IMG/VR virus record: IMGVR_UViG_3300037264_004923
Coordinates: 1-64,000 of that record
Direction: 5' to 3' (one strand)
DNA length: 64,000 nt
DNA from: a virus
Notes under the pieces: generated by a model
The model's database searches: none
Seen by the model: only the letters and a program-made list of their open reading frames with translations
What the model was told of the DNA's origin: nothing
Position numbers and translations under genes: made by a program
Shown here: piece after piece, positions 1 through 64,000 of the stretch
How the letters are laid out: every line of letters begins with the position of its first letter
Numbering within the stretch: position 1 is the first letter of the stretch

Positions 1-27
1 AACGATTTCTCCCATCTGAAACCGATT

Positions 28-594
28 ATGAGTTCTAACTTGGAAAGCCTGATAGAAATCGCCCATCGTGTCCTGCGATGTACCGATTGTGGCCTTTGCC
101 AGACCAGAACGAACGCAGTTCCGGGCGGGGGTTCTCCTGACGCGAAGATTCTACTCGTAGGAGAAGCACCGGGAGAAGAGGAAGATAAGCAAGGAAATCC
201 TTTCGTCGGCAAGGCAGGCAATCTCTTGAATGAGGGTCTTCGGAAAGCCGGGATTGGTAGGGAAGAGATCTTTATCACGAATGCGGTGAAGTGTCGTCCT
301 CCAGGCAACAGAAACCCCAGTGATGTGGAGACTGAGGCTTGTTCGAAGTACCTGAAGGAACAAATCGCAGTGCTCGAGCCAGAACTCGTTGTAGTTCTGG
401 GTAAGGTCGCTGCCCAAGCCCTCCTTGGTAGAGAAGTCAAGATCACCAAGGAGAACGGGACGCTCGATTTCCTGAATGACGGTACTACGGTGTTAATGGT
501 TCTTCATCCGGCGTATGTTTTGCGGAACCAAACGCCGGAGATCAAGGAAAGCTTCTTCAGCGGTCTGAAGCAGGCGAAAGAACTTATTTCCTAA
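28..594 (+). CDS. Family 4 uracil-DNA glycosylase (Fe-S)
   Basis: Removes uracil from DNA to start base-excision repair. The 188-residue protein has the family-4 layout: Cys18 and Cys21 near the N-terminus and two later cysteines (in NAVKCRP and EACSKYL) that would bind a 4Fe-4S cluster, the motif GEAPGEEEDKQG for uracil and backbone contact, and the C-terminal HPAYVLRN motif. Length is normal for the family. The frame stays open to base 1, so the true start could lie just outside the window, but residue 1 here fits the expected N-terminus. It is the first gene of the tRNA-rich + strand block. Confidence 0.93.
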   Translation: MSSNLESLIEIAHRVLRCTDCGLCQTRTNAVPGGGSPDAKILLVGEAPGEEEDKQGNPFVGKAGNLLNEGLRKAGIGREEIFITNAVKCRPPGNRNPSDVETEACSKYLKEQIAVLEPELVVVLGKVAAQALLGREVKITKENGTLDFLNDGTTVLMVLHPAYVLRNQTPEIKESFFSGLKQAKELIS

Positions 595-604
595 GGGGAA
601 TAAC

Positions 605-691
605 ATGGCCCTCGACGAGGTGCAGAAAGATATGAACAAAGAATTCATGAGGGAAACGAGAAAGAATGGAAGTAATGGGAGAACTGGCTGA
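605..691 (+). CDS. Possible 28-residue peptide overlapping tRNA-Tyr
   Basis: A short ORF begins 10 bases after the UDG stop, with a purine-rich stretch (AAGGGGAA) just upstream as a plausible ribosome site. It is lysine/arginine-rich and runs 24 bases into the tRNA-Tyr gene. No family is recognised. The purine-rich site is the only support, so it may be chance. Confidence 0.25.
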   Translation: MALDEVQKDMNKEFMRETRKNGSNGRTG

Positions 692-755
692 TCCCAGCTG
701 CCTGTAAAGCAGTCGTCTTCGGACATTGGAGGTTCGATTCCTTCTACTTCCACCA
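668..755 (+). tRNA. trnY: tRNA-Tyr(GUA)
   Basis: The acceptor GGAAGTA pairs fully with TACTTCC and is followed by discriminator A and an encoded CCA. The anticodon loop CTGTAAA gives GUA. A long variable arm is present, as expected for a class II tyrosine tRNA. The T loop is TTCGATT. Confidence 0.95.
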
Positions 756-788
756 ACAAAATGGCAAGACATACAAAGGGGTTAGATA

Positions 789-1511
789 ATGCTCTCACTG
801 AGAGAGATCCTACCACAGATCTTCCACGTTCACCTGAAATCTGGGTATGATTTGGCATCCCTGTTCTTACGTTACCAAGAATACTATGAGTCGCCCAATC
901 CACGTTTTCGTGGCCAGATAGGGTGGTCCATCCTCGAGGATTACGCCCCTTGGTATGCTAAGACTTATGGAAAGGGTACCTTCAACTACCATTCTTCGTG
1001 GTCAGGCTTCAATATTCCTGGCACCGTTCTGGACTCTCATTTTCTGGCCGGTAATAGGCCGAGTATACCGGATCTAAGTCGTTACGATCTACTCATGGAG
1101 TCCATCTATTGGATCATACGAGGCGCCCTTCCAGAAGCTGATGCCAAGTTTTATCTTATCGGCACATCCGCCAAGGGCTTCCGTGGAGATGGAGATGTAG
1201 AAGGAGTTCTCTCTCATGAGATTGCCCATGGCCTCTACTATACTACGCCTGCCTATAAAACAGACGTGGAGAAGCTACTTTCGGAGATGGATGCTGATGC
1301 TTTTTCCGCCGCCAAAAAAGTTCTGGCGGACATGGGCTACGATGCGGCCACTCAGGTAGATGAGGTTCACGCCTACGCTTCCACTGGCCTCACAGAGAAG
1401 CTGGAACCCATTCTGACTTCCGAGATCTGCACTCCTTTCTTGGAGAACTTCACACGATGGCTGGAGAAGATGGCGGAGGCAAAACTACATAGTGTTCAAC
1501 AGGAGAGGTAG
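789..1511 (+). CDS. Putative zinc metallopeptidase (HExxH)
   Basis: A 240-residue soluble protein with a zincin active-site helix HEIAH at residues 143-147 and a downstream EMDADAF stretch around residue 167 that could supply the third zinc ligand. No signal peptide or membrane segment is visible. The family is not certain: it could be a phage peptidase acting on host or virion protein. The last 10 bases, including the stop codon, lie inside the next tRNA-Ser gene, so the mature tRNA must be cut from the same transcript that carries this message. Confidence 0.75.
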   Translation: MLSLREILPQIFHVHLKSGYDLASLFLRYQEYYESPNPRFRGQIGWSILEDYAPWYAKTYGKGTFNYHSSWSGFNIPGTVLDSHFLAGNRPSIPDLSRYDLLMESIYWIIRGALPEADAKFYLIGTSAKGFRGDGDVEGVLSHEIAHGLYYTTPAYKTDVEKLLSEMDADAFSAAKKVLADMGYDAATQVDEVHAYASTGLTEKLEPILTSEICTPFLENFTRWLEKMAEAKLHSVQQER

Positions 1512-1591
1512 TCAAGAGGCCGAAGACGCCGCCCTGGAAAGGCGGTATGCGGGTAACCGTATCGCGAGTTCGAATCTCGCCCTCTCCGCCA
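1502..1591 (+). tRNA. trnS1: tRNA-Ser(GGA)
   Basis: The acceptor GGAGAGG pairs with CCTCTCC, then G73 and an encoded CCA. The anticodon loop CTGGAAA gives GGA. There is a long variable arm (class II) and a T loop TTCGAAT. The 5' end overlaps the 3' end of the metallopeptidase gene by 10 bases. Confidence 0.95.
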
Positions 1592-1602
1592 AGGAAAACC
1601 CC

Positions 1603-1776
1603 ATGGTAAAATCTCCATGTGTCAAGCTCTGTGTGATGAACTTGGAAAAGCAGATGTGCGAAGGCTGCTACCGTACGCAGGAAGAGATCGGTGGATGGCG
1701 GAAGCGTAGCGAGGAAGAGCAACTTGCCATCCTCAAACGCATAGAGGAACGGAAGAAAGGCATCGCAGACAAGTAG
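1603..1776 (+). CDS. DUF1289-like cysteine-rich small protein
   Basis: A 57-residue protein with the pattern C-x3-C-x(8)-C-x2-C followed by an RTQEEIGGW stretch, the signature of DUF1289 proteins found in many proteobacteria. The cysteines probably bind zinc or an Fe-S centre; the family's function is unknown. ATG 1603 follows AAGGAAAACCCC, a reasonable ribosome site. The last base of the TAG stop is also base 1 of the next tRNA-Ser. Confidence 0.8.
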   Translation: MVKSPCVKLCVMNLEKQMCEGCYRTQEEIGGWRKRSEEEQLAILKRIEERKKGIADK

Positions 1777-1867
1777 GAGAGGTGGCAGAGGCTGGCTGAA
1801 TGCACCTGTCTTGAAAACAGGAAAAGCTGAAAGGCTTTCGGGGGTTCGAGTCCCTCCCTCTCCGCCA
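1776..1867 (+). tRNA. trnS2: tRNA-Ser(UGA)
   Basis: The acceptor GGAGAGG pairs with CCTCTCC, followed by G73 and encoded CCA. The anticodon loop CTTGAAA gives UGA. Long variable arm. The acceptor stem is identical to that of tRNA-Ser(GGA) about 270 bases upstream, suggesting duplication. Its first base is the last base of the preceding stop codon. Confidence 0.95.
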
Positions 1868-1955
1868 CGCAAAGGAGACCTATCGAGAAATGACTTGCCG
1901 TAATTTTCGAGGCGGGGAAAATAACTTCCTCACCATTTTATGAAAGGAAAGTATA

Positions 1956-2225
1956 ATGCAACCGCAACCTGATCCCCGTATCCACAAGAACGATTTAGCC
2001 TCCTTCACTTCCAACGGGAAACGCTTCGTGGTAAACGGAAGCCCTGGTGTCCCCAGAAACGCCTGTGTAGAGGAGTTCGACGGAACCCTACGATGTTGGG
2101 CTTCCAAGGAATGGCTGGACGATGCCGCGGCGAACTACGTGCGCGCCAACGCAACCTTCCGACCTGAGAATAACTGCTTCGTTTGGAATGAAGGCGTTCG
2201 GGTTTGGGAAGTGAGAAAGGGGTAG
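1956..2225 (+). CDS. Hypothetical protein, 89 aa
   Basis: No family recognised. A soluble, tryptophan-containing protein without signal peptide or membrane segment. Start ATG 1956 is preceded by GAAAGGAAAG, a good ribosome site. It leads a tight run of three small genes (next starts 3 bases after its stop), so the three are probably co-translated. Confidence 0.65.
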   Translation: MQPQPDPRIHKNDLASFTSNGKRFVVNGSPGVPRNACVEEFDGTLRCWASKEWLDDAAANYVRANATFRPENNCFVWNEGVRVWEVRKG

Positions 2226-2227
2226 AC

Positions 2228-2389
2228 ATGGAAAAGAAACGCATCGAGTACCTGTTGAATCGCTACGACTTCAGGAAGAAAGAAGTCTCCAACCAGGGCG
2301 CGGAAGGACCCAGCTTCCAAGAAGCGGTTCATGCTCTGGTGGAGTGCTTGGATGAACTGAACACCAGCGACCCTGTCGTGGAGGCGTAG
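2228..2389 (+). CDS. Hypothetical small acidic protein, 53 aa
   Basis: Starts 2 bases after the previous stop; the upstream AGAAAGGGG inside the preceding gene serves as ribosome site. Charged and probably helical, with no recognised domain. Part of the small-gene run 1956-2610. Confidence 0.6.
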   Translation: MEKKRIEYLLNRYDFRKKEVSNQGAEGPSFQEAVHALVECLDELNTSDPVVEA

Positions 2390-2391
2390 GG

Positions 2392-2610
2392 ATGCGCTTC
2401 GCTCCAGGTCCCTTGGGTAGGCCGCTGACGCCGCACGAAGAAACTTGTAGCTGCCCTGGTGCCCAAGAAGCCAGGCACAAGGCCGGGAAAAGAAAAGACA
2501 CAGACGACATGCCGCTACTGTGGTGCGATTATGAAGAGTGTGAGATCATCATGCTGCAGTGGATAGCCAAAGATCCAAACTGGAAAGATGGAGAATACGA
2601 TCCTAGATGA
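2392..2610 (+). CDS. Hypothetical protein, 72 aa
   Basis: No family recognised. It has an N-terminal CSCPG pair of cysteines and a later CDYEEC pair, so a small metal site is possible. Starts 2 bases after the previous stop; its TGA overlaps the ATG of the interrupted HNH gene (ATGA). Confidence 0.55.
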   Translation: MRFAPGPLGRPLTPHEETCSCPGAQEARHKAGKRKDTDDMPLLWCDYEECEIIMLQWIAKDPNWKDGEYDPR

Positions 2611-2987
2611 GAAACGGCCCATACCTACTACGAATAGCCCCGAGCGACTATCCTGGAAAGAAATACAGGGATAGGTAAGCCTACGAGCACCACCTCGTGT
2701 GGTGGCAGACTACCGGGGAAGTAATAGATACGGAAACCTTCATCATTCATCACACGAATGAAGACAAGCACGACAACAGGTTCCAGAACCTAGAGAAAAT
2801 GCTGAGAGCGGAGCACTCGAGAGAGCACTCTATGATAGCGGAAACCCGCATCATTGTTTGTGATTGGTGCGGCATAAAGTTCGAGAGAACTCTACGGAAC
2901 ATAAAATCCCATATCAGGGCCGGAGCCAAGCACTCCTTCTGCTGCCGTTCCCACCAAGTTAGATTCCAACAGAAATACCAGAGATAG
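2607..2987 (+). pseudogene. HNH homing endonuclease interrupted by an in-frame stop
   Basis: Read through one TAA (2676-2678), this frame encodes a typical phage HNH nuclease of about 126 residues. PGKKYRDR precedes the stop. After it come YEHHLVWWQ, then IIHHTNEDKHDNRFQNLE (the His-Asn-His catalytic core), then a CxxC...CC zinc-knuckle. A GTG at 2697 could restart translation but would drop the first histidines of the core and has no ribosome site. The gene is therefore either dead or made as a truncated product. It ends 2 bases before tRNA-Asn, a usual place for a free-standing homing gene. Confidence 0.75.
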
Positions 2988-2989
2988 AT

Positions 2990-3061
2990 TGGGCAGTACC
3001 ATAACGGCAATGGACCTCCCTGTTAAGGAGTTGTATGTAGGTTCAAATCCTACCTGCCCAG
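2990..3061 (+). tRNA. trnN: tRNA-Asn(GUU)
   Basis: The acceptor TGGGCAG pairs with CTGCCCA, followed by G73; no CCA is encoded (CAA follows). The D stem CCAT/ATGG and T arm GTAGG-TTCAAAT-CCTAC are intact. The anticodon loop CTGTTAA gives GUU. The 27-43 pair is a mismatch. Confidence 0.88.
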
Positions 3062-3094
3062 CAAGTAAAGGAAAAACAAACAAAGGAAAGCCAG

Positions 3095-3292
3095 ATGGAT
3101 GAAAGAGCCCAGAAATACATACAGGAGGTGACGCCGTCGGAGTACCTGAGCGAAGATCCTGTGCTGGAACTGATAGAGTCTCACAAAAGGCAACGACAGA
3201 TAGTCGGAGAAGAAACGGAGAGAAGGTTGAGAGCCCACCAACGGCTGTGGTTCCTGCCGTTTCGTGTTCGACGCTGGCTGCAGGGGTTTTAG
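3095..3292 (+). CDS. Hypothetical charged protein, 65 aa
   Basis: No family recognised. Highly charged and largely helical by composition, with an arginine-rich C-terminus (RLRAHQR, RVRRW). Start ATG is preceded by AAGGAAAGCCAG. It lies 2 bases before the next gene. Confidence 0.6.
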   Translation: MDERAQKYIQEVTPSEYLSEDPVLELIESHKRQRQIVGEETERRLRAHQRLWFLPFRVRRWLQGF

Positions 3293-3294
3293 AC

Positions 3295-3810
3295 ATGTAT
3301 GCCCGTCGTAGCAACGAGGTTCGGGGATTCGTGGATTTTCCGATCAACGACCCTGCTTACAAGAACTCAGGGGAAGGAGGCATGTTCGTTCGTCTAGTGG
3401 TCGCGGAGAACGAACCTGATACTTATTGGGGAGTTTGCTGCGGCGGAACTCAGAGTTTTCTCTACGACGAGCTACTTCTGGGAGATGACGTCACCCGAGA
3501 TCTAAGCTTCGAGGAATCTATAGTAGTATCGTCTTCCGAAGGATATCCGTCCGAAAACTTTCACTTTCCTCGCCGACGGGAGGTCTTCAACGAACCACCA
3601 GGTAAGCTGGATCCATACCTCTCCGTTCCCTACCTGAGTATTATCACGCTCGGTACTACAGGGTGGTCCGGTTGGAATGAGAACAGTGTGAAATACTTTC
3701 GCTGCCGATACGAAAATCTAACGGCGGAAGGTAAAGAACTGTACGACATGATCAAGAAGCTGTACGAGGGTAAGGGTACTCTCTACTTACAGACTTGGTT
3801 GGATACATAG
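3295..3810 (+). CDS. Hypothetical protein, 171 aa
   Basis: No family recognised. Soluble, mixed alpha/beta composition, with a CCGG stretch near residue 48. ATG 3295 is chosen because it sits 2 bases after the previous stop; an upstream in-frame start at 3247 would overlap that gene by 46 bases. Next gene starts 8 bases downstream. Confidence 0.65.
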   Translation: MYARRSNEVRGFVDFPINDPAYKNSGEGGMFVRLVVAENEPDTYWGVCCGGTQSFLYDELLLGDDVTRDLSFEESIVVSSSEGYPSENFHFPRRREVFNEPPGKLDPYLSVPYLSIITLGTTGWSGWNENSVKYFRCRYENLTAEGKELYDMIKKLYEGKGTLYLQTWLDT

Positions 3811-3818
3811 AGGTAGGC

Positions 3819-3980
3819 ATGGACGCGGAAGTATTATCAGTGCTGAGCAAGATTTTGAACCATCACCAGAACATCGAGGACCTCTACGAGGCGGATATGG
3901 ATCCTACCTTGAAGTTCCTGAAGATGGGTGAGGAGAACGAAGAGATCGGCAAGTTGGTCATGGAAATCCTGCCGGGATAA
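3819..3980 (+). CDS. Hypothetical small acidic protein, 53 aa
   Basis: A small, strongly acidic, probably helical protein. AGAGGTAGGC precedes ATG 3819. No family recognised. Co-directional with 12-base spacing to the next gene. Confidence 0.6.
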   Translation: MDAEVLSVLSKILNHHQNIEDLYEADMDPTLKFLKMGEENEEIGKLVMEILPG

Positions 3981-3992
3981 AAGGAATACGAC

Positions 3993-4274
3993 ATGGATCT
4001 ACTGAAGCTCCTGGGCAACATCGATCTGAACAAGATCGCAGCCGATGTAATGTCGAAGATGAAGATCCAACCCTTTGACCTTTACTTCGTGGTGGATCAG
4101 CAGCCAAGTACAGGTAAATACGAGTTCCTAGGAATGACCTACACCCACGAAGCTGCCCGACAGCTTGTTGGGCAACAGAGGGACGGACAACAGGTCAAGA
4201 TCCTCAAGATGGAGATGGGAAACGCGGTACGGATAATGAAAGAAATGGGACTGGTTCAGGACGTCAAGGTTTGA
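3993..4274 (+). CDS. Hypothetical protein, 93 aa
   Basis: No family recognised. Basic, soluble; the middle (TGKYEFLGMTYTHEAARQLV) reads like a small alpha/beta fold. AAAGGAATACGAC precedes the ATG. The TGA stop lies within the -35 box of the promoter for the cold-shock gene. Confidence 0.65.
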   Translation: MDLLKLLGNIDLNKIAADVMSKMKIQPFDLYFVVDQQPSTGKYEFLGMTYTHEAARQLVGQQRDGQQVKILKMEMGNAVRIMKEMGLVQDVKV

Positions 4275-4299
4275 CATCCGGGCTTGAATGTTCTATCAT
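4271..4299 (+). promoter_or_regulatory. Sigma-70 promoter for the cold-shock gene
   Basis: TTGACA (4271-4276), 17-base spacer, TATCAT (4294-4299). The -35 box is consensus and the -10 box is one or two bases off. Transcription should start near 4306, leaving a leader of about 78 bases before the csp ATG. The box overlaps the stop codon of the preceding gene. Confidence 0.88.
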
Positions 4300-4383
4300 T
4301 TAGATGTGGGCAGAGTGTTTCAGCCCACGCTAATAAGTGCTGCTATTTCTAGCGGCCAGTAAAAAGGAAAAAGGTAAATTAGT

Positions 4384-4587
4384 ATGGAATTTGGCGTTGT
4401 GAAATTTTTCGATGAGAAGAAAGGTTTTGGTTTTATCACTCCAGATGAGGGTACGAAGGACGTCTTCGTGCATTTTTCTAACATTTCTGCCGAGGGCTTC
4501 CGCACGTTGGAAGAGGGACAGAAGGTAGAATACGAATCGGGTGAAGGTCGCAAAGGACCAGAAGCTCGGAACGTAAAAGCAGTCTGA
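4384..4587 (+). CDS. csp: Cold-shock domain protein (CspA family)
   Basis: A 67-residue OB-fold RNA/ssDNA-binding protein, full length for the family. RNP1-like KGFGFI and RNP2-like DVFVHFS are both present, as is the N-terminal [11 protein letters not shown]. Such proteins melt RNA secondary structure and can act as antiterminators or chaperones. It has its own near-consensus promoter and is followed by a strong hairpin, so it is probably a one-gene transcription unit with some read-through into the tRNAs. Confidence 0.95.
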
Positions 4588-4596
4588 TAACAGAAT

Positions 4597-4618
4597 CCCA
4601 GTTCCAGAAGGAACTGGG
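4597..4618 (+). terminator. Hairpin after csp
   Basis: A perfect 9-bp stem CCCAGTTCC/GGAACTGGG with an AGAA loop, 9 bases after the csp stop. The 3' tail is not U-rich, so it may act mainly as a stabilising or processing hairpin and only weakly as a terminator. Confidence 0.55.
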
Positions 4619-4682
4619 CTTCACAAGGATGTTGCCACATGAGACGCACCGCCGTCCAACTGGGACGGTACAAGTCAAGAAA

Positions 4683-4754
4683 CAGGGCGTAGCGCAGAGG
4701 CAGCGCGTCTGGCCTGGGCCCAGAAAGTCGGAGGTTCGATTCCTCCCGCCCTGA
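4683..4754 (+). tRNA. trnP: tRNA-Pro(UGG)
   Basis: The acceptor CAGGGCG pairs with CGCCCTG (C1-G72, usual for proline), then A73; no CCA is encoded (TAA follows). The anticodon arm TCTGG-CCTGGGC-CCAGA gives UGG. D stem GCGC/GCGC, T loop TTCGATT. Confidence 0.93.
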
Positions 4755-4766
4755 TAAGTTTCGAAC

Positions 4767-4841
4767 GGTAGCCGTAGTGTAATGGTGGCACGTCAGGTTG
4801 TGACCCTGAAAGAATGGGATCGTTCCCCGTCGGTTACCCCA
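4767..4841 (+). tRNA. trnH: tRNA-His(GUG)
   Basis: Base 4767 is the extra G(-1) typical of histidine tRNAs, facing C73. The acceptor GTAGCCG pairs with CGGTTAC and CCA is encoded. The anticodon loop TTGTGAC gives GUG. The T loop (ATCGTTC) is atypical but the stem is intact. Confidence 0.9.
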
Positions 4842-4870
4842 AAATGTTTCAGAGTAGAGGAATAATTCTA

Positions 4871-4945
4871 GGTCGAGTAGCCAAGAGGCCAAGCAAAAGT
4901 CTGCAAAACTTTCATACGCGGGTTCGACTCCCGCCTCGACTTCCA
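4871..4945 (+). tRNA. trnC: tRNA-Cys(GCA)
   Basis: The acceptor GGTCGAG pairs with CTCGACT (G1-U72 wobble), with discriminator T73, the main cysteine identity base, and encoded CCA. The anticodon arm AAAGT-CTGCAAA-ACTTT gives GCA. T arm GCGGG-TTCGACT-CCCGC. Confidence 0.92.
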
Positions 4946-4967
4946 ATCAATAACGGGGAGATTTTCC

Positions 4968-5414
4968 ATGGCTGTTTTCTATCTGGAAGTTCATCAAGAG
5001 GGCGAACTCGTCCTAGACGAGATGCATGCCTCCGAGGAAGGCGCCAAGGTCTCCTTAAGTGCTTTCGTCCACAACTATTGGGACATCGATATTATAGGGA
5101 GGGACCCCTATACCATTTCAGCCAAGGAAGCCATAGCCCTTTTCTTCGATGTCACGGAATTTTCCTCCTACTCTATAACTCCCTACAAACTCCAAGGAGA
5201 AATTCCAGCGGAGGCGCCGGTTCCCCACCCAAACCCGTTTCCGGGCATGGAACCTGTGCCCCTACAAGACGTGGAAGTGAGGATTATCAGCGCCTGCTTG
5301 GCGATGGTGACGCCGGGGATCGTTAGGAAATACATCCAACAGTATTTTGAGCACGATTATCCCATCGAATACGTGCAGAAGGCGCAGGCGGCCGTGATAA
5401 AGAAGATGGAGTAG
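4968..5414 (+). CDS. Hypothetical protein, 148 aa
   Basis: No family recognised. Soluble and acidic; a proline-rich linker (VPHPNPFPGMEP) near residue 85 separates two parts. GGGGAGATTTTCC precedes ATG 4968. It follows tRNA-Cys directly. The 111 bases after it (5415-5525) hold only a 23-codon ORF without clear support. Confidence 0.65.
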   Translation: MAVFYLEVHQEGELVLDEMHASEEGAKVSLSAFVHNYWDIDIIGRDPYTISAKEAIALFFDVTEFSSYSITPYKLQGEIPAEAPVPHPNPFPGMEPVPLQDVEVRIISACLAMVTPGIVRKYIQQYFEHDYPIEYVQKAQAAVIKKME

Positions 5415-5525
5415 AGATGTATCTCTGGGTCAGATGTCGCAGTACTATCGGGCAATCGAGGGTCGTGAGATTAGCCGTAGCCAAATAAGACCATAGTAGA
5501 AAGGACTCTGAAAAACTGGAGTAGT

Positions 5526-5885
5526 ATGTTCATTCCCGGCGACGTAGCCGCCTATCTTTCCACTCTAGAACCAGGTGCGTTAGTTCAGACACGCTTCTGG
5601 ATTGTGCTTCGAATAAAGAAGCAAGACTTTGGTGACCGACTGGAGATGCATCCTATAATAGACATGATGGTCCCCAAGGATGGCTTCGGGGAGTTCATTG
5701 GCATCGTAAGGAATAGCGACGAGTTATACAATGTTGTCACCCCCGATCCGAAAAAGGATGACGACAAGAAGAGGGACTTCATCTACCTAACCTACAAGGT
5801 TAAGGTACAAGGACAGACGGGCTGGAAGAAGCTGATAGAGTTTCTCGCCCAAAATGAAATGCTGGAAGAAGATCAGGAGCATTGA
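5526..5885 (+). CDS. Hypothetical protein, 119 aa
   Basis: No family recognised. Starts MFIPGDVAAYL; beta-rich by composition, with a lysine/aspartate-rich loop (PDPKKDDDKKRD) around residues 74-85 and an acidic tail. An AGTAGAAAGGACTC purine block lies about 20 bases upstream. Confidence 0.6.
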   Translation: MFIPGDVAAYLSTLEPGALVQTRFWIVLRIKKQDFGDRLEMHPIIDMMVPKDGFGEFIGIVRNSDELYNVVTPDPKKDDDKKRDFIYLTYKVKVQGQTGWKKLIEFLAQNEMLEEDQEH

Positions 5886-5897
5886 TTTAGTACCACC

Positions 5898-5996
5898 ATG
5901 TATACCTACCACAAATGTAGGTGCCAAGTCTGCAAAGATGCCTGGAATACTCTGATCAGAAAGTACAAGCAAAAGGCCAGGAATAAGCGCTCTTAG
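5898..5996 (+). CDS. Small Cys-rich peptide (YTYHKCRCxxC type)
   Basis: A 32-residue protein MYTYHKCRCQVC... with a basic C-terminal tail. It resembles the tiny GYTxHxCRCxxC proteins common in phage genomes, which may bind zinc and nucleic acid; their role is unknown. The last 10 bases overlap the 5' exon of tRNA-Lys. The start has only a weak ribosome site. Confidence 0.55.
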   Translation: MYTYHKCRCQVCKDAWNTLIRKYKQKARNKRS

Positions 5997-6273
5997 CTCA
6001 ATTGGCAGAGCAGCGGGCTTCAAATAGGAGCCCTTATAGGGAAACCCATAAGGTGAATCCGGTCAAATTCGGGGAACCCCTACAGGAGGCGTCCTAAGGC
6101 AACCCCGAGCCAAGCCCAGACATGGGAAGGTGTAGAGACTTGACGGCCGGGACCTAAAGGCGAAAGCCCATGGTCGTGAGAAAGTCCAGACCAGCAAGCC
6201 GTACAGGTGGCTTGGGAAACCAAGTGCTGGTAAGTTAACCCGTCGGTTGAAGGTTCGACTCCTTCAGGGCGCA
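5987..6273 (+). tRNA. trnK: tRNA-Lys(UUU), interrupted by a group I intron
   Basis: Exons are 5987-6020 and 6235-6273. Joined, they give a 73-base tRNA. The acceptor GCGCTCT pairs with AGGGCGC, the D stem is GCTC/GAGC, the anticodon arm is GCGGG-CTTTTAA-CCCGT (anticodon UUU) and the T arm is GAAGG-TTCGACT-CCTTC, with A73. No CCA is encoded. The intron sits between U34 and the next anticodon base. Reading the unspliced 5' side alone would give a false UCA loop. Confidence 0.92.
6021..6234 (+). ncRNA. Group I intron (IC3-like) in tRNA-Lys
   Basis: A 214-base self-splicing ribozyme without an ORF. The 5' exon end GGGCTT (6015-6020) pairs with GAGCCC of the internal guide (6028-6033), with the required U-G wobble at the splice site, and the intron ends in G6234. 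The core blocks AAATTCGGGG, ACCCCGAGCCAAG and GTAGAGACTTGACGGC closely match the conserved core of cyanobacterial tRNA-Leu introns. P2 (TTAT-GGG/CCC-ATAA) is also visible. Phage tRNA introns are rare. Confidence 0.92.
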
Positions 6274-6293
6274 TCAGTTCTACGCCGCGTTGA

Positions 6294-6365
6294 AGGCCGT
6301 GAGCCGGCGCTCAAGCGGATCTCCAAAATCTGTTGTCCGAGGATCGACACCTCGACGGCCTGCCA
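6294..6365 (+). tRNA. trnW: tRNA-Trp(CCA) with a shortened D arm
   Basis: The acceptor AGGCCGT pairs perfectly with ACGGCCT, then G73 and encoded CCA. The anticodon arm CGGAT-CTCCAAA-ATCTG gives CCA. The T stem CGAGG/CCTCG is intact but its loop (ATCGACA) is atypical. The D region is about 4 bases short; GAGC/GCTC around CGGC is the only stem available. It may be functional with a minimal D arm, or decaying. Confidence 0.7.
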
Positions 6366-6378
6366 CATAGGAGTACTC

Positions 6379-6525
6379 ATGCAAATCGAAGATCTCGGTA
6401 GAAGTTTGGCAACAATTGTTGTTTGGTCCGCGCCAGCATTTTCTTGTTGGGCGACAGGTTCCCCAGCGGTCGCGTGGGTGTTCCTTCTCTCCTTCATCGC
6501 TACACCAATGATCTGGAGAGACTGA
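6379..6525 (+). CDS. Small membrane protein, 48 aa
   Basis: ATG 6379 follows a good site (TAGGAGTACTC). The peptide has one or two hydrophobic stretches (ATIVVWSAPAF and VAWVFLLSFIATPM), so it is probably an inner-membrane peptide. No family recognised. It sits between tRNA-Trp and tRNA-Val and ends 4 bases before the latter. Confidence 0.6.
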   Translation: MQIEDLGRSLATIVVWSAPAFSCWATGSPAVAWVFLLSFIATPMIWRD

Positions 6526-6529
6526 TTAT

Positions 6530-6605
6530 ACGCGCGTAGCTCAGTGGTAGAGCACTGCGTTTACATCGCAGGTTGTCGCTGGTTCAATCCCAGTCGCGCG
6601 TACCA
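6530..6605 (+). tRNA. trnV: tRNA-Val(UAC)
   Basis: The acceptor ACGCGCG pairs with CGCGCGT, then A73 and encoded CCA. D stem GCTC/GAGC, anticodon arm CTGCG-TTTACAT-CGCAG (UAC), T loop TTCAATC. Confidence 0.93.
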
Positions 6606-6625
6606 TTTTATTCCACGAGGTATAG

Positions 6626-7141
6626 ATGATTGAGATCGGAGCTCTAAAACTACAGGGAGGCAAGGGGACTATCCCACGCTCCCGTAAAGAAACCAAGACA
6701 GCCCTAAAGAAGTTGGCTGGCGTCTTGGGATTAGAGCTCTGCTTTGTCATTCGCAAAGAGAAAAGCGATTCCTACACGGAAATACCCAACGCAAAAGCGA
6801 TCATCTGCGAGGGAACCAAGAAGGAAGGACTCTTTCCTCGTTGGTTGTTGATCCATTGTGCTCTTCATGAAATGGTGCATTGGATTCAATACAACGAGGG
6901 GTTGTTCAAGGATTACTATCCTCGCCCCTATTACGGGAAGTGGCTCTGGCCATCTCCGCAAGACAGATTACGACTCGCGCTTCGAGCAGAGAGACACTGC
7001 GACTTCTGGGCCAGAAGAATGAGCGATGAGTTCTTTGGTAGCCACCTAAAAGTTGGTGGTACCATATATGACGATCCCATAAAGGGTGCAGCATTTCTCC
7101 GCAAGATGGCGAAGGAGTCCCCTGATCCTATCTTCTCCTAA
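6626..7141 (+). CDS. Putative zinc metallopeptidase (HEMVH)
   Basis: A 171-residue protein with a zincin helix HEMVHWIQ (HExxH at residues 81-85) and a downstream ERHCDFWA stretch near residue 127 that could give the third ligand. SprT-like and anti-restriction-type phage proteins share this layout, but the family is not certain. ACGAGGTATAG precedes the ATG. It is unrelated in sequence to the HEIAH protein at 789. Confidence 0.7.
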   Translation: MIEIGALKLQGGKGTIPRSRKETKTALKKLAGVLGLELCFVIRKEKSDSYTEIPNAKAIICEGTKKEGLFPRWLLIHCALHEMVHWIQYNEGLFKDYYPRPYYGKWLWPSPQDRLRLALRAERHCDFWARRMSDEFFGSHLKVGGTIYDDPIKGAAFLRKMAKESPDPIFS

Positions 7142-7147
7142 TCTTAT

Positions 7148-7224
7148 GCCCCGGTAGCTCAACGGTTAGAGCAGCGATCTTATTAATCGACGGTTGGTGG
7201 GTTCAAATCCTCCCCGGGGTACCA
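7148..7224 (+). tRNA. trnI: tRNA-Ile(UAU), tentative
   Basis: The acceptor GCCCCGG pairs with CCGGGGT, with A73 and encoded CCA. D stem GCTC/GAGC. The anticodon stem is CGAT/ATCG with loop CTTATTA, giving UAU. Base 37 is a U, where tRNAs nearly always have a purine, and the outer anticodon pair is missing. The variable region is one base long. It is a tRNA by overall fold; the isoacceptor is less sure. Confidence 0.72.
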
Positions 7225-7254
7225 GAGTCTCAGAAGTAGAGAGTATCTTTCTGA

Positions 7255-7315
7255 CGAGTCGTATAGATCTGAAATCTATACGCACTCACGGTTCAGCAAT
7301 TACGCTGAAACGACG
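7255..7315 (+). promoter_or_regulatory. Structured leader RNA motif upstream of nadM-Nudix
   Basis: The leader has CGAGT (7255-7259), a 9-bp hairpin CGTATAGAT/ATCTATACG, then ACTCACG (7284-7290) pairing back to CGAGT. A TTCAGC/GCTGAA hairpin follows, then CGACG (7311-7315), 20 bases before the start codon. The same ordered blocks occur before the NAMPT gene at 8240. The shared form suggests a common cis-regulatory RNA for NAD genes, possibly a riboswitch. It cannot be assigned to a known class by eye. Confidence 0.6.
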
Positions 7316-7335
7316 TCGAAAAAGGACGGTGAACT

Positions 7336-8235
7336 ATGCGAACGATAGAGCAAGCAAAGACAGATGTCGCCGCTATCATAGGACGATGGCAAGTAGACGA
7401 TCTGCATGAGGGACATAGGACCCTCATCAACGAGGTCAAAGCTCAGCATCGAAAGGTGTTGATCTTCGTGGGTGTTCCGGATGTTCTTGGCTGTGTCGAG
7501 AATCCTCTGGACTACCCCACTCGGGCTGCGATGATTCTGCAGCATTACCCAGACGCTGTGGTTCTTCCTCTCCGTGATCAACACTCGGATGAGGACTGGA
7601 GCCGCCTCCTGGATTCTCTGATCCGAACCGCCGCTCCTATCGGAGAGGTAACCCTGTACGGTGGGCGAGATTCTTTCATTCGCCACTACACAGGAAAATT
7701 CAAGACGATCGAACTGGACGCCCTGCGCCACCCAAATGGTACCGAAATCCGAGAGGAGGTCGGTCGGGAGGTGCGGGCGTCTTCTGATTTTAGGGCAGGT
7801 GTAATCTACTCCTCCTTCAATCAGTACAAGCGCGTCCACATGGTCGTAGACATCGCGATCCTCCGTGGGGATAAAGTTCTGCTCATCCAGAAGCCTGGAG
7901 AGAGTACCGTGGGCTTCTGCGGTGGCTTCGTGGATGGTACCGACACCTGCTTGGAGTCTGCAGCTCGAAGGGAAGCCAAGGAAGAGACTGGTATCTTTCC
8001 GGAGACGGTCGAGTATCAAGGAACATTCATCATTCCGGATCGTCGAATGGGAAAGAACGATGTTATGATGTCTGCCTTCTTCATCGGAAAGACCATGACC
8101 AACACGATGATAAAGGTGTGTAAGGAGGAGCTTGCTGGGGCGGAGTGGTATCCGATCGCGGATCTACGCAAGCTCTCCTGGTTTCGAAATCACGTCCCAA
8201 TGTTCGAGGCCCTGTGCAAGAAGCTCGGGGTCTGA
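7336..8235 (+). CDS. nadM: NMN adenylyltransferase-Nudix hydrolase fusion (NadM-Nudix)
   Basis: A 299-residue bifunctional enzyme. The N-terminal nucleotidyltransferase domain has GRWQVDDLHEGH (HxGH at residues 24-27), which binds ATP and transfers AMP to NMN to make NAD+. The C-terminal Nudix domain (residues about 165-299) carries the box GGFVDG...REAKEETGI at 196-220; in this fusion family it usually cleans up ADP-ribose. The first acidic residue of the box is Asp where Glu is usual. It precedes nicotinamide phosphoribosyltransferase, so together they turn nicotinamide into NAD+ in two steps. Confidence 0.93.
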   Translation: MRTIEQAKTDVAAIIGRWQVDDLHEGHRTLINEVKAQHRKVLIFVGVPDVLGCVENPLDYPTRAAMILQHYPDAVVLPLRDQHSDEDWSRLLDSLIRTAAPIGEVTLYGGRDSFIRHYTGKFKTIELDALRHPNGTEIREEVGREVRASSDFRAGVIYSSFNQYKRVHMVVDIAILRGDKVLLIQKPGESTVGFCGGFVDGTDTCLESAARREAKEETGIFPETVEYQGTFIIPDRRMGKNDVMMSAFFIGKTMTNTMIKVCKEELAGAEWYPIADLRKLSWFRNHVPMFEALCKKLGV

Positions 8236-8239
8236 GAAA

Positions 8240-8294
8240 CGAGTGGTGATCCTACTCACGTCTGTCTTCGAACAGACGACGCACCTACGGGTGC
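8240..8294 (+). promoter_or_regulatory. Structured leader RNA motif upstream of NAMPT
   Basis: The leader has CGAGT (8240-8244), a 9-base loop, then ACTCACG (8254-8260). A TCTGT/ACAGA hairpin follows, then CGACG (8277-8281) and a GCACC-TACG-GGTGC hairpin (8281-8294) just before the ribosome site GAAAGGA. Order and sequence of the blocks match the leader at 7255, and CGGTGAA follows both. It lies between the two NAD genes, so it can regulate the second independently. Confidence 0.6.
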
Positions 8295-8310
8295 GGTGAA
8301 AGGAAATGCA

Positions 8311-9684
8311 ATGAACAAGCTACTTCTCACGGATTCGTACAAGCTCACACACTGGAAGCAGTACCCCCCAGGAACGGAAAAGGTTTACTCCTACTTCGAA
8401 TCACGGGGCGGACTCTTCGAAGAGACCGTGTTCTTCGGTCTCCAGTATTATCTCCAGAAGTACCTGGCAGGCAGCTTCGTCAGTCTGGATGACGTGTACT
8501 CCGCCGAGTACTTCTGCGAGCAGCACTTCGGACGTCCAGGCCTGTTCAATCGAGAGGGTTGGAACTATATCGCCTGGGAGCATGGCGGAAAACTTCCAGT
8601 TAGCATCAAGGCGGTTCCGGAAGGGACGGCGGTACCCACAGGCAATGTTCTGATGACCATCGAGAACACGGATCCCAAGGTTCCGTGGTTGACCAACTTT
8701 CTCGAGACCATGCTGGTTCAGGTATGGTATCCAATGACGGTTGCCACTTTGTCCCGCGAAATGAAAAAGCTCATTCGTGCCCATCTGGCGAAGAGCGGAG
8801 ATCCGTCTACAATCGACTTCAAGCTCCATGATTTCGGCTTTCGAGGAGTGTCCAGTGTGGAATCCGCCGGGCTTGGTGGGGCAGCGCACCTTGTAAATTT
8901 TCAGGGGACTGACACCCTAGCCGGGATCGTGCTTGCACAGGAGCACTATGGTCTGGGTTTGAAGATGGCAGGGTTCTCTATCCCGGCTTCGGAACACTCT
9001 ACGATTACTTCGTGGGGCAGAGAGCACGAGGCCGATGCATACGAGAATATGCTCACCCAGTTCCCGGATGGTTTGGTTGCCTGTGTCTCAGACTCCTACA
9101 ACATCTTCGACGCATGCTCCTCTCTCTGGGGAGATAAACTCAAAGAGAAGGTACTGGGTAGGAACGGTACCCTCGTGGTACGCCCCGACTCAGGCGATCC
9201 TCCAACAGTGGTGGGTCAGGTTTTGGATGCGCTCGGTGAAAAGTTTGGCTACACCACCAACGCCAAGGGGTTCAAGGTTCTTCCTCCCCAGGTTCGCGTG
9301 ATTCAAGGAGACGGGATCGACTATACGATGACCCGTCAGATTCTGGAAGTCATGAGCCTGAAGGGTTGGGGTGCCGACAACATCGCCTTCGGAATGGGCG
9401 GGGCCCTGCTGCAGAAGCTCGATCGCGACACTCAAAAGTGCGCCTTCAAGTGTGCAGAAGTGGTCGTAAATGGAGAGTCTCGCAAGGTCTCCAAGGACCC
9501 GGTAACCGACCCCGGCAAGCGTTCCAAAGCGGGACGCATGAAGCTGGTGAAAACCGAAAGAGGAGGCTTCACTACAGTAGATGCCGACCTTCAGGTTGAA
9601 GATCAGTTGGTTGAGGTTTTCCGCAACGGAGAAGTCCTGAAGACATATACCTTCGATGAAGTACGGGCACGCGCTGCCCTGTAG
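8311..9684 (+). CDS. nadV: Nicotinamide phosphoribosyltransferase
   Basis: A 457-residue NAMPT that makes NMN from nicotinamide and PRPP. Key regions are preserved: HDFGFRGVSSVESAG, IPASEHSTITSWG (catalytic His), VSDSYNIFDAC, VVRPDSGDP (Arg and Asp of the active site), VIQGDGID and AFGMGGALLQ. ATG 8311 is chosen because GAAAGGAAATGCA precedes it; the in-frame ATG at 8296 lies inside the leader hairpin. With the upstream NMNAT it forms the two-step nicotinamide salvage route, which phages are known to use to rebuild NAD+ after host defences destroy it. Confidence 0.97.
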   Translation: MNKLLLTDSYKLTHWKQYPPGTEKVYSYFESRGGLFEETVFFGLQYYLQKYLAGSFVSLDDVYSAEYFCEQHFGRPGLFNREGWNYIAWEHGGKLPVSIKAVPEGTAVPTGNVLMTIENTDPKVPWLTNFLETMLVQVWYPMTVATLSREMKKLIRAHLAKSGDPSTIDFKLHDFGFRGVSSVESAGLGGAAHLVNFQGTDTLAGIVLAQEHYGLGLKMAGFSIPASEHSTITSWGREHEADAYENMLTQFPDGLVACVSDSYNIFDACSSLWGDKLKEKVLGRNGTLVVRPDSGDPPTVVGQVLDALGEKFGYTTNAKGFKVLPPQVRVIQGDGIDYTMTRQILEVMSLKGWGADNIAFGMGGALLQKLDRDTQKCAFKCAEVVVNGESRKVSKDPVTDPGKRSKAGRMKLVKTERGGFTTVDADLQVEDQLVEVFRNGEVLKTYTFDEVRARAAL

Positions 9685-9693
9685 GAACAGACG

Positions 9694-10809
9694 ATGAGCG
9701 ATTGGAAGATCGCCCTCCTTCACACCCGCCCGAACACTCTCTTGAAGAGGGTGTTCGAGGCGGCTTTTCCGGGCAGAGTCCGATCGATTCATGCCCCCGC
9801 TCTTCGTAGGGACACCACCTACGAGTATGACGTCTCTCATGGAGAACTACTGGATTACTTCCGCAGGTATGTTCATGACCCTGGTTTCTGGGATGGGCGA
9901 GTACTAACCGTCTACGGAGACGGAGAGTTCCACCACTACACGTATGCACTCACGAAATTGGCGGCGGAACGAAGAGGCTTGGACGGGCCGGAAAGGAACT
10001 GGACTTACTTCCACATTGACAATCATCGAGACGATTGGGGGCGAAGAGCCCCGAACGGCACAACCCAGACCGTAGACTGCGCGAGCTTCGTAGATTCCAT
10101 TGCCTACCATCACGGGGCCGTTCCTTTCTTCGTAGGGCCCGACGCCTATCCTTACAAGGATGCGGTAGGCTATCGAATCCGCGCCGAGGAAATTCCCATC
10201 TACTCCAACTACTTCACGAAGCGCCTGCAAAGAAGCAGGAACTGGGCAGGCATCAAACTCCTCCCGATCACCAGCGGCAACAAGTGGGAGGATGATGCAG
10301 AAGGAAAGGCTGTCGAGTTCACTGGAGGTGAGCTCCCTGCAATCCCCGATCTTCGTGAGACCCCAGCCGAAGCCTATCTCTCCTTCGATCTGGACTATCT
10401 TTCTCCCACGGACATCGTGACGAATTTCCCACAGAATGAACACATCACTACACGGCGTGTGTGTAAGATTCTGGATCGAATCCGCCCCTTCAAGCGTGTA
10501 TTCTCGGCAGACATGCTGGGCTTCCCGGATAGTTGCCGACATCCTCTGTCGGCTCTGACGATGGTGATCTTGGCTAGGAAGGTCATGGGGCTGGGAGTGG
10601 AGAAGCTTCTGCAGTACCAAGACTACGCCAAGCGTCGCCAAGCCCTCTGGATTGGAAACACACACAAGAAGACATTCCAATATACCGGAGCAAACGGAAA
10701 GTTGTGGGCGTCAAAATTCACTGATGACTCGTATCCAGACTTCTACCTCTCAGAACGAGAGAGGAAGTCTCCCATTGAAGAGGGTGAACTCCTGGAAGTT
10801 CTCCGGTAG
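9694..10809 (+). CDS. Arginase/deacetylase-fold metal hydrolase-like protein
   Basis: A 371-residue protein with the metal-binding signatures of the ureohydrolase fold: D109-N-H-R-D113 in FHIDNHRDDW and SFDLDYLSPTD with D232 and D234. An upstream GDGEFHHYTY may give another ligand. The family resembles UPF0489-type arginase-fold proteins; the substrate is unknown. It begins 9 bases after NAMPT in the same operon, so a role in NAD-linked metabolism or removal of an acyl or guanidino group is possible, but this is inference. Confidence 0.7.
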   Translation: MSDWKIALLHTRPNTLLKRVFEAAFPGRVRSIHAPALRRDTTYEYDVSHGELLDYFRRYVHDPGFWDGRVLTVYGDGEFHHYTYALTKLAAERRGLDGPERNWTYFHIDNHRDDWGRRAPNGTTQTVDCASFVDSIAYHHGAVPFFVGPDAYPYKDAVGYRIRAEEIPIYSNYFTKRLQRSRNWAGIKLLPITSGNKWEDDAEGKAVEFTGGELPAIPDLRETPAEAYLSFDLDYLSPTDIVTNFPQNEHITTRRVCKILDRIRPFKRVFSADMLGFPDSCRHPLSALTMVILARKVMGLGVEKLLQYQDYAKRRQALWIGNTHKKTFQYTGANGKLWASKFTDDSYPDFYLSERERKSPIEEGELLEVLR

Positions 10810-10827
10810 AGAAGTATCAAAACTTTC

Positions 10828-10849
10828 GGCGGGAAAATAGATTCCCGTC
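10828..10849 (+). other. Intergenic hairpin upstream of 10874
   Basis: Stem GGCGGGAA/TTCCCGTC (8 bp with one G-U) around AATAGA, in the 64-base gap after the arginase-fold gene. It is not followed by a U-run. It may mark a 3' end or processing point. A similar GGCGGG hairpin follows the gene at the right edge (63439). Confidence 0.4.
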
Positions 10850-10873
10850 TATCAATGAAAGAGGAAATAGATA

Positions 10874-11827
10874 ATGTCTTCTGGACCGCGTTGGAATGAT
10901 CTCTACACCGATCAACCCACACTGGAATTCGAAGCGAGCGTTCGGTATCGGGGACAGAACAGTCGAGTAGACTCCGAGGGTAGGGATTGCCGTGAAGCTC
11001 TGATCTACGACATCGGAGACTGGATGGGACAGCTCACAGTCGCCGACGTGAACGAAGAAGACGAGTACGATCCTACGCCTTGGAAGAAAAAGAAAGCAGA
11101 TCTCAAGCCGTCCCCTCCGTCCAAGCACAAGATTGAGCTGAACGTGGAATCTCTCCGGCAAGCCGGGAGTACGAAGCTCACCCTCTATGTCGATGAAGAC
11201 AACATGTGCATGCGAGAATGCTGCCGAGGAAATTTGGTACATACACTCAATTCCCTAGTGTCTCTTCCCGGCCTGCTTCTCAATCCGGATAGATACACAG
11301 GGGATTGGTGGGAGCAGACCGAAGAGCAGATATTTCAGAGGATGAGCAAGCATAAACTTGGGTATTACGGAAACCCTGTTTTCGAGTACTGGGGTGCCGA
11401 CAACTCCATCCTTCAACATCCGGCCCTTGTCTCCATTACGTTCGGCTTATTCCGCCAAGCAGTAGATCTACACACACATGGAATGGCTGACGAACTTACA
11501 AAAGTGGTTTCTCCAAGAGAAGTTCGTACCGCCCTGTTCAACTCTAACGAGAAGGCAGCGCTGAAACTCGTACAGAAAATCAAGCCCTGGCTGTACCGTC
11601 CAACAACGAACACATACTTTCCTCTCAGCGGGCCGGGAAAGTGGGAGCTTTTCCTGAATCTTCACAAGGCTCTCTACAAGCACGGGTTCAAGGCCGTGTT
11701 CGGTGAGGTTGAGGATGCTTGGCAACTTGCATCCCGAGGAATCAAGAACCTCAACGGCTCACATACCTACTTTCAGAACAGAACGAAGGTAGAGAACGTG
11801 AATAGGTTGGCCGCAAAAGCAGCCTGA
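10874..11827 (+). CDS. Phage protein of a two-copy family, 317 aa
   Basis: No known family recognised. Its C-terminal half is paralogous to the protein at 11943. Shared blocks are LPGLLLNPDR / IPALLLNPNR, GADNSILQHPAL / GADNSLLRHPAL, the GLFRQA motif and a C-terminal GSHTYF / GAFTYW stretch. Soluble, no signal peptide. AAGAGGAAATAG precedes the ATG. The paralogue follows after tRNA-Leu, suggesting a local duplication. Confidence 0.7.
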   Translation: MSSGPRWNDLYTDQPTLEFEASVRYRGQNSRVDSEGRDCREALIYDIGDWMGQLTVADVNEEDEYDPTPWKKKKADLKPSPPSKHKIELNVESLRQAGSTKLTLYVDEDNMCMRECCRGNLVHTLNSLVSLPGLLLNPDRYTGDWWEQTEEQIFQRMSKHKLGYYGNPVFEYWGADNSILQHPALVSITFGLFRQAVDLHTHGMADELTKVVSPREVRTALFNSNEKAALKLVQKIKPWLYRPTTNTYFPLSGPGKWELFLNLHKALYKHGFKAVFGEVEDAWQLASRGIKNLNGSHTYFQNRTKVENVNRLAAKAA

Positions 11828-11834
11828 ACTACTT

Positions 11835-11917
11835 GGGCGGGTGGTGTAATGGCAGCCACGAGGGACTTAAAATCCCTTGCTCGTAAGAGCGTACGGGTTC
11901 GAGTCCCGTCCCGCCTA
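11835..11917 (+). tRNA. trnL: tRNA-Leu(UAA)
   Basis: The acceptor GGGCGGG pairs with CCCGCCT (G1-U72), then A73; CTA follows, so no CCA is encoded. The anticodon arm AGGGA-CTTAAAA-TCCCT gives UAA. Class II variable arm GCTCGTAAGAGCG. T arm ACGGG-TTCGAGT-CCCGT. It is not interrupted, although this tRNA is the classic host of group I introns elsewhere. Confidence 0.93.
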
Positions 11918-11942
11918 CTACTCTTGAGTTAGGAGTTAGATT

Positions 11943-12950
11943 TTGAGCGATACAGATAAGCATCCTTTGACGGATGCTCCAGGTTGGGTCTTTACGCAAC
12001 CGTACATGGATGTACATTCCTCAGTTATGATCAAGGATCTGAAGACCGAAGAGGAATCCAAGATCAACATCCACTCCTACGCCTATTGTCGCGAGGGTTC
12101 GATATCCGAGATCCGAACTGCCCTGCAAAGAAAATGTACAAATCAGGTCAAGAAAGGCGACAAGGCTTGGGAGGTTGCCCTAAAACCAACCCACGACATA
12201 ATCCTGAACGACCCGCGTTGCCTTGGTGCTGGGGATACGGTTCTGTCTATACACGACACTTTCGACTATAAGACCAAGCAATATGGCCTCAAGGATGAGG
12301 AGGTCGAGGGGTTCCTTCAAGTATGCGATGCCATTGTAGGCATTCCAGCCCTCCTGTTGAACCCAAACAGAAAGCCGGGATACTGCTGGAGAGCTGACCT
12401 TGGTGAGGCTATCAAGCCACAGCTTGGTAACAGTAGGTACATCGGCTGGAATGGCGCCGATAACAGTCTCCTTCGACACCCTGCACTTTTCACCAGCATA
12501 ACTGGTCTGTTTCGCCAAGCCTTCTGGTTGTGCAAGGCAGGATACGGAGACCGGATACTCAAGGATCTGGATTACAGACGCGTGGAAAAAGTACTTACTG
12601 ATCCAAGTTGGAAGGAAGCACTGGAACTGGCCGAGTCTCTGAAGACTTGGATCTCCGTACCTACTCCAGCGGGTGGATCTTTCCACAACGTGTCCTTTCC
12701 CTGGTACCCAAGGACGTCAAAACAGGTTAGCTACTGGCAGCGTTTCATCAGGCTTCAACGTGCTCTTCATCATCACTCAACCGATGAGGTTTTTGGTGGG
12801 GACATTTTCGAAGGCTGGACACTCTTGAACAAGGGAACTCAGTTTAGTGGGGCCTTTACTTACTGGGGAGAGGCAGGAAAACTTACTCCCGCACATAAGC
12901 ACTTGATGGGGTTGGGTAAGCCCAAGGAGAAGAAGAATGAAGCGGAATAA
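11943..12950 (+). CDS. Phage protein of a two-copy family, 335 aa (TTG start)
   Basis: Paralogue of the 10874 product (shared LLLNPNR, GADNSLLRHPAL, GLFRQA blocks in the same order). No known domain recognised. The start is TTG 11943, supported by GAGTTAGGAGTTAG upstream; no ATG lies in a better position. Its final 14 bases overlap the next gene, so the two are translationally coupled. Confidence 0.7.
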   Translation: MSDTDKHPLTDAPGWVFTQPYMDVHSSVMIKDLKTEEESKINIHSYAYCREGSISEIRTALQRKCTNQVKKGDKAWEVALKPTHDIILNDPRCLGAGDTVLSIHDTFDYKTKQYGLKDEEVEGFLQVCDAIVGIPALLLNPNRKPGYCWRADLGEAIKPQLGNSRYIGWNGADNSLLRHPALFTSITGLFRQAFWLCKAGYGDRILKDLDYRRVEKVLTDPSWKEALELAESLKTWISVPTPAGGSFHNVSFPWYPRTSKQVSYWQRFIRLQRALHHHSTDEVFGGDIFEGWTLLNKGTQFSGAFTYWGEAGKLTPAHKHLMGLGKPKEKKNEAE

Positions 12951-13392
12951 GCTTCTGGATCTCCTCGTGGAGAAAATGGGACAAGAAGAAGTAGAGTTCG
13001 TCATTCCGCACCCGCTCCTGCCCCCTCGCTATCGCAAATTCTGTGAGAACCAAAACATGATCGTCACCCTGGACATCGAGAATACGATCCAACTTCGATG
13101 GGAGAACGCTCGGCTGTCCACGTGGATGTCTCCTACACCAGGGGAGTTTCGCACGATCATAAGCTACGCCCTGAAGAAGCTCCAGAAGTATCGCAGAGAT
13201 TTGCAGACCTTCGGGAACTTCGTAGATCACGTGGCGGAAGCTCCCTTTCAGGATCCCATCTTCGACGATGGCGAGATCGCAAAGGCAAAGGTCGCAGAGA
13301 AGAAGGGAGTTGCACCCAGTGGGTCTGTTCCTACGATTAGATTTCCTTTCATGGGGGGAGGAGAGTCTCCCCTCCCAACCTGGGGCTTCTAA
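12937..13392 (+). CDS. Hypothetical protein, 151 aa
   Basis: No family recognised. Basic N-terminal half, central helical KKLQKYRRDLQTF stretch, glycine/proline-rich C-terminus. AAGGAGAAGAAG upstream, inside the preceding gene, is a good ribosome site for ATG 12937. Ends directly at the next start. Confidence 0.65.
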   Translation: MKRNKLLDLLVEKMGQEEVEFVIPHPLLPPRYRKFCENQNMIVTLDIENTIQLRWENARLSTWMSPTPGEFRTIISYALKKLQKYRRDLQTFGNFVDHVAEAPFQDPIFDDGEIAKAKVAEKKGVAPSGSVPTIRFPFMGGGESPLPTWGF

Positions 13393-14049
13393 ATGAAGAA
13401 GAAGATCATCTACATTATGGACATGGAGTCTTCCCTGTCTGATGCGCTTGTAAGGCGAGTGATCGACATGGGACAGTACATTCATTTCCGTAAGTGGGAT
13501 ATGAAGGTGGATGCTGCCGCCGAGGTCGCAGCCTACAAAGACGAAATCGGTGGACTGATCATCTCTGGTAGTGCCAAGAACATCAACAGCCAGAAGCACG
13601 CACCTCCCATGATCCCACCTGAACTATTCCAAGTACAGGTTCCGATCTTGGCGATCTGCTATGGTATGCAATACCTTGCCCACATTCAAGGGGTTCCTAT
13701 CGTTCGCTGCTGGGACGAACAAGATCCGGCAAAAAGAACAGGCAAGTCTGCCAAGAAGGATGAGGGAGAACAGGGTGTTGCCCTCTTCCGTCAGTACGAG
13801 AGATCGAAGCTGTTCCTAGGACTGGGAGAAAAGTTCCCAGTCTGGATGAAGCACAACTGGATGCTACAAGAAGTCCCCCCAGGCTGGAAGCACACAGGAG
13901 GAACTGACCGATGCCCCGTGGCCGCCATGGAATTCGGAAATACCTACGCGGTCCAGTTCCATCCGGAGCCCTCGAACTCACTCTTCGGGCGCGCCATCCT
14001 TCACAACTTTTTCACCCACATCTGTGGACTCGACACCCCTTACTTCTAA
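13393..14049 (+). CDS. Class I glutamine amidotransferase-like protein
   Basis: A 218-residue GATase-1 domain like the glutaminase part of GMP synthase. It has the oxyanion-side GLIISGSAKN, the nucleophile Cys89 in ILAICYGMQ, and His190/Glu192 in AVQFHPE, so the catalytic triad is complete. Such domains release ammonia from glutamine for a partner synthetase. No synthetase is fused, and the nearest amide-forming enzymes are about 9 kb downstream. It may act alone as a gamma-glutamyl hydrolase or feed one of those enzymes. Confidence 0.88.
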   Translation: MKKKIIYIMDMESSLSDALVRRVIDMGQYIHFRKWDMKVDAAAEVAAYKDEIGGLIISGSAKNINSQKHAPPMIPPELFQVQVPILAICYGMQYLAHIQGVPIVRCWDEQDPAKRTGKSAKKDEGEQGVALFRQYERSKLFLGLGEKFPVWMKHNWMLQEVPPGWKHTGGTDRCPVAAMEFGNTYAVQFHPEPSNSLFGRAILHNFFTHICGLDTPYF

Positions 14050-14061
14050 GGAATACGGAGC

Positions 14062-15069
14062 ATGTCATTACAAGAAAGACGGATCAGTGCCTTCATCCCT
14101 AGCGTCGGAAAGAGACTCAACGGAATTCTGTGTGGGATCTACAAGAGGACCTTAACCAAAACAAAGGTCGCGCCTCAACAGCAACTGATGGTCGTCGATC
14201 AGGGATTCCCGATTCTTAAGAGTTGTTTAGAAATCGGTATTATACATTCGACGCTCTACGTCGACATGGCCTACGGCTCCAATAATGAAATCAGAATCTT
14301 GGAGGCATCGAGACCCGAGACTTGGGAGCATGTCCCGCAGAACGTCGGTGTATATGCCAGCCGAGACTTTGAGTACGACGGGGTTTACTTTCCTAAGTGG
14401 ACGGCTGGGCGTGTATCCGTTTTTACATCTCCCAACATGGTTCGGGTGCTGTGGGAGCATTCCATTCTCGGCGACCGCTGGATCGGGCTTGACCACGAGA
14501 AGTTTTCCAACCTCGCCTACTGGGAAGTGCCATCGGAATACTTGGAGTTCGGTACCATAGACCTACGGCTCGGTAAAGTTACCCATGCTTGGGGACCAAA
14601 CAAAGTACCCCCAGCTTCTTTCAAGAAGAAGTTCCAAGTCGGGGATATGGTCACATACGTTTCACCAAGATCTCACAGAATAGTCGGAAACGATGGTCAT
14701 AGTCACACCATGGGTTACGGAACGATCCTCAAGGTTATAGTCGCTAATCGCGGCGCGACTGGTGTCACCCTTATCGGCAACTGCCAGAGCGAAATAATTG
14801 GTGCTAACGCCCAATTAGATTCCAACCTTCTCGCCCCGTTCTTATTTCCTTGGTTCCCTGAAGGGGAGAAGGTAAGGGTTACTAAGGAGGTCATGTTTCA
14901 AAAGAGATCCCTACAGGATCAGATCGGGATCGTTCTTTCCTCAACAGACCAGGACGGGGATGTGGGGATTCAGTTCCAAGAAGACATTGGAGCTGGATCT
15001 CTCGATGGTTTGGGCCCGGATGGTAGATGCTTGTTTGTTCCCTCGAAGGCTTTAGAGATTTCAGGGTAG
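14062..15069 (+). CDS. Hypothetical protein, 335 aa
   Basis: No family recognised. The C-terminal third has two small beta-barrel-like stretches (QVGDMVTYV and GEKVRVTKEV) reminiscent of KOW/SH3-type domains. Soluble. AAGGAATACGGAGC precedes the ATG, 12 bases after the amidotransferase stop. Confidence 0.65.
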   Translation: MSLQERRISAFIPSVGKRLNGILCGIYKRTLTKTKVAPQQQLMVVDQGFPILKSCLEIGIIHSTLYVDMAYGSNNEIRILEASRPETWEHVPQNVGVYASRDFEYDGVYFPKWTAGRVSVFTSPNMVRVLWEHSILGDRWIGLDHEKFSNLAYWEVPSEYLEFGTIDLRLGKVTHAWGPNKVPPASFKKKFQVGDMVTYVSPRSHRIVGNDGHSHTMGYGTILKVIVANRGATGVTLIGNCQSEIIGANAQLDSNLLAPFLFPWFPEGEKVRVTKEVMFQKRSLQDQIGIVLSSTDQDGDVGIQFQEDIGAGSLDGLGPDGRCLFVPSKALEISG

Positions 15070-15106
15070 AGGAAGTATTTTCTCCGTCTTTTTAGAGGGG
15101 GTCCCC

Positions 15107-15907
15107 TTGCAACCGTTGGTTCCTAAGATCAGGGTTGGCGAAGTTCTCCGTGGCACACGCAACTTACGCCACTGGCTTCGTACCGCGTCTATTCTGTATA
15201 ACATGGAACTATATAGCGGGCAGGGAGTCAATGCTTCCGCTCTCGTGAAAGAGCTGTACACGCCGCAGAAAGATGATACCTTCGTGGTGGCTGCCAACAC
15301 GCCATTCTGTTTCTGTGTGTGGTCCGCTAGGAAAAACATCACTCTGGTTTTCATCAATCCGCACGGCAAATACTTACCGAATGGCCAGCCCTACATGAGT
15401 CCCGACCTGTTCGCCACGTGGTTTGTACGCACGGGTGGGTATTTTCTGGATCTGAATCAATGGCCTAATTACGCCTACTACTTATGGGTGATGGTTCAGA
15501 TGAACGCTCTTACCCTTCCTAACGAAGCGCATGCCATAAGACTGAGCAGTACCCATGCTTATCCTTTCCAATTCCATAACGACGTGAACAACGTTCAGGT
15601 TCGCGACAACGTAGCCAAATACGTTCAACAATCCGCCACTCGGGGACGTCTCCGCTATGCGAACTTGAAGACTTGGCACACAAAACTATACGGGGAGTCT
15701 TTCGTCGGGTACGGTCCTCTGATAAAGCAGATTTTGAGTATGCAAGTCGACATTAGGTCGTATCTGTCCAATCCAAGAAGCATCATGAAGACGAAGCACG
15801 GATCGCGCAATGACCTCCTCCAAACGAAGATACTTGAAGTGCTGCAGTGCTATAGCGAAAATCCTGAAGTTGGTATCGAATTCATCATCAAGAATCTTCT
15901 GTACTGA
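15107..15907 (+). CDS. Hypothetical protein, 266 aa (TTG start)
   Basis: No family recognised. The frame opens at TTG 15107, preceded by TAGAGGGGGTCCCC as ribosome site; the next in-frame ATG would remove about 30 residues that fit the rest in composition. Aromatic-rich middle, soluble. It is the gene directly upstream of the RNA polymerase. Confidence 0.65.
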   Translation: MQPLVPKIRVGEVLRGTRNLRHWLRTASILYNMELYSGQGVNASALVKELYTPQKDDTFVVAANTPFCFCVWSARKNITLVFINPHGKYLPNGQPYMSPDLFATWFVRTGGYFLDLNQWPNYAYYLWVMVQMNALTLPNEAHAIRLSSTHAYPFQFHNDVNNVQVRDNVAKYVQQSATRGRLRYANLKTWHTKLYGESFVGYGPLIKQILSMQVDIRSYLSNPRSIMKTKHGSRNDLLQTKILEVLQCYSENPEVGIEFIIKNLLY

Positions 15908-15943
15908 TATTTTTACCTAACTCCCTGATAAAGGTAAAACAAG

Positions 15944-18900
15944 TTGCTGATTCCTAACTTCCCTTCGTTCCTTCAGGAAACTGCTAAGGAACACCTCCGT
16001 CGATTCAACAGCCGTATGAAGGCAGGCGGTCGCGCCCTAGACATGGCCGTCCAAGTTCGTCAGGACGAGGTGAACACCTTCCTGACTTTTCGCAGTGCCC
16101 GCCAAGGTTCTCTGAACGGTGAAACCGGAACGCTTGTCGTTCCTCGCCCTCGGAAGAACGAGTTTGGCAACTGGGTCATCGGCGATCGGAACGATCGTGC
16201 GCTGTGCCCCCTCATGATCGTGCTGAACGGACAGCCGCAACACGTGACTTACGAGGGGATGATCGGCACTCTCCTCTCTTCCAACGTCGAAGAGCTCTTC
16301 CCCGATCAGGGCAAGCGCAACTATTTCGACAAGATCCTGTGGGCCTTTTCCAAGGGGCGGGGTCGTCTCGCAGTTGGTATGTGTCAGCGGTTTCTGAACC
16401 AGACTATCTTCAACTCGCTTCCTCTCAGCGGCACCTCGATGCAGGATTGGGCGATGAATCATCGTCTGATGATCTTCGATCCGATCTTCGAGACTCTTCG
16501 CCCCGAAGAAAAGCTGGCGTATCAGAAGCGGAAGAATGAGCTGCTCTTCCCGTGGTCGTCCATCGGTCTGTCTGACGGTGCGGCGGCGGTGAAGAACTAC
16601 ATCCTCCAAGCGGACCTTCGCAAGTATACGGCATTCGGTAACCGGCATCACAATCCGATCCGCAATCTGTACTCCACGCTTGGCATGAAGGGAGAGGAGA
16701 AGCCTTTGGTCATCTCCAAGTCCATGTCGGGCTTGGAGGAGCAGGGGATCAGCCGCGGTGGTTGGAACTGGATGACCGTGTTCCTGGACCTGCCGTTGAA
16801 CTTCGAGGATCAGATCCTCGTTTCGCGCCGGCACGCTGGGAAGAAGGTGACGGACCATCGGAGCTTCATCGTGTTCGGCGAGGAATCGGCGGCTCTTGGG
16901 GATAACATCCTCAAGGATCGCGTCCTCGGCATGAACGAAGACGAGACACCTGTCGTGTTCGACATCGATTGTGACCACGCCAAGGTGATCGAGATCAAGG
17001 ACGGGGTTGTTCCGTTCGATGGCAATGATCAGCCGGTTCGTATCGTGACGCTCGAAGTGGTCTATTCCTTCAAGGAAGGATTCAAGATCACCAACCAGCA
17101 CGGCAATAAGGGCATCGTCATCTTGGAAGACCTAGGAACGGTTCACGATCCGAAGCGGGGTGAAATCCCGATCGACGTGATCGTTTCGGCTCGCTCGGTC
17201 CAGAAGCGCAAGAATTTCGGACAGATCTTGGAGGCCCTGGCCACTATGATCCACGGTACCGAAAAGCGCTTCATCGTTCCTGACGACATTGAGGTGTCCC
17301 AAGAACAGGTGGAGAAGTCTCTCGTGAGTGCGGGCTATTCCAAGGAGGGATCCTCGAAGGTATCCACTTCGTGGGGTGAGTTCGACACGCTCTGCGGCTG
17401 GATCCACTGGGGTGTCACCAAAACCCCCGAAGAACAGTTGTGGGAGAAGCGAGACACTTGGACGGAGAACCAGCGTGGACTTCGTACTCGAGGCAACAAG
17501 CTCTCGACCGTGGAACTCAAGGCGCTGACGACTCTGTTCGGCGCTGGTTCCAAGGTGGTGGGAGAGATCCTCTCCTACCAACAGGGACTCGGTGAAGTCC
17601 AGGAGTTGCTCCAGATCCTCGATAGCCTGCGCGGGAACGTTCGGGAAGAACTTCCTGTCGTGAACCCCGAGTCTTTCGTATACATCCCCACCGGTATGGG
17701 CACTTTCCATTCCATGGACGGTCTGGCTGGTACGCTGGCCGACGAGCATATGTATCCGCAGGGTTGCTACCTCCAACTACCCATAACTCTCCGCATGGAG
17801 GTTCCTCTGGAACGTTGGAAGAACCCCATCCGAGAAGGCATCGTGGGTGAAGAGAATGCGTACGGAAGCGAGGACTGCAAGGTGTACGAGGTCGATCGTC
17901 TCTTGATTCCGAGCTTCTCCCTTCGACAGCCGTGGCGACATCCGACTGGCAAGTTTGGCCTGTCCGAAGTGACCACGGTTCTGAACCAAGTCTTGGAGAA
18001 CATCGATCTGCTTCAGCGCGGGGAGATCAAGCCCGCCCAGCTTTCTGCCCTCATCTACAAGTATCTACACAACATTGGTCAGGGTCTCTCTACCAAGAGT
18101 GGAAAGATCAGCTCCTATCTCATGTCTGTCCGGTATCCGCACTCCTCGAAGGCGACCGCTGTTCTGGGTCGCAATCTGGAGGCGAACTGGGTGGAGATCC
18201 ACAAGGACATGGCAAAGGATCTGAGCGTCCAGACAGGAGACTACGTCTTGGTAGAGCGCTTTCCATGCCTCGGTTTCATGTCCGTACGCATCCAACGTGT
18301 GCGGGTGACCGATGATGTGGAGTGCAAGTACGTGATCCGGGTCAGCGGTAACTCGCTGGTCTCCATGAACTTGGACTTCGACGGAGACGTGATCTATGTG
18401 ATGAGCTTCCATACGGAAGCAGCCAAGGAAGAACTGCAGGCCAATTTCCACAATCCTCACCCGAGGATCAAGGAGGTTCTGGATACGATGAACGGGAAGA
18501 AGGTTCCCATCACGCGTTCCATGAACCTTCAGGAGATGGACCTGAAGAGCTTCGCACCGCTGACCCCCGAGGAACACGCAGATCTGAACGAGATCTCTCT
18601 TGCAGTCAAGCTGTATACGGGTCCTGTCATCGCTCTCTGCTACAACCTGATGCGTATTGCCGAAGGAAGCTTCAGCTACCAAGATCGTGAAGCCCACATC
18701 AATATCGAGGTCTTCCTCGATAAGGTCGGGAACTCGGTCTTCTCGCAGAAGCACGGTATTCGAAGCCTCAGGGAAGAGTGTACGGAGGCGGTGTGTCTTG
18801 CGGATCTGCAGGCAATGGTGAAGCTGGGATTCCCCGAGAAGGAATCCGCGAAGTTGTGCCAAGCCGTTCGAACTGCGGCTGCAAAGCTGGGAGTTCGGAA

Positions 18901-19129
18901 CGATGCAGAGCTAAAGGCTCACTACGAAAGGCACATCAAGGAAGGTCGCTCGAGCATCATCAATGCTATCGTTCGCCGTTTCCACAAGGCGTATTTTGCC
19001 ACCCGATCCAACCTGCATTCCTTGGATCTTCTGGAGCATCTCGATTCCAAGCCTAATGACTTGGCGTCGTTCTTGATCCAAGAGAGCCTTCGCAAGGTAC
19101 GGACTGCGCCCGCGGTTGCTGTAGCGTAA
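15944..19129 (+). CDS. Single-chain DNA-dependent RNA polymerase (two double-psi barrels)
   Basis: A 1,061-residue protein that holds both halves of a multisubunit-type RNA polymerase active site. The beta-type barrel shows HGNKG at residues 386-390 followed by GEIPIDVIVSA...KNFGQILEAL, matching the HGNKG...PVDI...GQ.LE signature. The beta'-type barrel shows VLVERFPCLGF and then NLDFDGDVIYVM, with the Mg-binding DFDGD at 811-815 and a following EAAKEEL helix. Known relatives are YonO of SPbeta and the polymerases of crAss-like phages, which work as one polypeptide. TTG start at 15944 with AAAGGTAAAACAAG upstream. A strong terminator follows. Confidence 0.93.
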   Translation: MLIPNFPSFLQETAKEHLRRFNSRMKAGGRALDMAVQVRQDEVNTFLTFRSARQGSLNGETGTLVVPRPRKNEFGNWVIGDRNDRALCPLMIVLNGQPQHVTYEGMIGTLLSSNVEELFPDQGKRNYFDKILWAFSKGRGRLAVGMCQRFLNQTIFNSLPLSGTSMQDWAMNHRLMIFDPIFETLRPEEKLAYQKRKNELLFPWSSIGLSDGAAAVKNYILQADLRKYTAFGNRHHNPIRNLYSTLGMKGEEKPLVISKSMSGLEEQGISRGGWNWMTVFLDLPLNFEDQILVSRRHAGKKVTDHRSFIVFGEESAALGDNILKDRVLGMNEDETPVVFDIDCDHAKVIEIKDGVVPFDGNDQPVRIVTLEVVYSFKEGFKITNQHGNKGIVILEDLGTVHDPKRGEIPIDVIVSARSVQKRKNFGQILEALATMIHGTEKRFIVPDDIEVSQEQVEKSLVSAGYSKEGSSKVSTSWGEFDTLCGWIHWGVTKTPEEQLWEKRDTWTENQRGLRTRGNKLSTVELKALTTLFGAGSKVVGEILSYQQGLGEVQELLQILDSLRGNVREELPVVNPESFVYIPTGMGTFHSMDGLAGTLADEHMYPQGCYLQLPITLRMEVPLERWKNPIREGIVGEENAYGSEDCKVYEVDRLLIPSFSLRQPWRHPTGKFGLSEVTTVLNQVLENIDLLQRGEIKPAQLSALIYKYLHNIGQGLSTKSGKISSYLMSVRYPHSSKATAVLGRNLEANWVEIHKDMAKDLSVQTGDYVLVERFPCLGFMSVRIQRVRVTDDVECKYVIRVSGNSLVSMNLDFDGDVIYVMSFHTEAAKEELQANFHNPHPRIKEVLDTMNGKKVPITRSMNLQEMDLKSFAPLTPEEHADLNEISLAVKLYTGPVIALCYNLMRIAEGSFSYQDREAHINIEVFLDKVGNSVFSQKHGIRSLREECTEAVCLADLQAMVKLGFPEKESAKLCQAVRTAAAKLGVRNDAELKAHYERHIKEGRSSIINAIVRRFHKAYFATRSNLHSLDLLEHLDSKPNDLASFLIQESLRKVRTAPAVAVA

Positions 19130-19134
19130 CAACA

Positions 19135-19175
19135 GGGGGGAGGGAGGGGGTACTCCTCTCCTTCCTCCTTTTTCT
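19135..19175 (+). terminator. Terminator after the RNA polymerase gene
   Basis: A G-rich 5' arm pairs over about 11 bp (with two G-U pairs) with the C/T-rich 3' arm ending CCTTCCTCC, followed by TTTTTCTTT. It begins 6 bases after the stop codon. Confidence 0.7.
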
Positions 19176-19191
19176 TTGGGAGATTTTGAGT

Positions 19192-19695
19192 ATGCACCTT
19201 TACCCCGTCCCCAAGAACACATACGTGAATAGTCTGTTCATACAGCACGGGTGTGATAAGGAAACCCGAGACCTTTTGTGTAAGTTGCCCCTCAAAGAGC
19301 TGGATATTCTGGTGAAGCACACAGATATCTTGGGGCGGGTGAAGAACATTGCCAAGATGTCATATTTTCATCTCGAGCACCTCGTGACGTCCCAGTATGG
19401 CCTCAAGGTTGACGCCTGGGGGAGCGGTGATTATTACCTCGGCGTGACCGGCATCGACGACAGAGCCCCAAGCTGGTGGCACAGTGATCACGTTGGCTGG
19501 ATATTCCATTTAGGAGACACCCCCCAGTTCACGGCATGGGCTAGGGACTTTCTGATGCAGGAGGTTCGTATCAACATTTGGATGAGATACCTTGAATACA
19601 AGAGGACCGAATTGAAGTCTAAGCCGTTGGAGGTCGATCCAGCCGATATCCCGGCTGCTACGGCTGACCTCGGGCACTTCGGTTCATTCCTGTAG
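19192..19695 (+). CDS. Hypothetical protein, 167 aa
   Basis: No family recognised. Aromatic-rich, soluble, with a helical C-terminus. ATG 19192 is preferred to an in-frame TTG 6 bases upstream because GGGAG lies 9 bases before it. It opens the replication/repair run that includes SSB. Confidence 0.65.
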   Translation: MHLYPVPKNTYVNSLFIQHGCDKETRDLLCKLPLKELDILVKHTDILGRVKNIAKMSYFHLEHLVTSQYGLKVDAWGSGDYYLGVTGIDDRAPSWWHSDHVGWIFHLGDTPQFTAWARDFLMQEVRINIWMRYLEYKRTELKSKPLEVDPADIPAATADLGHFGSFL

Positions 19696-19702
19696 GAAGA
19701 TC

Positions 19703-20050
19703 ATGTCGTACGCGAACAACTATCAGTGCTGTGGAAATCTGACCTCCGAGCCCATTTTGAATGAGCACGGAGGACAGCCCTACACGAAGTTCGTGGTGGC
19801 ACTGAACAAGCCAGGGCAGAAGAAACCCACCTATATAGACTGCATAGTTTGGGGAGATCTGTCCTTACGGGTAGTTGATCACTGTACCAGAGGTACCGAG
19901 GTCTTTCTATCGGGGGAAATCGAGACCAGCAACTACATGGACGCCAGAGGTTCACACCACAAGTCCACGTCGCTACGGGTCGAGAAATTCTCCATCACAA
20001 AGAGGGGAAGGGGAGAGGCAGAGGTGCAGCTACCCAAACCCCCAGTATAG
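19703..20050 (+). CDS. ssb: Single-stranded DNA-binding protein
   Basis: A 115-residue OB-fold SSB. Recognisable pattern: NLTSEPIL at the N-terminus, TKFVVALNK, TYIDCIVWGD, then GTEVFLSGEIETS and a SLRVEKF strand. It lacks the acidic DDxxF tail that recruits host repair proteins; it ends in a basic stretch and PKPPV. Binds ssDNA during replication and recombination. Starts 7 bases after the previous stop. Confidence 0.9.
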   Translation: MSYANNYQCCGNLTSEPILNEHGGQPYTKFVVALNKPGQKKPTYIDCIVWGDLSLRVVDHCTRGTEVFLSGEIETSNYMDARGSHHKSTSLRVEKFSITKRGRGEAEVQLPKPPV

Positions 20051-20096
20051 CAAAGAAGAGGAAATCTTCTCTATCATGTATCATAAGGAGGCGTAT

Positions 20097-20624
20097 ATGC
20101 CGTTCACAGTTAAGGAGTATCCTGGTCAGCGTTTTGAAACCATCGATGAGTATACGGAGGCAAAGAGGCGCAGAATTTCTGTAGAGAAGAGCCTCGAAGC
20201 CCGAGCTATGGAACCTGAGCCGGAGGAGCTAACAAGGGTTACAGCCACTGTGTTACCCGCACCCCCGCGCGTCGTAGAAACGAAGCTGGTAGAACTCGAA
20301 AGAGAAGTGGCAAGACTCAGCACCACAATCAGTCGGATGCTAGAGAGTCCAAAAGAAGAAAAGCGTGAGTTGGAAACTGGCAAGGTCCTACACGGAGAAA
20401 GCCAAGGTAGAAAGTTCACGGTGGAGGTACTGGAAAACGGGTACCTTTGCAGCGACGGAAAGATTTACGAAAGCCTGTCTGGAGCAGCTCTCGGGGTATC
20501 CGGGAACCGTAGGTCGGGTTGGAAGTTTTGGAAAGATGCAACAGGGACTCCTATCGGAGTTGTGATAGGGAGATTTTCCGACCATGCCGATGGTGTCGGT
20601 AACCGAGAAACCACGCACATGTAA
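20097..20624 (+). CDS. RAMA-like domain protein with coiled coil
   Basis: A 175-residue protein. Residues about 60-85 form a likely coiled coil (ELEREVARLSTTISRML). The C-terminal half has GYLCSDGKIYESLSGAALG...GWKFWKD, the pattern of RAMA / DUF4357-like domains found fused to or beside DNA methylases and restriction proteins, thought to bind modified DNA. ATG 20097 is chosen for the strong AAGGAGGCGTAT site. Its last 41 bases overlap the next gene in another frame. Confidence 0.7.
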   Translation: MPFTVKEYPGQRFETIDEYTEAKRRRISVEKSLEARAMEPEPEELTRVTATVLPAPPRVVETKLVELEREVARLSTTISRMLESPKEEKRELETGKVLHGESQGRKFTVEVLENGYLCSDGKIYESLSGAALGVSGNRRSGWKFWKDATGTPIGVVIGRFSDHADGVGNRETTHM

Positions 20625-21234
20625 GCTCTGCCAGTCCCCCAAGGTGGGCGCGACCACTGATTTCACGATGGGTGGTGGGCAGACATTTATTTGCCACGAA
20701 TGTGGCGGCTATATGATTCTAGACAACAAGCACGTCTCCAACAACTATCGCAAGTGTGAGCACTGCGAGACCGTGGGAGAGATCACCACCGATGGCGGTG
20801 AAGAATGGTGTGGTTCCTGCGGTCTCGATCCCAGTGAAGAAATTGATACCTATCGCCTCAGCGTCCTCTGGAAGGAAGGATCGGAAATCCGCCGGATCAT
20901 GAATGAGGGTAAGTCCGGACTGGGTGCCGGAAAATCGGTCGGGGATTTTCTGAGAAACTTCTGCGGTCCTCACTGTAACTTTGCAGACAAGTGCGATCAG
21001 ACAGTGAAGAACCTCGTTGTTTGCCACAAGGAGTATAAGCTCAACGAGAGCGAGAGTGAGATGTCAAAGAAAAGTAGAGAGAGACGCAAAGAAGAACGCG
21101 CGCGAGCGCGGCCGAATACCTATAAAGAAAAGCCAAAACAGACGATGGTACAGTGTGCCAAGTCTGGTTGGTTCGAGAGACATATCGTAAATGGAACTTA
21201 TCATACGAAACAAAGTGGAGATAAGGAATCCTGA
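20584..21234 (+). CDS. Zinc-ribbon protein, 216 aa
   Basis: Two CxxC...CxxC modules occupy the N-terminal half (CKLC/CHEC and CEHC/CGSC), resembling tandem zinc ribbons. A further Cys cluster (FCGPHC, KCDQ, VVCH) follows in the middle. The C-terminus is strongly basic (SKKSRERRKEERARAR). Nucleic-acid binding is likely; the function is unknown. It overlaps both neighbours by more than 40 bases, so translation is coupled with the RAMA-like protein and the helicase. Confidence 0.7.
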   Translation: MPMVSVTEKPRTCKLCQSPKVGATTDFTMGGGQTFICHECGGYMILDNKHVSNNYRKCEHCETVGEITTDGGEEWCGSCGLDPSEEIDTYRLSVLWKEGSEIRRIMNEGKSGLGAGKSVGDFLRNFCGPHCNFADKCDQTVKNLVVCHKEYKLNESESEMSKKSRERRKEERARARPNTYKEKPKQTMVQCAKSGWFERHIVNGTYHTKQSGDKES

Positions 21235-22624
21235 TCAGGAGCTCCGAGAGTACCTGAAAGAGATTCTGACCCTCCTAAATCCGGAATGGCTGGACGCCCA
21301 GACTTTCGGCCGCTGGACCGGAAACATTCCCAAGTTCCTGTATCAATATCAGGAAGTTGGAGACTCTATCATTGTGCCTCGAGGCCGGCTGATACACATC
21401 CGAGAAGACCTAGGACGTGAATGGGTTATTCGAGATGAACGTGTAGCCCCAGAAGCTGAGAAGCTCTGGCCCGAAGGCAATATAATTTTACGACCCGGTG
21501 ATCAAGAACCCGCGGTCCAAGAACTACTTTCATTCGACAATGGCTACCTCTCTGCCCCAGCGGGTTGTGGCAAAACGGTCCTAGGATTGGAAGCCATTCG
21601 GAGATTGGGTCTAAAAGCCTTGTGGCTAACCCACCGGTTAGAGCTAAAGGACCAGGTTCTCGAGGTAGCAGTACGACTGCTGGAAATCCCTGAACAAGAC
21701 ATAGGCATCCTTCACGGAAAAACCTGGAAGATCGGGGAACAGCTGACTATCGGGATGGTCCCTACCCTACGCAAAAGAGATCTGACAGACATTAGTAAGG
21801 AGTTCGGGGTAGTGGTAGTGGACGAAGCCCATCACGTACCTAGCACCACCTTCCTTCACGTTCTGGATAAGTTCTGGGCTAAACACCTATACGGACTTAC
21901 AGCGACCGCCTATCGAAGAGACAAGCTCGACGAGGTAATGTTCAACGCTATTGGTCCAATTGTAGCGAAGATCGAGCATGTTGAACTCTTTGAGGATGAG
22001 AATCTCATCAAGCCTACCATTAGAAGGCGCATGACAGGTTGGAGCCCTCCTAATTCCCATCTCTTAGAGTATAGTGATTTCATGGAGAAGATGGTTTCTG
22101 ATCCCCGCCGAAATAATTTGATAGTACAGGACGTTGTTCGTGAGTGTGTACCAGGAAACACCTGTGTCGTGCTCGTAAAGAGAACCAAGCACGCGGAAGT
22201 CCTGACGAAGCTTCTACAAGATAGCGGAACCCGTTGCGAGTACGTGGTCGGCTCCCTTGATGTGGAATCCCAAGACGACGACGGGGTGATCCAACGCAAG
22301 AAGAAAAGCCTTCCCAAGGAGTTGCGGAACCAGATAGTATCCGACTTTAAGGAGGGACGCATCCAAGTTCTTGTGGCCACCTATGATCTTTTGGCCGAAG
22401 GGTTCGATTATCGACCACTGAATAGGCTCTTCATGGCGACCCCTATCAAGTGGAAAGGAACAGTGGTTCAATCCATCGGCAGGATTCAGCGACCGGCGGA
22501 GGGCAAGCACGAAGCCATCGTCTACGACTACGTAGATGAGTCCATCGATATGTTTGCCCGTCAAGCAGAATCCAGACTTTTCAGGGTATATGGGCCTATG
22601 GGAATGAAGGTAGAAGATACCTAA
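21191..22624 (+). CDS. SF2 DNA helicase (UvsW/ResIII-like)
   Basis: A 477-residue ATP-dependent helicase. Motif I is APAGCGKT with Lys128, motif II is DEAH at 211-214, motif III is GLTATAYR, and motif VI is QSIGRIQRP near residue 435. The architecture (short N-terminal extension, two RecA domains) is like phage UvsW and the RAD25/ResIII helicases that remodel recombination and replication forks. ATG 21191 lies inside the preceding gene. Confidence 0.92.
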   Translation: MELIIRNKVEIRNPDQELREYLKEILTLLNPEWLDAQTFGRWTGNIPKFLYQYQEVGDSIIVPRGRLIHIREDLGREWVIRDERVAPEAEKLWPEGNIILRPGDQEPAVQELLSFDNGYLSAPAGCGKTVLGLEAIRRLGLKALWLTHRLELKDQVLEVAVRLLEIPEQDIGILHGKTWKIGEQLTIGMVPTLRKRDLTDISKEFGVVVVDEAHHVPSTTFLHVLDKFWAKHLYGLTATAYRRDKLDEVMFNAIGPIVAKIEHVELFEDENLIKPTIRRRMTGWSPPNSHLLEYSDFMEKMVSDPRRNNLIVQDVVRECVPGNTCVVLVKRTKHAEVLTKLLQDSGTRCEYVVGSLDVESQDDDGVIQRKKKSLPKELRNQIVSDFKEGRIQVLVATYDLLAEGFDYRPLNRLFMATPIKWKGTVVQSIGRIQRPAEGKHEAIVYDYVDESIDMFARQAESRLFRVYGPMGMKVEDT

Positions 22625-22637
22625 AAAGGAAATGTAC

Positions 22638-23738
22638 ATGGAGTTTGACATTGTGCCGTCCTTGATCGTAAAGCCCGGGGAGATCAGCCTTCCCCAAGAA
22701 TTACGACAGGATTTGGGCGTATTGATTGGTCAGTTTCTCCAGATCAAAAGCGGAGAAGTCGAGTTCATTCTGCAGATTATAGCTCCTCTCGGACCAGAGC
22801 AAGGGTCCGCGTGCATTTCGAGCTCCGAGTACCCTCAGCTCAAAAGTAAGGATGTCGAATACAAGATACTGGAGGTAACTCTGGGATGCGACCCAGAATT
22901 CTTTATCTTGTGGAACCACAAGAGAGTAGTAGCAGCCACCTACTTACCCTTCGTGGGACAGATCGGCTGTGATGGAGAGCTCGGAGAGCTTCGCCCGACC
23001 TACGGAAAGCACGAGAGCCAAGTGGTGGCAACCCTAGCGAGCCTCATCTCTCAGATTCCTAGTAAGATGAAGCGAGAGGCGTGGGCTCACGGATATCCAG
23101 AAAGAGGCGATCAATTCTCCTACGAGGCACATTCGTATCTGGGAGGAGTTGCCGCAGGGTTCCATGTTCATATGGGTATTCCGCCCGAAATTCTGAATAC
23201 CCGAAGAGATTTCAACCGGGCAGCAATGAATCACATTGTGCAATGCTTGGACTGGTACGTGTCCGTTCCACTGATTCCTCTGGAGGCAAATCATAGTCGC
23301 CGACTCGGGAAATCGAACTACGGAAGACCTGGGGATTACAGACCCTCCAACGTGACTTTGGAGTACAGAACTCCAGGTGCGTTCTATCTTCGGACGCCGA
23401 TTCTGGCAGCAGGACTGCTGGGAATGTCTCTTCTAGTGGTGGAGAATCTGGTAAGCCGGTTGAAGATAGCCAGCAAGAACTTCGTGAATCTACATAAGCT
23501 CACGGCTGCAGACTTCCATGAGATTATGCCCAAGCCGGAGCCCGACGAGATCAAGGGTGTCCTTCTAAATGAGAATACCAACCTGTCAAGATTCGCGATG
23601 GAGGGCATAAGGAAGCAGCTCGAGGCCTTACCTTCTTTCGGTAAGCACCGAGCGGCAGTAGAGGATTTCTTCAGCGTAGTGGATAAACAAGAGCAGCCAA
23701 GACCAAACCTACTGATGAACTGGAAGGAAGAGAAGTGA
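22638..23738 (+). CDS. phiEco32-type COOH-NH2 ligase, copy 1
   Basis: A 366-residue ligase of the glutamine-synthetase-like fold that joins a carboxyl to an amine using ATP. Diagnostic stretch: LGCDPEFFILW ... GQIGCDGELGELRP, then GGVAAGFHVHMGIP, NYGRPGDYRP and LEYRTPGAFYLRTP, matching the phage phiEco32-like type-2 family. Start ATG 22638 is preferred over 22632 because AAAAAGGA is 7 bases upstream. It opens the amide-bond cluster and overlaps the next gene by 4 bases. Confidence 0.88.
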   Translation: MEFDIVPSLIVKPGEISLPQELRQDLGVLIGQFLQIKSGEVEFILQIIAPLGPEQGSACISSSEYPQLKSKDVEYKILEVTLGCDPEFFILWNHKRVVAATYLPFVGQIGCDGELGELRPTYGKHESQVVATLASLISQIPSKMKREAWAHGYPERGDQFSYEAHSYLGGVAAGFHVHMGIPPEILNTRRDFNRAAMNHIVQCLDWYVSVPLIPLEANHSRRLGKSNYGRPGDYRPSNVTLEYRTPGAFYLRTPILAAGLLGMSLLVVENLVSRLKIASKNFVNLHKLTAADFHEIMPKPEPDEIKGVLLNENTNLSRFAMEGIRKQLEALPSFGKHRAAVEDFFSVVDKQEQPRPNLLMNWKEEK

Positions 23739-25441
23739 CGATCAAAGCAAAGCGTCGCGGATTCGTCAAGTTTCAGCAGAAGTCACAGCGGCCGCCTCTG
23801 TCCCGCGAGAAGTTCGAGTACTGGATGGATATGCTGCCGAAGATCCTGAAGGTCGGTACCGAGTTCGAGATCAATCTCCCGGATACCAGCCAAATACTGC
23901 AGGTGAAGGAAGAGACCCCCTGTCTACACGCCACTGTACCGGCAACCGCAGAGTGTGCCAAGGATTGCTCTAACCTCGAGGAATGCCTTGTCGAGCGTCA
24001 CCCCGCCTTCTGTCTCACGAAGAGCAGCGGGAAGTTTCTGGACAAGGATTTCCAGTGCCCAGCCAAGAGTGAGTCGGATACGGAATCTTGCCGCGCCTGC
24101 CCGGCGTGGATGCTGAACTGCATGGGCATGCGTTGCGCGATGTATTCTCCGGCGTGCTCTGTGTGCCCCTCCTTCCTAAGGAAGGGAGAAGTCATCGAGG
24201 CCGGCAACATTCGCAGAGATGCTGAAACCATTCGGCGTGAAGTAAAGGACATCCTTCAGCCGACCGGGTTCGTAGGAGAGACAGGCAGCCACGGGGCCCT
24301 CGAAGTCAAGAAGGACAACTCGCTGATCAACAACGGAGGTATAGAAGTCCCCACCGTTGGTCGACGGGTGCATTGGAACAGCTTCTACAAGATGTGCCAA
24401 GACATCCTTACGCCGATCGTCGAGAGAGGTGGCTTCGTGAATGAGCGGTGTGGTCAGCACTATCACGTTCTCGCTGGGTACTTCGACGAGCAGTCGGGTA
24501 TACGCGGAAGATACGTGTCCGAGATGGAAGAGCCTCTGCCCGAGATCATCCTCGCGAATCTGCATCAACTGCATCGTCGGTATCAGCTGGCAATGTATTG
24601 GATCATGAGCGCCGGCACTGTCCCCGAACACCTGACGCGCTGGGCCAAGTTCCGACAGTCAATCTACAAGTTCAGTGCCCTGAGAAATCCGATGTCTCGA
24701 GTGCAGGCAGAACTAGCTGAGCACATTGTGTCCATGAACAACGGTCAGAAAGGCAAGTACGCCTCCGTGGCGTATCACTTCTGCAAGTTCAATCCGGAAG
24801 GAAACGTCACTACCTTCCATATCGAGAACCGGATCGCTGATGGAACCCTGTCGGCTGCAGTGGCCAGTGCTTGGGGGATGCTTTGCTACGCCCTCGTCCT
24901 GAAGGCCGTTCGTCTATCCCAGTATGGTACGATGGAAGCCGGAGACGTAGAGTACAACGAGAAGGTAAAGCTCATTCAGCCTCATCTCATAGATGGTGGG
25001 CAACGGGACTGGGGTTCGGACAGGAACGCCAACACCGCGGGGCTCGCCCCATTCATTCCGTGGCTGCGGGAGAACACAGTGGAGCTCATCAACTTCCTAA
25101 AGCCTGAGCTCCATGGTCTTGGTCCGGCGTACGAAATTCTGATGTCTCTCGCGAACCGTCCGTGTTCAGCAAGGTTGATCAACGGAGACAGCTGGCAGAA
25201 GATCGAGGCCGACCTCATGAAAGAAGCGGGATTCAAGAGAAACCGTGGCTCGGAAGATGACATTCGAGAAGTTGTGGATCTGGCCGGCATTGTGGATTGC
25301 GAAAGCGTTGCTGCTTGGATCGAGGAAGTTTCGGCACATCTGGGACAGTCTCCCGCCGTAGTAACTGATGTTGTTTCCCAAATGACCCGATCGGGTCGGT
25401 ATCGATGGAGCCAACCCATCGGTGCTCTGATCACTACATAG
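23735..25441 (+). CDS. Amidoligase with Cys-rich insert
   Basis: A 568-residue protein, GTG start overlapping the previous TGA. It has GTEFEINLP, SLINNGGIEVPT and CGQHYHVLAG, the core of the amidoligase (GS-like) family. Between the first strand and the core (residues about 60-150) lies an insert with more than a dozen cysteines in CxxC-like pairs (for example CRACPAWMLNC, CSVCPSF), likely binding metal. It forms amide bonds between an unknown carboxyl and amine. The core is distinct from the two phiEco32-type ligases around it. Confidence 0.85.
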   Translation: MTIKAKRRGFVKFQQKSQRPPLSREKFEYWMDMLPKILKVGTEFEINLPDTSQILQVKEETPCLHATVPATAECAKDCSNLEECLVERHPAFCLTKSSGKFLDKDFQCPAKSESDTESCRACPAWMLNCMGMRCAMYSPACSVCPSFLRKGEVIEAGNIRRDAETIRREVKDILQPTGFVGETGSHGALEVKKDNSLINNGGIEVPTVGRRVHWNSFYKMCQDILTPIVERGGFVNERCGQHYHVLAGYFDEQSGIRGRYVSEMEEPLPEIILANLHQLHRRYQLAMYWIMSAGTVPEHLTRWAKFRQSIYKFSALRNPMSRVQAELAEHIVSMNNGQKGKYASVAYHFCKFNPEGNVTTFHIENRIADGTLSAAVASAWGMLCYALVLKAVRLSQYGTMEAGDVEYNEKVKLIQPHLIDGGQRDWGSDRNANTAGLAPFIPWLRENTVELINFLKPELHGLGPAYEILMSLANRPCSARLINGDSWQKIEADLMKEAGFKRNRGSEDDIREVVDLAGIVDCESVAAWIEEVSAHLGQSPAVVTDVVSQMTRSGRYRWSQPIGALITT

Positions 25442-25451
25442 GAGAAAAGAG

Positions 25452-26300
25452 ATGTGCGGTATTGCCACCATCTCGATCGGTCGCCGGAACCGCGATCGAA
25501 TTCCTTACGACAAGCTTCGTGCCCTCGTGCGAGAGCTCATGGTCGAGCTTCAACCCCGAGGCAACGACGCGTCAGGAATCGCCATCATAAACGCTCTCGG
25601 AACGACGCCAAGTAGCGTCTACAAGAAGGCGTTGAGACCGGATCGGTTCGTGGTTCGGCCTGCGTTCGAAGACTCCCTGAAGAAGATCGGACCAGAGACC
25701 AACTTCGTTCTTTTGCACGCCAGAGCGGCCACCGTCAGCGGCACAGAGAACAACTACAACAACCACCCCATTCTGATCCCGAACTTCGTAGGGATCCACA
25801 ACGGGACCCTGTACAACGAGGACGGGTTGTTCAAGGAGTTCGAGGAATACTTTCCTCGTGAAGGACAAGTGGATTCGGAAATCATCTTCCGGTTGTTCTC
25901 CCACTTCGTGAGCAAGGGTGTGGGTTCCCAGAAGGCCCTGAAAGAAACCGCGGAGTTGCTCAACGGAGCTTTCACAGGGGCGGTGGTGGATTGGAGAAGG
26001 CCACACGAAATGGTCATGTTCAAGCATGACCGGGCGTTGTGCCTAGTCCGCATTCCATACTACGACGTGGTCATCGCAGTCTCGGAATCGAAGTTCTATC
26101 AGCGCGCAGCGACACGACTGCGCATGAAGGTCAAGGCCTCCCATCAGTACGTGTTGGACGGCGTTGGCCTGATTATGAACTTGGAATCCGAGAAGCCGCT
26201 AGTTGACAACCTAGTTGATTTCGACATTCCAGTGAAGAGGTTCACCAGCATGGGGAGTCAGTATGGCAGCTACTATAGCCCACGGTCCTACGTCGGATAA
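25452..26300 (+). CDS. Class II glutamine amidotransferase, copy 1
   Basis: A 282-residue Ntn-type glutaminase. The N-terminal Met-Cys-Gly-Ile exposes the Cys2 nucleophile after Met removal. Other active-site blocks are RGNDASG, HARAATVSG, NNHP, HNGTLYN and VDSE. It releases ammonia (or acts on gamma-glutamyl substrates). No synthetase domain is attached, so it probably works with the adjacent ligases. AGGAGAAAAGAG is the ribosome site. Confidence 0.92.
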   Translation: MCGIATISIGRRNRDRIPYDKLRALVRELMVELQPRGNDASGIAIINALGTTPSSVYKKALRPDRFVVRPAFEDSLKKIGPETNFVLLHARAATVSGTENNYNNHPILIPNFVGIHNGTLYNEDGLFKEFEEYFPREGQVDSEIIFRLFSHFVSKGVGSQKALKETAELLNGAFTGAVVDWRRPHEMVMFKHDRALCLVRIPYYDVVIAVSESKFYQRAATRLRMKVKASHQYVLDGVGLIMNLESEKPLVDNLVDFDIPVKRFTSMGSQYGSYYSPRSYVG

Positions 26301-26312
26301 GGAACAGCAAGC

Positions 26313-28043
26313 ATGTGTGGTATTGTAGGCATCATTCAGTACGAATCTCGGGTCGATCGAGTCGTTCGCGCGAAGGCCCTGAGGATTCTGTTCTCGGACA
26401 TCATGCTGCTCACTGAGCCTCGAGGAGATGACGCAACCGGCATCTACCAAGTTCACGCCGACGGCGATTGGATGATGGCCAAGAAGGGCCAGAAAGTCTC
26501 CCAGTTTCTGTACGAAGTTGAGGGTAAAGATGACCCGATCACGTACAGCGACTTTATGAGGACGTGGGACCAGCATGAAATGGAAATGACCGCCCTAGTA
26601 GGTCATTGCCGCAAGGCCACTGTGGGAAGCCGTGGACAGAACAACGACGACAATCATCCCTTCGCTGTGCAACTAGACGAGCGGAACGCCATCCTAGGTG
26701 TGCACAACGGTACGCTGACCAACCACGAGACCATCTTCAAGAAGCTGACCTGTCAGCTTCCTCGACAAGGCGGTGTCGACAGCGAGTCCATCTTCCATCT
26801 GATGTACGAGGAGACGGAGAAGGGTACGAAGCGCATGACCGGGGACATTCTCCGCAGAATGGGAGAAAGAATTGACGGAGCGTACGCCGTGGTCGCGGTC
26901 AATACACGCTTCCCGAATCAGGTATCCGTGTTTCGAGAGGGTCGACCGACAGAAATGATCATGGTTGCCCCCCTCAACATTGTCATTCTGGCTTCGATGA
27001 AGAAGTTCGTCGAAGAGGCTCTGGCGAAGTACGAGTTCTTCCGGCGAATAATGGATCCCAGTCTGCCGGCTCTCACAACAAACGATCGGATGTTGCCGGA
27101 GCGCGACTATCGAATCTTCGACACCACGCTGCCCTTCCCCACTGGCAAATTGGAATGGGCCGATTTCGATGCCATCTCCGAGAAGGGAGAAATGAGGAGA
27201 CTTACCAATTCTATTCTGGAGGATTGGAAGCCCGAGACGAGCTCACCTTCCAGCTTATATTCAGGCGGCCATCACGGCGGATACAGCTCTCATCAAGGCT
27301 TCCACAGGGCTACGGGGACTCCGCCAGCTCCTGCAGCCGCGACTGTACCCGCCGAGACAACCACCCCGGTATCGCCGGCGGCTCTATCTGGGGTGCGTGC
27401 ATTGCCGGCTTGTATCAAGAAGCCTGAGGAAATCACCAAGGTTGATGCAGAGATCGTCTTTGGAGAGCCCACCGAGGAGGAAGCGACCAAGGCCTTCCAT
27501 CAAGTAGTATCCCTAGGACTCTGCGTGAGCTACGATTCCACGGGAGAGGTGGCGAAGGCACTGGATAAAACTGAGTCCGAGATCAACAAGACGCCGATCT
27601 CGGAGATTGCAAACGAACTGTCGAAACTGCACTTCAACTTTGGCTATGCCATGGGAGCCATCGATTCCAAGGCGTCCAACGAAGAGGTACGAAGACTCGG
27701 CCGCCAGCAGCTTCAGAAGATGGAGAGGTTGGCCGAAAAGCAGAAAAAGGCAGAGAAGCACATCTGGGAGTTGAAAAGTCTCATTCAAATCGGAATCGCG
27801 CTAGCCGAATGTGGTTTTCCGATCAGCGAGCGGAATGCCAAGACGGTGCTTCAGTCCTTCAAAGCTCTTCCGGCTGGACGTGCTGGGGATGTGGAGAAGA
27901 TGCTTCACAGTGTATTGGAAGATAAGGCTGCACAGAAGACAGTGCGAGACTTGGTTTCCAAGCTGAAGTCTGCCGCGCAGCGACAAAAGCTGAAGAAGAA
28001 AGAGCGGGCCTCCAAGGCCGATCAGTCCTCCACGTCCGAGTAG
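26313..28043 (+). CDS. Class II glutamine amidotransferase, copy 2, with long C-terminal extension
   Basis: A 576-residue protein. The first 260 residues are a second GAT-II domain: MCGIVGII, RGDDATG, GHCRKATVGS, DDNHPF, HNGTLTNHE, VDSES. Residues about 300-350 are a Ser/His/Pro/Ala-rich linker, and the rest is helical with a lysine-rich coiled coil (RLAEKQKKAEKHIWEL) and a basic tail. The extension has no recognised domain and may dock the glutaminase to a ligase or substrate. Starts 12 bases after copy 1. Confidence 0.9.
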   Translation: MCGIVGIIQYESRVDRVVRAKALRILFSDIMLLTEPRGDDATGIYQVHADGDWMMAKKGQKVSQFLYEVEGKDDPITYSDFMRTWDQHEMEMTALVGHCRKATVGSRGQNNDDNHPFAVQLDERNAILGVHNGTLTNHETIFKKLTCQLPRQGGVDSESIFHLMYEETEKGTKRMTGDILRRMGERIDGAYAVVAVNTRFPNQVSVFREGRPTEMIMVAPLNIVILASMKKFVEEALAKYEFFRRIMDPSLPALTTNDRMLPERDYRIFDTTLPFPTGKLEWADFDAISEKGEMRRLTNSILEDWKPETSSPSSLYSGGHHGGYSSHQGFHRATGTPPAPAAATVPAETTTPVSPAALSGVRALPACIKKPEEITKVDAEIVFGEPTEEEATKAFHQVVSLGLCVSYDSTGEVAKALDKTESEINKTPISEIANELSKLHFNFGYAMGAIDSKASNEEVRRLGRQQLQKMERLAEKQKKAEKHIWELKSLIQIGIALAECGFPISERNAKTVLQSFKALPAGRAGDVEKMLHSVLEDKAAQKTVRDLVSKLKSAAQRQKLKKKERASKADQSSTSE

Positions 28044-28064
28044 TGCTTCACAATCGAGGAAAAC

Positions 28065-29330
28065 ATGGGAAGAAAGATAGAGCTCCGACTCTTAATCTCG
28101 CCCTCGATGTCAGAGAAGAAGGAAGAGGGGATTATTCGGTTCCCTCTTCGAGCTCGCTCTCACTTTGGCTTTTCCGACAATTGCGTATCTATTGGCAAAG
28201 GAGGCGCAGAGCTCTACCTGTCTGTCAAACAGGCCTATAAGCATGACGTTCAGCGCATTCAGAAAATGCTCGCAACCAAAGAATTACCGCTTGAGGATGT
28301 TATCAGAGTAGGCTTCGTCACCCGGTCGGTGCATAGAAAGCTGAACCAGAAAGAAGGAAGTGCTTGGATCACCAATGGGATGGGAAACATAACCATTGGG
28401 TGTGACCCCGAATTCGGATTGATCGATCCGACCACAAAACTCTTGGTGCGAGGCGACAAGGTTCTTCCAGGTTCCATCCAGCACAAGTTCGGAGCCGACG
28501 GTCCTGGCGTGGAGATCCGCCCAGATCCTCGCAGAGACCACATCGGCGTAGTGGAGAACATCCGCAAATCGCTGGAGAATCCTCCAGAGGGTGCCGATAA
28601 ATACAAGTGGATCGGAGGCGCCACTTATCACGATAAGAACCGATGCTATTGGTTTGGTGGTCACGTACACTTGGGTCGCCCGGACAGCATCGATGCAGAG
28701 ATAGCCGGAGCATGCTACGAGAAGATTGCGGTTGTGCTCGATCATCTGGTGGCTTTCCCGATGGTTAGCTTCGATACCCCAGAACCGAATAAGCGAAGGA
28801 ACGGATGCCTGCATCAGTACGGGAAAGCTGGAGATATTCGAGCCAACTATCCCGAAGGAAATAGATTCGAGTACCGAGTACTCAGCGGTCTTTGGCTGGT
28901 GCACCCTGCCCTCGCACGTATCGTTCTAGGAGTTTCCAAGTGCGTGGCGGAGACCGCGTACGAAAGAATCATACACAACAACAAGGATCTGGAATACATT
29001 CAGGCCCCGGGCTCCAAGAAGGGCCTCCTCCGAAGCTTCGGTCTGAAGGGCTTCAAGGAGAAGGCCTCCATTATCAACAACGCGAATCCAGAACGCCTCA
29101 CAGAGGAGTCCATCTCTGAGTGGGAGCATCAACTGATGAGTTTGGATCGTGCCGATGAGTATAAGGAAGAGCTAACTGCTCTTGTGGAAATCGTCAAGGC
29201 TTCGCCAGAGAATGTCGTTCCTCAGTTGGATCTCGACATTCGAAACGCGTGGCAGAACAACAAACCGCTTCTTCCAGAAGCTTCCGCTTCCCTACGCAAA
29301 GCGTTGGACGCGGTGGAGAACAAGAAATGA
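28065..29330 (+). CDS. phiEco32-type COOH-NH2 ligase, copy 2
   Basis: A 421-residue relative of the 22638 ligase: ITIGCDPEFGLID, FGADGPGVEIRPDP, WFGGHVHLGRP, YGKAGDIRANYP and FEYRVLSGLWL align block by block. ATP-dependent carboxyl-amine ligation is expected; the substrate is unknown. The extended C-terminal tail is helical. GAGGAAAAC precedes ATG 28065. It overlaps the ATP-grasp-like gene by 4 bases (ATGA). Confidence 0.88.
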   Translation: MGRKIELRLLISPSMSEKKEEGIIRFPLRARSHFGFSDNCVSIGKGGAELYLSVKQAYKHDVQRIQKMLATKELPLEDVIRVGFVTRSVHRKLNQKEGSAWITNGMGNITIGCDPEFGLIDPTTKLLVRGDKVLPGSIQHKFGADGPGVEIRPDPRRDHIGVVENIRKSLENPPEGADKYKWIGGATYHDKNRCYWFGGHVHLGRPDSIDAEIAGACYEKIAVVLDHLVAFPMVSFDTPEPNKRRNGCLHQYGKAGDIRANYPEGNRFEYRVLSGLWLVHPALARIVLGVSKCVAETAYERIIHNNKDLEYIQAPGSKKGLLRSFGLKGFKEKASIINNANPERLTEESISEWEHQLMSLDRADEYKEELTALVEIVKASPENVVPQLDLDIRNAWQNNKPLLPEASASLRKALDAVENKK

Positions 29331-30430
29331 ACGGATATGTCTGGTACTCCTTTGGCTCGGACACGACTGGTCCGAAGTTGGCAGAGGCTCTAGGTTTCAA
29401 GTCGGGCAAGAAGACCCCGGATGTGTCTCGATTCGAGGTGGTTCTCGGTTGGGGTTGCAAACTAGGCGAGAAGTACGACGCCGAGCTCTTCAAGCAGCGG
29501 ATCCAGTCCGGAGCCCTGCGGGTGCTGAACACCCCGGAGACCGTCGAGGCAAACCGCGACAAGCTCGCGATGCTGTTGCGCCTCCAAGCGAAGAAGGTAT
29601 CGACTCCCGGTCTCGTCAGCTTGGACAAGAAGGACCCGGCGATGTGCGTGATGTCTCTGGATCTCGCCCTGAAGAACGGCGTCCTAGCGTACCCCATCGT
29701 GGGCATGTCGAGCATTCACAAGGGCGAGCCGTTCTTCTGCCACACGCGTGAGGACGTGGTCATGGCCGTGGTAGAGATCGTGAAGCAGACTGGTGCCTTC
29801 TACTTTCGCTCTCTCTGTGCGGGAACCGAGTACCGGATCCACGTGCTGCGGGATCAGGCGATCCTCGCCCAGATCAAGGCACCCGCCAAGAATCCTCTCG
29901 AGGCTACCGTGAAGTCGATGCTCGATGATCTGAAACATGGCTTCGAGAAGGAGGAGAAAATCGGCTTCCCAGTACCCGATGCGCGGGCCCAAGAGTGGAT
30001 CGTCAAGATGTTCGCGCCGGAGATGCTACGTGGTCCCTCACAACTACTCCGCAGCACCAATCGGGGATGGTCGCTCGAAGACTGCCCTCTTTCCACCGTT
30101 CCGGCCTTCGTTGTCACGGAGGCAATCAAGGCGATCGACGCCTCTGGTCTCGATATGGGGGTGGTCAGCCTCGTGATCGACGAGAAGGTAGCGAGGGTGA
30201 CCAACATTACCACGTCGCCGGCCCTCTCTGATAAGCACTTGGCGGCCTACGTCTCGGCGATCAAGGATTTCGCGGCGGCCGTGAAGAAGCCTGCCAAGGC
30301 AAAGACAGCGTCGGCCCCGTCCGAGATCGACCAAGCTCCGCAAGAGCTCATAACGCGCCTGAACGCCGCGATTCGCGGACTCAGCCGCAAGAAGGCGGAG
30401 GCTGTGCTCAGCGTGCTCGGCGAGGAGTAG
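29327..30430 (+). CDS. ATP-grasp-like protein with altered metal site
   Basis: A 367-residue protein related to the ATP-grasp gene at 38029 (YRIHVLRD / YRVHTFISG, and a closing P-x-x-S-D block). Where the 38029 protein has Glu254 and Asn256 for Mg binding (LEVNSTP), this one has Asn293 and Thr295 (TNITTSP), so catalysis may be weakened or changed. A C-terminal Ala/Lys/Pro-rich linker leads to a final helical stretch (AIRGLSRKKAEAVLSVL). ATG 29327 overlaps the previous stop. Confidence 0.72.
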   Translation: MNGYVWYSFGSDTTGPKLAEALGFKSGKKTPDVSRFEVVLGWGCKLGEKYDAELFKQRIQSGALRVLNTPETVEANRDKLAMLLRLQAKKVSTPGLVSLDKKDPAMCVMSLDLALKNGVLAYPIVGMSSIHKGEPFFCHTREDVVMAVVEIVKQTGAFYFRSLCAGTEYRIHVLRDQAILAQIKAPAKNPLEATVKSMLDDLKHGFEKEEKIGFPVPDARAQEWIVKMFAPEMLRGPSQLLRSTNRGWSLEDCPLSTVPAFVVTEAIKAIDASGLDMGVVSLVIDEKVARVTNITTSPALSDKHLAAYVSAIKDFAAAVKKPAKAKTASAPSEIDQAPQELITRLNAAIRGLSRKKAEAVLSVLGEE

Positions 30431-30433
30431 TTC

Positions 30434-30946
30434 ATGAAGTTCCTACACACACTTGGTGTTCTGGATCTGTCCGAACAGGTCGCGAGTTTGATCAACGCCT
30501 ACAACGGGCTATCCTTTCGCCGTACGGCGATTGACGTCCGTGACGGCAAGGTCGACTATGTGGTGGAGACCCACGGCAAGTGGGTGATCGGCTGTTGTGG
30601 TTATGAGAAGCTGGGACATCATCTCACCGAGATCAAGCATCTCACAGTCAGCAAAGACTGGAGACGCAGAGGAGTTGGAGGATTCTTGATCAAGAGTGTC
30701 CTCAATCTTTGTGAGACCCCGGCTGCTTTCTCCACTGTCAGAGAAGATAACAAGTCGAGCTTATCTCTCTTCCAGTCCCAAGGCTTCACCCCCGCGCTGT
30801 CTTACAGCGCAGAAGGGCATGAAGTTATTCTTCTTACTCGAGTGAGTCCTAAATGGCAAAAAGTGAAAACAGATTGGAAGCTCGGATCGTTCGACGATCA
30901 ATTCCTGTTGACAAGCGAAGGGATACTCCCTGGGTTGAAATCGTAA
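30434..30946 (+). CDS. GNAT-family N-acetyltransferase
   Basis: A 170-residue acetyl-CoA-dependent acetyltransferase. The acetyl-CoA loop is WRRRGVGGFLI, preceded by the LTEIKHLTVSKD strand and followed by REDNKSSLSLFQSQGF, the usual motif B region. It may acylate the amine made or used by the amide-bond cluster it ends. It starts 3 bases after the ATP-grasp-like gene and overlaps the next gene by 94 bases. Confidence 0.88.
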   Translation: MKFLHTLGVLDLSEQVASLINAYNGLSFRRTAIDVRDGKVDYVVETHGKWVIGCCGYEKLGHHLTEIKHLTVSKDWRRRGVGGFLIKSVLNLCETPAAFSTVREDNKSSLSLFQSQGFTPALSYSAEGHEVILLTRVSPKWQKVKTDWKLGSFDDQFLLTSEGILPGLKS

Positions 30947-32004
30947 AGCTCGGTAAGTCTCAGGCAGGAATGCCGTATTTGTACGTTCGCACTAATCCAG
31001 GTAGTAGCGACCGAGCCGATATGATTTTCATCAAGACTCATCTCATCATGAGTGTCCGGGCGGGCGACGTGATGGAGGACTTCTCCACAGCCGACGAAAC
31101 CCAGAATGAAGCCGTACAACTCATCGCAGAGTTCCTAGCGGACGAAGAGGGTTTCCAATCTCTAGAAGCGGAAAGGAAAGCAGACGTGGGCGAGGAACAA
31201 CTCGGACCCCGAAGAATAGAACTCGTGATCCAAGAAAAGAACACCTCAAGGACTCCTGCCGTTCAGAAAAGGATCGTCGTTACCTCTTTGCTGGAACCGT
31301 CCGGCAAATTCGCAAGCTACTTTCTTACGGGAAGAGAGTGGAGAAGCCTAGAGAAGCGGGATCTCAGTAAGATCAGAACGACGACCAACTCGGATGCAGT
31401 TGACATTCTGGAAATGTTCATCTACGACGCGGGTTCCATTTACAAGGAAGAGCGGGAACCTTTCAGCACTGAGATTACCAAGCAGCAAACAGCGTGGAGA
31501 CGGGCTTGTCGCGAGTTCAATCGCATCGGCGAGCCAGAAAAGATGCAACTCGACGCTTGGGATGGCATTGTAGGAATGCCTCCTGTAGTAATCAAGGCTG
31601 CCACCTCGCACTATCCTGATATCGATTCCGACGATTTCGAGGTATATGGCTACAGTGGTTGGATGCCGCGCACCCCTTCCACCTACAAGCCAAGTCCTCC
31701 CCACAAGGCCTATTTCCGTCGGGCAGGAGACAGCGTGGGTTGCGAACTCCTTCGCAAACATGAGGAGAACCTTCTGACTGCCAAGCTGGAGATCGTGGTG
31801 GTTTCTGATCCCGTACCGGAAACTGTGCCTGCAGAAACCAGAGAGGATGCGGAGGTATCCAAATCGAACCTTCCGATCGTCTTCACGCCAGAACCAGATT
31901 TCCGACAGTGCTACTGCGGCATGGCTGGGTGTGATAACTGCCACTTGACTTCTATCTTGACGGGAATCAACAAAAAGGAACATCGCCGCTACGATATTCA
32001 CTGA
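30853..32004 (+). CDS. Hypothetical protein, 383 aa
   Basis: No family recognised. A DGIVGMPPVV stretch is similar to the VGIPALLL region of the 10874/11943 paralogues, so a distant relationship is possible. The C-terminus has a tight cysteine knot (CYCGMAGCDNC) likely to bind metal. The first 94 bases overlap the acetyltransferase in another frame; a later start would shorten the overlap. Confidence 0.6.
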   Translation: MAKSENRLEARIVRRSIPVDKRRDTPWVEIVKLGKSQAGMPYLYVRTNPGSSDRADMIFIKTHLIMSVRAGDVMEDFSTADETQNEAVQLIAEFLADEEGFQSLEAERKADVGEEQLGPRRIELVIQEKNTSRTPAVQKRIVVTSLLEPSGKFASYFLTGREWRSLEKRDLSKIRTTTNSDAVDILEMFIYDAGSIYKEEREPFSTEITKQQTAWRRACREFNRIGEPEKMQLDAWDGIVGMPPVVIKAATSHYPDIDSDDFEVYGYSGWMPRTPSTYKPSPPHKAYFRRAGDSVGCELLRKHEENLLTAKLEIVVVSDPVPETVPAETREDAEVSKSNLPIVFTPEPDFRQCYCGMAGCDNCHLTSILTGINKKEHRRYDIH

Positions 32005-32010
32005 TTTCAT

Positions 32011-32039
32011 TTGACTTATACGAAGGGAAGAGTTATTCT
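32011..32039 (+). promoter_or_regulatory. Sigma-70-type promoter for ruvB
   Basis: TTGACT (32011-32016), 17-base spacer, TATTCT (32034-32039), 7 bases after the previous stop. The TTGACTTATA beginning is identical to that of the promoter at 40142. Confidence 0.75.
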
Positions 32040-32060
32040 TACTTCGAGGAGGGATGTATA

Positions 32061-33092
32061 TTGATTACCTTAAGTTCTTTTATCGGCAACGAGGATCTAA
32101 TCAAACTGCTGAGGATATCGGTCTCAGCTGCCCGGCAAAGAAATACTTCTCTACCGCACATCCTTCTGAAGGGACCTGCGGGTACGGGCAAGACCACTCT
32201 AGCGGAGGCCATAGCCCGTGAGTTCGGAACCGAACCCCTAGCTGTGACGCCAACCACGGCGAAGAAGAGCGAGGACCTACGGAAGCTCTTTCTAAGAATG
32301 CCTGGAGCGGGATACGACAACAAAGGCACAGTGATAGGAACTATTCAACCTCAAATCGTGTTCTGTGATGAGGTGCATCAGCTGCCTCTACTGGCCCAAG
32401 AAAATCTTGGTATCGCCATGCAGGATTGGCGACTGCCTGTACGGCTAAACGGGAAGGATGTCTTTGAATGGGTTCCCCGCTTCACTCTGATCGGCGCAAC
32501 TACCCGACCAGGTAAGCTTTCCAAACCCTTCTTGGACAGATTCCGAATTCAGTCTGATTTCGAGACCTACAGCTTGGAAGATACGATGAAGATCGTGGAG
32601 GTCCATGCTAAGAATCAGGGTCTGATTTTGGAACCTGGAGTGAAAGAGTCCATCGCTAAGCGGTCTCGGGGAGTAGCGCGCCTTGTGGTACGCTTCTTGG
32701 ACAGAGTTGCTGACGCAGCGGTGGTAGCAGCGCAGGGAAGAGAAGAACTAAAGAAAAGAATTTCCTTGGACTTGGCAGAGACCATGCTGAAGCATTTCCT
32801 GAAGGTAGATGACAGGGGTCTTACCAAATCGGACATCAAGATTCTGATCCAGCTTTCCAAGTTGTCTGCTCCAGTAGGATTAGATGCGCTGGCGGTCGTT
32901 GCCAATGAGGACTCGGCAACTATTCAGAACACCGTTGAGCCTTACCTGATTCAGGAAGGGTTGCTAATGAGAACCAAACAGGGTAGGATAATAACCGACG
33001 AGGGAAGGCGCTACCTTCTATCCAAGGGACACGCAGATAAACAAGATGACGTAAGCCCCCTGCGCCTTATCGCTTGGGAAAATGAACAGTAA
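32061..33092 (+). CDS. ruvB: RuvB-like Holliday-junction helicase
   Basis: A 343-residue AAA+ motor, normal RuvB length. Walker A GPAGTGKT at residues 38-45, Walker B with DEVHQL, the sensor GATTRPGKLSKPFLDRF typical of RuvB, and a C-terminal winged helix ending in TDEGRRYL. Drives branch migration, normally on RuvA, which is not seen here. TTG start at 32061 with GAGGAGGG upstream, and its own promoter. Confidence 0.92.
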   Translation: MITLSSFIGNEDLIKLLRISVSAARQRNTSLPHILLKGPAGTGKTTLAEAIAREFGTEPLAVTPTTAKKSEDLRKLFLRMPGAGYDNKGTVIGTIQPQIVFCDEVHQLPLLAQENLGIAMQDWRLPVRLNGKDVFEWVPRFTLIGATTRPGKLSKPFLDRFRIQSDFETYSLEDTMKIVEVHAKNQGLILEPGVKESIAKRSRGVARLVVRFLDRVADAAVVAAQGREELKKRISLDLAETMLKHFLKVDDRGLTKSDIKILIQLSKLSAPVGLDALAVVANEDSATIQNTVEPYLIQEGLLMRTKQGRIITDEGRRYLLSKGHADKQDDVSPLRLIAWENEQ

Positions 33093-33714
33093 ACCAACTA
33101 TGACCAGAAAATGCAGGCGCGGCAAGCACCTAATGACGGAGGAGAATACGTACCACTACGTTTATCCTTCTGGAAGAGAGGTGTTTCAATGCAGAGCTTG
33201 CCGCATGACTAGATCTGACGAGTGGTCAAAGAACAACCCAGAGAAGAAGAAGAAGAGCGACAAAAACTGGGCGGGTAATAACCCCCTAAAGAAACAGGTG
33301 AATCGGGTGCGCTGGGCAAAAGACAACCCAGGCAAGACGAAGACCAGTAGGTATGCTTGGGATCTACGCAACCCAGAAAAGAGAGCGGGGGCTAGATCTT
33401 CTTGGGAAGTCCGTAACCCGGAATACTCACGAATCAAGCAACATCGGCGTCGAGCTCGAAAGCGAAACCAGATGGGTGCGTGGCCGATGCCAGAGGTTGA
33501 GGCTATCAGGTTACTGTGGGATGAGCAATCAGGCAAGTGTGCTTACTGTAGCGAGACTTTGGGTTCTGCTTATCATGTGGACCACAAAAACCCGTTAGCA
33601 CGGGGCGGACTACACGGGTACGAAAACATCTGCCTCGCTTGCCCAAGATGTAACTGGGAAAAAGGACTTATGACAGATCAGGAATACCAAAGCAGCAGGA
33701 GTACCTCGAGATGA
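33082..33714 (+). CDS. HNH endonuclease with N-terminal NP repeats
   Basis: A 210-residue probable homing nuclease. The N-terminus has CRRGKH...CRACR, then about five repeats of a short W/N-P-E/G-K unit (KNNPEKKK, GNNPLKK, KDNPGKTK, LRNPEKR, VRNPEYS) that probably bind DNA. The C-terminal HNH domain has CAYCSETL, HVDHKNPLARGG and CLACPRCNWEKG. It sits between ruvB and the sigma factor and overlaps both by a few bases. Confidence 0.87.
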   Translation: MNSKPTMTRKCRRGKHLMTEENTYHYVYPSGREVFQCRACRMTRSDEWSKNNPEKKKKSDKNWAGNNPLKKQVNRVRWAKDNPGKTKTSRYAWDLRNPEKRAGARSSWEVRNPEYSRIKQHRRRARKRNQMGAWPMPEVEAIRLLWDEQSGKCAYCSETLGSAYHVDHKNPLARGGLHGYENICLACPRCNWEKGLMTDQEYQSSRSTSR

Positions 33715-34541
33715 GTAGCAGCGATATGTCCTACCTGAAGGAGCACCTGAAAGGGCCCATCCTGAAGATCACGGACCCCAGAGAGCACAGCACAGAGGAC
33801 ATTCTAAAGTCCTACTTCAGAGAGATACTCGTCATCGCCCGGAAGTATACTCGCCCATCCGTGGAATTCGAGGACTTGGTGGTCGAGGGGCTCATGGGTC
33901 TTTTGGATGCCATCAAGCGCTGGGACCCGATAAAGGCCGGTACCAATCTTCGCTCCTTCCACAACTTGGCCATCGTTCGCATCAAGAGCAACATGTTCGA
34001 CTATTTCCTAGCGAACAACACACTCTATACCGTCCCGAACTACATGGGGCGCGCCATGTCTTTGATCGAACAGATCAAGAATCTGGTGGCTGGATACGAG
34101 TATCCAGGGAATGCACAAGAAGTTCTTCTGAACTACGAGCACGAAGGATTCGAGAAGCACGCTCCAGCCGATTACGTACGCAAGGTGCGGACTCTGAAGG
34201 AGAAGTTCCTCAATCTCGCGAAGGGATTCGACAAGTCTTACGAGGAGATGATTCGAGGCGTCCTCAAGATCCAAGAAAACATCGAGAGCTTCGAGCAGGG
34301 AGAGGAGGAATTCATGTCCTCTCCTGAAGAAATCGCAGGTAAGAGGGAGTATCTGGATAAGATCTTGAGCGTTCTGAAACCTAATGCTCGGGACGTGATC
34401 ATCTCCCTACTCGAGGGGGAGACTCTGGAGAAAGCGGGGGAAAAGCAGGGCTTCACCCGCGAACGGGCACGGCAGATCCAGAAAGAAACTCTGGAGTTCC
34501 TGCAAAAGACCCGGATGTACCGAGATGCCCTCGATGAATAG
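33711..34541 (+). CDS. Phage sigma factor (sigma-70 family)
   Basis: A 276-residue sigma-like protein. Region 2 spans about residues 40-110, with DLVVEGLMGLLDAIKRWDP (core binding) and RSFHNLAIVRIKSNMFDYF. Region 4 is near the C-terminus (LKPNARDVIISLLEGETLEK then GFTRERARQIQKE, a helix-turn-helix for the -35 box). A long middle segment replaces region 3. It could direct host polymerase to late promoters; it is not known whether it works with the phage polymerase at 15944. The start codon overlaps the HNH stop (ATGA), with AGGAG 10 bases before. Confidence 0.87.
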   Translation: MSSSDMSYLKEHLKGPILKITDPREHSTEDILKSYFREILVIARKYTRPSVEFEDLVVEGLMGLLDAIKRWDPIKAGTNLRSFHNLAIVRIKSNMFDYFLANNTLYTVPNYMGRAMSLIEQIKNLVAGYEYPGNAQEVLLNYEHEGFEKHAPADYVRKVRTLKEKFLNLAKGFDKSYEEMIRGVLKIQENIESFEQGEEEFMSSPEEIAGKREYLDKILSVLKPNARDVIISLLEGETLEKAGEKQGFTRERARQIQKETLEFLQKTRMYRDALDE

Positions 34542-34550
34542 AGAAGCAAC

Positions 34551-34576
34551 TGATCCACTCTACGGAGTACGGATCA
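34551..34576 (+). other. Hairpin with UACG tetraloop before cca
   Basis: TGATCC-ACTC-(TACG)-GAGT-ac-GGATCA: ten base pairs with a two-base bulge and a UNCG-type tetraloop, in the 50-base gap before the CCA enzyme. The ribosome site (AGAGAGGC) follows. It could be a stabiliser, a processing site or a translational control element. Confidence 0.5.
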
Positions 34577-34591
34577 AAAGAGAGGCTAAAG

Positions 34592-36058
34592 ATGAAGCAA
34601 CTGAAGGCCCTTCGGGAGCTGGAACAGCAGCTCGGGGCGGAAGTGTTTCTCGCAGGCGGCGGCGTGCGCGATCTACTGCGAGGACAAGAACCAAACGACA
34701 TTGATGTAGTTGTACGGAATGTCGTACCAGCAGACTTTGAGGGATTTCTTCGGGAGAGAGGAGATCTCGCACTAGTTGGTAAATCGTTTGGCGTGTATAT
34801 CTTCCGTCCGAAGTTCAGCAAGACGTCGGTGGAAATCGCTTTCCCTCGAACCGAGGTGAGCACGGGAACGGGACATCGAGAGTTTTCCGTTCATACCGAC
34901 CCTATGATCTCTTTGGAGGAGGACTCCAAGCGTAGGGACTTTACTCTGAACGCCATGTACCTGCCTTTGTCGGCAATCCCAGAAGATGGTTTCGAAATCG
35001 ACGGCCGGGCGGTCATCGATTTTCACGGCGGACTGGAACATCTCCACCGGCGGCTGATCGTGGCCGTAGGTCGTCCAGAAGATCGGATTCAGGAAGACCC
35101 CCTGCGTATGCTTCGAGGCATAGTGCTAGTCGCGCGGACAGGGTACCGCTTGGATGGCAACACCTTCGGCGCCATCAAGCAATATGCCGATCTGATCCGT
35201 TCAGTCGCAGCAGAACGAGTGCGTGACGAGTTCGTGAAGCTCATGGAATCCGAGAAACCTTCCAGAGGCTTCAAGACCATGGCGCGCACTGGACTTCTGG
35301 ACTACATTCTTCCTGAGCTGTCAGCCTGTATTGGCTGCGGGCAGAACCCGAAGTATCATTCCTATCCGGTGTTCGAGCACCTAATTTACGCCACGGACGC
35401 GGCGTGTTCAATCACCCAACGATTGGATGTTCGCTTCGGCGCCCTCTGTCATGATCTGGGGAAGGCCCCGACACGTCAGGTGCGCCCTGGAGGGAATGGA
35501 CCAGACGACGTATCGTTCCACAACCACGAGATTGTATCGACCAAGCTCACCTACGCCTTCATGAAGCGTATGAAATTCCCCAAGGATTTCATCGAGGGTG
35601 TGGTTCAGCTGGTGCGATACCACCAATACAAGTACGATCGGGCGTGGACGGATAAGGCGGTTCGTCGCTTCATCCGCAATGCCTCGATTACCAAGGAGTA
35701 CTTGGAAAATCTGGACAGCCATCCCCAGTTCTTGGTCCGTCAGGCGGACCGCATGGGGAACGAGCTGAAGGCGCACCTACCCGTCACCTCGAAGCAGAAA
35801 GATTTCCAAGCGCGGATCGTCGAGATCTACAACTCTTCCTCAGCGCACAGCCTTCACGACCTCAAAGTGAATGGTGAAGATCTGAAGAAAGAACTGAAGT
35901 TGTCCCCTGGTCCCACCATCGGCAAGGTTGTTCGCTTCCTTTTCGAAGTGGTGGAAGAAACTCCAGAGGTCAACAATCGAGAGGACTTGCTCAAGATCGC
36001 ACGCAAGTTCTTGGAGGAGAATCCAAATGAAAGTGATCACACTGCTGGGGAGGTTTGA
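34592..36058 (+). CDS. cca: CCA-adding tRNA nucleotidyltransferase with HD domain
   Basis: A 488-residue class II tRNA nucleotidyltransferase. The head has LAGGGVRDLLRG and the metal-binding DIDVVV, then RRDFTLNAMY, and EDPLRMLRG for nucleotide selection. An HD-type domain follows (FEHLIYAT, LCHDLGKAPT, FHNHEIVS). It adds or repairs the 3' CCA end. This fits the tRNA set: Asn, Pro, Lys and Leu here lack an encoded CCA. Confidence 0.92.
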   Translation: MKQLKALRELEQQLGAEVFLAGGGVRDLLRGQEPNDIDVVVRNVVPADFEGFLRERGDLALVGKSFGVYIFRPKFSKTSVEIAFPRTEVSTGTGHREFSVHTDPMISLEEDSKRRDFTLNAMYLPLSAIPEDGFEIDGRAVIDFHGGLEHLHRRLIVAVGRPEDRIQEDPLRMLRGIVLVARTGYRLDGNTFGAIKQYADLIRSVAAERVRDEFVKLMESEKPSRGFKTMARTGLLDYILPELSACIGCGQNPKYHSYPVFEHLIYATDAACSITQRLDVRFGALCHDLGKAPTRQVRPGGNGPDDVSFHNHEIVSTKLTYAFMKRMKFPKDFIEGVVQLVRYHQYKYDRAWTDKAVRRFIRNASITKEYLENLDSHPQFLVRQADRMGNELKAHLPVTSKQKDFQARIVEIYNSSSAHSLHDLKVNGEDLKKELKLSPGPTIGKVVRFLFEVVEETPEVNNREDLLKIARKFLEENPNESDHTAGEV

Positions 36059-36064
36059 AACAAA

Positions 36065-36406
36065 ATGAATGTGATAACTCTAACTCCCAAGGCTGTAGAA
36101 GCAGCCACAAGATGCCTGGCGAAGGAAAGGGAAAAGAACCCCGAAGCTAACCAAGCAGGTTTAGGGATCTCTGTCATAGGCGGCGGTTGCTCTGGCAAAT
36201 CATACTCCCTGTCGTTCAGGAACAGGCGCGAAGACGATACCCCACAAGAGTATGTGGGCGGCTTATTCATCTTCATAGATCCAAAATCCGCCGAAATCCT
36301 GAAAGGCGCTACTCTCGAATTCCACGATGGTCTCGAGAAGTCAGGCTTCGAAGTTATCAATCCACAAGCAGAGTCCACATGTGGTTGTGGAAAGAGTTTT
36401 TGCTGA
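36065..36406 (+). CDS. A-type Fe-S carrier (IscA/HesB-like)
   Basis: A 113-residue protein of the IscA/ErpA/HesB type: LTPKAVEAA at the start, GLGISVIGGGCSG with the first Cys ligand, FIFIDPKSAEIL, and the C-terminal CGCGKSF pair. It carries Fe-S clusters to client enzymes. Possible clients in this window are the family-4 UDG and the radical SAM protein. Ends just before a strong terminator. Confidence 0.92.
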   Translation: MNVITLTPKAVEAATRCLAKEREKNPEANQAGLGISVIGGGCSGKSYSLSFRNRREDDTPQEYVGGLFIFIDPKSAEILKGATLEFHDGLEKSGFEVINPQAESTCGCGKSFC

Positions 36407-36491
36407 TCAGAGAAGACGAGATCAGTATTCGTGTTTAGGTAGTGCCAAACAATGATTAGGTTCGGGAACGACACTCCCGCGCCACCTAACA

Positions 36492-36526
36492 GAAAAGCTT
36501 GAACAGAAGTACTGTTCAGGCTTTTC
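36492..36526 (+). terminator. Terminator after the IscA-like gene
   Basis: A 15-bp stem: GAAAAGC-TTGAACAG, loop AAGTA, CTGTTCAG-GCTTTTC, then GCTTTTC. Ends the ruvB-cca-iscA transcript. Confidence 0.75.
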
Positions 36527-36530
36527 GCTT

Positions 36531-38028
36531 TTCAGGGTCCAAACCTGAAAGCATGAGCCACATTCAAGCCCCTCCTCGAATGTATAACAGGGCTCGGGAT
36601 AGAAAGATAGCTCGACCCAGCATAATCTCATAGAGATGCTGCGCTGGTAAGTCTTGTAGCTGTTGAATACATCCCCTTGCTCCGGCACGCGAGTGTCAAA
36701 CTTGAGGCTCCCCCCAAGCTTGTATTCTCTGAAGCTTCGCCTAACGGGAAGCAGATTGAAAAAGGATGCGGCAGCTACCGAAGGGCTGCTGGAGGAGATG
36801 GCCAAGTCCGGCTTCAATCGCAGATGAGGGAAACAAGCTCAACATAAGGGGTTATGAAGCGCTCACCGGGGCAGCCGTTGAAGATCCTACACAGGTCTTC
36901 CATAACCTCTCAGCGATGCTAACTCTGCATGGCGGCGAAGACCGCCTGCTGTGTTAGAAATCGCATTTCGCTCCCCGTGGGTTAGTTTATGTCCGGCTTA
37001 AAACACACTGGGATTCATCAGCTTCTGAGCGCCGAAGGGATAGGCAGTTCTTCCACCATGAGGAACACAACTCCAAAGTCCTGTCCCTGTTCTCAGCAGC
37101 TGTTCGATCCTCTTAGCACGACTGATGGACGGGGTGAAATCCGGCTCATTCGACACAAGTAGGGTAGTCCTTCTTGGGCGGGCCCGAAAATCGCGACAAG
37201 AAAAGCAGTGGAAGCAGGTTCGAATCCTGCCCCACCACCAGTTTCAAGAATTATCGGGATGCCCCTGCCCGTTAATACACCATAACTATACTGGATGAGA
37301 AAGGTTCTATGAACCAAGTATCGGAACTATGGGACATGCTGTTTTAGACATGGGGTACTTAAAGATGCTTGAAATGCCTCGCGATTAGTGAGGGATCGCC
37401 ACAATAAGCACCTATACTAAAAGGTGTGGTCGGTAGCGAAAGGAGTTTTCTGCCCAAACGTAGAAACACATTGCATCATTTCCAGATGGGAGATCACTGA
37501 ATCCAGCCAACTGCGGACGTATCCGTAGTTTAAGAACTGGAGAGTTTCCTACCCTTGGCTCAGAGGTCGTACTTGTTCCCTGTATCAGTGGGAACGGCTT
37601 GCCGTTAACAACTGGGGCTGGGGGCAGGGTTGTATTATGACCAACCAACTCACATTATTGATTCCTAGATGATAGGTTGGAGATTTGTATATCCAAGTAT
37701 AACCGGCCTGTAAGATAAAATAAGGCACGGGTGTTAAGCTCTTGCGTAGGGTAAACTACATCATAGCGTTGAAGCGATGACTGATGTGGCTGAAACAAGA
37801 GACAAAGCTGCCGTTAGCCGAAATCTAGCGACGCGGAATAAAACCCGCGTATTGGGGAACCTTGAGTAAGGGGCTCGTGATAAAGACACCGGTTGTCCAC
37901 CCCCGCTGCGAACGCTATGTAAAGTAAACGTTTGGGAAAGAGACTTCGCTTTCCCTTGTTAATCACCAGAAATTTACCAGAGTAGTAGAGGCTCTGGGGA
38001 TTTGATATAGTATTCAAGGAGATATGAA
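36531..38028 (+). ncRNA. About 1.5 kb without a gene: candidate large structured RNA region
   Basis: No ORF here has a ribosome site or gene-like composition. The DNA is full of perfect hairpins, among them ATCTC/GAGAT near 36635, GTTCCC/GGGAAC (37575-37595), AACGGC/GCCGTT (37593-37606), CCAACC/GGTTGG (about 37640-37680), ACGCGG/CCGCGT (37831-37850), GGGAAAG/CTTTCCC (37934-37955) and CCAGAG/CTCTGG (37977-37997). At 37208-37240 a T-arm-like hairpin (GCAGG-TTCGAAT-CCTGC) ends in CCCACCACCA. Size and tRNA-rich phage setting recall GOLLD or ROOL giant RNAs, but no class can be assigned by eye, and strand and ends are guesses. Confidence 0.5.
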
Positions 38029-38892
38029 ATGTTGTATGTGTTGTACAAGAACTCGGGAGTTCACTCTGGAAGAGCCCTCCGCCGGATGCTGGAAGGTTTG
38101 TACGAAGAAAAGGTTCTCGGGGGCTATCCCAAGAAATTTTCCCTGATGCAGAAACAGGGTGTCAAACCCAAGGTCGTTGTGAATCTCGGGGTAACTGACG
38201 ACGATCTGAAGTTCACCGGAAGAGTTCTGAACACACAGAACATGGTACGCTTGGCCTCGAACAAGAGGAAGGCGCGACAGATCTTCGAGGAAGCAAACGT
38301 TCCCGCACCCAAGCTCTTCACCTCCGTGAACGCCATCACGGAGGCAGATCTACCCTTGGTGGGGAGAACTTCCTATCACCAGAAGGGTGAAGGTTTTTGG
38401 TTCTGCAAGACCATGAAGGATGTACGAGCGGCTGTGTCCGCAGGCGCTACGCACTTCCTAGAGTTCGTTCCCAGCACGCGTGAGTATCGTGTGCATACCT
38501 TTATCAGCGGCAAGCATCTGGATACTCCCGCCGATAAGAGAACAGCCGACAGCTACGTTTCCACCAAGATCTCCGAGAAGGTCTGGCAGGGAGAAGGTTC
38601 TCCGAATCCGGAAGAGCCGCAGAAAAACCATGAGTTCGGCTGGTCTTTCCTCGGGCCCCAGGATCGCAGGGCAGACGAGTTGGATGTGGTACGATATGCT
38701 GCAAAGCAAGCCATTGCTGCTCTGGGAATAGACTTCGGGGCAGTCGACGTGATGTACCGCATCAGGACGAAATGCCCGTATGTTCTGGAAGTAAATTCCA
38801 CCCCAAGTATGTCGGATGACGCCGCAAATACCTGCGAGGTGTACGCGAAGCGAATCCTGAAGACCATCGGCGGAAAAGGAGAAGAGGACTAA
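38029..38892 (+). CDS. ATP-grasp ligase (YheC/RimK-like)
   Basis: A 287-residue ATP-grasp enzyme that joins an acid to an amine through an acyl phosphate. It has an N-terminal domain, the LASNKRKARQIFEEANVPAPK linker typical of the fold, REYRVHTFISG, and the metal-binding block LEVNSTPSMSDD with Glu254 and Asn256. It is the canonical relative of the altered protein at 29327 and may belong to the same pathway despite lying 8 kb away. CAAGGAGATATGAA is the ribosome site. Confidence 0.88.
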   Translation: MLYVLYKNSGVHSGRALRRMLEGLYEEKVLGGYPKKFSLMQKQGVKPKVVVNLGVTDDDLKFTGRVLNTQNMVRLASNKRKARQIFEEANVPAPKLFTSVNAITEADLPLVGRTSYHQKGEGFWFCKTMKDVRAAVSAGATHFLEFVPSTREYRVHTFISGKHLDTPADKRTADSYVSTKISEKVWQGEGSPNPEEPQKNHEFGWSFLGPQDRRADELDVVRYAAKQAIAALGIDFGAVDVMYRIRTKCPYVLEVNSTPSMSDDAANTCEVYAKRILKTIGGKGEED

Positions 38893-40073
38893 TGCCAACC
38901 TATTCTTCCAGTACCAGCAACTTCTCCGTTAGTTATCTCACCACCAGTGAAAACAGTGGATGGGATAACAGCGCCACGATCGCGACGGGAGCGACGATCG
39001 CGACGGGAGCGAGTATCCACCTACGCGAGTACGGTACCGCCAGTCACCACGACTGGCTGGCGGCGACTCTTCCTCCATGTCATTCGCAGGCACCCAACAA
39101 GAAGAAACCCGCAGCGATACCGGCAGCCTTGGCCAAAGAAGGTATCCACTTGGGTTCTGAATTGCTGGTGTTCTATGAGAGAAAGCGCATCCTTGGAAAC
39201 TACAAAGAGGGTCACCACCACCGGGGAGAAACTCACTATCAGAATGTCCAAGACTTGCTCGCTAGGTTCTTTATCAACATACATTACAGCGAGGACTCCG
39301 TTTCCAACTGGAGGGACTGGTGTATTGGAATATCGAGCATCGTCCGTAGGAACAACCTAGGACAGAGCGCCGGCATGAATATGCACCTACCTATGTTTGA
39401 TTACGACGGAAAGAACATCAAAAGCCTCCTTCGTAAGGAGGTGCGTCTTCTGCAGCAGCTATGGGGACTTGGCCCCGCCACCTTATTCCAGACCAAGAGG
39501 GGATTTCACATTTATTTCATGACAGATGTGGTTCCTTGGGATGTATACCGCGAGATGCTCGACAAGGTAAATTGCTGTAAAGGATTCAAGCGTTGCTCGT
39601 TGGATGTCGGCTACGGAGTCCTGCGCGTAAGCGCCAAGTACTCCACCTTCGACATCAAGATGGACAGCATCATACTGCCGGAAACTACGAAGCCTTTGCC
39701 TGCCAGAAAGATCCGCAAGGCGCATGTGATAGAGGCTTTGATCGCCCTAGGAGAAAAGAGTGGCACTCATTTCGCTTCGTTGTATCCGGAGTGGGCACAT
39801 TATAAGGAAGACGAAACCCCGTGGAAGCCCTCCACCAAGAGCATGCGTACGGCAGGCAAGCCTAATAAGATAGAGGGCGCCCCGTATAAGATAGAGGGCG
39901 CCCTGCATCTGCCCCTTGAAGGCGAGGTCGGTGAGCAGCAGGGGGCCATCGAGAACGGACCAAGGCCTAAACTACTTTTGAAGCCCAAGACGGCGACGGC
40001 AGGACAGGCGCAGGCGCCCGCTCCGGCAAACGCAAGCCTCTTCTCCACTACTTCGGAAAATATTGGACATTGA
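38892..40073 (+). CDS. Possible primase-polymerase (AEP-like) with low-complexity ends
   Basis: A 393-residue protein. The core (residues about 155-260) has LPMFDYDGKN (DxD), TKRGFHIYFM (sxH-type) and SLDVGYGVLRVSAKYS, which resemble the three catalytic motifs of archaeo-eukaryotic primases; this is pattern recognition only. The N-terminus is Ser/Thr-rich with an ATIATGA repeat. The C-terminus has a KIEGAPYKIEGALH repeat and an Ala/Pro-rich tail, so flexible ends flank one domain. Start overlaps the previous stop (TAATG). Confidence 0.55.
   Translation: MPTYSSSTSNFSVSYLTTSENSGWDNSATIATGATIATGASIHLREYGTASHHDWLAATLPPCHSQAPNKKKPAAIPAALAKEGIHLGSELLVFYERKRILGNYKEGHHHRGETHYQNVQDLLARFFINIHYSEDSVSNWRDWCIGISSIVRRNNLGQSAGMNMHLPMFDYDGKNIKSLLRKEVRLLQQLWGLGPATLFQTKRGFHIYFMTDVVPWDVYREMLDKVNCCKGFKRCSLDVGYGVLRVSAKYSTFDIKMDSIILPETTKPLPARKIRKAHVIEALIALGEKSGTHFASLYPEWAHYKEDETPWKPSTKSMRTAGKPNKIEGAPYKIEGALHLPLEGEVGEQQGAIENGPRPKLLLKPKTATAGQAQAPAPANASLFSTTSENIGH
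38977..39012 (+). repeat. 18-bp tandem repeat, two copies
   Basis: CGATCGCGACGGGAGCGA occurs twice head-to-tail, encoding the ATIATGA-type duplication near the N-terminus of the 38892 protein. Likely slippage. Confidence 0.8.
39867..39908 (+). repeat. 21-bp tandem repeat, two copies
   Basis: AAGATAGAGGGCGCCC plus five more bases, twice in a row with two mismatches near the end of the unit. It encodes KIEGAPY/KIEGALH in the linker of the 38892 protein. Confidence 0.8.
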
Positions 40074-40141
40074 CACCAATAAAGGCGGAACTGCTTTGAT
40101 ACGGCGGTGTATTTTCGAGTCGGTGGTGGTCAAGAATGATA

Positions 40142-40170
40142 TTGACTTATAGGGTAAAATCCCTTATGAT
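40142..40170 (+). promoter_or_regulatory. Sigma-70 promoter for 40201
   Basis: TTGACT (40142-40147), 17-base spacer, TATGAT (40165-40170), about 30 bases before the next ATG. The first ten bases (TTGACTTATA) are the same as in the ruvB promoter. Confidence 0.82.
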
Positions 40171-40200
40171 TCCGTTGTAGCCAAAAAAGGAGAATGCTAT

Positions 40201-40521
40201 ATGTCCCGAAATTCCAAGTACGAGCAAGTGGTAGTAGATGTGCTAACCGACCTAGGCGGCGGGCCCGTGTCCTGCAAGGTTCTGATCGAGGCGATCGTCT
40301 CGAAAGGACTACTCGAGGATCGAAAGTACCTCTATCACAACGTTCTAAACAGAGTTCGACGCTCGACGACGTTTGACACCTCCGTTCGCGGTATGGTGTC
40401 TCTGTCCCCACAGCCTGTAATAGAAGCTCTCGCAGCAGCAGTTCCAGTGGTGCCGCCTGTTCTTCCCGCCGATGAAAATTGGGCGGCGGAACCAGCAGTC
40501 GCCAAAAACTCCGGGTGGTAA
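40201..40521 (+). CDS. Small winged-helix-like protein, 106 aa
   Basis: The first 65 residues (VVVDVLTDLGGGPVSCKVLIEAI...) look like a winged helix of the HARE-HTH type; the rest is an Ala/Pro-rich tail. A regulator is plausible. It has its own promoter and a strong site (AAAAAAGGAGAATG). It is the penultimate gene of the + block. Confidence 0.6.
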   Translation: MSRNSKYEQVVVDVLTDLGGGPVSCKVLIEAIVSKGLLEDRKYLYHNVLNRVRRSTTFDTSVRGMVSLSPQPVIEALAAAVPVVPPVLPADENWAAEPAVAKNSGW

Positions 40522-40522
40522 G

Positions 40523-40669
40523 ATGGAAGAGCGCGTGTGCGAGAAATGTGGGGGGTTCATAGATCCTCCCGAAGACATGTCGCTCGCGCTTTGGTGCGAT
40601 TGCCCCGCCTTCCCAATAGAACCCTACCCAGATGAGGACATAGATCCTTCAGAGGAGACGCGGGAGTAG
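40523..40669 (+). CDS. Small acidic Cys protein, 48 aa
   Basis: CEKCGG and CDCP give a possible four-cysteine zinc site; the tail is rich in Asp, Glu and Pro. Starts 1 base after the previous stop. No family recognised. Last + strand gene before the convergent terminators. Confidence 0.6.
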   Translation: MEERVCEKCGGFIDPPEDMSLALWCDCPAFPIEPYPDEDIDPSEETRE

Positions 40670-40717
40670 GGGTTCTGATACACTTGCTTCCCTGATGCTC
40701 GGGACTCCGGAAAAAGA

Positions 40718-40751
40718 AAGCCCCCCTTCCGTATCTTCGGAAGGGGGGCTT
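40718..40751 (-). terminator. Terminator of the - strand operon (bidirectional hairpin)
   Basis: A perfect 13-bp stem AAGCCCCCCTTCC/GGAAGGGGGGCTT. On the - strand it is followed by TCTTTTT; on the + strand by the less U-rich CGCGTTTT. Confidence 0.9.
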
Positions 40752-40781
40752 CGCGTTTTCTGCGTCTGAAATCCCACTTGT

Positions 40782-40816
40782 AGGTCCTCTTACTTGGAGG
40801 ACCTTCTTTTTTTTTC
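40782..40816 (+). terminator. Terminator of the + strand block
   Basis: An 8-bp stem AGGTCCTC/GAGGACCT with a 7-base loop, followed on the + strand by TCTTTTTTTTTC. It lies beyond the - strand terminator, so the two transcripts overlap at their 3' ends. Confidence 0.92.
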
Positions 40817-40828
40817 AGGTCGGTGAAT

Positions 40829-41143
40829 TCATTGCTTGCCGCCCTTTGTGTGTGCCTCAATGAATCGGAACAACTCTTGAACAACGGGGCATGTACTACA
40901 TGATTTGTCTGGTTCTGCGAATGCTAACTCCCAATACTCTTTCCAAGCTTCTGCGTGATTTTTCTTTGGGAAATCTGGTACCACCACCATAGGACTATCA
41001 TTGAACACAGACTTTTCTACATAAAAGAGGTTCGGGTAGGTTTGGATGAAGGCTTTTAGAACCGATTGTTCGGCAAAAATAAGAACATCCCAATGATCTT
41101 CATCAATGTTTACTATCATGAAGTTAGCTTTGATAGGATTCAT
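40829..41143 (-). CDS. Hypothetical protein, 104 aa
   Basis: No family recognised. Alpha/beta, with a CSTCP motif near residue 83 and a basic C-terminus. Last gene of the - strand operon, 8 bases downstream of a methyltransferase gene. Confidence 0.65.
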   Translation of the reverse strand: MNPIKANFMIVNIDEDHWDVLIFAEQSVLKAFIQTYPNLFYVEKSVFNDSPMVVVPDFPKKNHAEAWKEYWELAFAEPDKSCSTCPVVQELFRFIEAHTKGGKQ

Positions 41144-41151
41144 AATGCCTC

Positions 41152-41757
41152 TTAAAGTTGTACCGTGCAGATACCATACCCAATAAGACTTCCACAGATC
41201 TCATCTGCGGCTGTCATTCCCAGATTCTGGAAAGCCAGATGTACGGGCCGGCAATCACCGTCTGGCGCGTATGTTCCTTGGTGGAACCAATCGTGAAACG
41301 CAATCAATCCTCCAGGTTTAACCAAAGGGAAGTACATTTCAATGTCCATCTGTACACCCCAACGACGATGATCCCCATCGATAAACATAAAATCGAATGG
41401 TCCAAATTCTGCCACGCGGGCTTTGGTGGTTTCTAAGTGGCTATCGCAAATAAAAGTCCGCGCTCCATGATAAGAAGGATTTGTGTCGTAACCAAAGTAC
41501 TCAACGAAGCCATCAAAGGGCTCAGACTCGTGCGGAATACCGGACTTTGCCCCAGAATAGTGTCCCAAAGTAAGGCTGGTAGTGGGCGCAAAGAAACCCC
41601 AGAAGAAGCTCGTAGCGCCTCCTCCGATCTCCAGAATATTCGTAGGCTGATGTTGGTTTAGTTTCTCGATCAGCCACCACAATTCTGCAGGATCCTGCGC
41701 GGGAGTAGCCTTGGCAAAAAGATCATCAAACTTTTCTTTGGTCATTATAGGCATCAC
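41152..41757 (-). CDS. SAM-dependent methyltransferase (CmcI/Methyltransf_24-like)
   Basis: A 201-residue class I methyltransferase. Motif I is NILEIGGGATSFFWG, the acidic strand IDGDHRRWGVQMDIEMY supplies the catalytic or metal-binding IDGDH, and GGLIAFHDWF follows. This is the family that often modifies sugars or natural products in glycan gene clusters. It overlaps the GIY-YIG gene by 4 bases. Confidence 0.88.
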   Translation of the reverse strand: MMPIMTKEKFDDLFAKATPAQDPAELWWLIEKLNQHQPTNILEIGGGATSFFWGFFAPTTSLTLGHYSGAKSGIPHESEPFDGFVEYFGYDTNPSYHGARTFICDSHLETTKARVAEFGPFDFMFIDGDHRRWGVQMDIEMYFPLVKPGGLIAFHDWFHQGTYAPDGDCRPVHLAFQNLGMTAADEICGSLIGYGICTVQL

Positions 41758-42509
41758 GCATCTCCTTTATTGGGATCGGTGTCTTCTTGCTTCCTAAATC
41801 GCTTGTGCCAACCTATTTTCTTCCTGCTTTCTACCATTTTGGCTCGGGTTTCTTTGGAAATTATAGTTTTGGGTTTTAGTTTGGCGGCTTCTTTCATTTT
41901 GTTTCTTGTTGCAAGAGAATGTGTCTTACCGAAGAACGCATTATTATTACCTTTATGAGCTTCGGCAATCTTTTGCTTATGCTCTTCCGTGAGAACCATA
42001 CCCAGATGGGATTGCCTCATCTTATTTCTGCTTTCCTCCGAAAACTTCTTACCAAAAAGAGGATGATTCTCGCCTGACATACGAAGGCTCATGTTTTCTT
42101 TCCACTCTTTATTATGCTCTTTCCCAAAAGCTGGATTTTTTGCCCCTAACTTACATTCTCTCATTTTTTCTATAGACTCAGGAGAATGTTTCCTGCCCGG
42201 CACAGGACCAGCATGCCCGCCAAGTTCCCTATTGTACCCATTAGGAGTTAAAGAATTCAAGGTTCTTATCCAGTACATTTCTTTATCATCAAGTTCTTCT
42301 TTCGAATAGGCAGTATCTAAAAGAACAAAATCGAAGTTAGTACGTCCATGTTTTATCATTGCCTTGTTTATAACCAAACCGCCTTTACTTTGTGAAGTTT
42401 GAGAAAAGTGGGCAGATTTTCTCTTGTATGGATCAATGGTTTGACCGACATACAGCTTACTATTTATGGTGTTCTCTATTATGTAAATGTATCCAACAAA
42501 ACTCTGCAT
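41754..42509 (-). CDS. GIY-YIG homing endonuclease
   Basis: A 251-residue nuclease. The catalytic domain starts GYIYIIEN...KLYVGQT, with an Arg helix (DPYKRKSAH) and a Glu in KEELDDKEMYWI. The C-terminal two thirds are repeats of the NUMOD3 type (GRKHSPESIEKMRE, GKKFSEESRNKMRQ, GKTHSLATRNKMKE), which wrap DNA. A mobile gene inserted in the operon; it overlaps both neighbours slightly. Confidence 0.95.
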   Translation of the reverse strand: MQSFVGYIYIIENTINSKLYVGQTIDPYKRKSAHFSQTSQSKGGLVINKAMIKHGRTNFDFVLLDTAYSKEELDDKEMYWIRTLNSLTPNGYNRELGGHAGPVPGRKHSPESIEKMRECKLGAKNPAFGKEHNKEWKENMSLRMSGENHPLFGKKFSEESRNKMRQSHLGMVLTEEHKQKIAEAHKGNNNAFFGKTHSLATRNKMKEAAKLKPKTIISKETRAKMVESRKKIGWHKRFRKQEDTDPNKGDA

Positions 42510-43111
42510 TACTCTCCTCGAACTCTGTACACAATAAATTCTACTTTTCCCGCTTTGATAAGATCTCTTATTTGTCTTTGTTTAGAAGAAAGCTGAGACT
42601 CGCCCGATTTTACCTCTACAAAAACTATCTTATCCTCTAAAAAATGGCAGAAGTCGACAGGATCTCCTATGAACTTACCTGTTGAAGGCTCCATAGGATA
42701 GTCCTTTAGAAACGGCGCCATCTGTTCTGCTATCTTTCCTGTTCTAACTTCTGAAGATTTCTTCTGCCCAAACAACTTTTCATACTGGGACTTCTCGAAC
42801 TTAATAGAAAGCTCAAGCGCCTCATTATTTTCGTTCAGATTGTTTAACACGGACATGAACTGCTTCTCACGAGCAAAAGCGTTCTCGAGAGCCTGAGAGC
42901 CTCTCTCCATGAGCGTGTTCTTGTTGGCAAGGTCTTCTAACAGGCTTTGAATTCGTAGTTGATCCGTCTTGTATTGACCATCGGCCATCTCAAAGAGGGT
43001 TTTGAACTCTTCTTGGCGCCTGAGCTCACTTGCCTTACTCTGGCGGTAGAAATAAAACACACCGCCAGCGAGCAAGGCACAAATCACACCCAGGGATATG
43101 AAAAGCAGCAT
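42509..43111 (-). CDS. Membrane-anchored Holliday-junction-resolvase-like nuclease
   Basis: A 200-residue protein. Residues 3-24 form a transmembrane segment, then a long helical coiled coil (residues 30-120), then a nuclease-like domain with GDPVDFCHFLEDKIVFVEVK and SSKQRQIRDLI, the D...ExK pattern of predicted endonucleases (Endonuc_Holl type). A nuclease held at the membrane could act on incoming or competing DNA; that is inference. Confidence 0.75.
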   Translation of the reverse strand: MLLFISLGVICALLAGGVFYFYRQSKASELRRQEEFKTLFEMADGQYKTDQLRIQSLLEDLANKNTLMERGSQALENAFAREKQFMSVLNNLNENNEALELSIKFEKSQYEKLFGQKKSSEVRTGKIAEQMAPFLKDYPMEPSTGKFIGDPVDFCHFLEDKIVFVEVKSGESQLSSKQRQIRDLIKAGKVEFIVYRVRGE

Positions 43112-43359
43112 TACTCCCCCCGAAGTCTATTTCGTCCGTAGTAAGCCTTGCGTCGTGTATCTTCATCTCTAATACTGATCTTGCCTTCTTCGCGTAGTCT
43201 TTCAACTCTGCGCGCTAGGCTCTTTAAAGAGCGTTCCGCCCACACCTTCTCAACGCGCAATTCATTATGAGCATCAAGAAGTTCCTTCGCTGTTTTATTC
43301 TCCGCGTGCTCAATGAGGAAGGCGTCCTCTAAAGAGGTAAATGCTATACCGCGTCCCAT
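43111..43359 (-). CDS. Myb/SANT-like helix-turn-helix protein, 82 aa
   Basis: FTSLEDAFLIEHAENKTAKE followed by WAERSLKSLARRVERLREEGKI matches the phage SANT/Myb-like DNA-binding pattern. Small and basic. The ATGA-type junction with the nuclease gene suggests coupled translation. Confidence 0.6.
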   Translation of the reverse strand: MGRGIAFTSLEDAFLIEHAENKTAKELLDAHNELRVEKVWAERSLKSLARRVERLREEGKISIRDEDTRRKAYYGRNRLRGE

Positions 43360-43367
43360 AGTTCCTC

Positions 43368-43619
43368 CTAACTTCGGAACCGCTGCAGGGAGGGAGAAGA
43401 AACCTTGACCCCCTCCACTACGGTTCCGTCTTCGAGTCTTACATCCAAGGTAGAGGCTGTGGGGTCTTGTGATCCGCGAATCAATTTCGTGACCACTCCA
43501 AATTTCTCGTTGTAAAGAACTTTAGTGCCCACATCATAAATCCTACCCTGAGCGAACTCTTTCAGCTTGTTTTCTGCTGCTTCTAATCTGTTTAGAACCT
43601 TATCGATGTTATCTGTCAA
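43368..43619 (-). CDS. Hypothetical SH3-like small protein, 83 aa
   Basis: An N-terminal helix (LNRLEAAENKLKEF) is followed by a beta-rich part (VGTKVLYNEKFGVVTKL...LDVRLEDGTVVEGV) that looks like a small barrel. No family assigned. Confidence 0.6.
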   Translation of the reverse strand: MTDNIDKVLNRLEAAENKLKEFAQGRIYDVGTKVLYNEKFGVVTKLIRGSQDPTASTLDVRLEDGTVVEGVKVSSPSLQRFRS

Positions 43620-43632
43620 TGGATTGCCTCCG

Positions 43633-44196
43633 TTATTTCATCAGCCACAGCCTGTGAAGCTGGTCTTTTTCTTCGTCGGACGCATTTTCATCCACCCAAA
43701 AAATCATACGACCCCCCTCTTTAAGAAGAGGAGCCAAGTTCTGAGCTAATTCCTTTAAATCTCCCTGCGTCTCTTCATAGGCAGTATAGTGGTCTACAAA
43801 GATGAGATCGAACATAGGGAACTGCTTGGGGACTTCACGTGCCCAAGCATAAACATCAGTCAAAAGCAGATGGTGGCGAGGTAGTAATCTACCATACGCC
43901 TCGACTATCTGCTCATTGTTCTCCAGGGTTAGTAGGTGCTTGACCTTGGGGTTCGCCAAGATGACCTTGGACGCACACCCAAGCCCTAACCCTATCTCCA
44001 AGACCCTGCCTTTGGCATATCCCATGACGTTCTTGATATACCAGTCCTGTTCTGTGGTGCTGGCATACATGATTTGCCCAACAAAAAGGTATTGCTCCCC
44101 ATCTACCTCGTAGATACGAACATCGCCCTTGTTAAAAGACAACCAACCGACTTCATCCCAGAACTTGAACGGATTTTTAGGGTCTTTTACTGGCAT
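43633..44196 (-). CDS. SAM methyltransferase / spermidine-synthase-like
   Basis: A 187-residue Rossmann protein: GRVLEIGLGLGCASKVIL (motif I), LTLENNEQIVEAYG, and FDLIFVDHYTAY (acidic strand), as in spermidine-synthase-like methyltransferases. ATG 44196 is chosen since it follows the upstream stop by 10 bases; an in-frame TTG at 44226 would overlap it. The substrate is unknown. Confidence 0.8.
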   Translation of the reverse strand: MPVKDPKNPFKFWDEVGWLSFNKGDVRIYEVDGEQYLFVGQIMYASTTEQDWYIKNVMGYAKGRVLEIGLGLGCASKVILANPKVKHLLTLENNEQIVEAYGRLLPRHHLLLTDVYAWAREVPKQFPMFDLIFVDHYTAYEETQGDLKELAQNLAPLLKEGGRMIFWVDENASDEEKDQLHRLWLMK

Positions 44197-44206
44197 AAGT
44201 ATAAAC

Positions 44207-44737
44207 CTATTTCCCTTCTTTGGCAACTCGAACTATGTTGACACGTTTGGCATCCTGAACCTCGTGTCCAAAGGACAGCGTGATGTCCGGCGAGGGGTGA
44301 TATTCCATTACTGCTCCCCATGCCAAAAGCAGCCTCTCTACGATTTCTTTTCTACTCCCGTTCCGGTATAGGGCCCCGCAAACAACTCGCTTTACACCGT
44401 AGTGTAGAAGAGTTGACAAGCAGTTTTCGCAGGGTGTCGCATTTATGTAAGCAGTCACACCCAGCAGGTTTGGTACTCTTTTGCGAATTTGAAGGATCGC
44501 TGAGCCTTCAGCATGGACTGTTCGTAAACAGTGCTCCCTACCGTCATCCCCCATAACCAATAGATGCCCGACTTCGTCGCACTCATCCATCTGGGAGGGA
44601 GCCCCGTTGTATCCGGTAGCCAAAATCTCCCCATCCTTAACCAAAACGCATCCGGCCCATAGCCTGTCGCAGGTGGCACGGGTAGCTACCAAATGGGCAA
44701 GGGATAGGAAGTATTCATCTTTGGTTAATCGTCGCAT
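44207..44737 (-). CDS. dCMP deaminase-like zinc enzyme
   Basis: A 176-residue cytidine/deoxycytidylate deaminase family protein. The zinc ligands are in VHAEGSAI (His plus catalytic Glu) and TPCENCL (Cys pair); the N-terminal TGYNGAPSQMDEC is typical of dCMP deaminases. It would make dUMP for dTMP synthesis. Starts 1 base after the LamG gene. Confidence 0.9.
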   Translation of the reverse strand: MRRLTKDEYFLSLAHLVATRATCDRLWAGCVLVKDGEILATGYNGAPSQMDECDEVGHLLVMGDDGREHCLRTVHAEGSAILQIRKRVPNLLGVTAYINATPCENCLSTLLHYGVKRVVCGALYRNGSRKEIVERLLLAWGAVMEYHPSPDITLSFGHEVQDAKRVNIVRVAKEGK

Positions 44738-44738
44738 C

Positions 44739-45482
44739 TTATTCCCCTATGCTGGTTCCCGAGAAGGTCGTTCCGTGTCGTCCGTAATAAGATCGGTCTA
44801 TTAGGGTTCCTTGGTAAAGAACTCCGCTTGGGACGGTGTCCCCAGCCTCATCCCCCATTCTATACCAGAGGTGGAGGTTTTCGAACTGTCCTATTGTGGA
44901 TAGATCGGCCCCCCTTACGCCATTGTTATAGGATCCGGTTATCGTTGGGATCGTTATTGCGGCCCGATACACAGCAAACTCATCCAAATCTCCAGGAAAG
45001 AGGTCCACTACTCCCCCAGTTCTAGCTGGACGAGCACCTATTATTACATCCTGCTCCCCAGGCGTACTGATACCTGCTATTCCATTCTCGAACACCCGTC
45101 CGTTGTCCAGAGACCCGTCCACATACACGACCGCATTGGCAAAGTTGCGAAGCCGGGAATAAGGATCGCTCGTATTGTACACAAAAGCCACATGATGCCA
45201 AGTCCCGTCATTCAACAGGGAGTCTGTACGTCTGCCAGAAGTCCTGCTAAACAGCTCCAGATGACCCTGGATCAATCTTATTCGGTTTTCCTCACCATCG
45301 CCCAGATTCTCATTTAGATAAGCACCCCAGTAGCAAATGGTGGCGTCGTTGCCGCTATGGGTAGTCCTTATCCAGAAGGTGGTGGAGCGATCTACACTCT
45401 GATCGAAAGGATAGGCAATGCCCTTATAGCCGGAAGCCACCACATAACCTTGTATTCCATCAAAAGATAGGAACTTATTCAT
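44739..45482 (-). CDS. LamG / concanavalin-like domain protein
   Basis: A 247-residue jellyroll protein with FWIRTTHSGNDATICYWG, GHLELFSRTSG, DGTWHHVAFVY and a VYVDGSLDN stretch, the LamG pattern. In phages such domains are usually virion surface or tail decoration parts that bind glycans. No signal peptide. It overlaps the upstream gene by 4 bases. Confidence 0.85.
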   Translation of the reverse strand: MNKFLSFDGIQGYVVASGYKGIAYPFDQSVDRSTTFWIRTTHSGNDATICYWGAYLNENLGDGEENRIRLIQGHLELFSRTSGRRTDSLLNDGTWHHVAFVYNTSDPYSRLRNFANAVVYVDGSLDNGRVFENGIAGISTPGEQDVIIGARPARTGGVVDLFPGDLDEFAVYRAAITIPTITGSYNNGVRGADLSTIGQFENLHLWYRMGDEAGDTVPSGVLYQGTLIDRSYYGRHGTTFSGTSIGE

Positions 45483-45694
45483 GTAAGTCCTAGGCGGGTC
45501 CAGGTATACCAGAAATCGTCGATGAACACTTGTGCTTTTTCCGCCGATGAAAAAAGCGTTCGACTTACAATCCGATCCTCGTCCAGTTCATTCCATGTAT
45601 CCAGACAGCGAAAGAGAGGCGCTAATACCCCGTCCTCTCGTTTATAGACTACCCAGTATCCCTTTTCAAGGTCTTTGTATTCTCCGAGGATCAT
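45479..45694 (-). CDS. Hypothetical protein, 71 aa
   Basis: Small, aromatic-rich, no family recognised. It lies between the patatin and LamG genes and is coupled to the latter by a 4-base overlap. Confidence 0.6.
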   Translation of the reverse strand: MILGEYKDLEKGYWVVYKREDGVLAPLFRCLDTWNELDEDRIVSRTLFSSAEKAQVFIDDFWYTWTRLGLT

Positions 45695-45697
45695 GTC

Positions 45698-46627
45698 TTA
45701 CTTCCAGTTTTTTTCGAGCCAATCTATGACCGGGGCGATGTCTGTGTTCTGCGCGATCACCATAAGATCAAGGATGTTCTTCCAATCATCCAGAGGATAA
45801 TCGTGAGCCAGCTGAGGATTTAGACGATAGTACTTATCCCGCAGGATTTGCTTACATTCGAAGTCTACTACATCCACAGAACCATCCATTAGAATGCCTA
45901 AAAGATGCTTTGCCCATTTAGCCAAACCCCAGTTCAGGTTGTCGCCCTCGATATGCTGTCTGAAACGCCCCGCACCCAAGGAAAGCAAGTTGATGTTCCT
46001 CAAATCTTTGTTTAGATTGCGTGGATTCAAGGCTTGCGCGAGTCCCACCATACCTGGATTATTTGCAAAGACTCCCCCATCAATGTAGCCGTCCGAGGTT
46101 GGAAAGTAAGTTGGAGCTGCTAAAGTTCGAAGTGCCAAATCTACAACCCGTACATCCAAATCGGCATCCGACCCGCGACAATTGTGGAAGATCTTTGCTT
46201 TCCAAGCCCGGGCAGAGCCCTCAGCTTCGTTATCCAGATCGAAGGTCGTGATAGCCACGCTCTTTTCGAGATCACCCAACAAGAGATCGCCAAACTGGAT
46301 CTCTAACATTTTGCGCAGATTATCCGATTTGTAATCGGCACCCAAAAGCTTCCAAAAATCCTTGAATTTACCGAAAAAAGTCTCTGAAAAGATCTCCTTC
46401 GAGGCAGTTTGATACATCTCTCGTAAAGCAGCAGGGCTCTTTCCAGTTGCTAAGCCCAAGGCAATAATGCCACCCGTAGAAGTCCCCACCAGAAGGTCTG
46501 CATCTCTGAGAATGTTGGGGTGTTTACTCTCAATCCGCTCCAAAAGACAGGCCTCAAGGATACCACGTACCCCGCCCCCATCAAAGGAAAGAATGTTGAA
46601 AGGCTTCTTGGTAACTTGATTCCCCAT
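45698..46627 (-). CDS. Patatin-like phospholipase
   Basis: A 309-residue patatin lipase. The oxyanion loop is DGGGVRGI, the nucleophile serine is in GTSTGG, and the catalytic Asp is in IDGGVFANNPG, so the Ser-Asp dyad is complete. Patatins cleave membrane phospholipids; bacterial relatives such as CapV are effectors of cyclic-nucleotide defence systems. Here it follows a winged-helix protein. It could act in lysis, entry or superinfection control. Confidence 0.92.
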   Translation of the reverse strand: MGNQVTKKPFNILSFDGGGVRGILEACLLERIESKHPNILRDADLLVGTSTGGIIALGLATGKSPAALREMYQTASKEIFSETFFGKFKDFWKLLGADYKSDNLRKMLEIQFGDLLLGDLEKSVAITTFDLDNEAEGSARAWKAKIFHNCRGSDADLDVRVVDLALRTLAAPTYFPTSDGYIDGGVFANNPGMVGLAQALNPRNLNKDLRNINLLSLGAGRFRQHIEGDNLNWGLAKWAKHLLGILMDGSVDVVDFECKQILRDKYYRLNPQLAHDYPLDDWKNILDLMVIAQNTDIAPVIDWLEKNWK

Positions 46628-46887
46628 TATTCGAACACCCTATTCTGAGCGTCCAATTCTCTCGCCCAGTCCTCAGCAACATAAAGGGTGTGTCCTGGTT
46701 TATTGGTAGTTTGGGACACTCTAACAGGGCCTTCCACCACCATTCCGCGATCAATCAGTTCTTTGATGGCGGGACCAGAAATGTTATTCTGAAGCTTCAG
46801 TTTGTCCCGAACCTCCGTGCGAAGGATTCCAGGGTTTTCCTTGATTATAAAGAAGATCTGATCGCGAATAGAACTTGTGTAGTTCAT
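46627..46887 (-). CDS. Winged-helix DNA-binding protein, 86 aa
   Basis: A compact winged-helix pattern: IRDQIFFIIKENPGILRTEV, then SGPAIKELIDRGMVVEGPVR. Probably a regulator. The start at 46887 overlaps the radical SAM stop (ATGA), and the stop touches the patatin start, so all three are coupled. Confidence 0.75.
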   Translation of the reverse strand: MNYTSSIRDQIFFIIKENPGILRTEVRDKLKLQNNISGPAIKELIDRGMVVEGPVRVSQTTNKPGHTLYVAEDWARELDAQNRVFE

Positions 46888-48368
46888 GTTTGCTCTCTCT
46901 TCAGAATGAAACTGGGAAGCCCCTGTCCCATTGAATGTTCGTATCGCAGCGCGGCTCTCGCAGAGTTGAAGGGAATACCAAGCTTCTCTCGGACATCCGC
47001 TTCCAACCAGTCTCGCATCTCTACTAACTTCTCGGCTGCCAAGTGGTCGGTGTAGACGAAGGATTTGTATCCGCCGCCAGGAATACCCTTGTAGTAGCTG
47101 GCGGTAGCAGAATAATCTACTTCCCAAGCGTAGAGTTTATCCCCGGTCTTAGGTTGAGTGTAAACATACAGACCTGGCTTATCTCCTGGACGTGCTTCAT
47201 CATAATACGGAGAGCCGGGGTAAGGGGTAATGATGGTACAATCAAAATCCTCGGGACGAACCTGAAGGAGCCAGTTCCTAACCGCGATAACAGACTCCTC
47301 GCTCTCACCAGGATGTCCAATAGACATGAGAGCCTTTACTTTCAAGCCGGCTGCTTTTGCAGTCTCCACGCACCGCGTGTTGTCTTCGAGAGTAGCACGT
47401 TTATTGATGTTCGTTAACATTCGAGGGGTCGCAGTTTCATACCCACATAGAAGCCATCTAAACCCGGAACGATACAGGGCCTTTGCTTGTTCTTCATTGA
47501 ATAGTTCAGATTTTACGAAGCCACGCAATCGAAACTCTACACCTAATCTATCTTGTAAATCTGTTATCTTGTTCAGCATCGGAACGAGACCTGGATTTAC
47601 ATTCAACTCATCATCATAGAACATGAAACCCGTGTATCCGTAAGTAGTGTAGAGAGATTCCAACTCTTGGATGATAGAATCTGTCGTTCTCGTACGGATC
47701 ATGCGAAGGCTTTTGCTATTGCGGCCGCCACAAAAACCACAACCAAAAGGACATCCCAGCTGAGAAATCAAACTGGTCGCATTCTGCCCGTCAATAGAGT
47801 AATGGTAGGAGGGCATGTCGATAAGATGTCGGGCGGGATACGAACTGTCGTTGTACTGCTTATCCGACAGGAAAAGACCGCCTTTCGGATCGTCGGCATC
47901 AATAACTTTCGGAGCATCAGCAGTGATGGCTTGGAAGATGGCAAGTTCTCCGTCTCCCGCAACCAATACATCCGCCAGTACTTCTAACTTTTGGCGAGCA
48001 CGGAACGCTCTTCCATCCATAGCCCCCCGCTTCTGCTCCAACTTATGTGCAGCAAGGGTAAGGGTAATGTGAGGCCCGCCCAGAATGATACGAATGTGAG
48101 GACAAATGTGTCGGATGGTCTTTACGATTTCCGATACAGCAGGAAACTGAGGAGTGGTAGTAGTAATACCTATCACATCGTCCGGAGCGGTGCGGAGATA
48201 ATCCTTCAGAACTTCAAGATAGTTTTCCACCCCAGAGAAGTCCAAGAGATTTACCGAATACCCATTGGCTTCTAGGGAACCAGCAACCTTAAGTATGCCC
48301 AGGCTTACAAAGACCCGCTCGTCCAAAAGGAAAGCAGAAGGCGGGGTAATGAGACATACAGAGGTCAT
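46884..48368 (-). CDS. B12-binding-type radical SAM protein
   Basis: A 494-residue enzyme. The N-terminal half is a cobalamin-binding-like Rossmann domain (GGPHIT). The radical SAM core has CPFGCGFCGG for the 4Fe-4S cluster, then YDDELNVNPG and GYETATPRML. Such enzymes methylate or rearrange unreactive carbons. It sits among glycosyltransferases and methyltransferases, so modification of a sugar or lipid is likely. Confidence 0.92.
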   Translation of the reverse strand: MTSVCLITPPSAFLLDERVFVSLGILKVAGSLEANGYSVNLLDFSGVENYLEVLKDYLRTAPDDVIGITTTTPQFPAVSEIVKTIRHICPHIRIILGGPHITLTLAAHKLEQKRGAMDGRAFRARQKLEVLADVLVAGDGELAIFQAITADAPKVIDADDPKGGLFLSDKQYNDSSYPARHLIDMPSYHYSIDGQNATSLISQLGCPFGCGFCGGRNSKSLRMIRTRTTDSIIQELESLYTTYGYTGFMFYDDELNVNPGLVPMLNKITDLQDRLGVEFRLRGFVKSELFNEEQAKALYRSGFRWLLCGYETATPRMLTNINKRATLEDNTRCVETAKAAGLKVKALMSIGHPGESEESVIAVRNWLLQVRPEDFDCTIITPYPGSPYYDEARPGDKPGLYVYTQPKTGDKLYAWEVDYSATASYYKGIPGGGYKSFVYTDHLAAEKLVEMRDWLEADVREKLGIPFNSARAALRYEHSMGQGLPSFILKREQT

Positions 48369-48371
48369 AGG

Positions 48372-49064
48372 TTACAGAGGGCGGGAGATGTCTTGGACGT
48401 CAATCTCGCCCATCTCTCCCCGATTGATTTTATCAAAGATCTCATCGTTCTGAATCTGGGCAACAGCAGTCTTATAGTGGTTGATGTTGAAGCGTGCGGG
48501 TTCTTCTCGGGTCTTTCTCTTATAGTCAATCTCAGTTCGCTTGGTAAAGCCGACTACCTCGACGTGGACCCTATCCTTGGGATCTTCGCTGTAATTGCAG
48601 GTTCTCTTCCATAGCCTGTACTGATAGTCGGGATAGATGTCAGTCTGCTCTCCGTCCAAAATGTTTCGGCGGGGAACACCAAAACAATCAAAGAGTTCAG
48701 TACTTTCAGGAATGACGTCAGTAAGCATGAGCAAACGTTGCCCCTTCTCGGTGATTAGAAGAGGAATAATCTCCAAGAGAGGGGGATCCAATCTTTCATC
48801 CGGATCGTGAATGTATACCCAATCAGTATTCAACTTACGCATGCCCAGGTTCTTCTGAAAGGCATGATTATGAACCCAGGGTTGATAAAATACCCGCGCC
48901 CCCATTCTCTTTGCCCATTCCACAGAGTTATCCTGTGAACCACCATCGATAACCACAATATCGTCCGCAATGTTGTAGAACTGGGCAATCGTGGCTGCCA
49001 TATGCGACTGCTCATTCTGGCAGTTGATTGCGATACCAAGGGTTGGTTTCTTATTTTCAGGCAT
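48372..49064 (-). CDS. Family 2 glycosyltransferase, 230 aa
   Basis: GT-A fold: IAINCQNEQSHMAATI, DDIVVIDGGSQDNS (nucleotide site) and VYIHDPDERLDP (DxD-like metal site). ATG 49064 is chosen because AGAGGGAGAAAT precedes it. Transfers a sugar to an unknown acceptor. Confidence 0.87.
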   Translation of the reverse strand: MPENKKPTLGIAINCQNEQSHMAATIAQFYNIADDIVVIDGGSQDNSVEWAKRMGARVFYQPWVHNHAFQKNLGMRKLNTDWVYIHDPDERLDPPLLEIIPLLITEKGQRLLMLTDVIPESTELFDCFGVPRRNILDGEQTDIYPDYQYRLWKRTCNYSEDPKDRVHVEVVGFTKRTEIDYKRKTREEPARFNINHYKTAVAQIQNDEIFDKINRGEMGEIDVQDISRPL

Positions 49065-49074
49065 ATTTCTCCCT

Positions 49075-49623
49075 CTATTTAACCTTAACCATTCCGATGC
49101 CAAACTCTACAAAAAACTCGGTGGTTTCGTGCTCCTGACCATTCACTATCTCTTCGAATACTACACCACAATAAATCTCGCTATCCATATCCTTATAGCG
49201 ACGGAACCCAATGTCATGGAATCCAATAACCCCAGGAGAGGAGATCAGAGTTTTAGCAAGTTCCCAATCTTTCTTTGTGCCATCATATGAATGATCTCCA
49301 TCAATAAAGATAAGATCATAGGGTCCATTTTGTTGGATCTCCGCTATAACCTCTGGACTACTGGAATCCCCAACTATGAAATGGACCTTGGGAAACCAAG
49401 CATCAGGAATTCCGACTTCGCGACCTCTGATGTCGATGGATATACATCCCTCAGAAGCGATATGCTGGAACATCAAAGCAGTTCCGCCTTTATTGGTGCC
49501 AATGTCCAAGATTTTCCGAGGACGCTGTCCCAAGTATTCTTCAACGGCGGCTATAAAACTGGTGAACTCTTCGCGTTGCTGTTGGATAAACGGGTTCCAC
49601 CATTGATTTATTACATCATTCAT
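49075..49623 (-). CDS. SAM methyltransferase (Methyltransf_24-like), 182 aa
   Basis: KILDIGTNKGGTALMF (motif I), FIDGDHSYDGTKKDW and GVIGFHDIG give the family pattern. Close in form to the neighbours at 49620 and 41152, so probably a duplicated set acting on related substrates. Overlaps the next gene by 4 bases. Confidence 0.87.
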   Translation of the reverse strand: MNDVINQWWNPFIQQQREEFTSFIAAVEEYLGQRPRKILDIGTNKGGTALMFQHIASEGCISIDIRGREVGIPDAWFPKVHFIVGDSSSPEVIAEIQQNGPYDLIFIDGDHSYDGTKKDWELAKTLISSPGVIGFHDIGFRRYKDMDSEIYCGVVFEEIVNGQEHETTEFFVEFGIGMVKVK

Positions 49624-50141
49624 GGGATATAGACCAGCCCAATTCCGTATCCGTCATCCCATACGCCCTTCTGCAGGGGGATGCTGGAGAAGAAACGGCG
49701 GATACCCTCGATGCGTAGGTCATGGAAACCTACTAATCCTCCAGAACGAACCAGAGGAGAATACATCTGGAAGTCAGAAGAAACTCCCTCGTAAGAATGA
49801 TCCCCATCGATGAATAGGAAATCGATAACAGGAACGGCCGTCTTAACCTTGTCGAATGTATCAGGGGATTTGCTATCACCCACAATAATAGGAGGGCGCT
49901 TGTCAAAGTACTGCTCGGCAGTAGCATCTCCAATATCTACACCCACTACATTACCCTCGACCCCCGCTATAATCTCCCAAACTCGAAGGCTTTTACCAGA
50001 CTGGACACCAATTTCTACGATGTTGGTGTGCGGTTCCAGAGCCTGAACACGAGAGGCAACCTCCCAAAGTTCATCATCGCTGGAAGCCCACCCCTGCCCG
50101 CGAGTAGCATTACATAGTTCTACAAACTGCTGCTTATCCAT
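49620..50141 (-). CDS. SAM methyltransferase (Methyltransf_24-like), 173 aa
   Basis: NIVEIGVQSGKSLRVW, FIDGDHSYEGVSSDFQMY and GGLVGFHDLR define the fold; the IDGDHSYEG block matches the 49075 product. Overlaps the GT2 gene by 8 bases. Confidence 0.87.
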   Translation of the reverse strand: MDKQQFVELCNATRGQGWASSDDELWEVASRVQALEPHTNIVEIGVQSGKSLRVWEIIAGVEGNVVGVDIGDATAEQYFDKRPPIIVGDSKSPDTFDKVKTAVPVIDFLFIDGDHSYEGVSSDFQMYSPLVRSGGLVGFHDLRIEGIRRFFSSIPLQKGVWDDGYGIGLVYIP

Positions 50142-51078
50142 GCTCTATTGCTCCTCCAATGGCTAAATCCCGTTCTATTAGGGGTCTAAACTTTTCCTGT
50201 CCGTACAAGAAATCCTTTTCCCAGATAATCTTGCCTTGGTCATGATGCTCTTGGAACCAATAGTGCCAGTATTCTATGTTGTTGATTCCGCCAACAGACT
50301 TGTCGTCCTGCGTACTGCGATGGTGTATGCGTTGTCGGCGCTCCAGAGAAGCCTGTGTCCATTGATCAATATTGGTACCAAACAACATAGGATAACCATT
50401 AGCAAACGGAGAGGTTCCCTCTGTTGGGTTAGCGTAGCTCTCTTCTTGATCTCTATTACGAAGCATCTTAGGAGTATCTGCAATGAACCCATTGAAATAG
50501 CCGTTCTTTAGCATCGAATAAAAGAATCCAATATCAGCAGCGGAGTGATGTCTCTCAGGAAATCCTCCGAGTTTAGACCAAACTTCCTTCCTAAAAGCAA
50601 AGGCACCGCTACCTCGCGGGTTAGAATTAAGCTCGATATTTAGATTGCCGCGTCTAACAACAGGCCCTCCAGAAAATCCGGCATCTCCCATAACACCGAG
50701 ACACCCGACATAAGGAAGCTCCAAGGCACTGGCTACATTTGGAAGTCCAGGCCCCACCATCTCGATATCATTGTTCAGCAGCAGCACGTAGTCTGAGTTG
50801 CACAAGGCAGTCGCCTGATTGGCTGCGTTTGTAAACCCACGATTGCCGCCGCTATTCAAAATCACGGTGGAGGTGGCAGGAAGATTCTGATATAGCATCT
50901 GTTGTACTTGTTTATCAGAAGACGCATCATCTACTACGATGATCTCCATAGGCATATCGGACGTATTATGAAGAGATTGTAGCAAGTTAAAGGTGTATTC
51001 CGCCCGTTGAAAGCTCAAAACGATAATGGAAATGAAATCCTTACCAGAGTACGGGGAATCCAACTTGTGCATTGTCAT
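50134..51078 (-). CDS. Family 2 glycosyltransferase, 314 aa
   Basis: Rhamnosyltransferase-like GT2: ISIIVLSFQRAEYT, EIIVVDDASSD, NRGFTNAANQA and LLLNNDIEMV (the DxD-like metal site). The C-terminal part is long and variable, likely acceptor-specific. Confidence 0.9.
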   Translation of the reverse strand: MTMHKLDSPYSGKDFISIIVLSFQRAEYTFNLLQSLHNTSDMPMEIIVVDDASSDKQVQQMLYQNLPATSTVILNSGGNRGFTNAANQATALCNSDYVLLLNNDIEMVGPGLPNVASALELPYVGCLGVMGDAGFSGGPVVRRGNLNIELNSNPRGSGAFAFRKEVWSKLGGFPERHHSAADIGFFYSMLKNGYFNGFIADTPKMLRNRDQEESYANPTEGTSPFANGYPMLFGTNIDQWTQASLERRQRIHHRSTQDDKSVGGINNIEYWHYWFQEHHDQGKIIWEKDFLYGQEKFRPLIERDLAIGGAIEHG

Positions 51079-51091
51079 AGTTAATCCTCTA

Positions 51092-52057
51092 TTACTTTGT
51101 GTTCAGAATGTATTCTTCAATCTTGTTCCACGCCTCCGCAGGACGCCTGTGGGGCTCGAATCCCTGCTGAAAGATGTCGTGAATCTTGTAATAATACTCT
51201 CTATCGGAAAGAAGTCTTCGGAAAGTTTCTTCAAGTTTCTCTTCGGAAACAGCTACAGCTGAGGGAAGAAGATCGGCTTCTCTGGCTTCCTCCCCAAAGA
51301 AACCAAAGTCGTTGCAAAGAACTGGAATGGACTTGGCGTAGATCGCCTCGAATACGCAACCTGTAATACCACCTGGATTGATGCTCAACTTGGCCTGACA
51401 CATGAGATTTACCAGTTCTGTCCAAGGAATTCTATCCAGTCCTCGATGAGGAATCTTGGTCAAAAGCTCTCTAACTTCAGGCTCGAACTCGCCGACGTCA
51501 ACAAAAGCTGCCCCGCCAAACACTATTTCGAAGTCAAAGTCTGTTGCCAATCTGGCAAGAACACGAAGGTGCGCCATACTGGACTGACGGCGATGCTCTC
51601 CGAAACCCGGAGTGAAACTACCTTTGTTTGCCCACATCAATAGTCTACGATTGAAGGGTTCAGGCATATCTGTAGGAAGAAAGCTGTCCAGATAAGGGAT
51701 GGGAGCAAAGAATCTCTGAAGATTCTGGTGCTGGAAGTTCTCGATCGCCTGTCGATAAGAAGACCGGGTAGGATGAAGCATGGGATGCCCGCAATGAAGG
51801 TAGCTCGGAGCCTCGGGGCTGAAGTAGTTATGGAAATGAGAGCGATCGGGGCATCGGTAGGCGTCAGAAGTTGCGGCGTCAAAAGTAAAATCCACCTGAG
51901 AGGATGCTCCAAAGATCTCGGCAGGATGAGCAAAAACAGGGGTGTGTCCGATAGTTGCCAAGTAATGCGCCCAGTTCACGGAGTATCGTATTTCCAAGCC
52001 ACCATACGTGTTAATATCCGAGATATGGCAGCTGTGAGATTGGAACAAAAGTTTCAT
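51092..52057 (-). CDS. GT-B-type glycosyltransferase, 321 aa
   Basis: The C-terminal half (KLSINPGGITGCVFEAIYAKSIPVLCNDFG) matches the donor-binding domain of GT1/GT4 or exostosin-like enzymes. No DxD motif. ATG 52057 is chosen because AAGGATTATC precedes it. Confidence 0.8.
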   Translation of the reverse strand: MKLLFQSHSCHISDINTYGGLEIRYSVNWAHYLATIGHTPVFAHPAEIFGASSQVDFTFDAATSDAYRCPDRSHFHNYFSPEAPSYLHCGHPMLHPTRSSYRQAIENFQHQNLQRFFAPIPYLDSFLPTDMPEPFNRRLLMWANKGSFTPGFGEHRRQSSMAHLRVLARLATDFDFEIVFGGAAFVDVGEFEPEVRELLTKIPHRGLDRIPWTELVNLMCQAKLSINPGGITGCVFEAIYAKSIPVLCNDFGFFGEEAREADLLPSAVAVSEEKLEETFRRLLSDREYYYKIHDIFQQGFEPHRRPAEAWNKIEEYILNTK

Positions 52058-52065
52058 GATAATCC

Positions 52066-52734
52066 TTATGCGGGTTTGCGCCACAAGGCAAAACCGGCGC
52101 GGTCGGGCTCGATCACTTGAACAGGTCCAAGGGTGGCGAGATGTTCTCGCAACGCATCTACCCCGTCCGTGCGGAAATCTGCGAGGACAAACAACCCGCC
52201 GGGTCGAAGAAAGGGCAGGACAATGTTCTCAAAATCTCTACGAGGAACATCGCCGAAGTGTCCTCCATCATGGAAGATCATGTCAGCTTGTTTGTCCCCT
52301 AAAATATAAGCTATTTGCTCGTGAACCTCAAGAGAATTCGAATCTCCTATTACAAATCGAATGCTTCTCTCGCTGGCTTCCGGATCCAGGGGGTTTTCGG
52401 TGCAGTTTTCGGGGCTCACAAAATTACTGGGACATGTTTCCCACTCCCAAGTAGGGCCTGGGCGAGCTGCCAAATAGGGAGGTATTGTGGAATGTCCTGA
52501 ACATCCAAGAAGTTGATCTTTGGGAGCCATATCGACCTCAATGAGCAGACCTTCCTCCCGAGGAAGCATCCTCTCCCAAACCCTCAAAGTCCCACAACAT
52601 TTAACGCCTACCTCAATGATGGTCTTGAGGGGGTTAACTTTCTGGATCTCTTGGATAAGGGCGAAGAATTCATGCGGATAGTTCTCCACATATCGACCTT
52701 TCCAAAGAGATTTGAGCTCCTCCGAAGTAATCAT
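52066..52734 (-). CDS. SAM methyltransferase, 222 aa
   Basis: TIIEVGVKCCGTLRVWERM (motif I) and ADMIFHDGGHFGDVPRRDFE (acidic strand with DGGH). Related to CmcI-like enzymes but with a cysteine-containing insert. ATG 52734 overlaps the upstream stop (TAATG). Confidence 0.85.
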   Translation of the reverse strand: MITSEELKSLWKGRYVENYPHEFFALIQEIQKVNPLKTIIEVGVKCCGTLRVWERMLPREEGLLIEVDMAPKDQLLGCSGHSTIPPYLAARPGPTWEWETCPSNFVSPENCTENPLDPEASERSIRFVIGDSNSLEVHEQIAYILGDKQADMIFHDGGHFGDVPRRDFENIVLPFLRPGGLFVLADFRTDGVDALREHLATLGPVQVIEPDRAGFALWRKPA

Positions 52735-53456
52735 TAGATTGCGCAATAATCACGCAAAAGGTTCGCGTGCGCAGCATCGTAATAGTTATGCAAAGGGCCA
52801 TCAGAAGGATAATTCACAAGGTCTTCGTAGGACATCTTTTCACAGAACAAGGTCTGGACACAGGTGTCGGGAATGTCCTGATGCAGAATCTTGAACCCAG
52901 CTGTCCTAATCATAAATCGCATTTGATGGGCATGCAAACAGGAAACATGCTGTAGATTCGCCATGGCGTTATCAGGAATGTCTACATTTACATCCTTACC
53001 ATGCCATTGCGGCACATTCAGCACCATACGCCCTCCAATGCGTAGTACTCTGTACATTTCCAGGATGGCTTTCCAAGGATACCAGACGTGTTCCAATGCC
53101 TGAACAGAAATTATTCCATCTACACTCTCATTTTCGATGTCTAACATTTCGCACATGTCGTTCATTAGGCACTTGAAACCTTCTGCGATGAGAAGATCCT
53201 TTACTTGAGGAGACATGACAAGATTGGTACAATCGTATCCCAATTCCTGATATACCTTTGCCTCATACCAATTCGCACCCAAATTCAAAATCTTGGGATG
53301 GGTATCAAGGGGAATATACTTCTTGATTTCGTGCCTACCATCAGGACCACCCATAAAGGGTTGCCAAACATGCTCGTTATGATCTTGATCTCCAGCATAG
53401 ATGTTTGTTGATGGAAATCTGTAGCGAGCTAAAGATCGTGCATCTCTTTCGTTCAT
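52734..53456 (-). CDS. SAM methyltransferase (Methyltransf_11-like), 240 aa
   Basis: KILNLGANWYEAKVYQELG, DGIISVQALEHVWYPWKAI and GGRMVLNVPQ give motifs I, post-I and III of class I methyltransferases. AGGAGACATTTT precedes ATG 53456, which overlaps the hydrolase stop by 4 bases. Confidence 0.87.
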   Translation of the reverse strand: MNERDARSLARYRFPSTNIYAGDQDHNEHVWQPFMGGPDGRHEIKKYIPLDTHPKILNLGANWYEAKVYQELGYDCTNLVMSPQVKDLLIAEGFKCLMNDMCEMLDIENESVDGIISVQALEHVWYPWKAILEMYRVLRIGGRMVLNVPQWHGKDVNVDIPDNAMANLQHVSCLHAHQMRFMIRTAGFKILHQDIPDTCVQTLFCEKMSYEDLVNYPSDGPLHNYYDAAHANLLRDYCAI

Positions 53457-54157
53457 AAAATGTCTCCTAAAATTACCGCGGATAAACCACCGGTAACTTG
53501 TTGTTGAATTACATGTGTTGCGCAAGCATGGGAAGCGCAGCCGTAATACTTGATCTCGACGCCTAAACAATTCTCGATGTGCTTGGCGTATATCACATCT
53601 TTCTTACTTCCCTTGCCCACATGAAGGAAGTATTTCGTGTGCCCATTGGATTCGGACAGAAGTGCTCTTAAATCCGGGACGTAATAATCTACCAATGGAG
53701 GTTCGGATAGTAGCTGATGTATTTGAGGAAAGGTATCGTACGCTTCCATACCCTCTTCATAATAGCGTTGCTCCAATTCCGGGGTTAGAAAAGTCTGAGG
53801 ACCAAAAGCATGAACTGTGTCCGCCTTCAAAAGGTACCCAAACATTATCGCGGCAAACCCACCGGCACTCACACCCACTAAGCGTAAATGCGTAGGCTGC
53901 GCCTCTTCTATTAACTCTTGTAACTTTGTTGCCGTTTTCGAAATGGAGTCAAGATCCTCGTTAAGTCCTTGTTGATACCAGACATACTTGTTATCCAAGC
54001 AGTATATCTTGGAACAATCTGCATGTCGTGTAGTTCGAACAAATTCAAAGTGCTCCAACTCTATTAGACGAGATGCCATGCCGGCGAAGGTAATGATTAA
54101 GGCTTTCCCTGGGTTTAGTTCCCATTTAATCCCCTTTTCATTGGATAGGGTATCCAT
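53453..54157 (-). CDS. Alpha/beta-hydrolase-fold protein, 234 aa
   Basis: The nucleophile elbow VGVSAGGFAAI (GxSxG) and a C-terminal KYFLHVGKGSKKD...ASHACATH region with a likely catalytic His support a serine hydrolase or esterase. In glycan clusters such enzymes often remove or transfer acyl groups. No signal peptide. Confidence 0.75.
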   Translation of the reverse strand: MDTLSNEKGIKWELNPGKALIITFAGMASRLIELEHFEFVRTTRHADCSKIYCLDNKYVWYQQGLNEDLDSISKTATKLQELIEEAQPTHLRLVGVSAGGFAAIMFGYLLKADTVHAFGPQTFLTPELEQRYYEEGMEAYDTFPQIHQLLSEPPLVDYYVPDLRALLSESNGHTKYFLHVGKGSKKDVIYAKHIENCLGVEIKYYGCASHACATHVIQQQVTGGLSAVILGDIL

Positions 54158-54169
54158 CCTACCTCCGGA

Positions 54170-55108
54170 CTATACTTGTTTCTCCTTTGCGCAAAGCTTT
54201 AGGTATTGATCAAACTTATGAATCTCGTGAAGGTGCGGCCGCTTATCATTATCTTCGCTATGTTGTTCTGCCCAGTCTTTGAACTCTTGGCATACTTGGC
54301 CACTCTTTAGGAGTGGATCCAAATCGTGGTACTTTTTCACTTCTGGATGATTCCTTTGAAGGATGTCCAGCATTTCGTGCCAGGAATCAATCTTGAAACC
54401 ATCCTTGAGAGGATAGAAGGTCAAATTCAAAGGTCCGCCTGGGTGCCAACGTGGGTCCTGACCGGTCTCCTTGAACCAATACTCAAAACTTTCCTTATGA
54501 TCAGCCCAAACCCCGCCCGCGAAGAAGTTGCGGCAAGATCCTCGCAAGGAACCTGATTGGGTTTTATGGTGATAGTAAACAGCATTACATCGAACGCCGC
54601 CACGTTTCCCGACCATTGCCTGATGTAGATCAATCTCGAAACGTAGCTGATTATTCCAGGCGGTCAGCATTTCTCGATAGTAGTCGCTCGGCTGTCCCGT
54701 GTTTCCATCCCAACAATCAACGCAGCGGAAAGCTACGGTATCAAACTTGGAAGCATACTCGCTTTGCTGAATGATGGGGCGTAAAGACTGCAGCATCTCC
54801 TCGCTAGGAACTTCATCGTCGTCCAGCCAAAGCATCCAGCCGCCAGTGATTGCATCCAACCCGGCTTGATACTGAGCACGGAAAGAGTCATCCCACGGCC
54901 GATAAACGATTTCTAGATTAGGAATGGTCTGGAGATAGGCCTCGGCTTCTTCGTCTCGAAAACCAATAACGATTAGAGCCCGATCTACATAGGGCATAAT
55001 CAAAGGTAGGTTGCGCTTCAGCTTATCTAGGTGTGGGGTTGAAACGCACACATAGGTGAGGTAGTCCTGTTGCAATCTTTGGTTGACGACAGTGGTTCCG
55101 TAGTCCAT
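54170..55108 (-). CDS. Glycosyltransferase (GT2-like), 312 aa
   Basis: VDRALIVIGFRDEEAEAYL and the metal site WMLWLDDDEVPSE identify a GT-A enzyme. It overlaps the next upstream gene by a base and belongs with the pair at 55108 and 55980. Confidence 0.83.
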   Translation of the reverse strand: MDYGTTVVNQRLQQDYLTYVCVSTPHLDKLKRNLPLIMPYVDRALIVIGFRDEEAEAYLQTIPNLEIVYRPWDDSFRAQYQAGLDAITGGWMLWLDDDEVPSEEMLQSLRPIIQQSEYASKFDTVAFRCVDCWDGNTGQPSDYYREMLTAWNNQLRFEIDLHQAMVGKRGGVRCNAVYYHHKTQSGSLRGSCRNFFAGGVWADHKESFEYWFKETGQDPRWHPGGPLNLTFYPLKDGFKIDSWHEMLDILQRNHPEVKKYHDLDPLLKSGQVCQEFKDWAEQHSEDNDKRPHLHEIHKFDQYLKLCAKEKQV

Positions 55109-55992
55109 TAGAAACTCATCTCCCCTGGGTAAGGCTTTCGATCAGGATCGTAGGTAGGAAATTCCTGATTCGTAAGACTTGGATTCAATTCTGGATGAAG
55201 CAAAACAAAATAGACCACAAAGAAAGATCTAAACTCGCTATTGACAGAGTTTCTCTGTTCAACAAACCATTCAGTAAGAGGGGCAGGAACATTGCCCTCT
55301 CGCATCAGCTTTTCCAGCTGGTAGAAAGCGGTAATCCCTTCTTGCGAGCAGCGGGCACGTAGATCCCGCCAAGCTGTCTCGTCTCCTGGTCCACCCGCGG
55401 GCTGAGAAATAGCAAATCCGTTCCTCGTACCTCGTAAGTGTACAGAGGCTTCAGAACGGACATGGTAGTACTTGAAATCGACACGGGCGTGTCGGTGAGG
55501 AACTCCCAAGTTAATGCCTTCGTGATGAAGACCCTGATAAGTTATCTGCGGGGTCAGCTTAAATAGGTTCGGGCACCAGAAATCGGGATTAGCTATCCGG
55601 GTAGAGCCGTCAAGCTGAGCTACAATATCGCAAGCTTTGAATTCTACAACGTTAATTCCGGCGACCTCGGCCTGTCTAATGAGTTCTCGAAGATTGGAAC
55701 CCCCCTCCAGAGAAATGAACTCGTCGACATCCAGGCGCATCATCCAGCCTGTTTTTTCCGCCGCGGCTAAATAACGATTGCGAAGGCGGATCGTCTGATA
55801 GCCCTCAAAGTCCAGAATAGCCGTGATCTTCAGGCGCTTTGCCTCGTCAGATACGAGCCAGTCATTCATCTCAGGCTCAGAAGAATCAGAGACTACAATA
55901 ACACGATCAAAGAACTGAGAGTTGTGATAGAGATTTCTCTTTAGTTCGCTAAAACGATTCTTTACGATCATACCCATCACTACTTGATGCAT
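55108..55992 (-). CDS. Glycosyltransferase (GT2-like), 294 aa
   Basis: FDRVIVVSDSSEPEMNDW and MMRLDVDEFISLEGG (DVDE metal site) give a GT-A fold. ATG 55992 follows GGAGAAACCA; an in-frame TTG at 56004 is an alternative. Confidence 0.85.
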   Translation of the reverse strand: MHQVVMGMIVKNRFSELKRNLYHNSQFFDRVIVVSDSSEPEMNDWLVSDEAKRLKITAILDFEGYQTIRLRNRYLAAAEKTGWMMRLDVDEFISLEGGSNLRELIRQAEVAGINVVEFKACDIVAQLDGSTRIANPDFWCPNLFKLTPQITYQGLHHEGINLGVPHRHARVDFKYYHVRSEASVHLRGTRNGFAISQPAGGPGDETAWRDLRARCSQEGITAFYQLEKLMREGNVPAPLTEWFVEQRNSVNSEFRSFFVVYFVLLHPELNPSLTNQEFPTYDPDRKPYPGEMSF

Positions 55993-56780
55993 TGGTTTCT
56001 CCAATCTAGGAAAGCCCGGGGGTGGGTTCCTGTATAATCCAAAAACTCGGGTTCTATTTCTCTAACCTCGGGATTATCTACCGTGGTATCGATGTTCTTG
56101 GGCTTAAAATCATAAGGTTTAAGTTCGTGATCCTTGGGGATTTTATCCGCCGGATGAAACAAACTATCCAAAACTTGGATCCTCTTACTGATTGTGAGAG
56201 GATTGCCGAAACGCTGGTAATGATAGATCCAGATCTCGGGAATAAGCGGGCGATACCCTGGGGTTGTTGGAACACAGTTGTGTCCGTCCAAAGTGGCATA
56301 GGTGTGAGTTCTCTTACGCGTGAGGCGTACCGCTTTGATCGTCCAATCCCTTCGAATACGCGACATGTCTCCATAGAAACACACACGCTGAAACTCAAAC
56401 CCTGTAATGTCCGGAGTAGCCCGATCAATAAGCAGGTGAAGATTATTCCTATCCTGCTCATGAAAGGCCTCGTCAAGCTGACAATGTAATTGCCAGTCAA
56501 AATAACATTCAGACATGGCTATGTCGGTCTGCCTTCCAATTTCTGTTCCGGCGTTTCTATTTTCCATGTTCCAAGCGGAAACAACCAGCTTCACATCAAA
56601 ATCTTCCCGCAGCTTCTGGCAGACCTCAAAGGTCCCATCGTCTATCGTGGGATCGTAGCAAAGTATTACCTCGTCTGTTACGTTCGCAAGGGCTTCAACA
56701 CATTGGCGAATAGGGTAGCCAAGCTCAACTACATTACGAGCAATGGTAAATCCACTAATCTTGTTTGTAGGCGATGACAT
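55980..56780 (-). CDS. Glycosyltransferase (GT2-like), 266 aa
   Basis: TDEVILCYDPTIDDGTFEV and HCQLDEAFHEQDR stand in the positions of the nucleotide and metal motifs; the latter is LDEAF rather than a DxD, so activity is less sure. Overlaps both neighbours by 13-26 bases. Confidence 0.78.
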   Translation of the reverse strand: MSSPTNKISGFTIARNVVELGYPIRQCVEALANVTDEVILCYDPTIDDGTFEVCQKLREDFDVKLVVSAWNMENRNAGTEIGRQTDIAMSECYFDWQLHCQLDEAFHEQDRNNLHLLIDRATPDITGFEFQRVCFYGDMSRIRRDWTIKAVRLTRKRTHTYATLDGHNCVPTTPGYRPLIPEIWIYHYQRFGNPLTISKRIQVLDSLFHPADKIPKDHELKPYDFKPKNIDTTVDNPEVREIEPEFLDYTGTHPRAFLDWRNQCIK

Positions 56781-57366
56781 GCAATTCCCAATCGTTTTCT
56801 ACTATGCGTCTTACATCCTTGAATCCAGCTTTCTCCAGTCGGATCCTAAAACTATCGAAGGTATATAGAGCCTTGTGAGAGCTCCACTCCGTATAGACTC
56901 CAGGATGTGGGACTTCTCCGTCTTTCAAGGTATTGCGCTTCCAGTTAGGATCCCCTGAGATCTTCTCCCAACCATCGGGGCCTCCGGGAATATCAGAGAA
57001 ACCTCCGTATAAACAGATCATAGTCTCTTCTGTGGAGTGGATACCCTCAATGTGGGCTCGGCACATAAAGTCCAAGTCGGGCATCTTGATAGTCATTTTT
57101 CCGCCCGGCTTCAAAATTCTGTTCCATTCCAATAATACCCAGGCAATCTCGGTATAGGAAATGTGTTCTACAGCGTGGGCGGAATAAAGCTCATCCACAG
57201 ATTCGCTCTTTAGCCACTCAAGGTTTCGAATGTCGGAAACCTTATTGACATTCCCACCCCCGACCACATCTACATGATAGAACCCCTCGATGCCATGAGG
57301 ACCAGAGCCAAGTTCTATCCTTACAGGTGCGCTCTCTCTTTTAGAGAGCAAGTCTTCAATCCGCAT
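56755..57366 (-). CDS. SAM methyltransferase, 203 aa
   Basis: RIELGSGPHGIEGFYHVDV (motif I), ELYSAHAVEHISYTEIAW and LKPGGKMTIKMPDLD are class I methyltransferase signatures. Start overlaps the ClpA-like gene by 11 bases. Confidence 0.88.
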   Translation of the reverse strand: MRIEDLLSKRESAPVRIELGSGPHGIEGFYHVDVVGGGNVNKVSDIRNLEWLKSESVDELYSAHAVEHISYTEIAWVLLEWNRILKPGGKMTIKMPDLDFMCRAHIEGIHSTEETMICLYGGFSDIPGGPDGWEKISGDPNWKRNTLKDGEVPHPGVYTEWSSHKALYTFDSFRIRLEKAGFKDVRRIVENDWELHVIAYKQD

Positions 57367-59311
57367 CTTCTTCCTTCTTTCCCTTCTTTGAGGATTTGAA
57401 GGTAAGCGCGGTCTTCTCAGGATTCAGCCCAACAGCGGCCTTGCTATTCTCTTCTATCTCATTAGAGAGAATGGCGCGAGCCAGTGGAGTATTCAAGTGT
57501 CGCTTGATTGCTCTGCGCAAAGGTCGGGCTCCGTACTTCTTATCGATACCACTATCGAGCAAGAAATTTTTAGCGGCGACACTAAAATTCAAACCCACGC
57601 CCTTGCCCTTCTGAATCTGATCTTTCACTTCATCCAACAAGATGTCCAGAATGCTTAGATAGTCATTCTTTTCGAGCTTGCGGAAATGAACGATCTCGTC
57701 CACGCGATTCAGGAACTCGGGCTTAAATCTCTGCTTCAAAGCTTCGTCTCGTGCCTTGGAAGACTTTAGGTCCGTCTGGACAGATACATCTCCAAAACCA
57801 AGGGTCCTACTAATCTCCGAGACTTCTGCTACCCCAATGTTAGAGGTCATGATAATCACACACTCATTAAATGGAACCTTTTTGCCCTTGTTATCGGTTA
57901 GTTCTCCGTCGTCGATGATTTGAAGGATACGATCATGAAAGTTAGAATGGGCTTTCTCGATCTCGTCAAAGAGAATGACAGAGAAAGGGCTCTTGGAAAC
58001 TTCTTTGGTGAGATGCCCACCATCATCATAGCCAACATACCCCGGCGGGCTTCCCGCAAGTTTAGCGGACTCGTGCGGTTGCTGATAATCTTGGCAATCA
58101 ATCCTCACTAGGGGGGCTTCCAAGCAATCTGCTAGAACCTTGGCGGTTTCAGTTTTGCCAACACCTGTATTACCGGTGAAAAGAAGTACACCAAGAGGTT
58201 CGTGTGGTCTTTTGAGCCCCACAGACGCACGTTGGACAGCATCTGCAATGTGGTGGATTGCTTCATCCTGCCCAACAACCTTCTGTTTCATCTTATCCGC
58301 CAAAGAAATCAAAGTTTCCTTGGACAGATCAGCGAACCTCTTGCGCTTACGAGAAGATACAATCTTATCTTCAGAGCCAGACTGGGCGATGCGTCGATTG
58401 TTTCTAATCTTGGATCTCTCCCGGGTCTTATACTGGGTGCGGACAGACTTCAAATCTACGCTCTCGAGCTTCAAAAAAGGATTGTGTTCGATGACAATCG
58501 CATAGAGTTCTTCCATTAGAATTTCGGGCTTAATCTTTTCAGAAATACCCAACTGATCCAACAGCTGGAAGACATCAGAGAAGTCTTCCACGCAACGTTC
58601 CACTACAAGAATGTGATAGCCACGGGTAGATTCAAAGGGGCTTCCGCCCAACAAGGATACCAACGCGGCATCGCTCTCTTCGTACTTGCGTACATTAACA
58701 TAGAGCCCGAGGCGATCCCATTTGTGTCCAACTAATTCATATGGAACGTCCACATTGCCTCCACCGGCAGAATTAGAGAATGGATTATCAGGAACGTCTT
58801 CCGCGGGAGGTGCATCCAAGAGGGGCGCATCCTCATCATCTTCGCGGAATGGATTATCATCTGTCTTGTAAGGGGTAGAAGTAATAATGGCTGGACCAAA
58901 ATTAGACAGCGGCGGATCTTGATCCCACAAATCGTTAGAAGTAAGCGCACGGCCCTTTTCTCCTGCACGCACCGAAGACTTCGTCTTCAGAATGTTATTC
59001 TGATTGATGACGATGTTTTCTGGTTTGAATCCTGGGCTGTGCCTAAAGATAAGATCGAGGGCCTCTTTACGGATCTCTGCCAGTTTTACGATTAACTCGG
59101 CTCTCTTGCGAATGTGATAGAAGAAGGGGCCTGCGTTCGCCATGCAAGTCCCGATAACAAAGTCTTCATAGAGATGGCGATAGATCAAACCCTTCTCAGA
59201 AGCCAGAACGGAGAGCTTATCATTTACGTCCGTCTCTGGAAACTCCAGGATCAGGACATAGAAATCAGCTGACTCCAATAGCACATTGTGAGTAATGTAC
59301 TTCTCCACCAT
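57356..59311 (-). CDS. ClpA/ClpB-like AAA+ protein with one ATPase domain
   Basis: A 651-residue protein. Only the second Clp-type AAA+ module is present: GQDEAIHHIADAV, Walker A GNTGVGKT near residue 380, PPGYVGYDDGG pore loop, ILFDEIEKAH, and the C-terminal ARPLRRAIKRHLNTPLA. The first 330 residues are unlike the usual Clp N-domain and D1. They contain two similar segments (FYVLILEFPETD and YHILVVERCVED) and an acidic proline-rich linker. It probably unfolds proteins; no ClpP-binding loop is obvious. Confidence 0.88.
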   Translation of the reverse strand: MVEKYITHNVLLESADFYVLILEFPETDVNDKLSVLASEKGLIYRHLYEDFVIGTCMANAGPFFYHIRKRAELIVKLAEIRKEALDLIFRHSPGFKPENIVINQNNILKTKSSVRAGEKGRALTSNDLWDQDPPLSNFGPAIITSTPYKTDDNPFREDDEDAPLLDAPPAEDVPDNPFSNSAGGGNVDVPYELVGHKWDRLGLYVNVRKYEESDAALVSLLGGSPFESTRGYHILVVERCVEDFSDVFQLLDQLGISEKIKPEILMEELYAIVIEHNPFLKLESVDLKSVRTQYKTRERSKIRNNRRIAQSGSEDKIVSSRKRKRFADLSKETLISLADKMKQKVVGQDEAIHHIADAVQRASVGLKRPHEPLGVLLFTGNTGVGKTETAKVLADCLEAPLVRIDCQDYQQPHESAKLAGSPPGYVGYDDGGHLTKEVSKSPFSVILFDEIEKAHSNFHDRILQIIDDGELTDNKGKKVPFNECVIIMTSNIGVAEVSEISRTLGFGDVSVQTDLKSSKARDEALKQRFKPEFLNRVDEIVHFRKLEKNDYLSILDILLDEVKDQIQKGKGVGLNFSVAAKNFLLDSGIDKKYGARPLRRAIKRHLNTPLARAILSNEIEENSKAAVGLNPEKTALTFKSSKKGKKEEDAD

Positions 59312-59324
59312 TAGGATCTCCCTA

Positions 59325-60197
59325 TTAGAGTTGCGCTGCCTTGATTACCTGAATAGCCTGTTCCCGGGTAAGTTCTTCGAAAGAACTCACGGGCTGCCCA
59401 TGTCCATCCACAATTGCTGCGAGAGCAATCAGAGCGGACGGAGTCAAACCCTTTCTGTTTGCCAGGTTGGTCATGGCATTCAACTGTGTAGAGTTGGGAC
59501 CAGACGCTTCGGCATTGCTGGTGAAAGGATTTGCTCGAGGCGCCGCGGGGGCCGGCACAGAAACTGGACGAGCAGGCGGAGGGGTCGGCTTCGCAAGAGG
59601 AGCCGGATTAGCTGCTCCCGCTCCTGAGAACGGATTGCCCGCAAGCTTTGGTGCTGGAGGAGCCACGGGCTTTGGGGGCGCCGGAGGAGCAACTGGTCGT
59701 GCCGGAGGAGCTCCGACAGGCGGGCGAGGGGCGGCAGGAGCTGGAGAGGAAGGGCGGGGGGCGGGGGCCGGAGGAGTTCTAAACTGCGGCGGAGTAGGAG
59801 GAGGAGCCGCGGGCTCTTCATCCTTGTAAAGCTCCAGACCAAGCCCAAGCAGGGTTGCGCATTTCTTCAAAGCGTCACTTGCGGCGCCCTTGAAAGCGGA
59901 TCCAACATCAAGACCGCGGGTGATTTCGCAAGAACCAAACTGCTGCTTGGCGACATACTTACCGTCGGTGGTAGGAACAGAAAGCTCCAGACCAACCACA
60001 GCAACGTTGTCAGCAAATACATCATGGGAAACGATACGAGTGTTCCATTCACCACCAAAAGCTTCGTTCAAAGTATCGATAACGAAGTCCGGAGTAATGT
60101 AGGAAAACTCCAAACCGCCCTTGCCTGGGCGAGTCTGAATTTTATCCTTGGGAAGAGCACGAGTTAAAACGGCAAAAGCATTAGAATCAAGGGACAT
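59325..60197 (-). CDS. Rad52/Rad22-type annealing protein with Pro/Ala-rich tail
   Basis: A 290-residue single-strand annealing protein. Residues about 25-125 match Rad52: LEFSYITPDFVIDTLNEAFG, ELSVPTTDGKYVAKQQFGS and FKGAASDALKKCATLLGLGL. A long Pro/Ala-rich linker (residues 130-225) ends in a short helical domain. It pairs complementary ssDNA during recombination. Its partner SSB is encoded on the other strand at 19703. Confidence 0.9.
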   Translation of the reverse strand: MSLDSNAFAVLTRALPKDKIQTRPGKGGLEFSYITPDFVIDTLNEAFGGEWNTRIVSHDVFADNVAVVGLELSVPTTDGKYVAKQQFGSCEITRGLDVGSAFKGAASDALKKCATLLGLGLELYKDEEPAAPPPTPPQFRTPPAPAPRPSSPAPAAPRPPVGAPPARPVAPPAPPKPVAPPAPKLAGNPFSGAGAANPAPLAKPTPPPARPVSVPAPAAPRANPFTSNAEASGPNSTQLNAMTNLANRKGLTPSALIALAAIVDGHGQPVSSFEELTREQAIQVIKAAQL

Positions 60198-60490
60198 TAT
60201 TGGTTCTCCACTAAAGAGGCGGTATTATTTTCCGCCGAAACATAAACATTCCCGGCAGGTAAAGACATACCTTCGCGAGGAAAAATAGCTGTCTTGGTCA
60301 AACGATCAGACAACCGCAGCTTACAATCCAGCAAGTATTCATTTACCTGCGGATCATTTAGCATACATAGGGCGGTCAGCATCACACGGGTAACATCGCT
60401 ACCCCCGGTGACCAGCTCGCCAAAGCTAGGATAGGATTTCACGACGGGGATGCCTTCTTCCGCCGCGCTTCTTCCATCAAAAGAACTCAT
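60197..60490 (-). CDS. Hypothetical protein, 97 aa
   Basis: No family recognised. First gene after the - strand promoter; AAGGAGATTTACA precedes the ATG. The TGA overlaps the Rad52 start, so it may be a recombination accessory protein. Confidence 0.65.
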   Translation of the reverse strand: MSSFDGRSAAEEGIPVVKSYPSFGELVTGGSDVTRVMLTALCMLNDPQVNEYLLDCKLRLSDRLTKTAIFPREGMSLPAGNVYVSAENNTASLVENQ

Positions 60491-60512
60491 TGTAAATCTC
60501 CTTACAACTCAA

Positions 60513-60541
60513 TAATACGACAGGGGACGATAGATGTCAAG
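60513..60541 (-). promoter_or_regulatory. Near-consensus sigma-70 promoter on the - strand
   Basis: Reading the - strand: TTGACA (60541-60536), 17-base spacer, TATTAT (60518-60513). It drives the Rad52-ClpA-glycan operon that runs to about 40,829. Confidence 0.9.
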
Positions 60542-60552
60542 AATACTTCCAG

Positions 60553-61062
60553 CTACGGCATGAACATACGTAGTCGTCGGTTGTACCAACCCTCCAAAAT
60601 GTTGGAACTGCTATTTTCTTTCGGATCTCCCACACCAGTAATAACCTCGATACCGCACTCCTGGCAGGTTTCCCATTCCGGAATGGTGGCCGCGTCTACC
60701 CGGTCTCCGCCTTTGGTAAAGACATCGGGTTGAATCGCTTTCAGGGCTTGTATCACGGTAGTGTCATTTTCTATTTCAAAGGACACCACATAATCTACGC
60801 CACGAATAGCAGAAACTACCCCACAACGGTTGCGCAAATCCATAAAGGGAGCCCCCTTCTTATGTGCCAGGAACCAATCTCCGTTTACGATTACAACCAA
60901 GATGTCTCCATAATTCTTGGAATCTGTCATACAAGAGATGTGTCCCAAATGAATAGGATCGTATCCCCCGGACGTCAATACTAACGTACCTTCAATAGAG
61001 TCCCGAATGTCCACAAATTCTTGTAGGGACATTATCGGAGCAAAACTAATCCTTTCGCCCAT
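60553..61062 (-). CDS. Nucleotidyltransferase (RfaE/TagD-like, HxGH)
   Basis: A 169-residue cytidylyl/adenylyltransferase: LTSGGYDPIHLGHIS (HxGH), DILVVIVNGDWF, KGAPFMDLRNRCGVV and a C-terminal SSSNILEGW. It resembles the heptose-phosphate adenylyltransferase domain, which activates sugars. ATG 61062 is preferred since GAGGAAACAC precedes it. It may supply an activated sugar to the glycosyltransferases downstream. Confidence 0.87.
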   Translation of the reverse strand: MGERISFAPIMSLQEFVDIRDSIEGTLVLTSGGYDPIHLGHISCMTDSKNYGDILVVIVNGDWFLAHKKGAPFMDLRNRCGVVSAIRGVDYVVSFEIENDTTVIQALKAIQPDVFTKGGDRVDAATIPEWETCQECGIEVITGVGDPKENSSSNILEGWYNRRLRMFMP

Positions 61063-61795
61063 GTGTTTCCTCATACTTTTCAAAAGCCTCTACCAGGTCG
61101 GCAACTATTCGACTTCGAACAATGTCGTTTCTGGTAAATTCCACTACGGCAATACTCGGCACGTCTCTCACGATCTCTATTAACTTACCGAGCCCATTCT
61201 GAGTGTGCCGCGGAAGATCGGTCTGGTGGGGATCTCCGTTGATAACCATCTTACAATTCTCACCCATGCGAGTTACGGCCATCTTCAGTTGTTCAAAGGT
61301 AGCGTTCTGGGCCTCGTCCAAGATTATGAAGCAGTTCGAGAGCGTCCTGCCTCGCATGTAAGCGAGTGGTGCGATTTCGATGTATTCCCGCTCGATTTTT
61401 TCCTTGGTGAGAGAGATCCCAATGATGTCATAAAGAGCATCGTAGATCGGGCGCATGTACGGGTCGAGTTTCTCTTCTAATCCGCCAGGCAAAAATCCAA
61501 GTTTCTCTCCTGCTTCTACTGCCGGGCGCGTAATAATGATACGCTTCATACCCGTCTTGGCCCAATGATGTTTCAGGGCTTCATAAACAGCAAGGTAGGT
61601 CTTGCCTACGCCCGCGTGCCCGGAACTTATAGTAATCGTGTTGTTCTCAATAGCATCCAGATAAAGTCTTTGACTTTCATTTCGTGGATAAACCTCACGA
61701 AGAGTCTTTATGCGGGGTGCCTTCTCTTGAGGAACTTGTTCTTGGTTTTCATAATCGGTCTTTGGTTGTTTAGTGCGTCGATTTTTGTTGGCCAT
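61046..61795 (-). CDS. phoH: PhoH-like ATPase
   Basis: A 249-residue PhoH domain protein: Walker A GHAGVGKT at 59-66, ITRPAVEAGEKLGFLPG, and Walker B FIILDEAQNATFEQLK, then INGDPHQTDLP. Very common in phages; thought to be an ATP-dependent RNA helicase/nuclease partner. AAGGAGGGTAAATTCC precedes the ATG. Confidence 0.94.
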   Translation of the reverse strand: MANKNRRTKQPKTDYENQEQVPQEKAPRIKTLREVYPRNESQRLYLDAIENNTITISSGHAGVGKTYLAVYEALKHHWAKTGMKRIIITRPAVEAGEKLGFLPGGLEEKLDPYMRPIYDALYDIIGISLTKEKIEREYIEIAPLAYMRGRTLSNCFIILDEAQNATFEQLKMAVTRMGENCKMVINGDPHQTDLPRHTQNGLGKLIEIVRDVPSIAVVEFTRNDIVRSRIVADLVEAFEKYEETHGRKD

Positions 61796-61833
61796 TTAGG
61801 AATTTACCCTCCTTATGCGAAGAGACTATTCAA

Positions 61834-62058
61834 CTAAAAAGCTCGAGAGTTAGTAAAGTCTATCTTGAAAAACAAACGCGCAAGACCGAGCCAGAGGCGA
61901 AGAGTTGCCCCTCGCTCGTATTGATTCTGCCAGAACGTTAATGAAGGCCAGGCAGGTGTCCGAATGTAAGAAGGGTGCGCCGTCAGGTCAAAAGAAATGT
62001 CCATCTCTTTCTTGCGCCAATAAGGAATTCTGAGTTGAAGGTTTAATACTCCAAACAT
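61834..62058 (-). CDS. Hypothetical protein, 74 aa
   Basis: ATG 62058 has a perfect site (AAGGAGGACACT). Aromatic and basic, no membrane helix clear enough to call. No family recognised. Confidence 0.65.
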   Translation of the reverse strand: MFGVLNLQLRIPYWRKKEMDISFDLTAHPSYIRTPAWPSLTFWQNQYERGATLRLWLGLARLFFKIDFTNSRAF

Positions 62059-62068
62059 AGTGTCCTCC

Positions 62069-62305
62069 TTATGCCTTACTTGTGCGAACCACCTCGTCAA
62101 AAATGAGTTGAAACAGATACCGAAACATAGGCCCGTCGTGCGTATCTGTGGTCCCACAATGGCACTTGACATCTGTATTGACTCGGACTTTCTTCTTATG
62201 CTTGTCGCATAATTCGTCATAGCCCTTTTTCCAGATGTCGTATAGTTGTGCGAACGCCACTTCCGCGGCGTCCCCACATTTACTACAACGTAGCATCACG
62301 TACAT
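62069..62305 (-). CDS. Zinc-ribbon-like small protein, 78 aa
   Basis: CSKC near the N-terminus and CHCG at about residue 48 suggest a four-ligand zinc ribbon, with an additional Cys-His pair (LCDKH). AAGGAGCACTGA is the ribosome site. No family assigned. Confidence 0.65.
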   Translation of the reverse strand: MYVMLRCSKCGDAAEVAFAQLYDIWKKGYDELCDKHKKKVRVNTDVKCHCGTTDTHDGPMFRYLFQLIFDEVVRTSKA

Positions 62306-62465
62306 TCAGTGCTCCTTCTGGTGCTACCAGAGGTGTCCGGTCCTCTGGTAGCGGGGGCGCGGTTTGCACCGCTTCCACCAGGAGAGGTTTAAGGTCTCTC
62401 TCCACGACTGGGCTCCCCGTTCTCGGAAGTTTTATCTCCCGAGATTGCCCTTGTTCTTCAACCAT
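62283..62465 (-). CDS. Possible proline-rich protein, 60 aa
   Basis: This ORF fills the gap between its neighbours and overlaps each by 20-35 bases, as coupled phage genes do, and AGGA touches its ATG. However, it includes a perfect 11-bp hairpin (62323-62352), so the region may be structural. Rich in Pro, Val and Glu, no family. Confidence 0.4.
   Translation of the reverse strand: MVEEQGQSREIKLPRTGSPVVERDLKPLLVEAVQTAPPLPEDRTPLVAPEGALNVRDATL
62323..62352 (-). other. Perfect 11-bp hairpin
   Basis: GCTACCAGAGG/CCTCTGGTAGC with an 8-base loop, 18 bases upstream (on the - strand) of the 62305 start codon. It may modulate access to the ribosome site or be an RNA processing point. Confidence 0.6.
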
Positions 62466-62890
62466 TCCTGGCGTCGCCTTTCTACACGGGCAACGTTGGG
62501 ATCTTCAAACTTGTAGGGGCAATTCTTACCCTCGCGTTCATAAACGAGAGTGTTATCTGCGCCGTAGATACAGGCGGTAAGGTTCTGTGGTTCGCGGGCG
62601 GTAGGATCTGGGTTCCTGATTGCTTCTGACATCTGACTTTCACAAGCAAAAGGGAAGCAGGGGTCCGTATCTTCGTCGTCATCCTCTAACGAGTAGAATT
62701 CTATGTTTGGACCAGTGTCATAGATGGGATAGAAGAAGTTGTTGCTGTTCCAACCAGACCATCCTCGATTCCAACTCCTAACTTCTCGCGATCTAACCGA
62801 ATCAATACGCGTAGCGGCTCGTTGCGCCCAAGAAAAATCGGCGGGAATAACAAACAAAGCTAAAAGTAAAACCCACTTAAGCGTAGACAC
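62432..62890 (-). CDS. Secreted or periplasmic protein, 152 aa
   Basis: A clear signal peptide (MSTLKWVLLLALFVIPADFSWA) with a likely cut after the first 22-23 residues. The mature part is acidic (EDDDEDTDP), with four cysteines (CFPFAC, TACIYG, NCPY) suited to disulfides, and a basic C-terminal helix. No known family. A role at the cell envelope, such as lysis or exclusion, is possible. Confidence 0.7.
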   Translation of the reverse strand: MSTLKWVLLLALFVIPADFSWAQRAATRIDSVRSREVRSWNRGWSGWNSNNFFYPIYDTGPNIEFYSLEDDDEDTDPCFPFACESQMSEAIRNPDPTAREPQNLTACIYGADNTLVYEREGKNCPYKFEDPNVARVERRRQEWLKNKGNLGR

Positions 62891-63365
62891 CGAGGATGGC
62901 CTTTACTACATTCAGTCCTTCATCCAAAGTCTGAACGCGAAATCCAACACACTCTCTAATCATAGCGTGCTCGTGAACGTTTCCTTTAGAAGGAACGAGG
63001 CCTGTATTCTCTTCAGCCGAAGGTTCCATAACAAGAACGACGGGAACTCTAACAGCATCTGCCCAAGCAATTTCCATAACCGTCCCGATAGATACTCGTT
63101 CAGCGCCCAGAAGATTTACCAGCAATACATCAGCCCGCATACAATCAAAGCGATCTCGGGTAGTGATAGCACGAGCAGTGCTCAGCGCAATATCCTCATA
63201 CGAATCCCCAATAGCCTGTTCGTTTCGTAGATACTCTTTCGCGCGAAGAGGAGATACACCTACAACACCAGCAGTGGATAGCTTTTCGCAAGCATACTTA
63301 CGCCAGTCTGTACATCCTCCGTAGGATAGTCCAGTTATGGGACCTGCGAGATAAACATACGCCAT
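62877..63365 (-). CDS. Nucleoside 2-deoxyribosyltransferase-like protein
   Basis: A 162-residue protein with YLAGPITG at the N-terminus, ADVLLVNLLGAERVSIGTVMEIAWA in the middle and a VPVVLVM strand, the pattern of the deoxyribosyltransferase / DUF4406-like fold. It would exchange or cleave nucleoside bases. AAAGGATTTTAGT precedes the ATG; overlaps the secreted-protein gene by 14 bases. Confidence 0.82.
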   Translation of the reverse strand: MAYVYLAGPITGLSYGGCTDWRKYACEKLSTAGVVGVSPLRAKEYLRNEQAIGDSYEDIALSTARAITTRDRFDCMRADVLLVNLLGAERVSIGTVMEIAWADAVRVPVVLVMEPSAEENTGLVPSKGNVHEHAMIRECVGFRVQTLDEGLNVVKAILGVYA

Positions 63366-63438
63366 ACTAAAATCCTTTCACTACAATCATAAGACATTTT
63401 CTTGTGGCAAGAAAGGACAGGATCCTTCTTTGCCTATC

Positions 63439-63458
63439 GGCGGGAAACCAATCCCGCC
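63439..63458 (-). terminator. Hairpin at the end of the edge gene
   Basis: GGCGGG/CCCGCC with an 8-base loop, directly after the stop codon of the 63459 gene on the - strand. No U-run follows, so it may be a weak terminator or a stabilising hairpin. Confidence 0.45.
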
Positions 63459-64000
63459 CTACAGCAAGTAGGGCATATGCTTTTCGAAAAGAGCCTCCAT
63501 TTCAGGAGTGATCGTTTCGTGATCATCATTTAGATGATCAGGCATAGTCGCTACCAAAGCTGGAATACTATAAGGCTCTTTACCAATCTGATACCACTTA
63601 CCATGCTTTACCAGTAGGTGGTAGAAATAAACATAGGCGTTAGCCATCTTCGTATAGAGATCCCAGTCTCCAGGCAAATCCATCTCTCGTGCCATCGCAA
63701 TAGTTCTACGCTCACAATCTAATTCACAACGCAGGCTGTTCATAGCATGATAACGGGCTCGCTCTTGGGTCAAAGTTCTCTCTCCTGCCAGCCAAGGCCA
63801 CAGAGTTACATCAGATTCGCCGGCAGGACCCCAAAGAGGAGACTCCTCGGCCCACTGCAGCATGTGATTGTACTCATGTACTGCCACGGGAAACCAAATC
63901 TGAAAGTCCCTGCCCGTACAATAAGCAAGCTTGGGGCCTCCGTTCCTCTCGTCATTGAAGAAGCCGTTGCTTTTGGTAGATTCAAACTGAACAAAGGTTC
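63459..64000 (-). CDS. Zinc metallopeptidase-like protein, 5' end outside the window
   Basis: The frame is open to the last base, so the N-terminus is cut off; 179 residues are visible plus the stop. It contains FQIWFPVAVHEYNHMLQW, an HExxH zinc site, about 35 residues after the cut. An in-frame GTG just before the motif is not a credible start. The third HExxH protein in the window. Possible phage peptidase or toxin-like protein; family unknown. Confidence 0.72.
   Translation of the reverse strand, partial: TFVQFESTKSNGFFNDERNGGPKLAYCTGRDFQIWFPVAVHEYNHMLQWAEESPLWGPAGESDVTLWPWLAGERTLTQERARYHAMNSLRCELDCERRTIAMAREMDLPGDWDLYTKMANAYVYFYHLLVKHGKWYQIGKEPYSIPALVATMPDHLNDDHETITPEMEALFEKHMPYLL

Follow-up and report, generated by a model that had tools for sequence, protein, structure and literature searches.

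A single-chain two-barrel RNA polymerase in a fragment of a ~300-kb phage lineage, and a sister polymerase fused to the tape-measure protein in its relatives

The window analysed here, a stretch of 64,000 nucleotides that makes up bases 1–64000 of a 101,763-bp IMG/VR virus record (genome G000), contains a gene for an RNA polymerase (RNAP) that carries both catalytic barrels on a single chain of 1,061 residues. In near-complete genomes related to this record, a second polymerase, recognisable as a sister of the first, is welded to the tape-measure protein. By analogy with the Thermus phage P23-45, the free enzyme is probably the non-virion RNAP of a two-polymerase programme, possibly sigma-directed, in which the tape-fused paralog would start transcription. 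With a one-piece RNAP of its own and a second, tape-welded copy in its near-complete relatives, the virus is likely to direct a large share of the expression of its genes itself.

The 101,763-bp record is a fragment of a ~300-kb phage lineage without an isolate. From ~7 kb of the window up to the record's end, most genes have collinear counterparts in at least one of two viral contigs, G001 (~296 kb; 295,848 bp) and G002 (~298 kb; 297,725 bp). The gene for the free enzyme and its borders are as follows.

15944..19129, + strand: gene for the single-chain two-barrel RNA polymerase, 1,061 aa, the proposed non-virion RNAP (ORF, Pfam PF00623 and PF00562, orthologs)
15944..15946, + strand: TTG start codon (upstream sequences read by eye)
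19131..19173, + strand: terminator-like G-rich hairpin directly 3' of the stop codon (hairpin search; same place in L002 and L003)

The frame is open over all 1,061 residues. Its TTG start, proposed in an earlier note on this DNA, is credible because a TTG stands at the equivalent place in the window and its three closest relatives (L002, L003 and L049), preceded at 7–9 nt by an AGGAG-like site in the relatives, where the window has AAAGG, a weaker site, all read by eye; such a start may keep translation of the polymerase low. The same note gave the gene a terminator of its own. A G-rich hairpin of 17–20 pairs, the longest found in the record, does directly follow the stop codon, but in L002 and L003 the hairpin at this place differs in sequence and has no T-run, so that a terminator is plausible and no more than that.

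Both barrels are recognised by Pfam above the gathering score, in the order beta-like and then beta'-like: RNA_pol_Rpb2_6 (PF00562, E=1e-5) at residues 371–473 (nt 17045–17362) and RNA_pol_Rpb1_2 (PF00623, E=2e-6) at residues 752–832 (nt 18194–18439). Since these two matches are accompanied by orthologs over the full length of the protein in G001 and G002, at 73% and 67% identity respectively, the two-barrel assignment is not due to chance.

16691..17428, + strand: beta-like part, residues 250–495, the first barrel, with NFEDQILVS (286–294), K381, HGNKG (386–390), R422 and GQILE (PF00562, alignment to 26 fused viral RNAPs, mostly high pLDDT in model 2)
17099..17113, + strand: HGNKG motif; its K389, with K381 eight residues upstream, forms the pair of active-site lysines (lysines in all 37 rows)
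18086..18448, + strand: beta'-like second barrel, residues 715–835, with LSTKSGKISSYLMSVRYPHSSKAT, VLVERFPCL (R772) and NLDFDGD (PF00623, motif-by-motif alignment to fused RNAPs)
18374..18388, + strand: DFDGD metal-binding triad, residues 811–815 (identical in all covered rows)

Conservation was read from an alignment of 37 rows, comprising the free-enzyme family, a split enzyme, five tape-fused copies and 26 fused viral RNAPs; separate beta' fragments, which MAFFT placed on the beta barrel, were left out. K381, K389 and R422 are invariant in 37/37 rows, tape-fused paralogs included, while R772, P774, N809, D811, D813 and D815 are identical in every covered row and the E288–D289 pair, from the NFEDxILVS of cellular beta, is present in nearly all. 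The spacing of 8 between K381 and K389 matches that of the E. coli active-site lysines K1065 and K1073. Against the barrel regions of fused viral RNAPs, six motif blocks fall in the right order: FED; GxK...HGNKG; R-x-N-x-GQ; K-x-G...L...R...S; LL.R.P.L; and N.DFDGD. The beta'-like barrel thus has its DxDxD triad and the other barrel its two lysines, and together with the Pfam matches these invariant residues bear out the earlier reading of two catalytic barrels on one chain, with HGNKG (386–390), PIDV...GQILE (409–430) and DFDGD (811–815) at the positions first reported. Matches to PDB sequences are mainly RpoB chains and, judged by sequence, the enzyme comes nearer to cellular-type polymerases and to fused viral enzymes of ~2,100 aa than to crAss-like ones.

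A first AlphaFold model, built on three close homologs, was uninformative (pLDDT 33). The second, from a 37-row alignment of span fragments, reached a pLDDT of 65 and a pTM of 0.55; it is confident in most of residues 250–495 and 730–830, and poor in 868–943 and after 1000. Residues 868–943, which follow the second barrel, are where we would expect the bridge helix and trigger loop. A structure search with model 2 returned 965 PDB matches at E <= 0.001, the best 50 of which are RNAP chains, almost all beta-type, with a best match at E 1.5e-13. Structure prediction had been proposed as a check on whether the two barrels meet at one active site; the model is moderate overall and mostly confident in the barrel regions, and its listed PDB matches are RNAP chains, with global TM-scores of only ~0.2. 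The two double-psi barrels, beta-like and beta'-like, would jointly form one active site, in which the DFDGD triad would hold Mg2+ and K381, K389, R422 and R772 would contact NTP and RNA.

17966..18085, + strand: predicted helical hairpin, helices 675–691 and 697–714, just before the second barrel (secondary structure of model 2)

This hairpin (~673–714), which both models predict, may be the counterpart of the cellular clamp helices. In cellular RNAP, the clamp helices occupy this position and bind sigma region 2. In a viral fold library, the model's best match was BFVD A0A8S5SD80_1 (E 2.9e-15), annotated in Siphoviridae sp. ctnpt50 as a ‘minor tail protein’; A0A172Q0S6, 798 aa long and uncharacterised, from the Acinetobacter jumbo phage ME3, was also among the best. 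RNAP appears in neither name, and the first of these matches hints at further tail-fused polymerases.

Cellular multisubunit enzymes have Rpb1_1 and Rpb1_5 modules and keep beta and beta' as distinct chains, whereas here there is one ORF. The beta-barrel model has a single match in each of G000, G001, G002 and G008 (141,526 bp). The beta'-barrel model likewise has a single match in G000 and in G002; G001 has two, of which the weak one lies inside the tape-measure ORF. These four genomes gave no match to Rpb1_1 or Rpb1_5, although Rpb1_5 was detected in all 14 controls and in Vibrio phage D69, and besides the tape fusion no other RNAP subunit or piece was found in them. With single barrel matches and no Rpb1_1 or Rpb1_5, it is improbable that the 1,061-aa enzyme is just one piece of an RNAP divided over several chains, very divergent partners aside. 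A protein without Rpb1_5 and other cellular modules might need partners, and could on that account replace or modify subunits of the host RNA polymerase with no transcription of its own; yet both catalytic halves lie on one chain, and YonO and gp64 of P23-45 work alone (PMC5467207, PMC10770324), so that a role of this kind is highly improbable.

The family of the free enzyme extends to G008, with a full-length homolog of 38% identity, and a related polymerase in G009 (231,647 bp) is split into adjacent ORFs of 561 and 508 aa (L084 280–3463, at ~105 kb of G009), with DSDGD replacing DFDGD. A scan of genome contigs for the close family gave a sole match, on a 3.2-kb contig (L049, WJJK01000174.1) that carries the N-terminal half of the RNAP at 72% and the upstream neighbour. 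This contig was binned with a Candidatus Altiarchaeales MAG, which is either a hint of the host or a binning error. Among 50,697 phage records, just five gave matches, all confined to the beta barrel and covering 5–9% of the query. A human-faecal ‘Bacteriophage sp.’ match (L006) was considered as a relative and rejected, being an ordinary rpoB/rpoC pair.

The second polymerase was found in G001 and G002, in one ORF each of 4,651 and 4,562 residues.

250760-264712 of G001: tape-fused RNAP (locus L047)
160368-174053 of G002: tape-fused RNAP (locus L046)

The middle of both ORFs is a TP901-type tape-measure domain (PF10145; TIGR01760), and their N-terminal third holds the polymerase, with a two-lysine GxK...GxK block and MNLDFDGD. 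These genomes therefore have the paralogous, tape-fused RNAP that characterises the P23-45 type. A DNA scan for MNLDFDGD located the fusion in further contigs (loci L051, L053, L050 and L058; at L050 the ORF leaves the locus before any tape domain), and in G001, G002, G004, G005 and G007 the TIGR01760 match (E 6e-39 to 7e-51) shares one open frame of ~4,560–4,650 aa with the RNAP. The copies in G007 and G002 have identical scores and the same sample number, so G002 and G007 possibly represent a single phage. When two of the ~4,600-residue proteins (L046 and L053) were scanned whole against NCBIfam there was no match, yet fragments of them match TIGR01760 at 1e-35 to 1e-41, for which reason empty scans of very long proteins were distrusted. 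A tblastn search of the 50,697 phage records with the tape-fused copies gave no match. No Pfam tail-sheath match was found, which fits weakly with a long non-contractile tail. In the C-terminal ~200 residues of the tape ORF of G001 (4439–4647 of L047), SMC-type coiled-coil models match below cut-off. A 736-aa gene adjoining the tape gene, with a GNKG-like string, was tried as a beta half and rejected, having no Pfam match and no RNAP block.

A profile of the free enzymes picks up the tape-fused ones and vice versa, and in the deeper sets the two families align with a probability of 99.3% (E=1.2e-20) over 919 columns; the free enzymes and the fused viral RNAPs align with a probability of 97% over 888 columns. 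In a tree of the beta-barrel segment, five free enzymes group with support of 99/95, five tape-fused copies with 100/99 and both jointly with 99/90 (98/90 in a smaller set). A topology that puts the free enzymes with the fused/beta viral RNAPs in place of the tape copies was rejected (p-AU 0.0005), and one that joins the tape copies to the split L084 enzyme was not (p-AU 0.08); long branches weaken the tree and leave the position of the split enzyme unsure. On these comparisons the free and tape-fused polymerases can be recognised as sisters along almost all of their length.

All the catalytic residues checked are kept in the tape-fused copies, HGNKG having drifted around its lysine, and on this ground the copies are argued to be active. 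In G001 and G002, ~125–130 kb separate the free RNAP gene from the tape gene downstream of it, and at that distance the tape locus of the window's own phage would fall beyond the end of the record; this phage presumably carries a tape-fused copy as well. The same two results weigh against the converse arrangement, in which the free enzyme itself is packaged in the virion and the tape-fused copy survives as an inactive relic for the sake of tail assembly. Some single-chain phage RNAPs are indeed virion proteins, and in phage Arash the fused RNAP gene adjoins the portal gene, but a relic is hard to square with the retention of every checked catalytic residue, and a packaged enzyme with a gene so far from the tape gene, which makes this arrangement quite improbable.

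The earlier note had placed the RNAP gene mid-genome and apart from structural genes, as its distance from the tape gene in the relatives affirms, and had spoken of an early-type gene order. The gene does lie in a + strand block with genes for SSB, a helicase, RuvB, NAD salvage and a tRNA nucleotidyltransferase, and its expression may be early. Membership of a replication and recombination block (SSB, helicase, RuvB), and a two-barrel fold that is common to QDE-1 and archaeal PolD (PMC10770324), would also suit a polymerase whose main job is other than mRNA synthesis, whether RNA-primed or RNA-templated (QDE-1-like) or as a replication primase. Its closest sequence matches, however, are the beta and beta' subunits of cellular DNA-dependent RNAPs, and a sigma gene is present in each of the four genomes, and we consider another main job improbable.

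Elsewhere in the window, a NUDIX-domain gene is followed by one for nicotinamide phosphoribosyltransferase (NAMPT) at 7336–9684, a NAD-salvage pair that is possibly directed against NAD-depleting defence. A cluster at 22632–30430, kept in G001 and G002, contains two phiEco32-like COOH-NH2 ligases (PF14395) and two class-II glutamine amidotransferases, and looks like a peptide- or DNA-modification pathway.

The sigma gene of the window is the following.

33711..34541, + strand: phage sigma-70 family factor, 276 aa, regions 2 and 4 (PF04542 E=5e-8, PF04545 E=1e-5, TIGR02937 E=9e-19)

A gene with sigma-70 region 2 lies 17–18 kb downstream of the RNAP gene, on the same strand, in 4/4 genomes (G000, G001, G002 and G008), and a sigma gene is also found in phages D69 and Arash. 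Its product is a candidate specificity partner of the free RNAP, and could instead serve the host RNAP. A search for a repeated phage-specific promoter motif gave none, only words from tRNA and ribosome sites and a few TTGACA–TATAAT sites. One of these, TTGACA-17-TATAATT, stands just upstream of the ruvB and sigma genes of G001 (139394–139482), so that host-type promoters are present as well; it closely resembles a promoter at 62554–62629 of the same genome.

How the two enzymes would share the infection is suggested by P23-45, where the tape-fused enzyme transcribes the pre-early genes, including that of the free enzyme, with the early genes and some of the middle ones left to the latter (PMC10770324). 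By the same logic, the tape-fused polymerase would here enter with the DNA at infection and transcribe the first genes, among them that of the free enzyme, which would take over for the phage genes that come later, perhaps with the phage sigma-70 as its guide. The activity, timing and virion status of each enzyme, as well as the use of sigma, we infer. A fuller version, a three-part programme in which two RNAPs from one duplicated gene act as tape-borne starter and free successor and sigma-70 chooses the promoters, is put forward tentatively, as the less likely outcome. If it were true, use of a sigma factor would, to our knowledge, have been demonstrated for the first time in a single-chain two-barrel RNAP.

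Single-chain two-barrel RNAPs, tape-fused RNAPs and jumbo phages with two RNAPs are each already known separately. What appears to be new is the lineage, the occurrence of a tape-fused paralog in phages of ~300 kb and the association with sigma, and no paper describing this family was found in the literature searched, which covered few subscription journals. An enzyme of ~1,060 residues on one chain, with cellular-type motifs, lends itself well to finding out which parts of cellular RNAP can be dispensed with, and also whether sigma works without the rest of it. Whether the virion and non-virion RNAPs of jumbo phages arose by duplication or by separate capture is given as unknown in a 2026 review (PMC13282480), and this lineage makes the question testable, its two enzymes being sisters over nearly their full length.

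Considering known systems, a profile of the free-enzyme family found no match in the genomes of phi14:2, P23-45, phiKZ, AR9 and ME3. The likeness to crAss-like enzymes drawn in the earlier note was not upheld, with no match at E<=10 in the phi14:2 genome, beyond the presence of both barrels on one chain in phi14:2 gp66, which is described as a virion enzyme. Fused beta–beta' polymerases are common in IMG/VR, where 40 viral-contig ORFs carry HGNKG and DxDGD on one chain (L060, L067, L071, L094, L122, L138 and L170 are among the fused ORFs). These enzymes and those of the D69/Arash type have both barrels on one chain and the same motif order as the free enzyme; the complete fused ORFs are mostly ~2,100 aa, about twice as long, with a barrel spacing of ~600 residues against 426 here, D69 has its Rpb1_5 part on a separate 610-aa ORF, and both types stand apart from the free-enzyme family in the tree.

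YonO of the Bacillus prophage SPbeta is likewise a phage single-chain two-barrel DNA-dependent RNAP with an aspartate triad (PMC5467207), but by description it matches multisubunit RNAPs in only a few residues (PMC5467207), whereas here Pfam Rpb1 and Rpb2 models match above cut-off. The jumbo phages phiKZ and AR9 resemble the programme proposed here in having virion and non-virion two-barrel RNAPs, and differ in that four or more chains make up their core (PMC7598289, PMC7824862), where here each enzyme is one chain, the free one a single ORF, and a sigma gene is present; no sigma factor was found in the phiKZ/AR9-type group (PMC7824862; PMC13282480).

The closest layout is that of P23-45, for which a free non-virion RNAP, gp64, and a tape-measure-fused virion RNAP, gp96, have been shown experimentally, and for which RNAP duplication in a phage ancestor has been inferred (PMC10770324). 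Both lineages have a free single-chain two-barrel RNAP and a paralog in the N-terminal part of the tape-measure protein (~5,000 residues in P23-45). They differ in the size of the free enzyme (616 aa for gp64, 1,061 here) and of the genome (84 kb, ~300 kb here), and in the cellular HGNKG and NFEDxILVS motifs that are kept here and the sigma gene that is present. Profile comparison of the tape-fused copies with gp96 gave no significant match, and the best pair between the two systems was the free family with gp96 (probability 45%). Tape-measure-fused polymerases, known experimentally from a Thermus phage, are thereby extended to ~300-kb phages and to at least five contigs.
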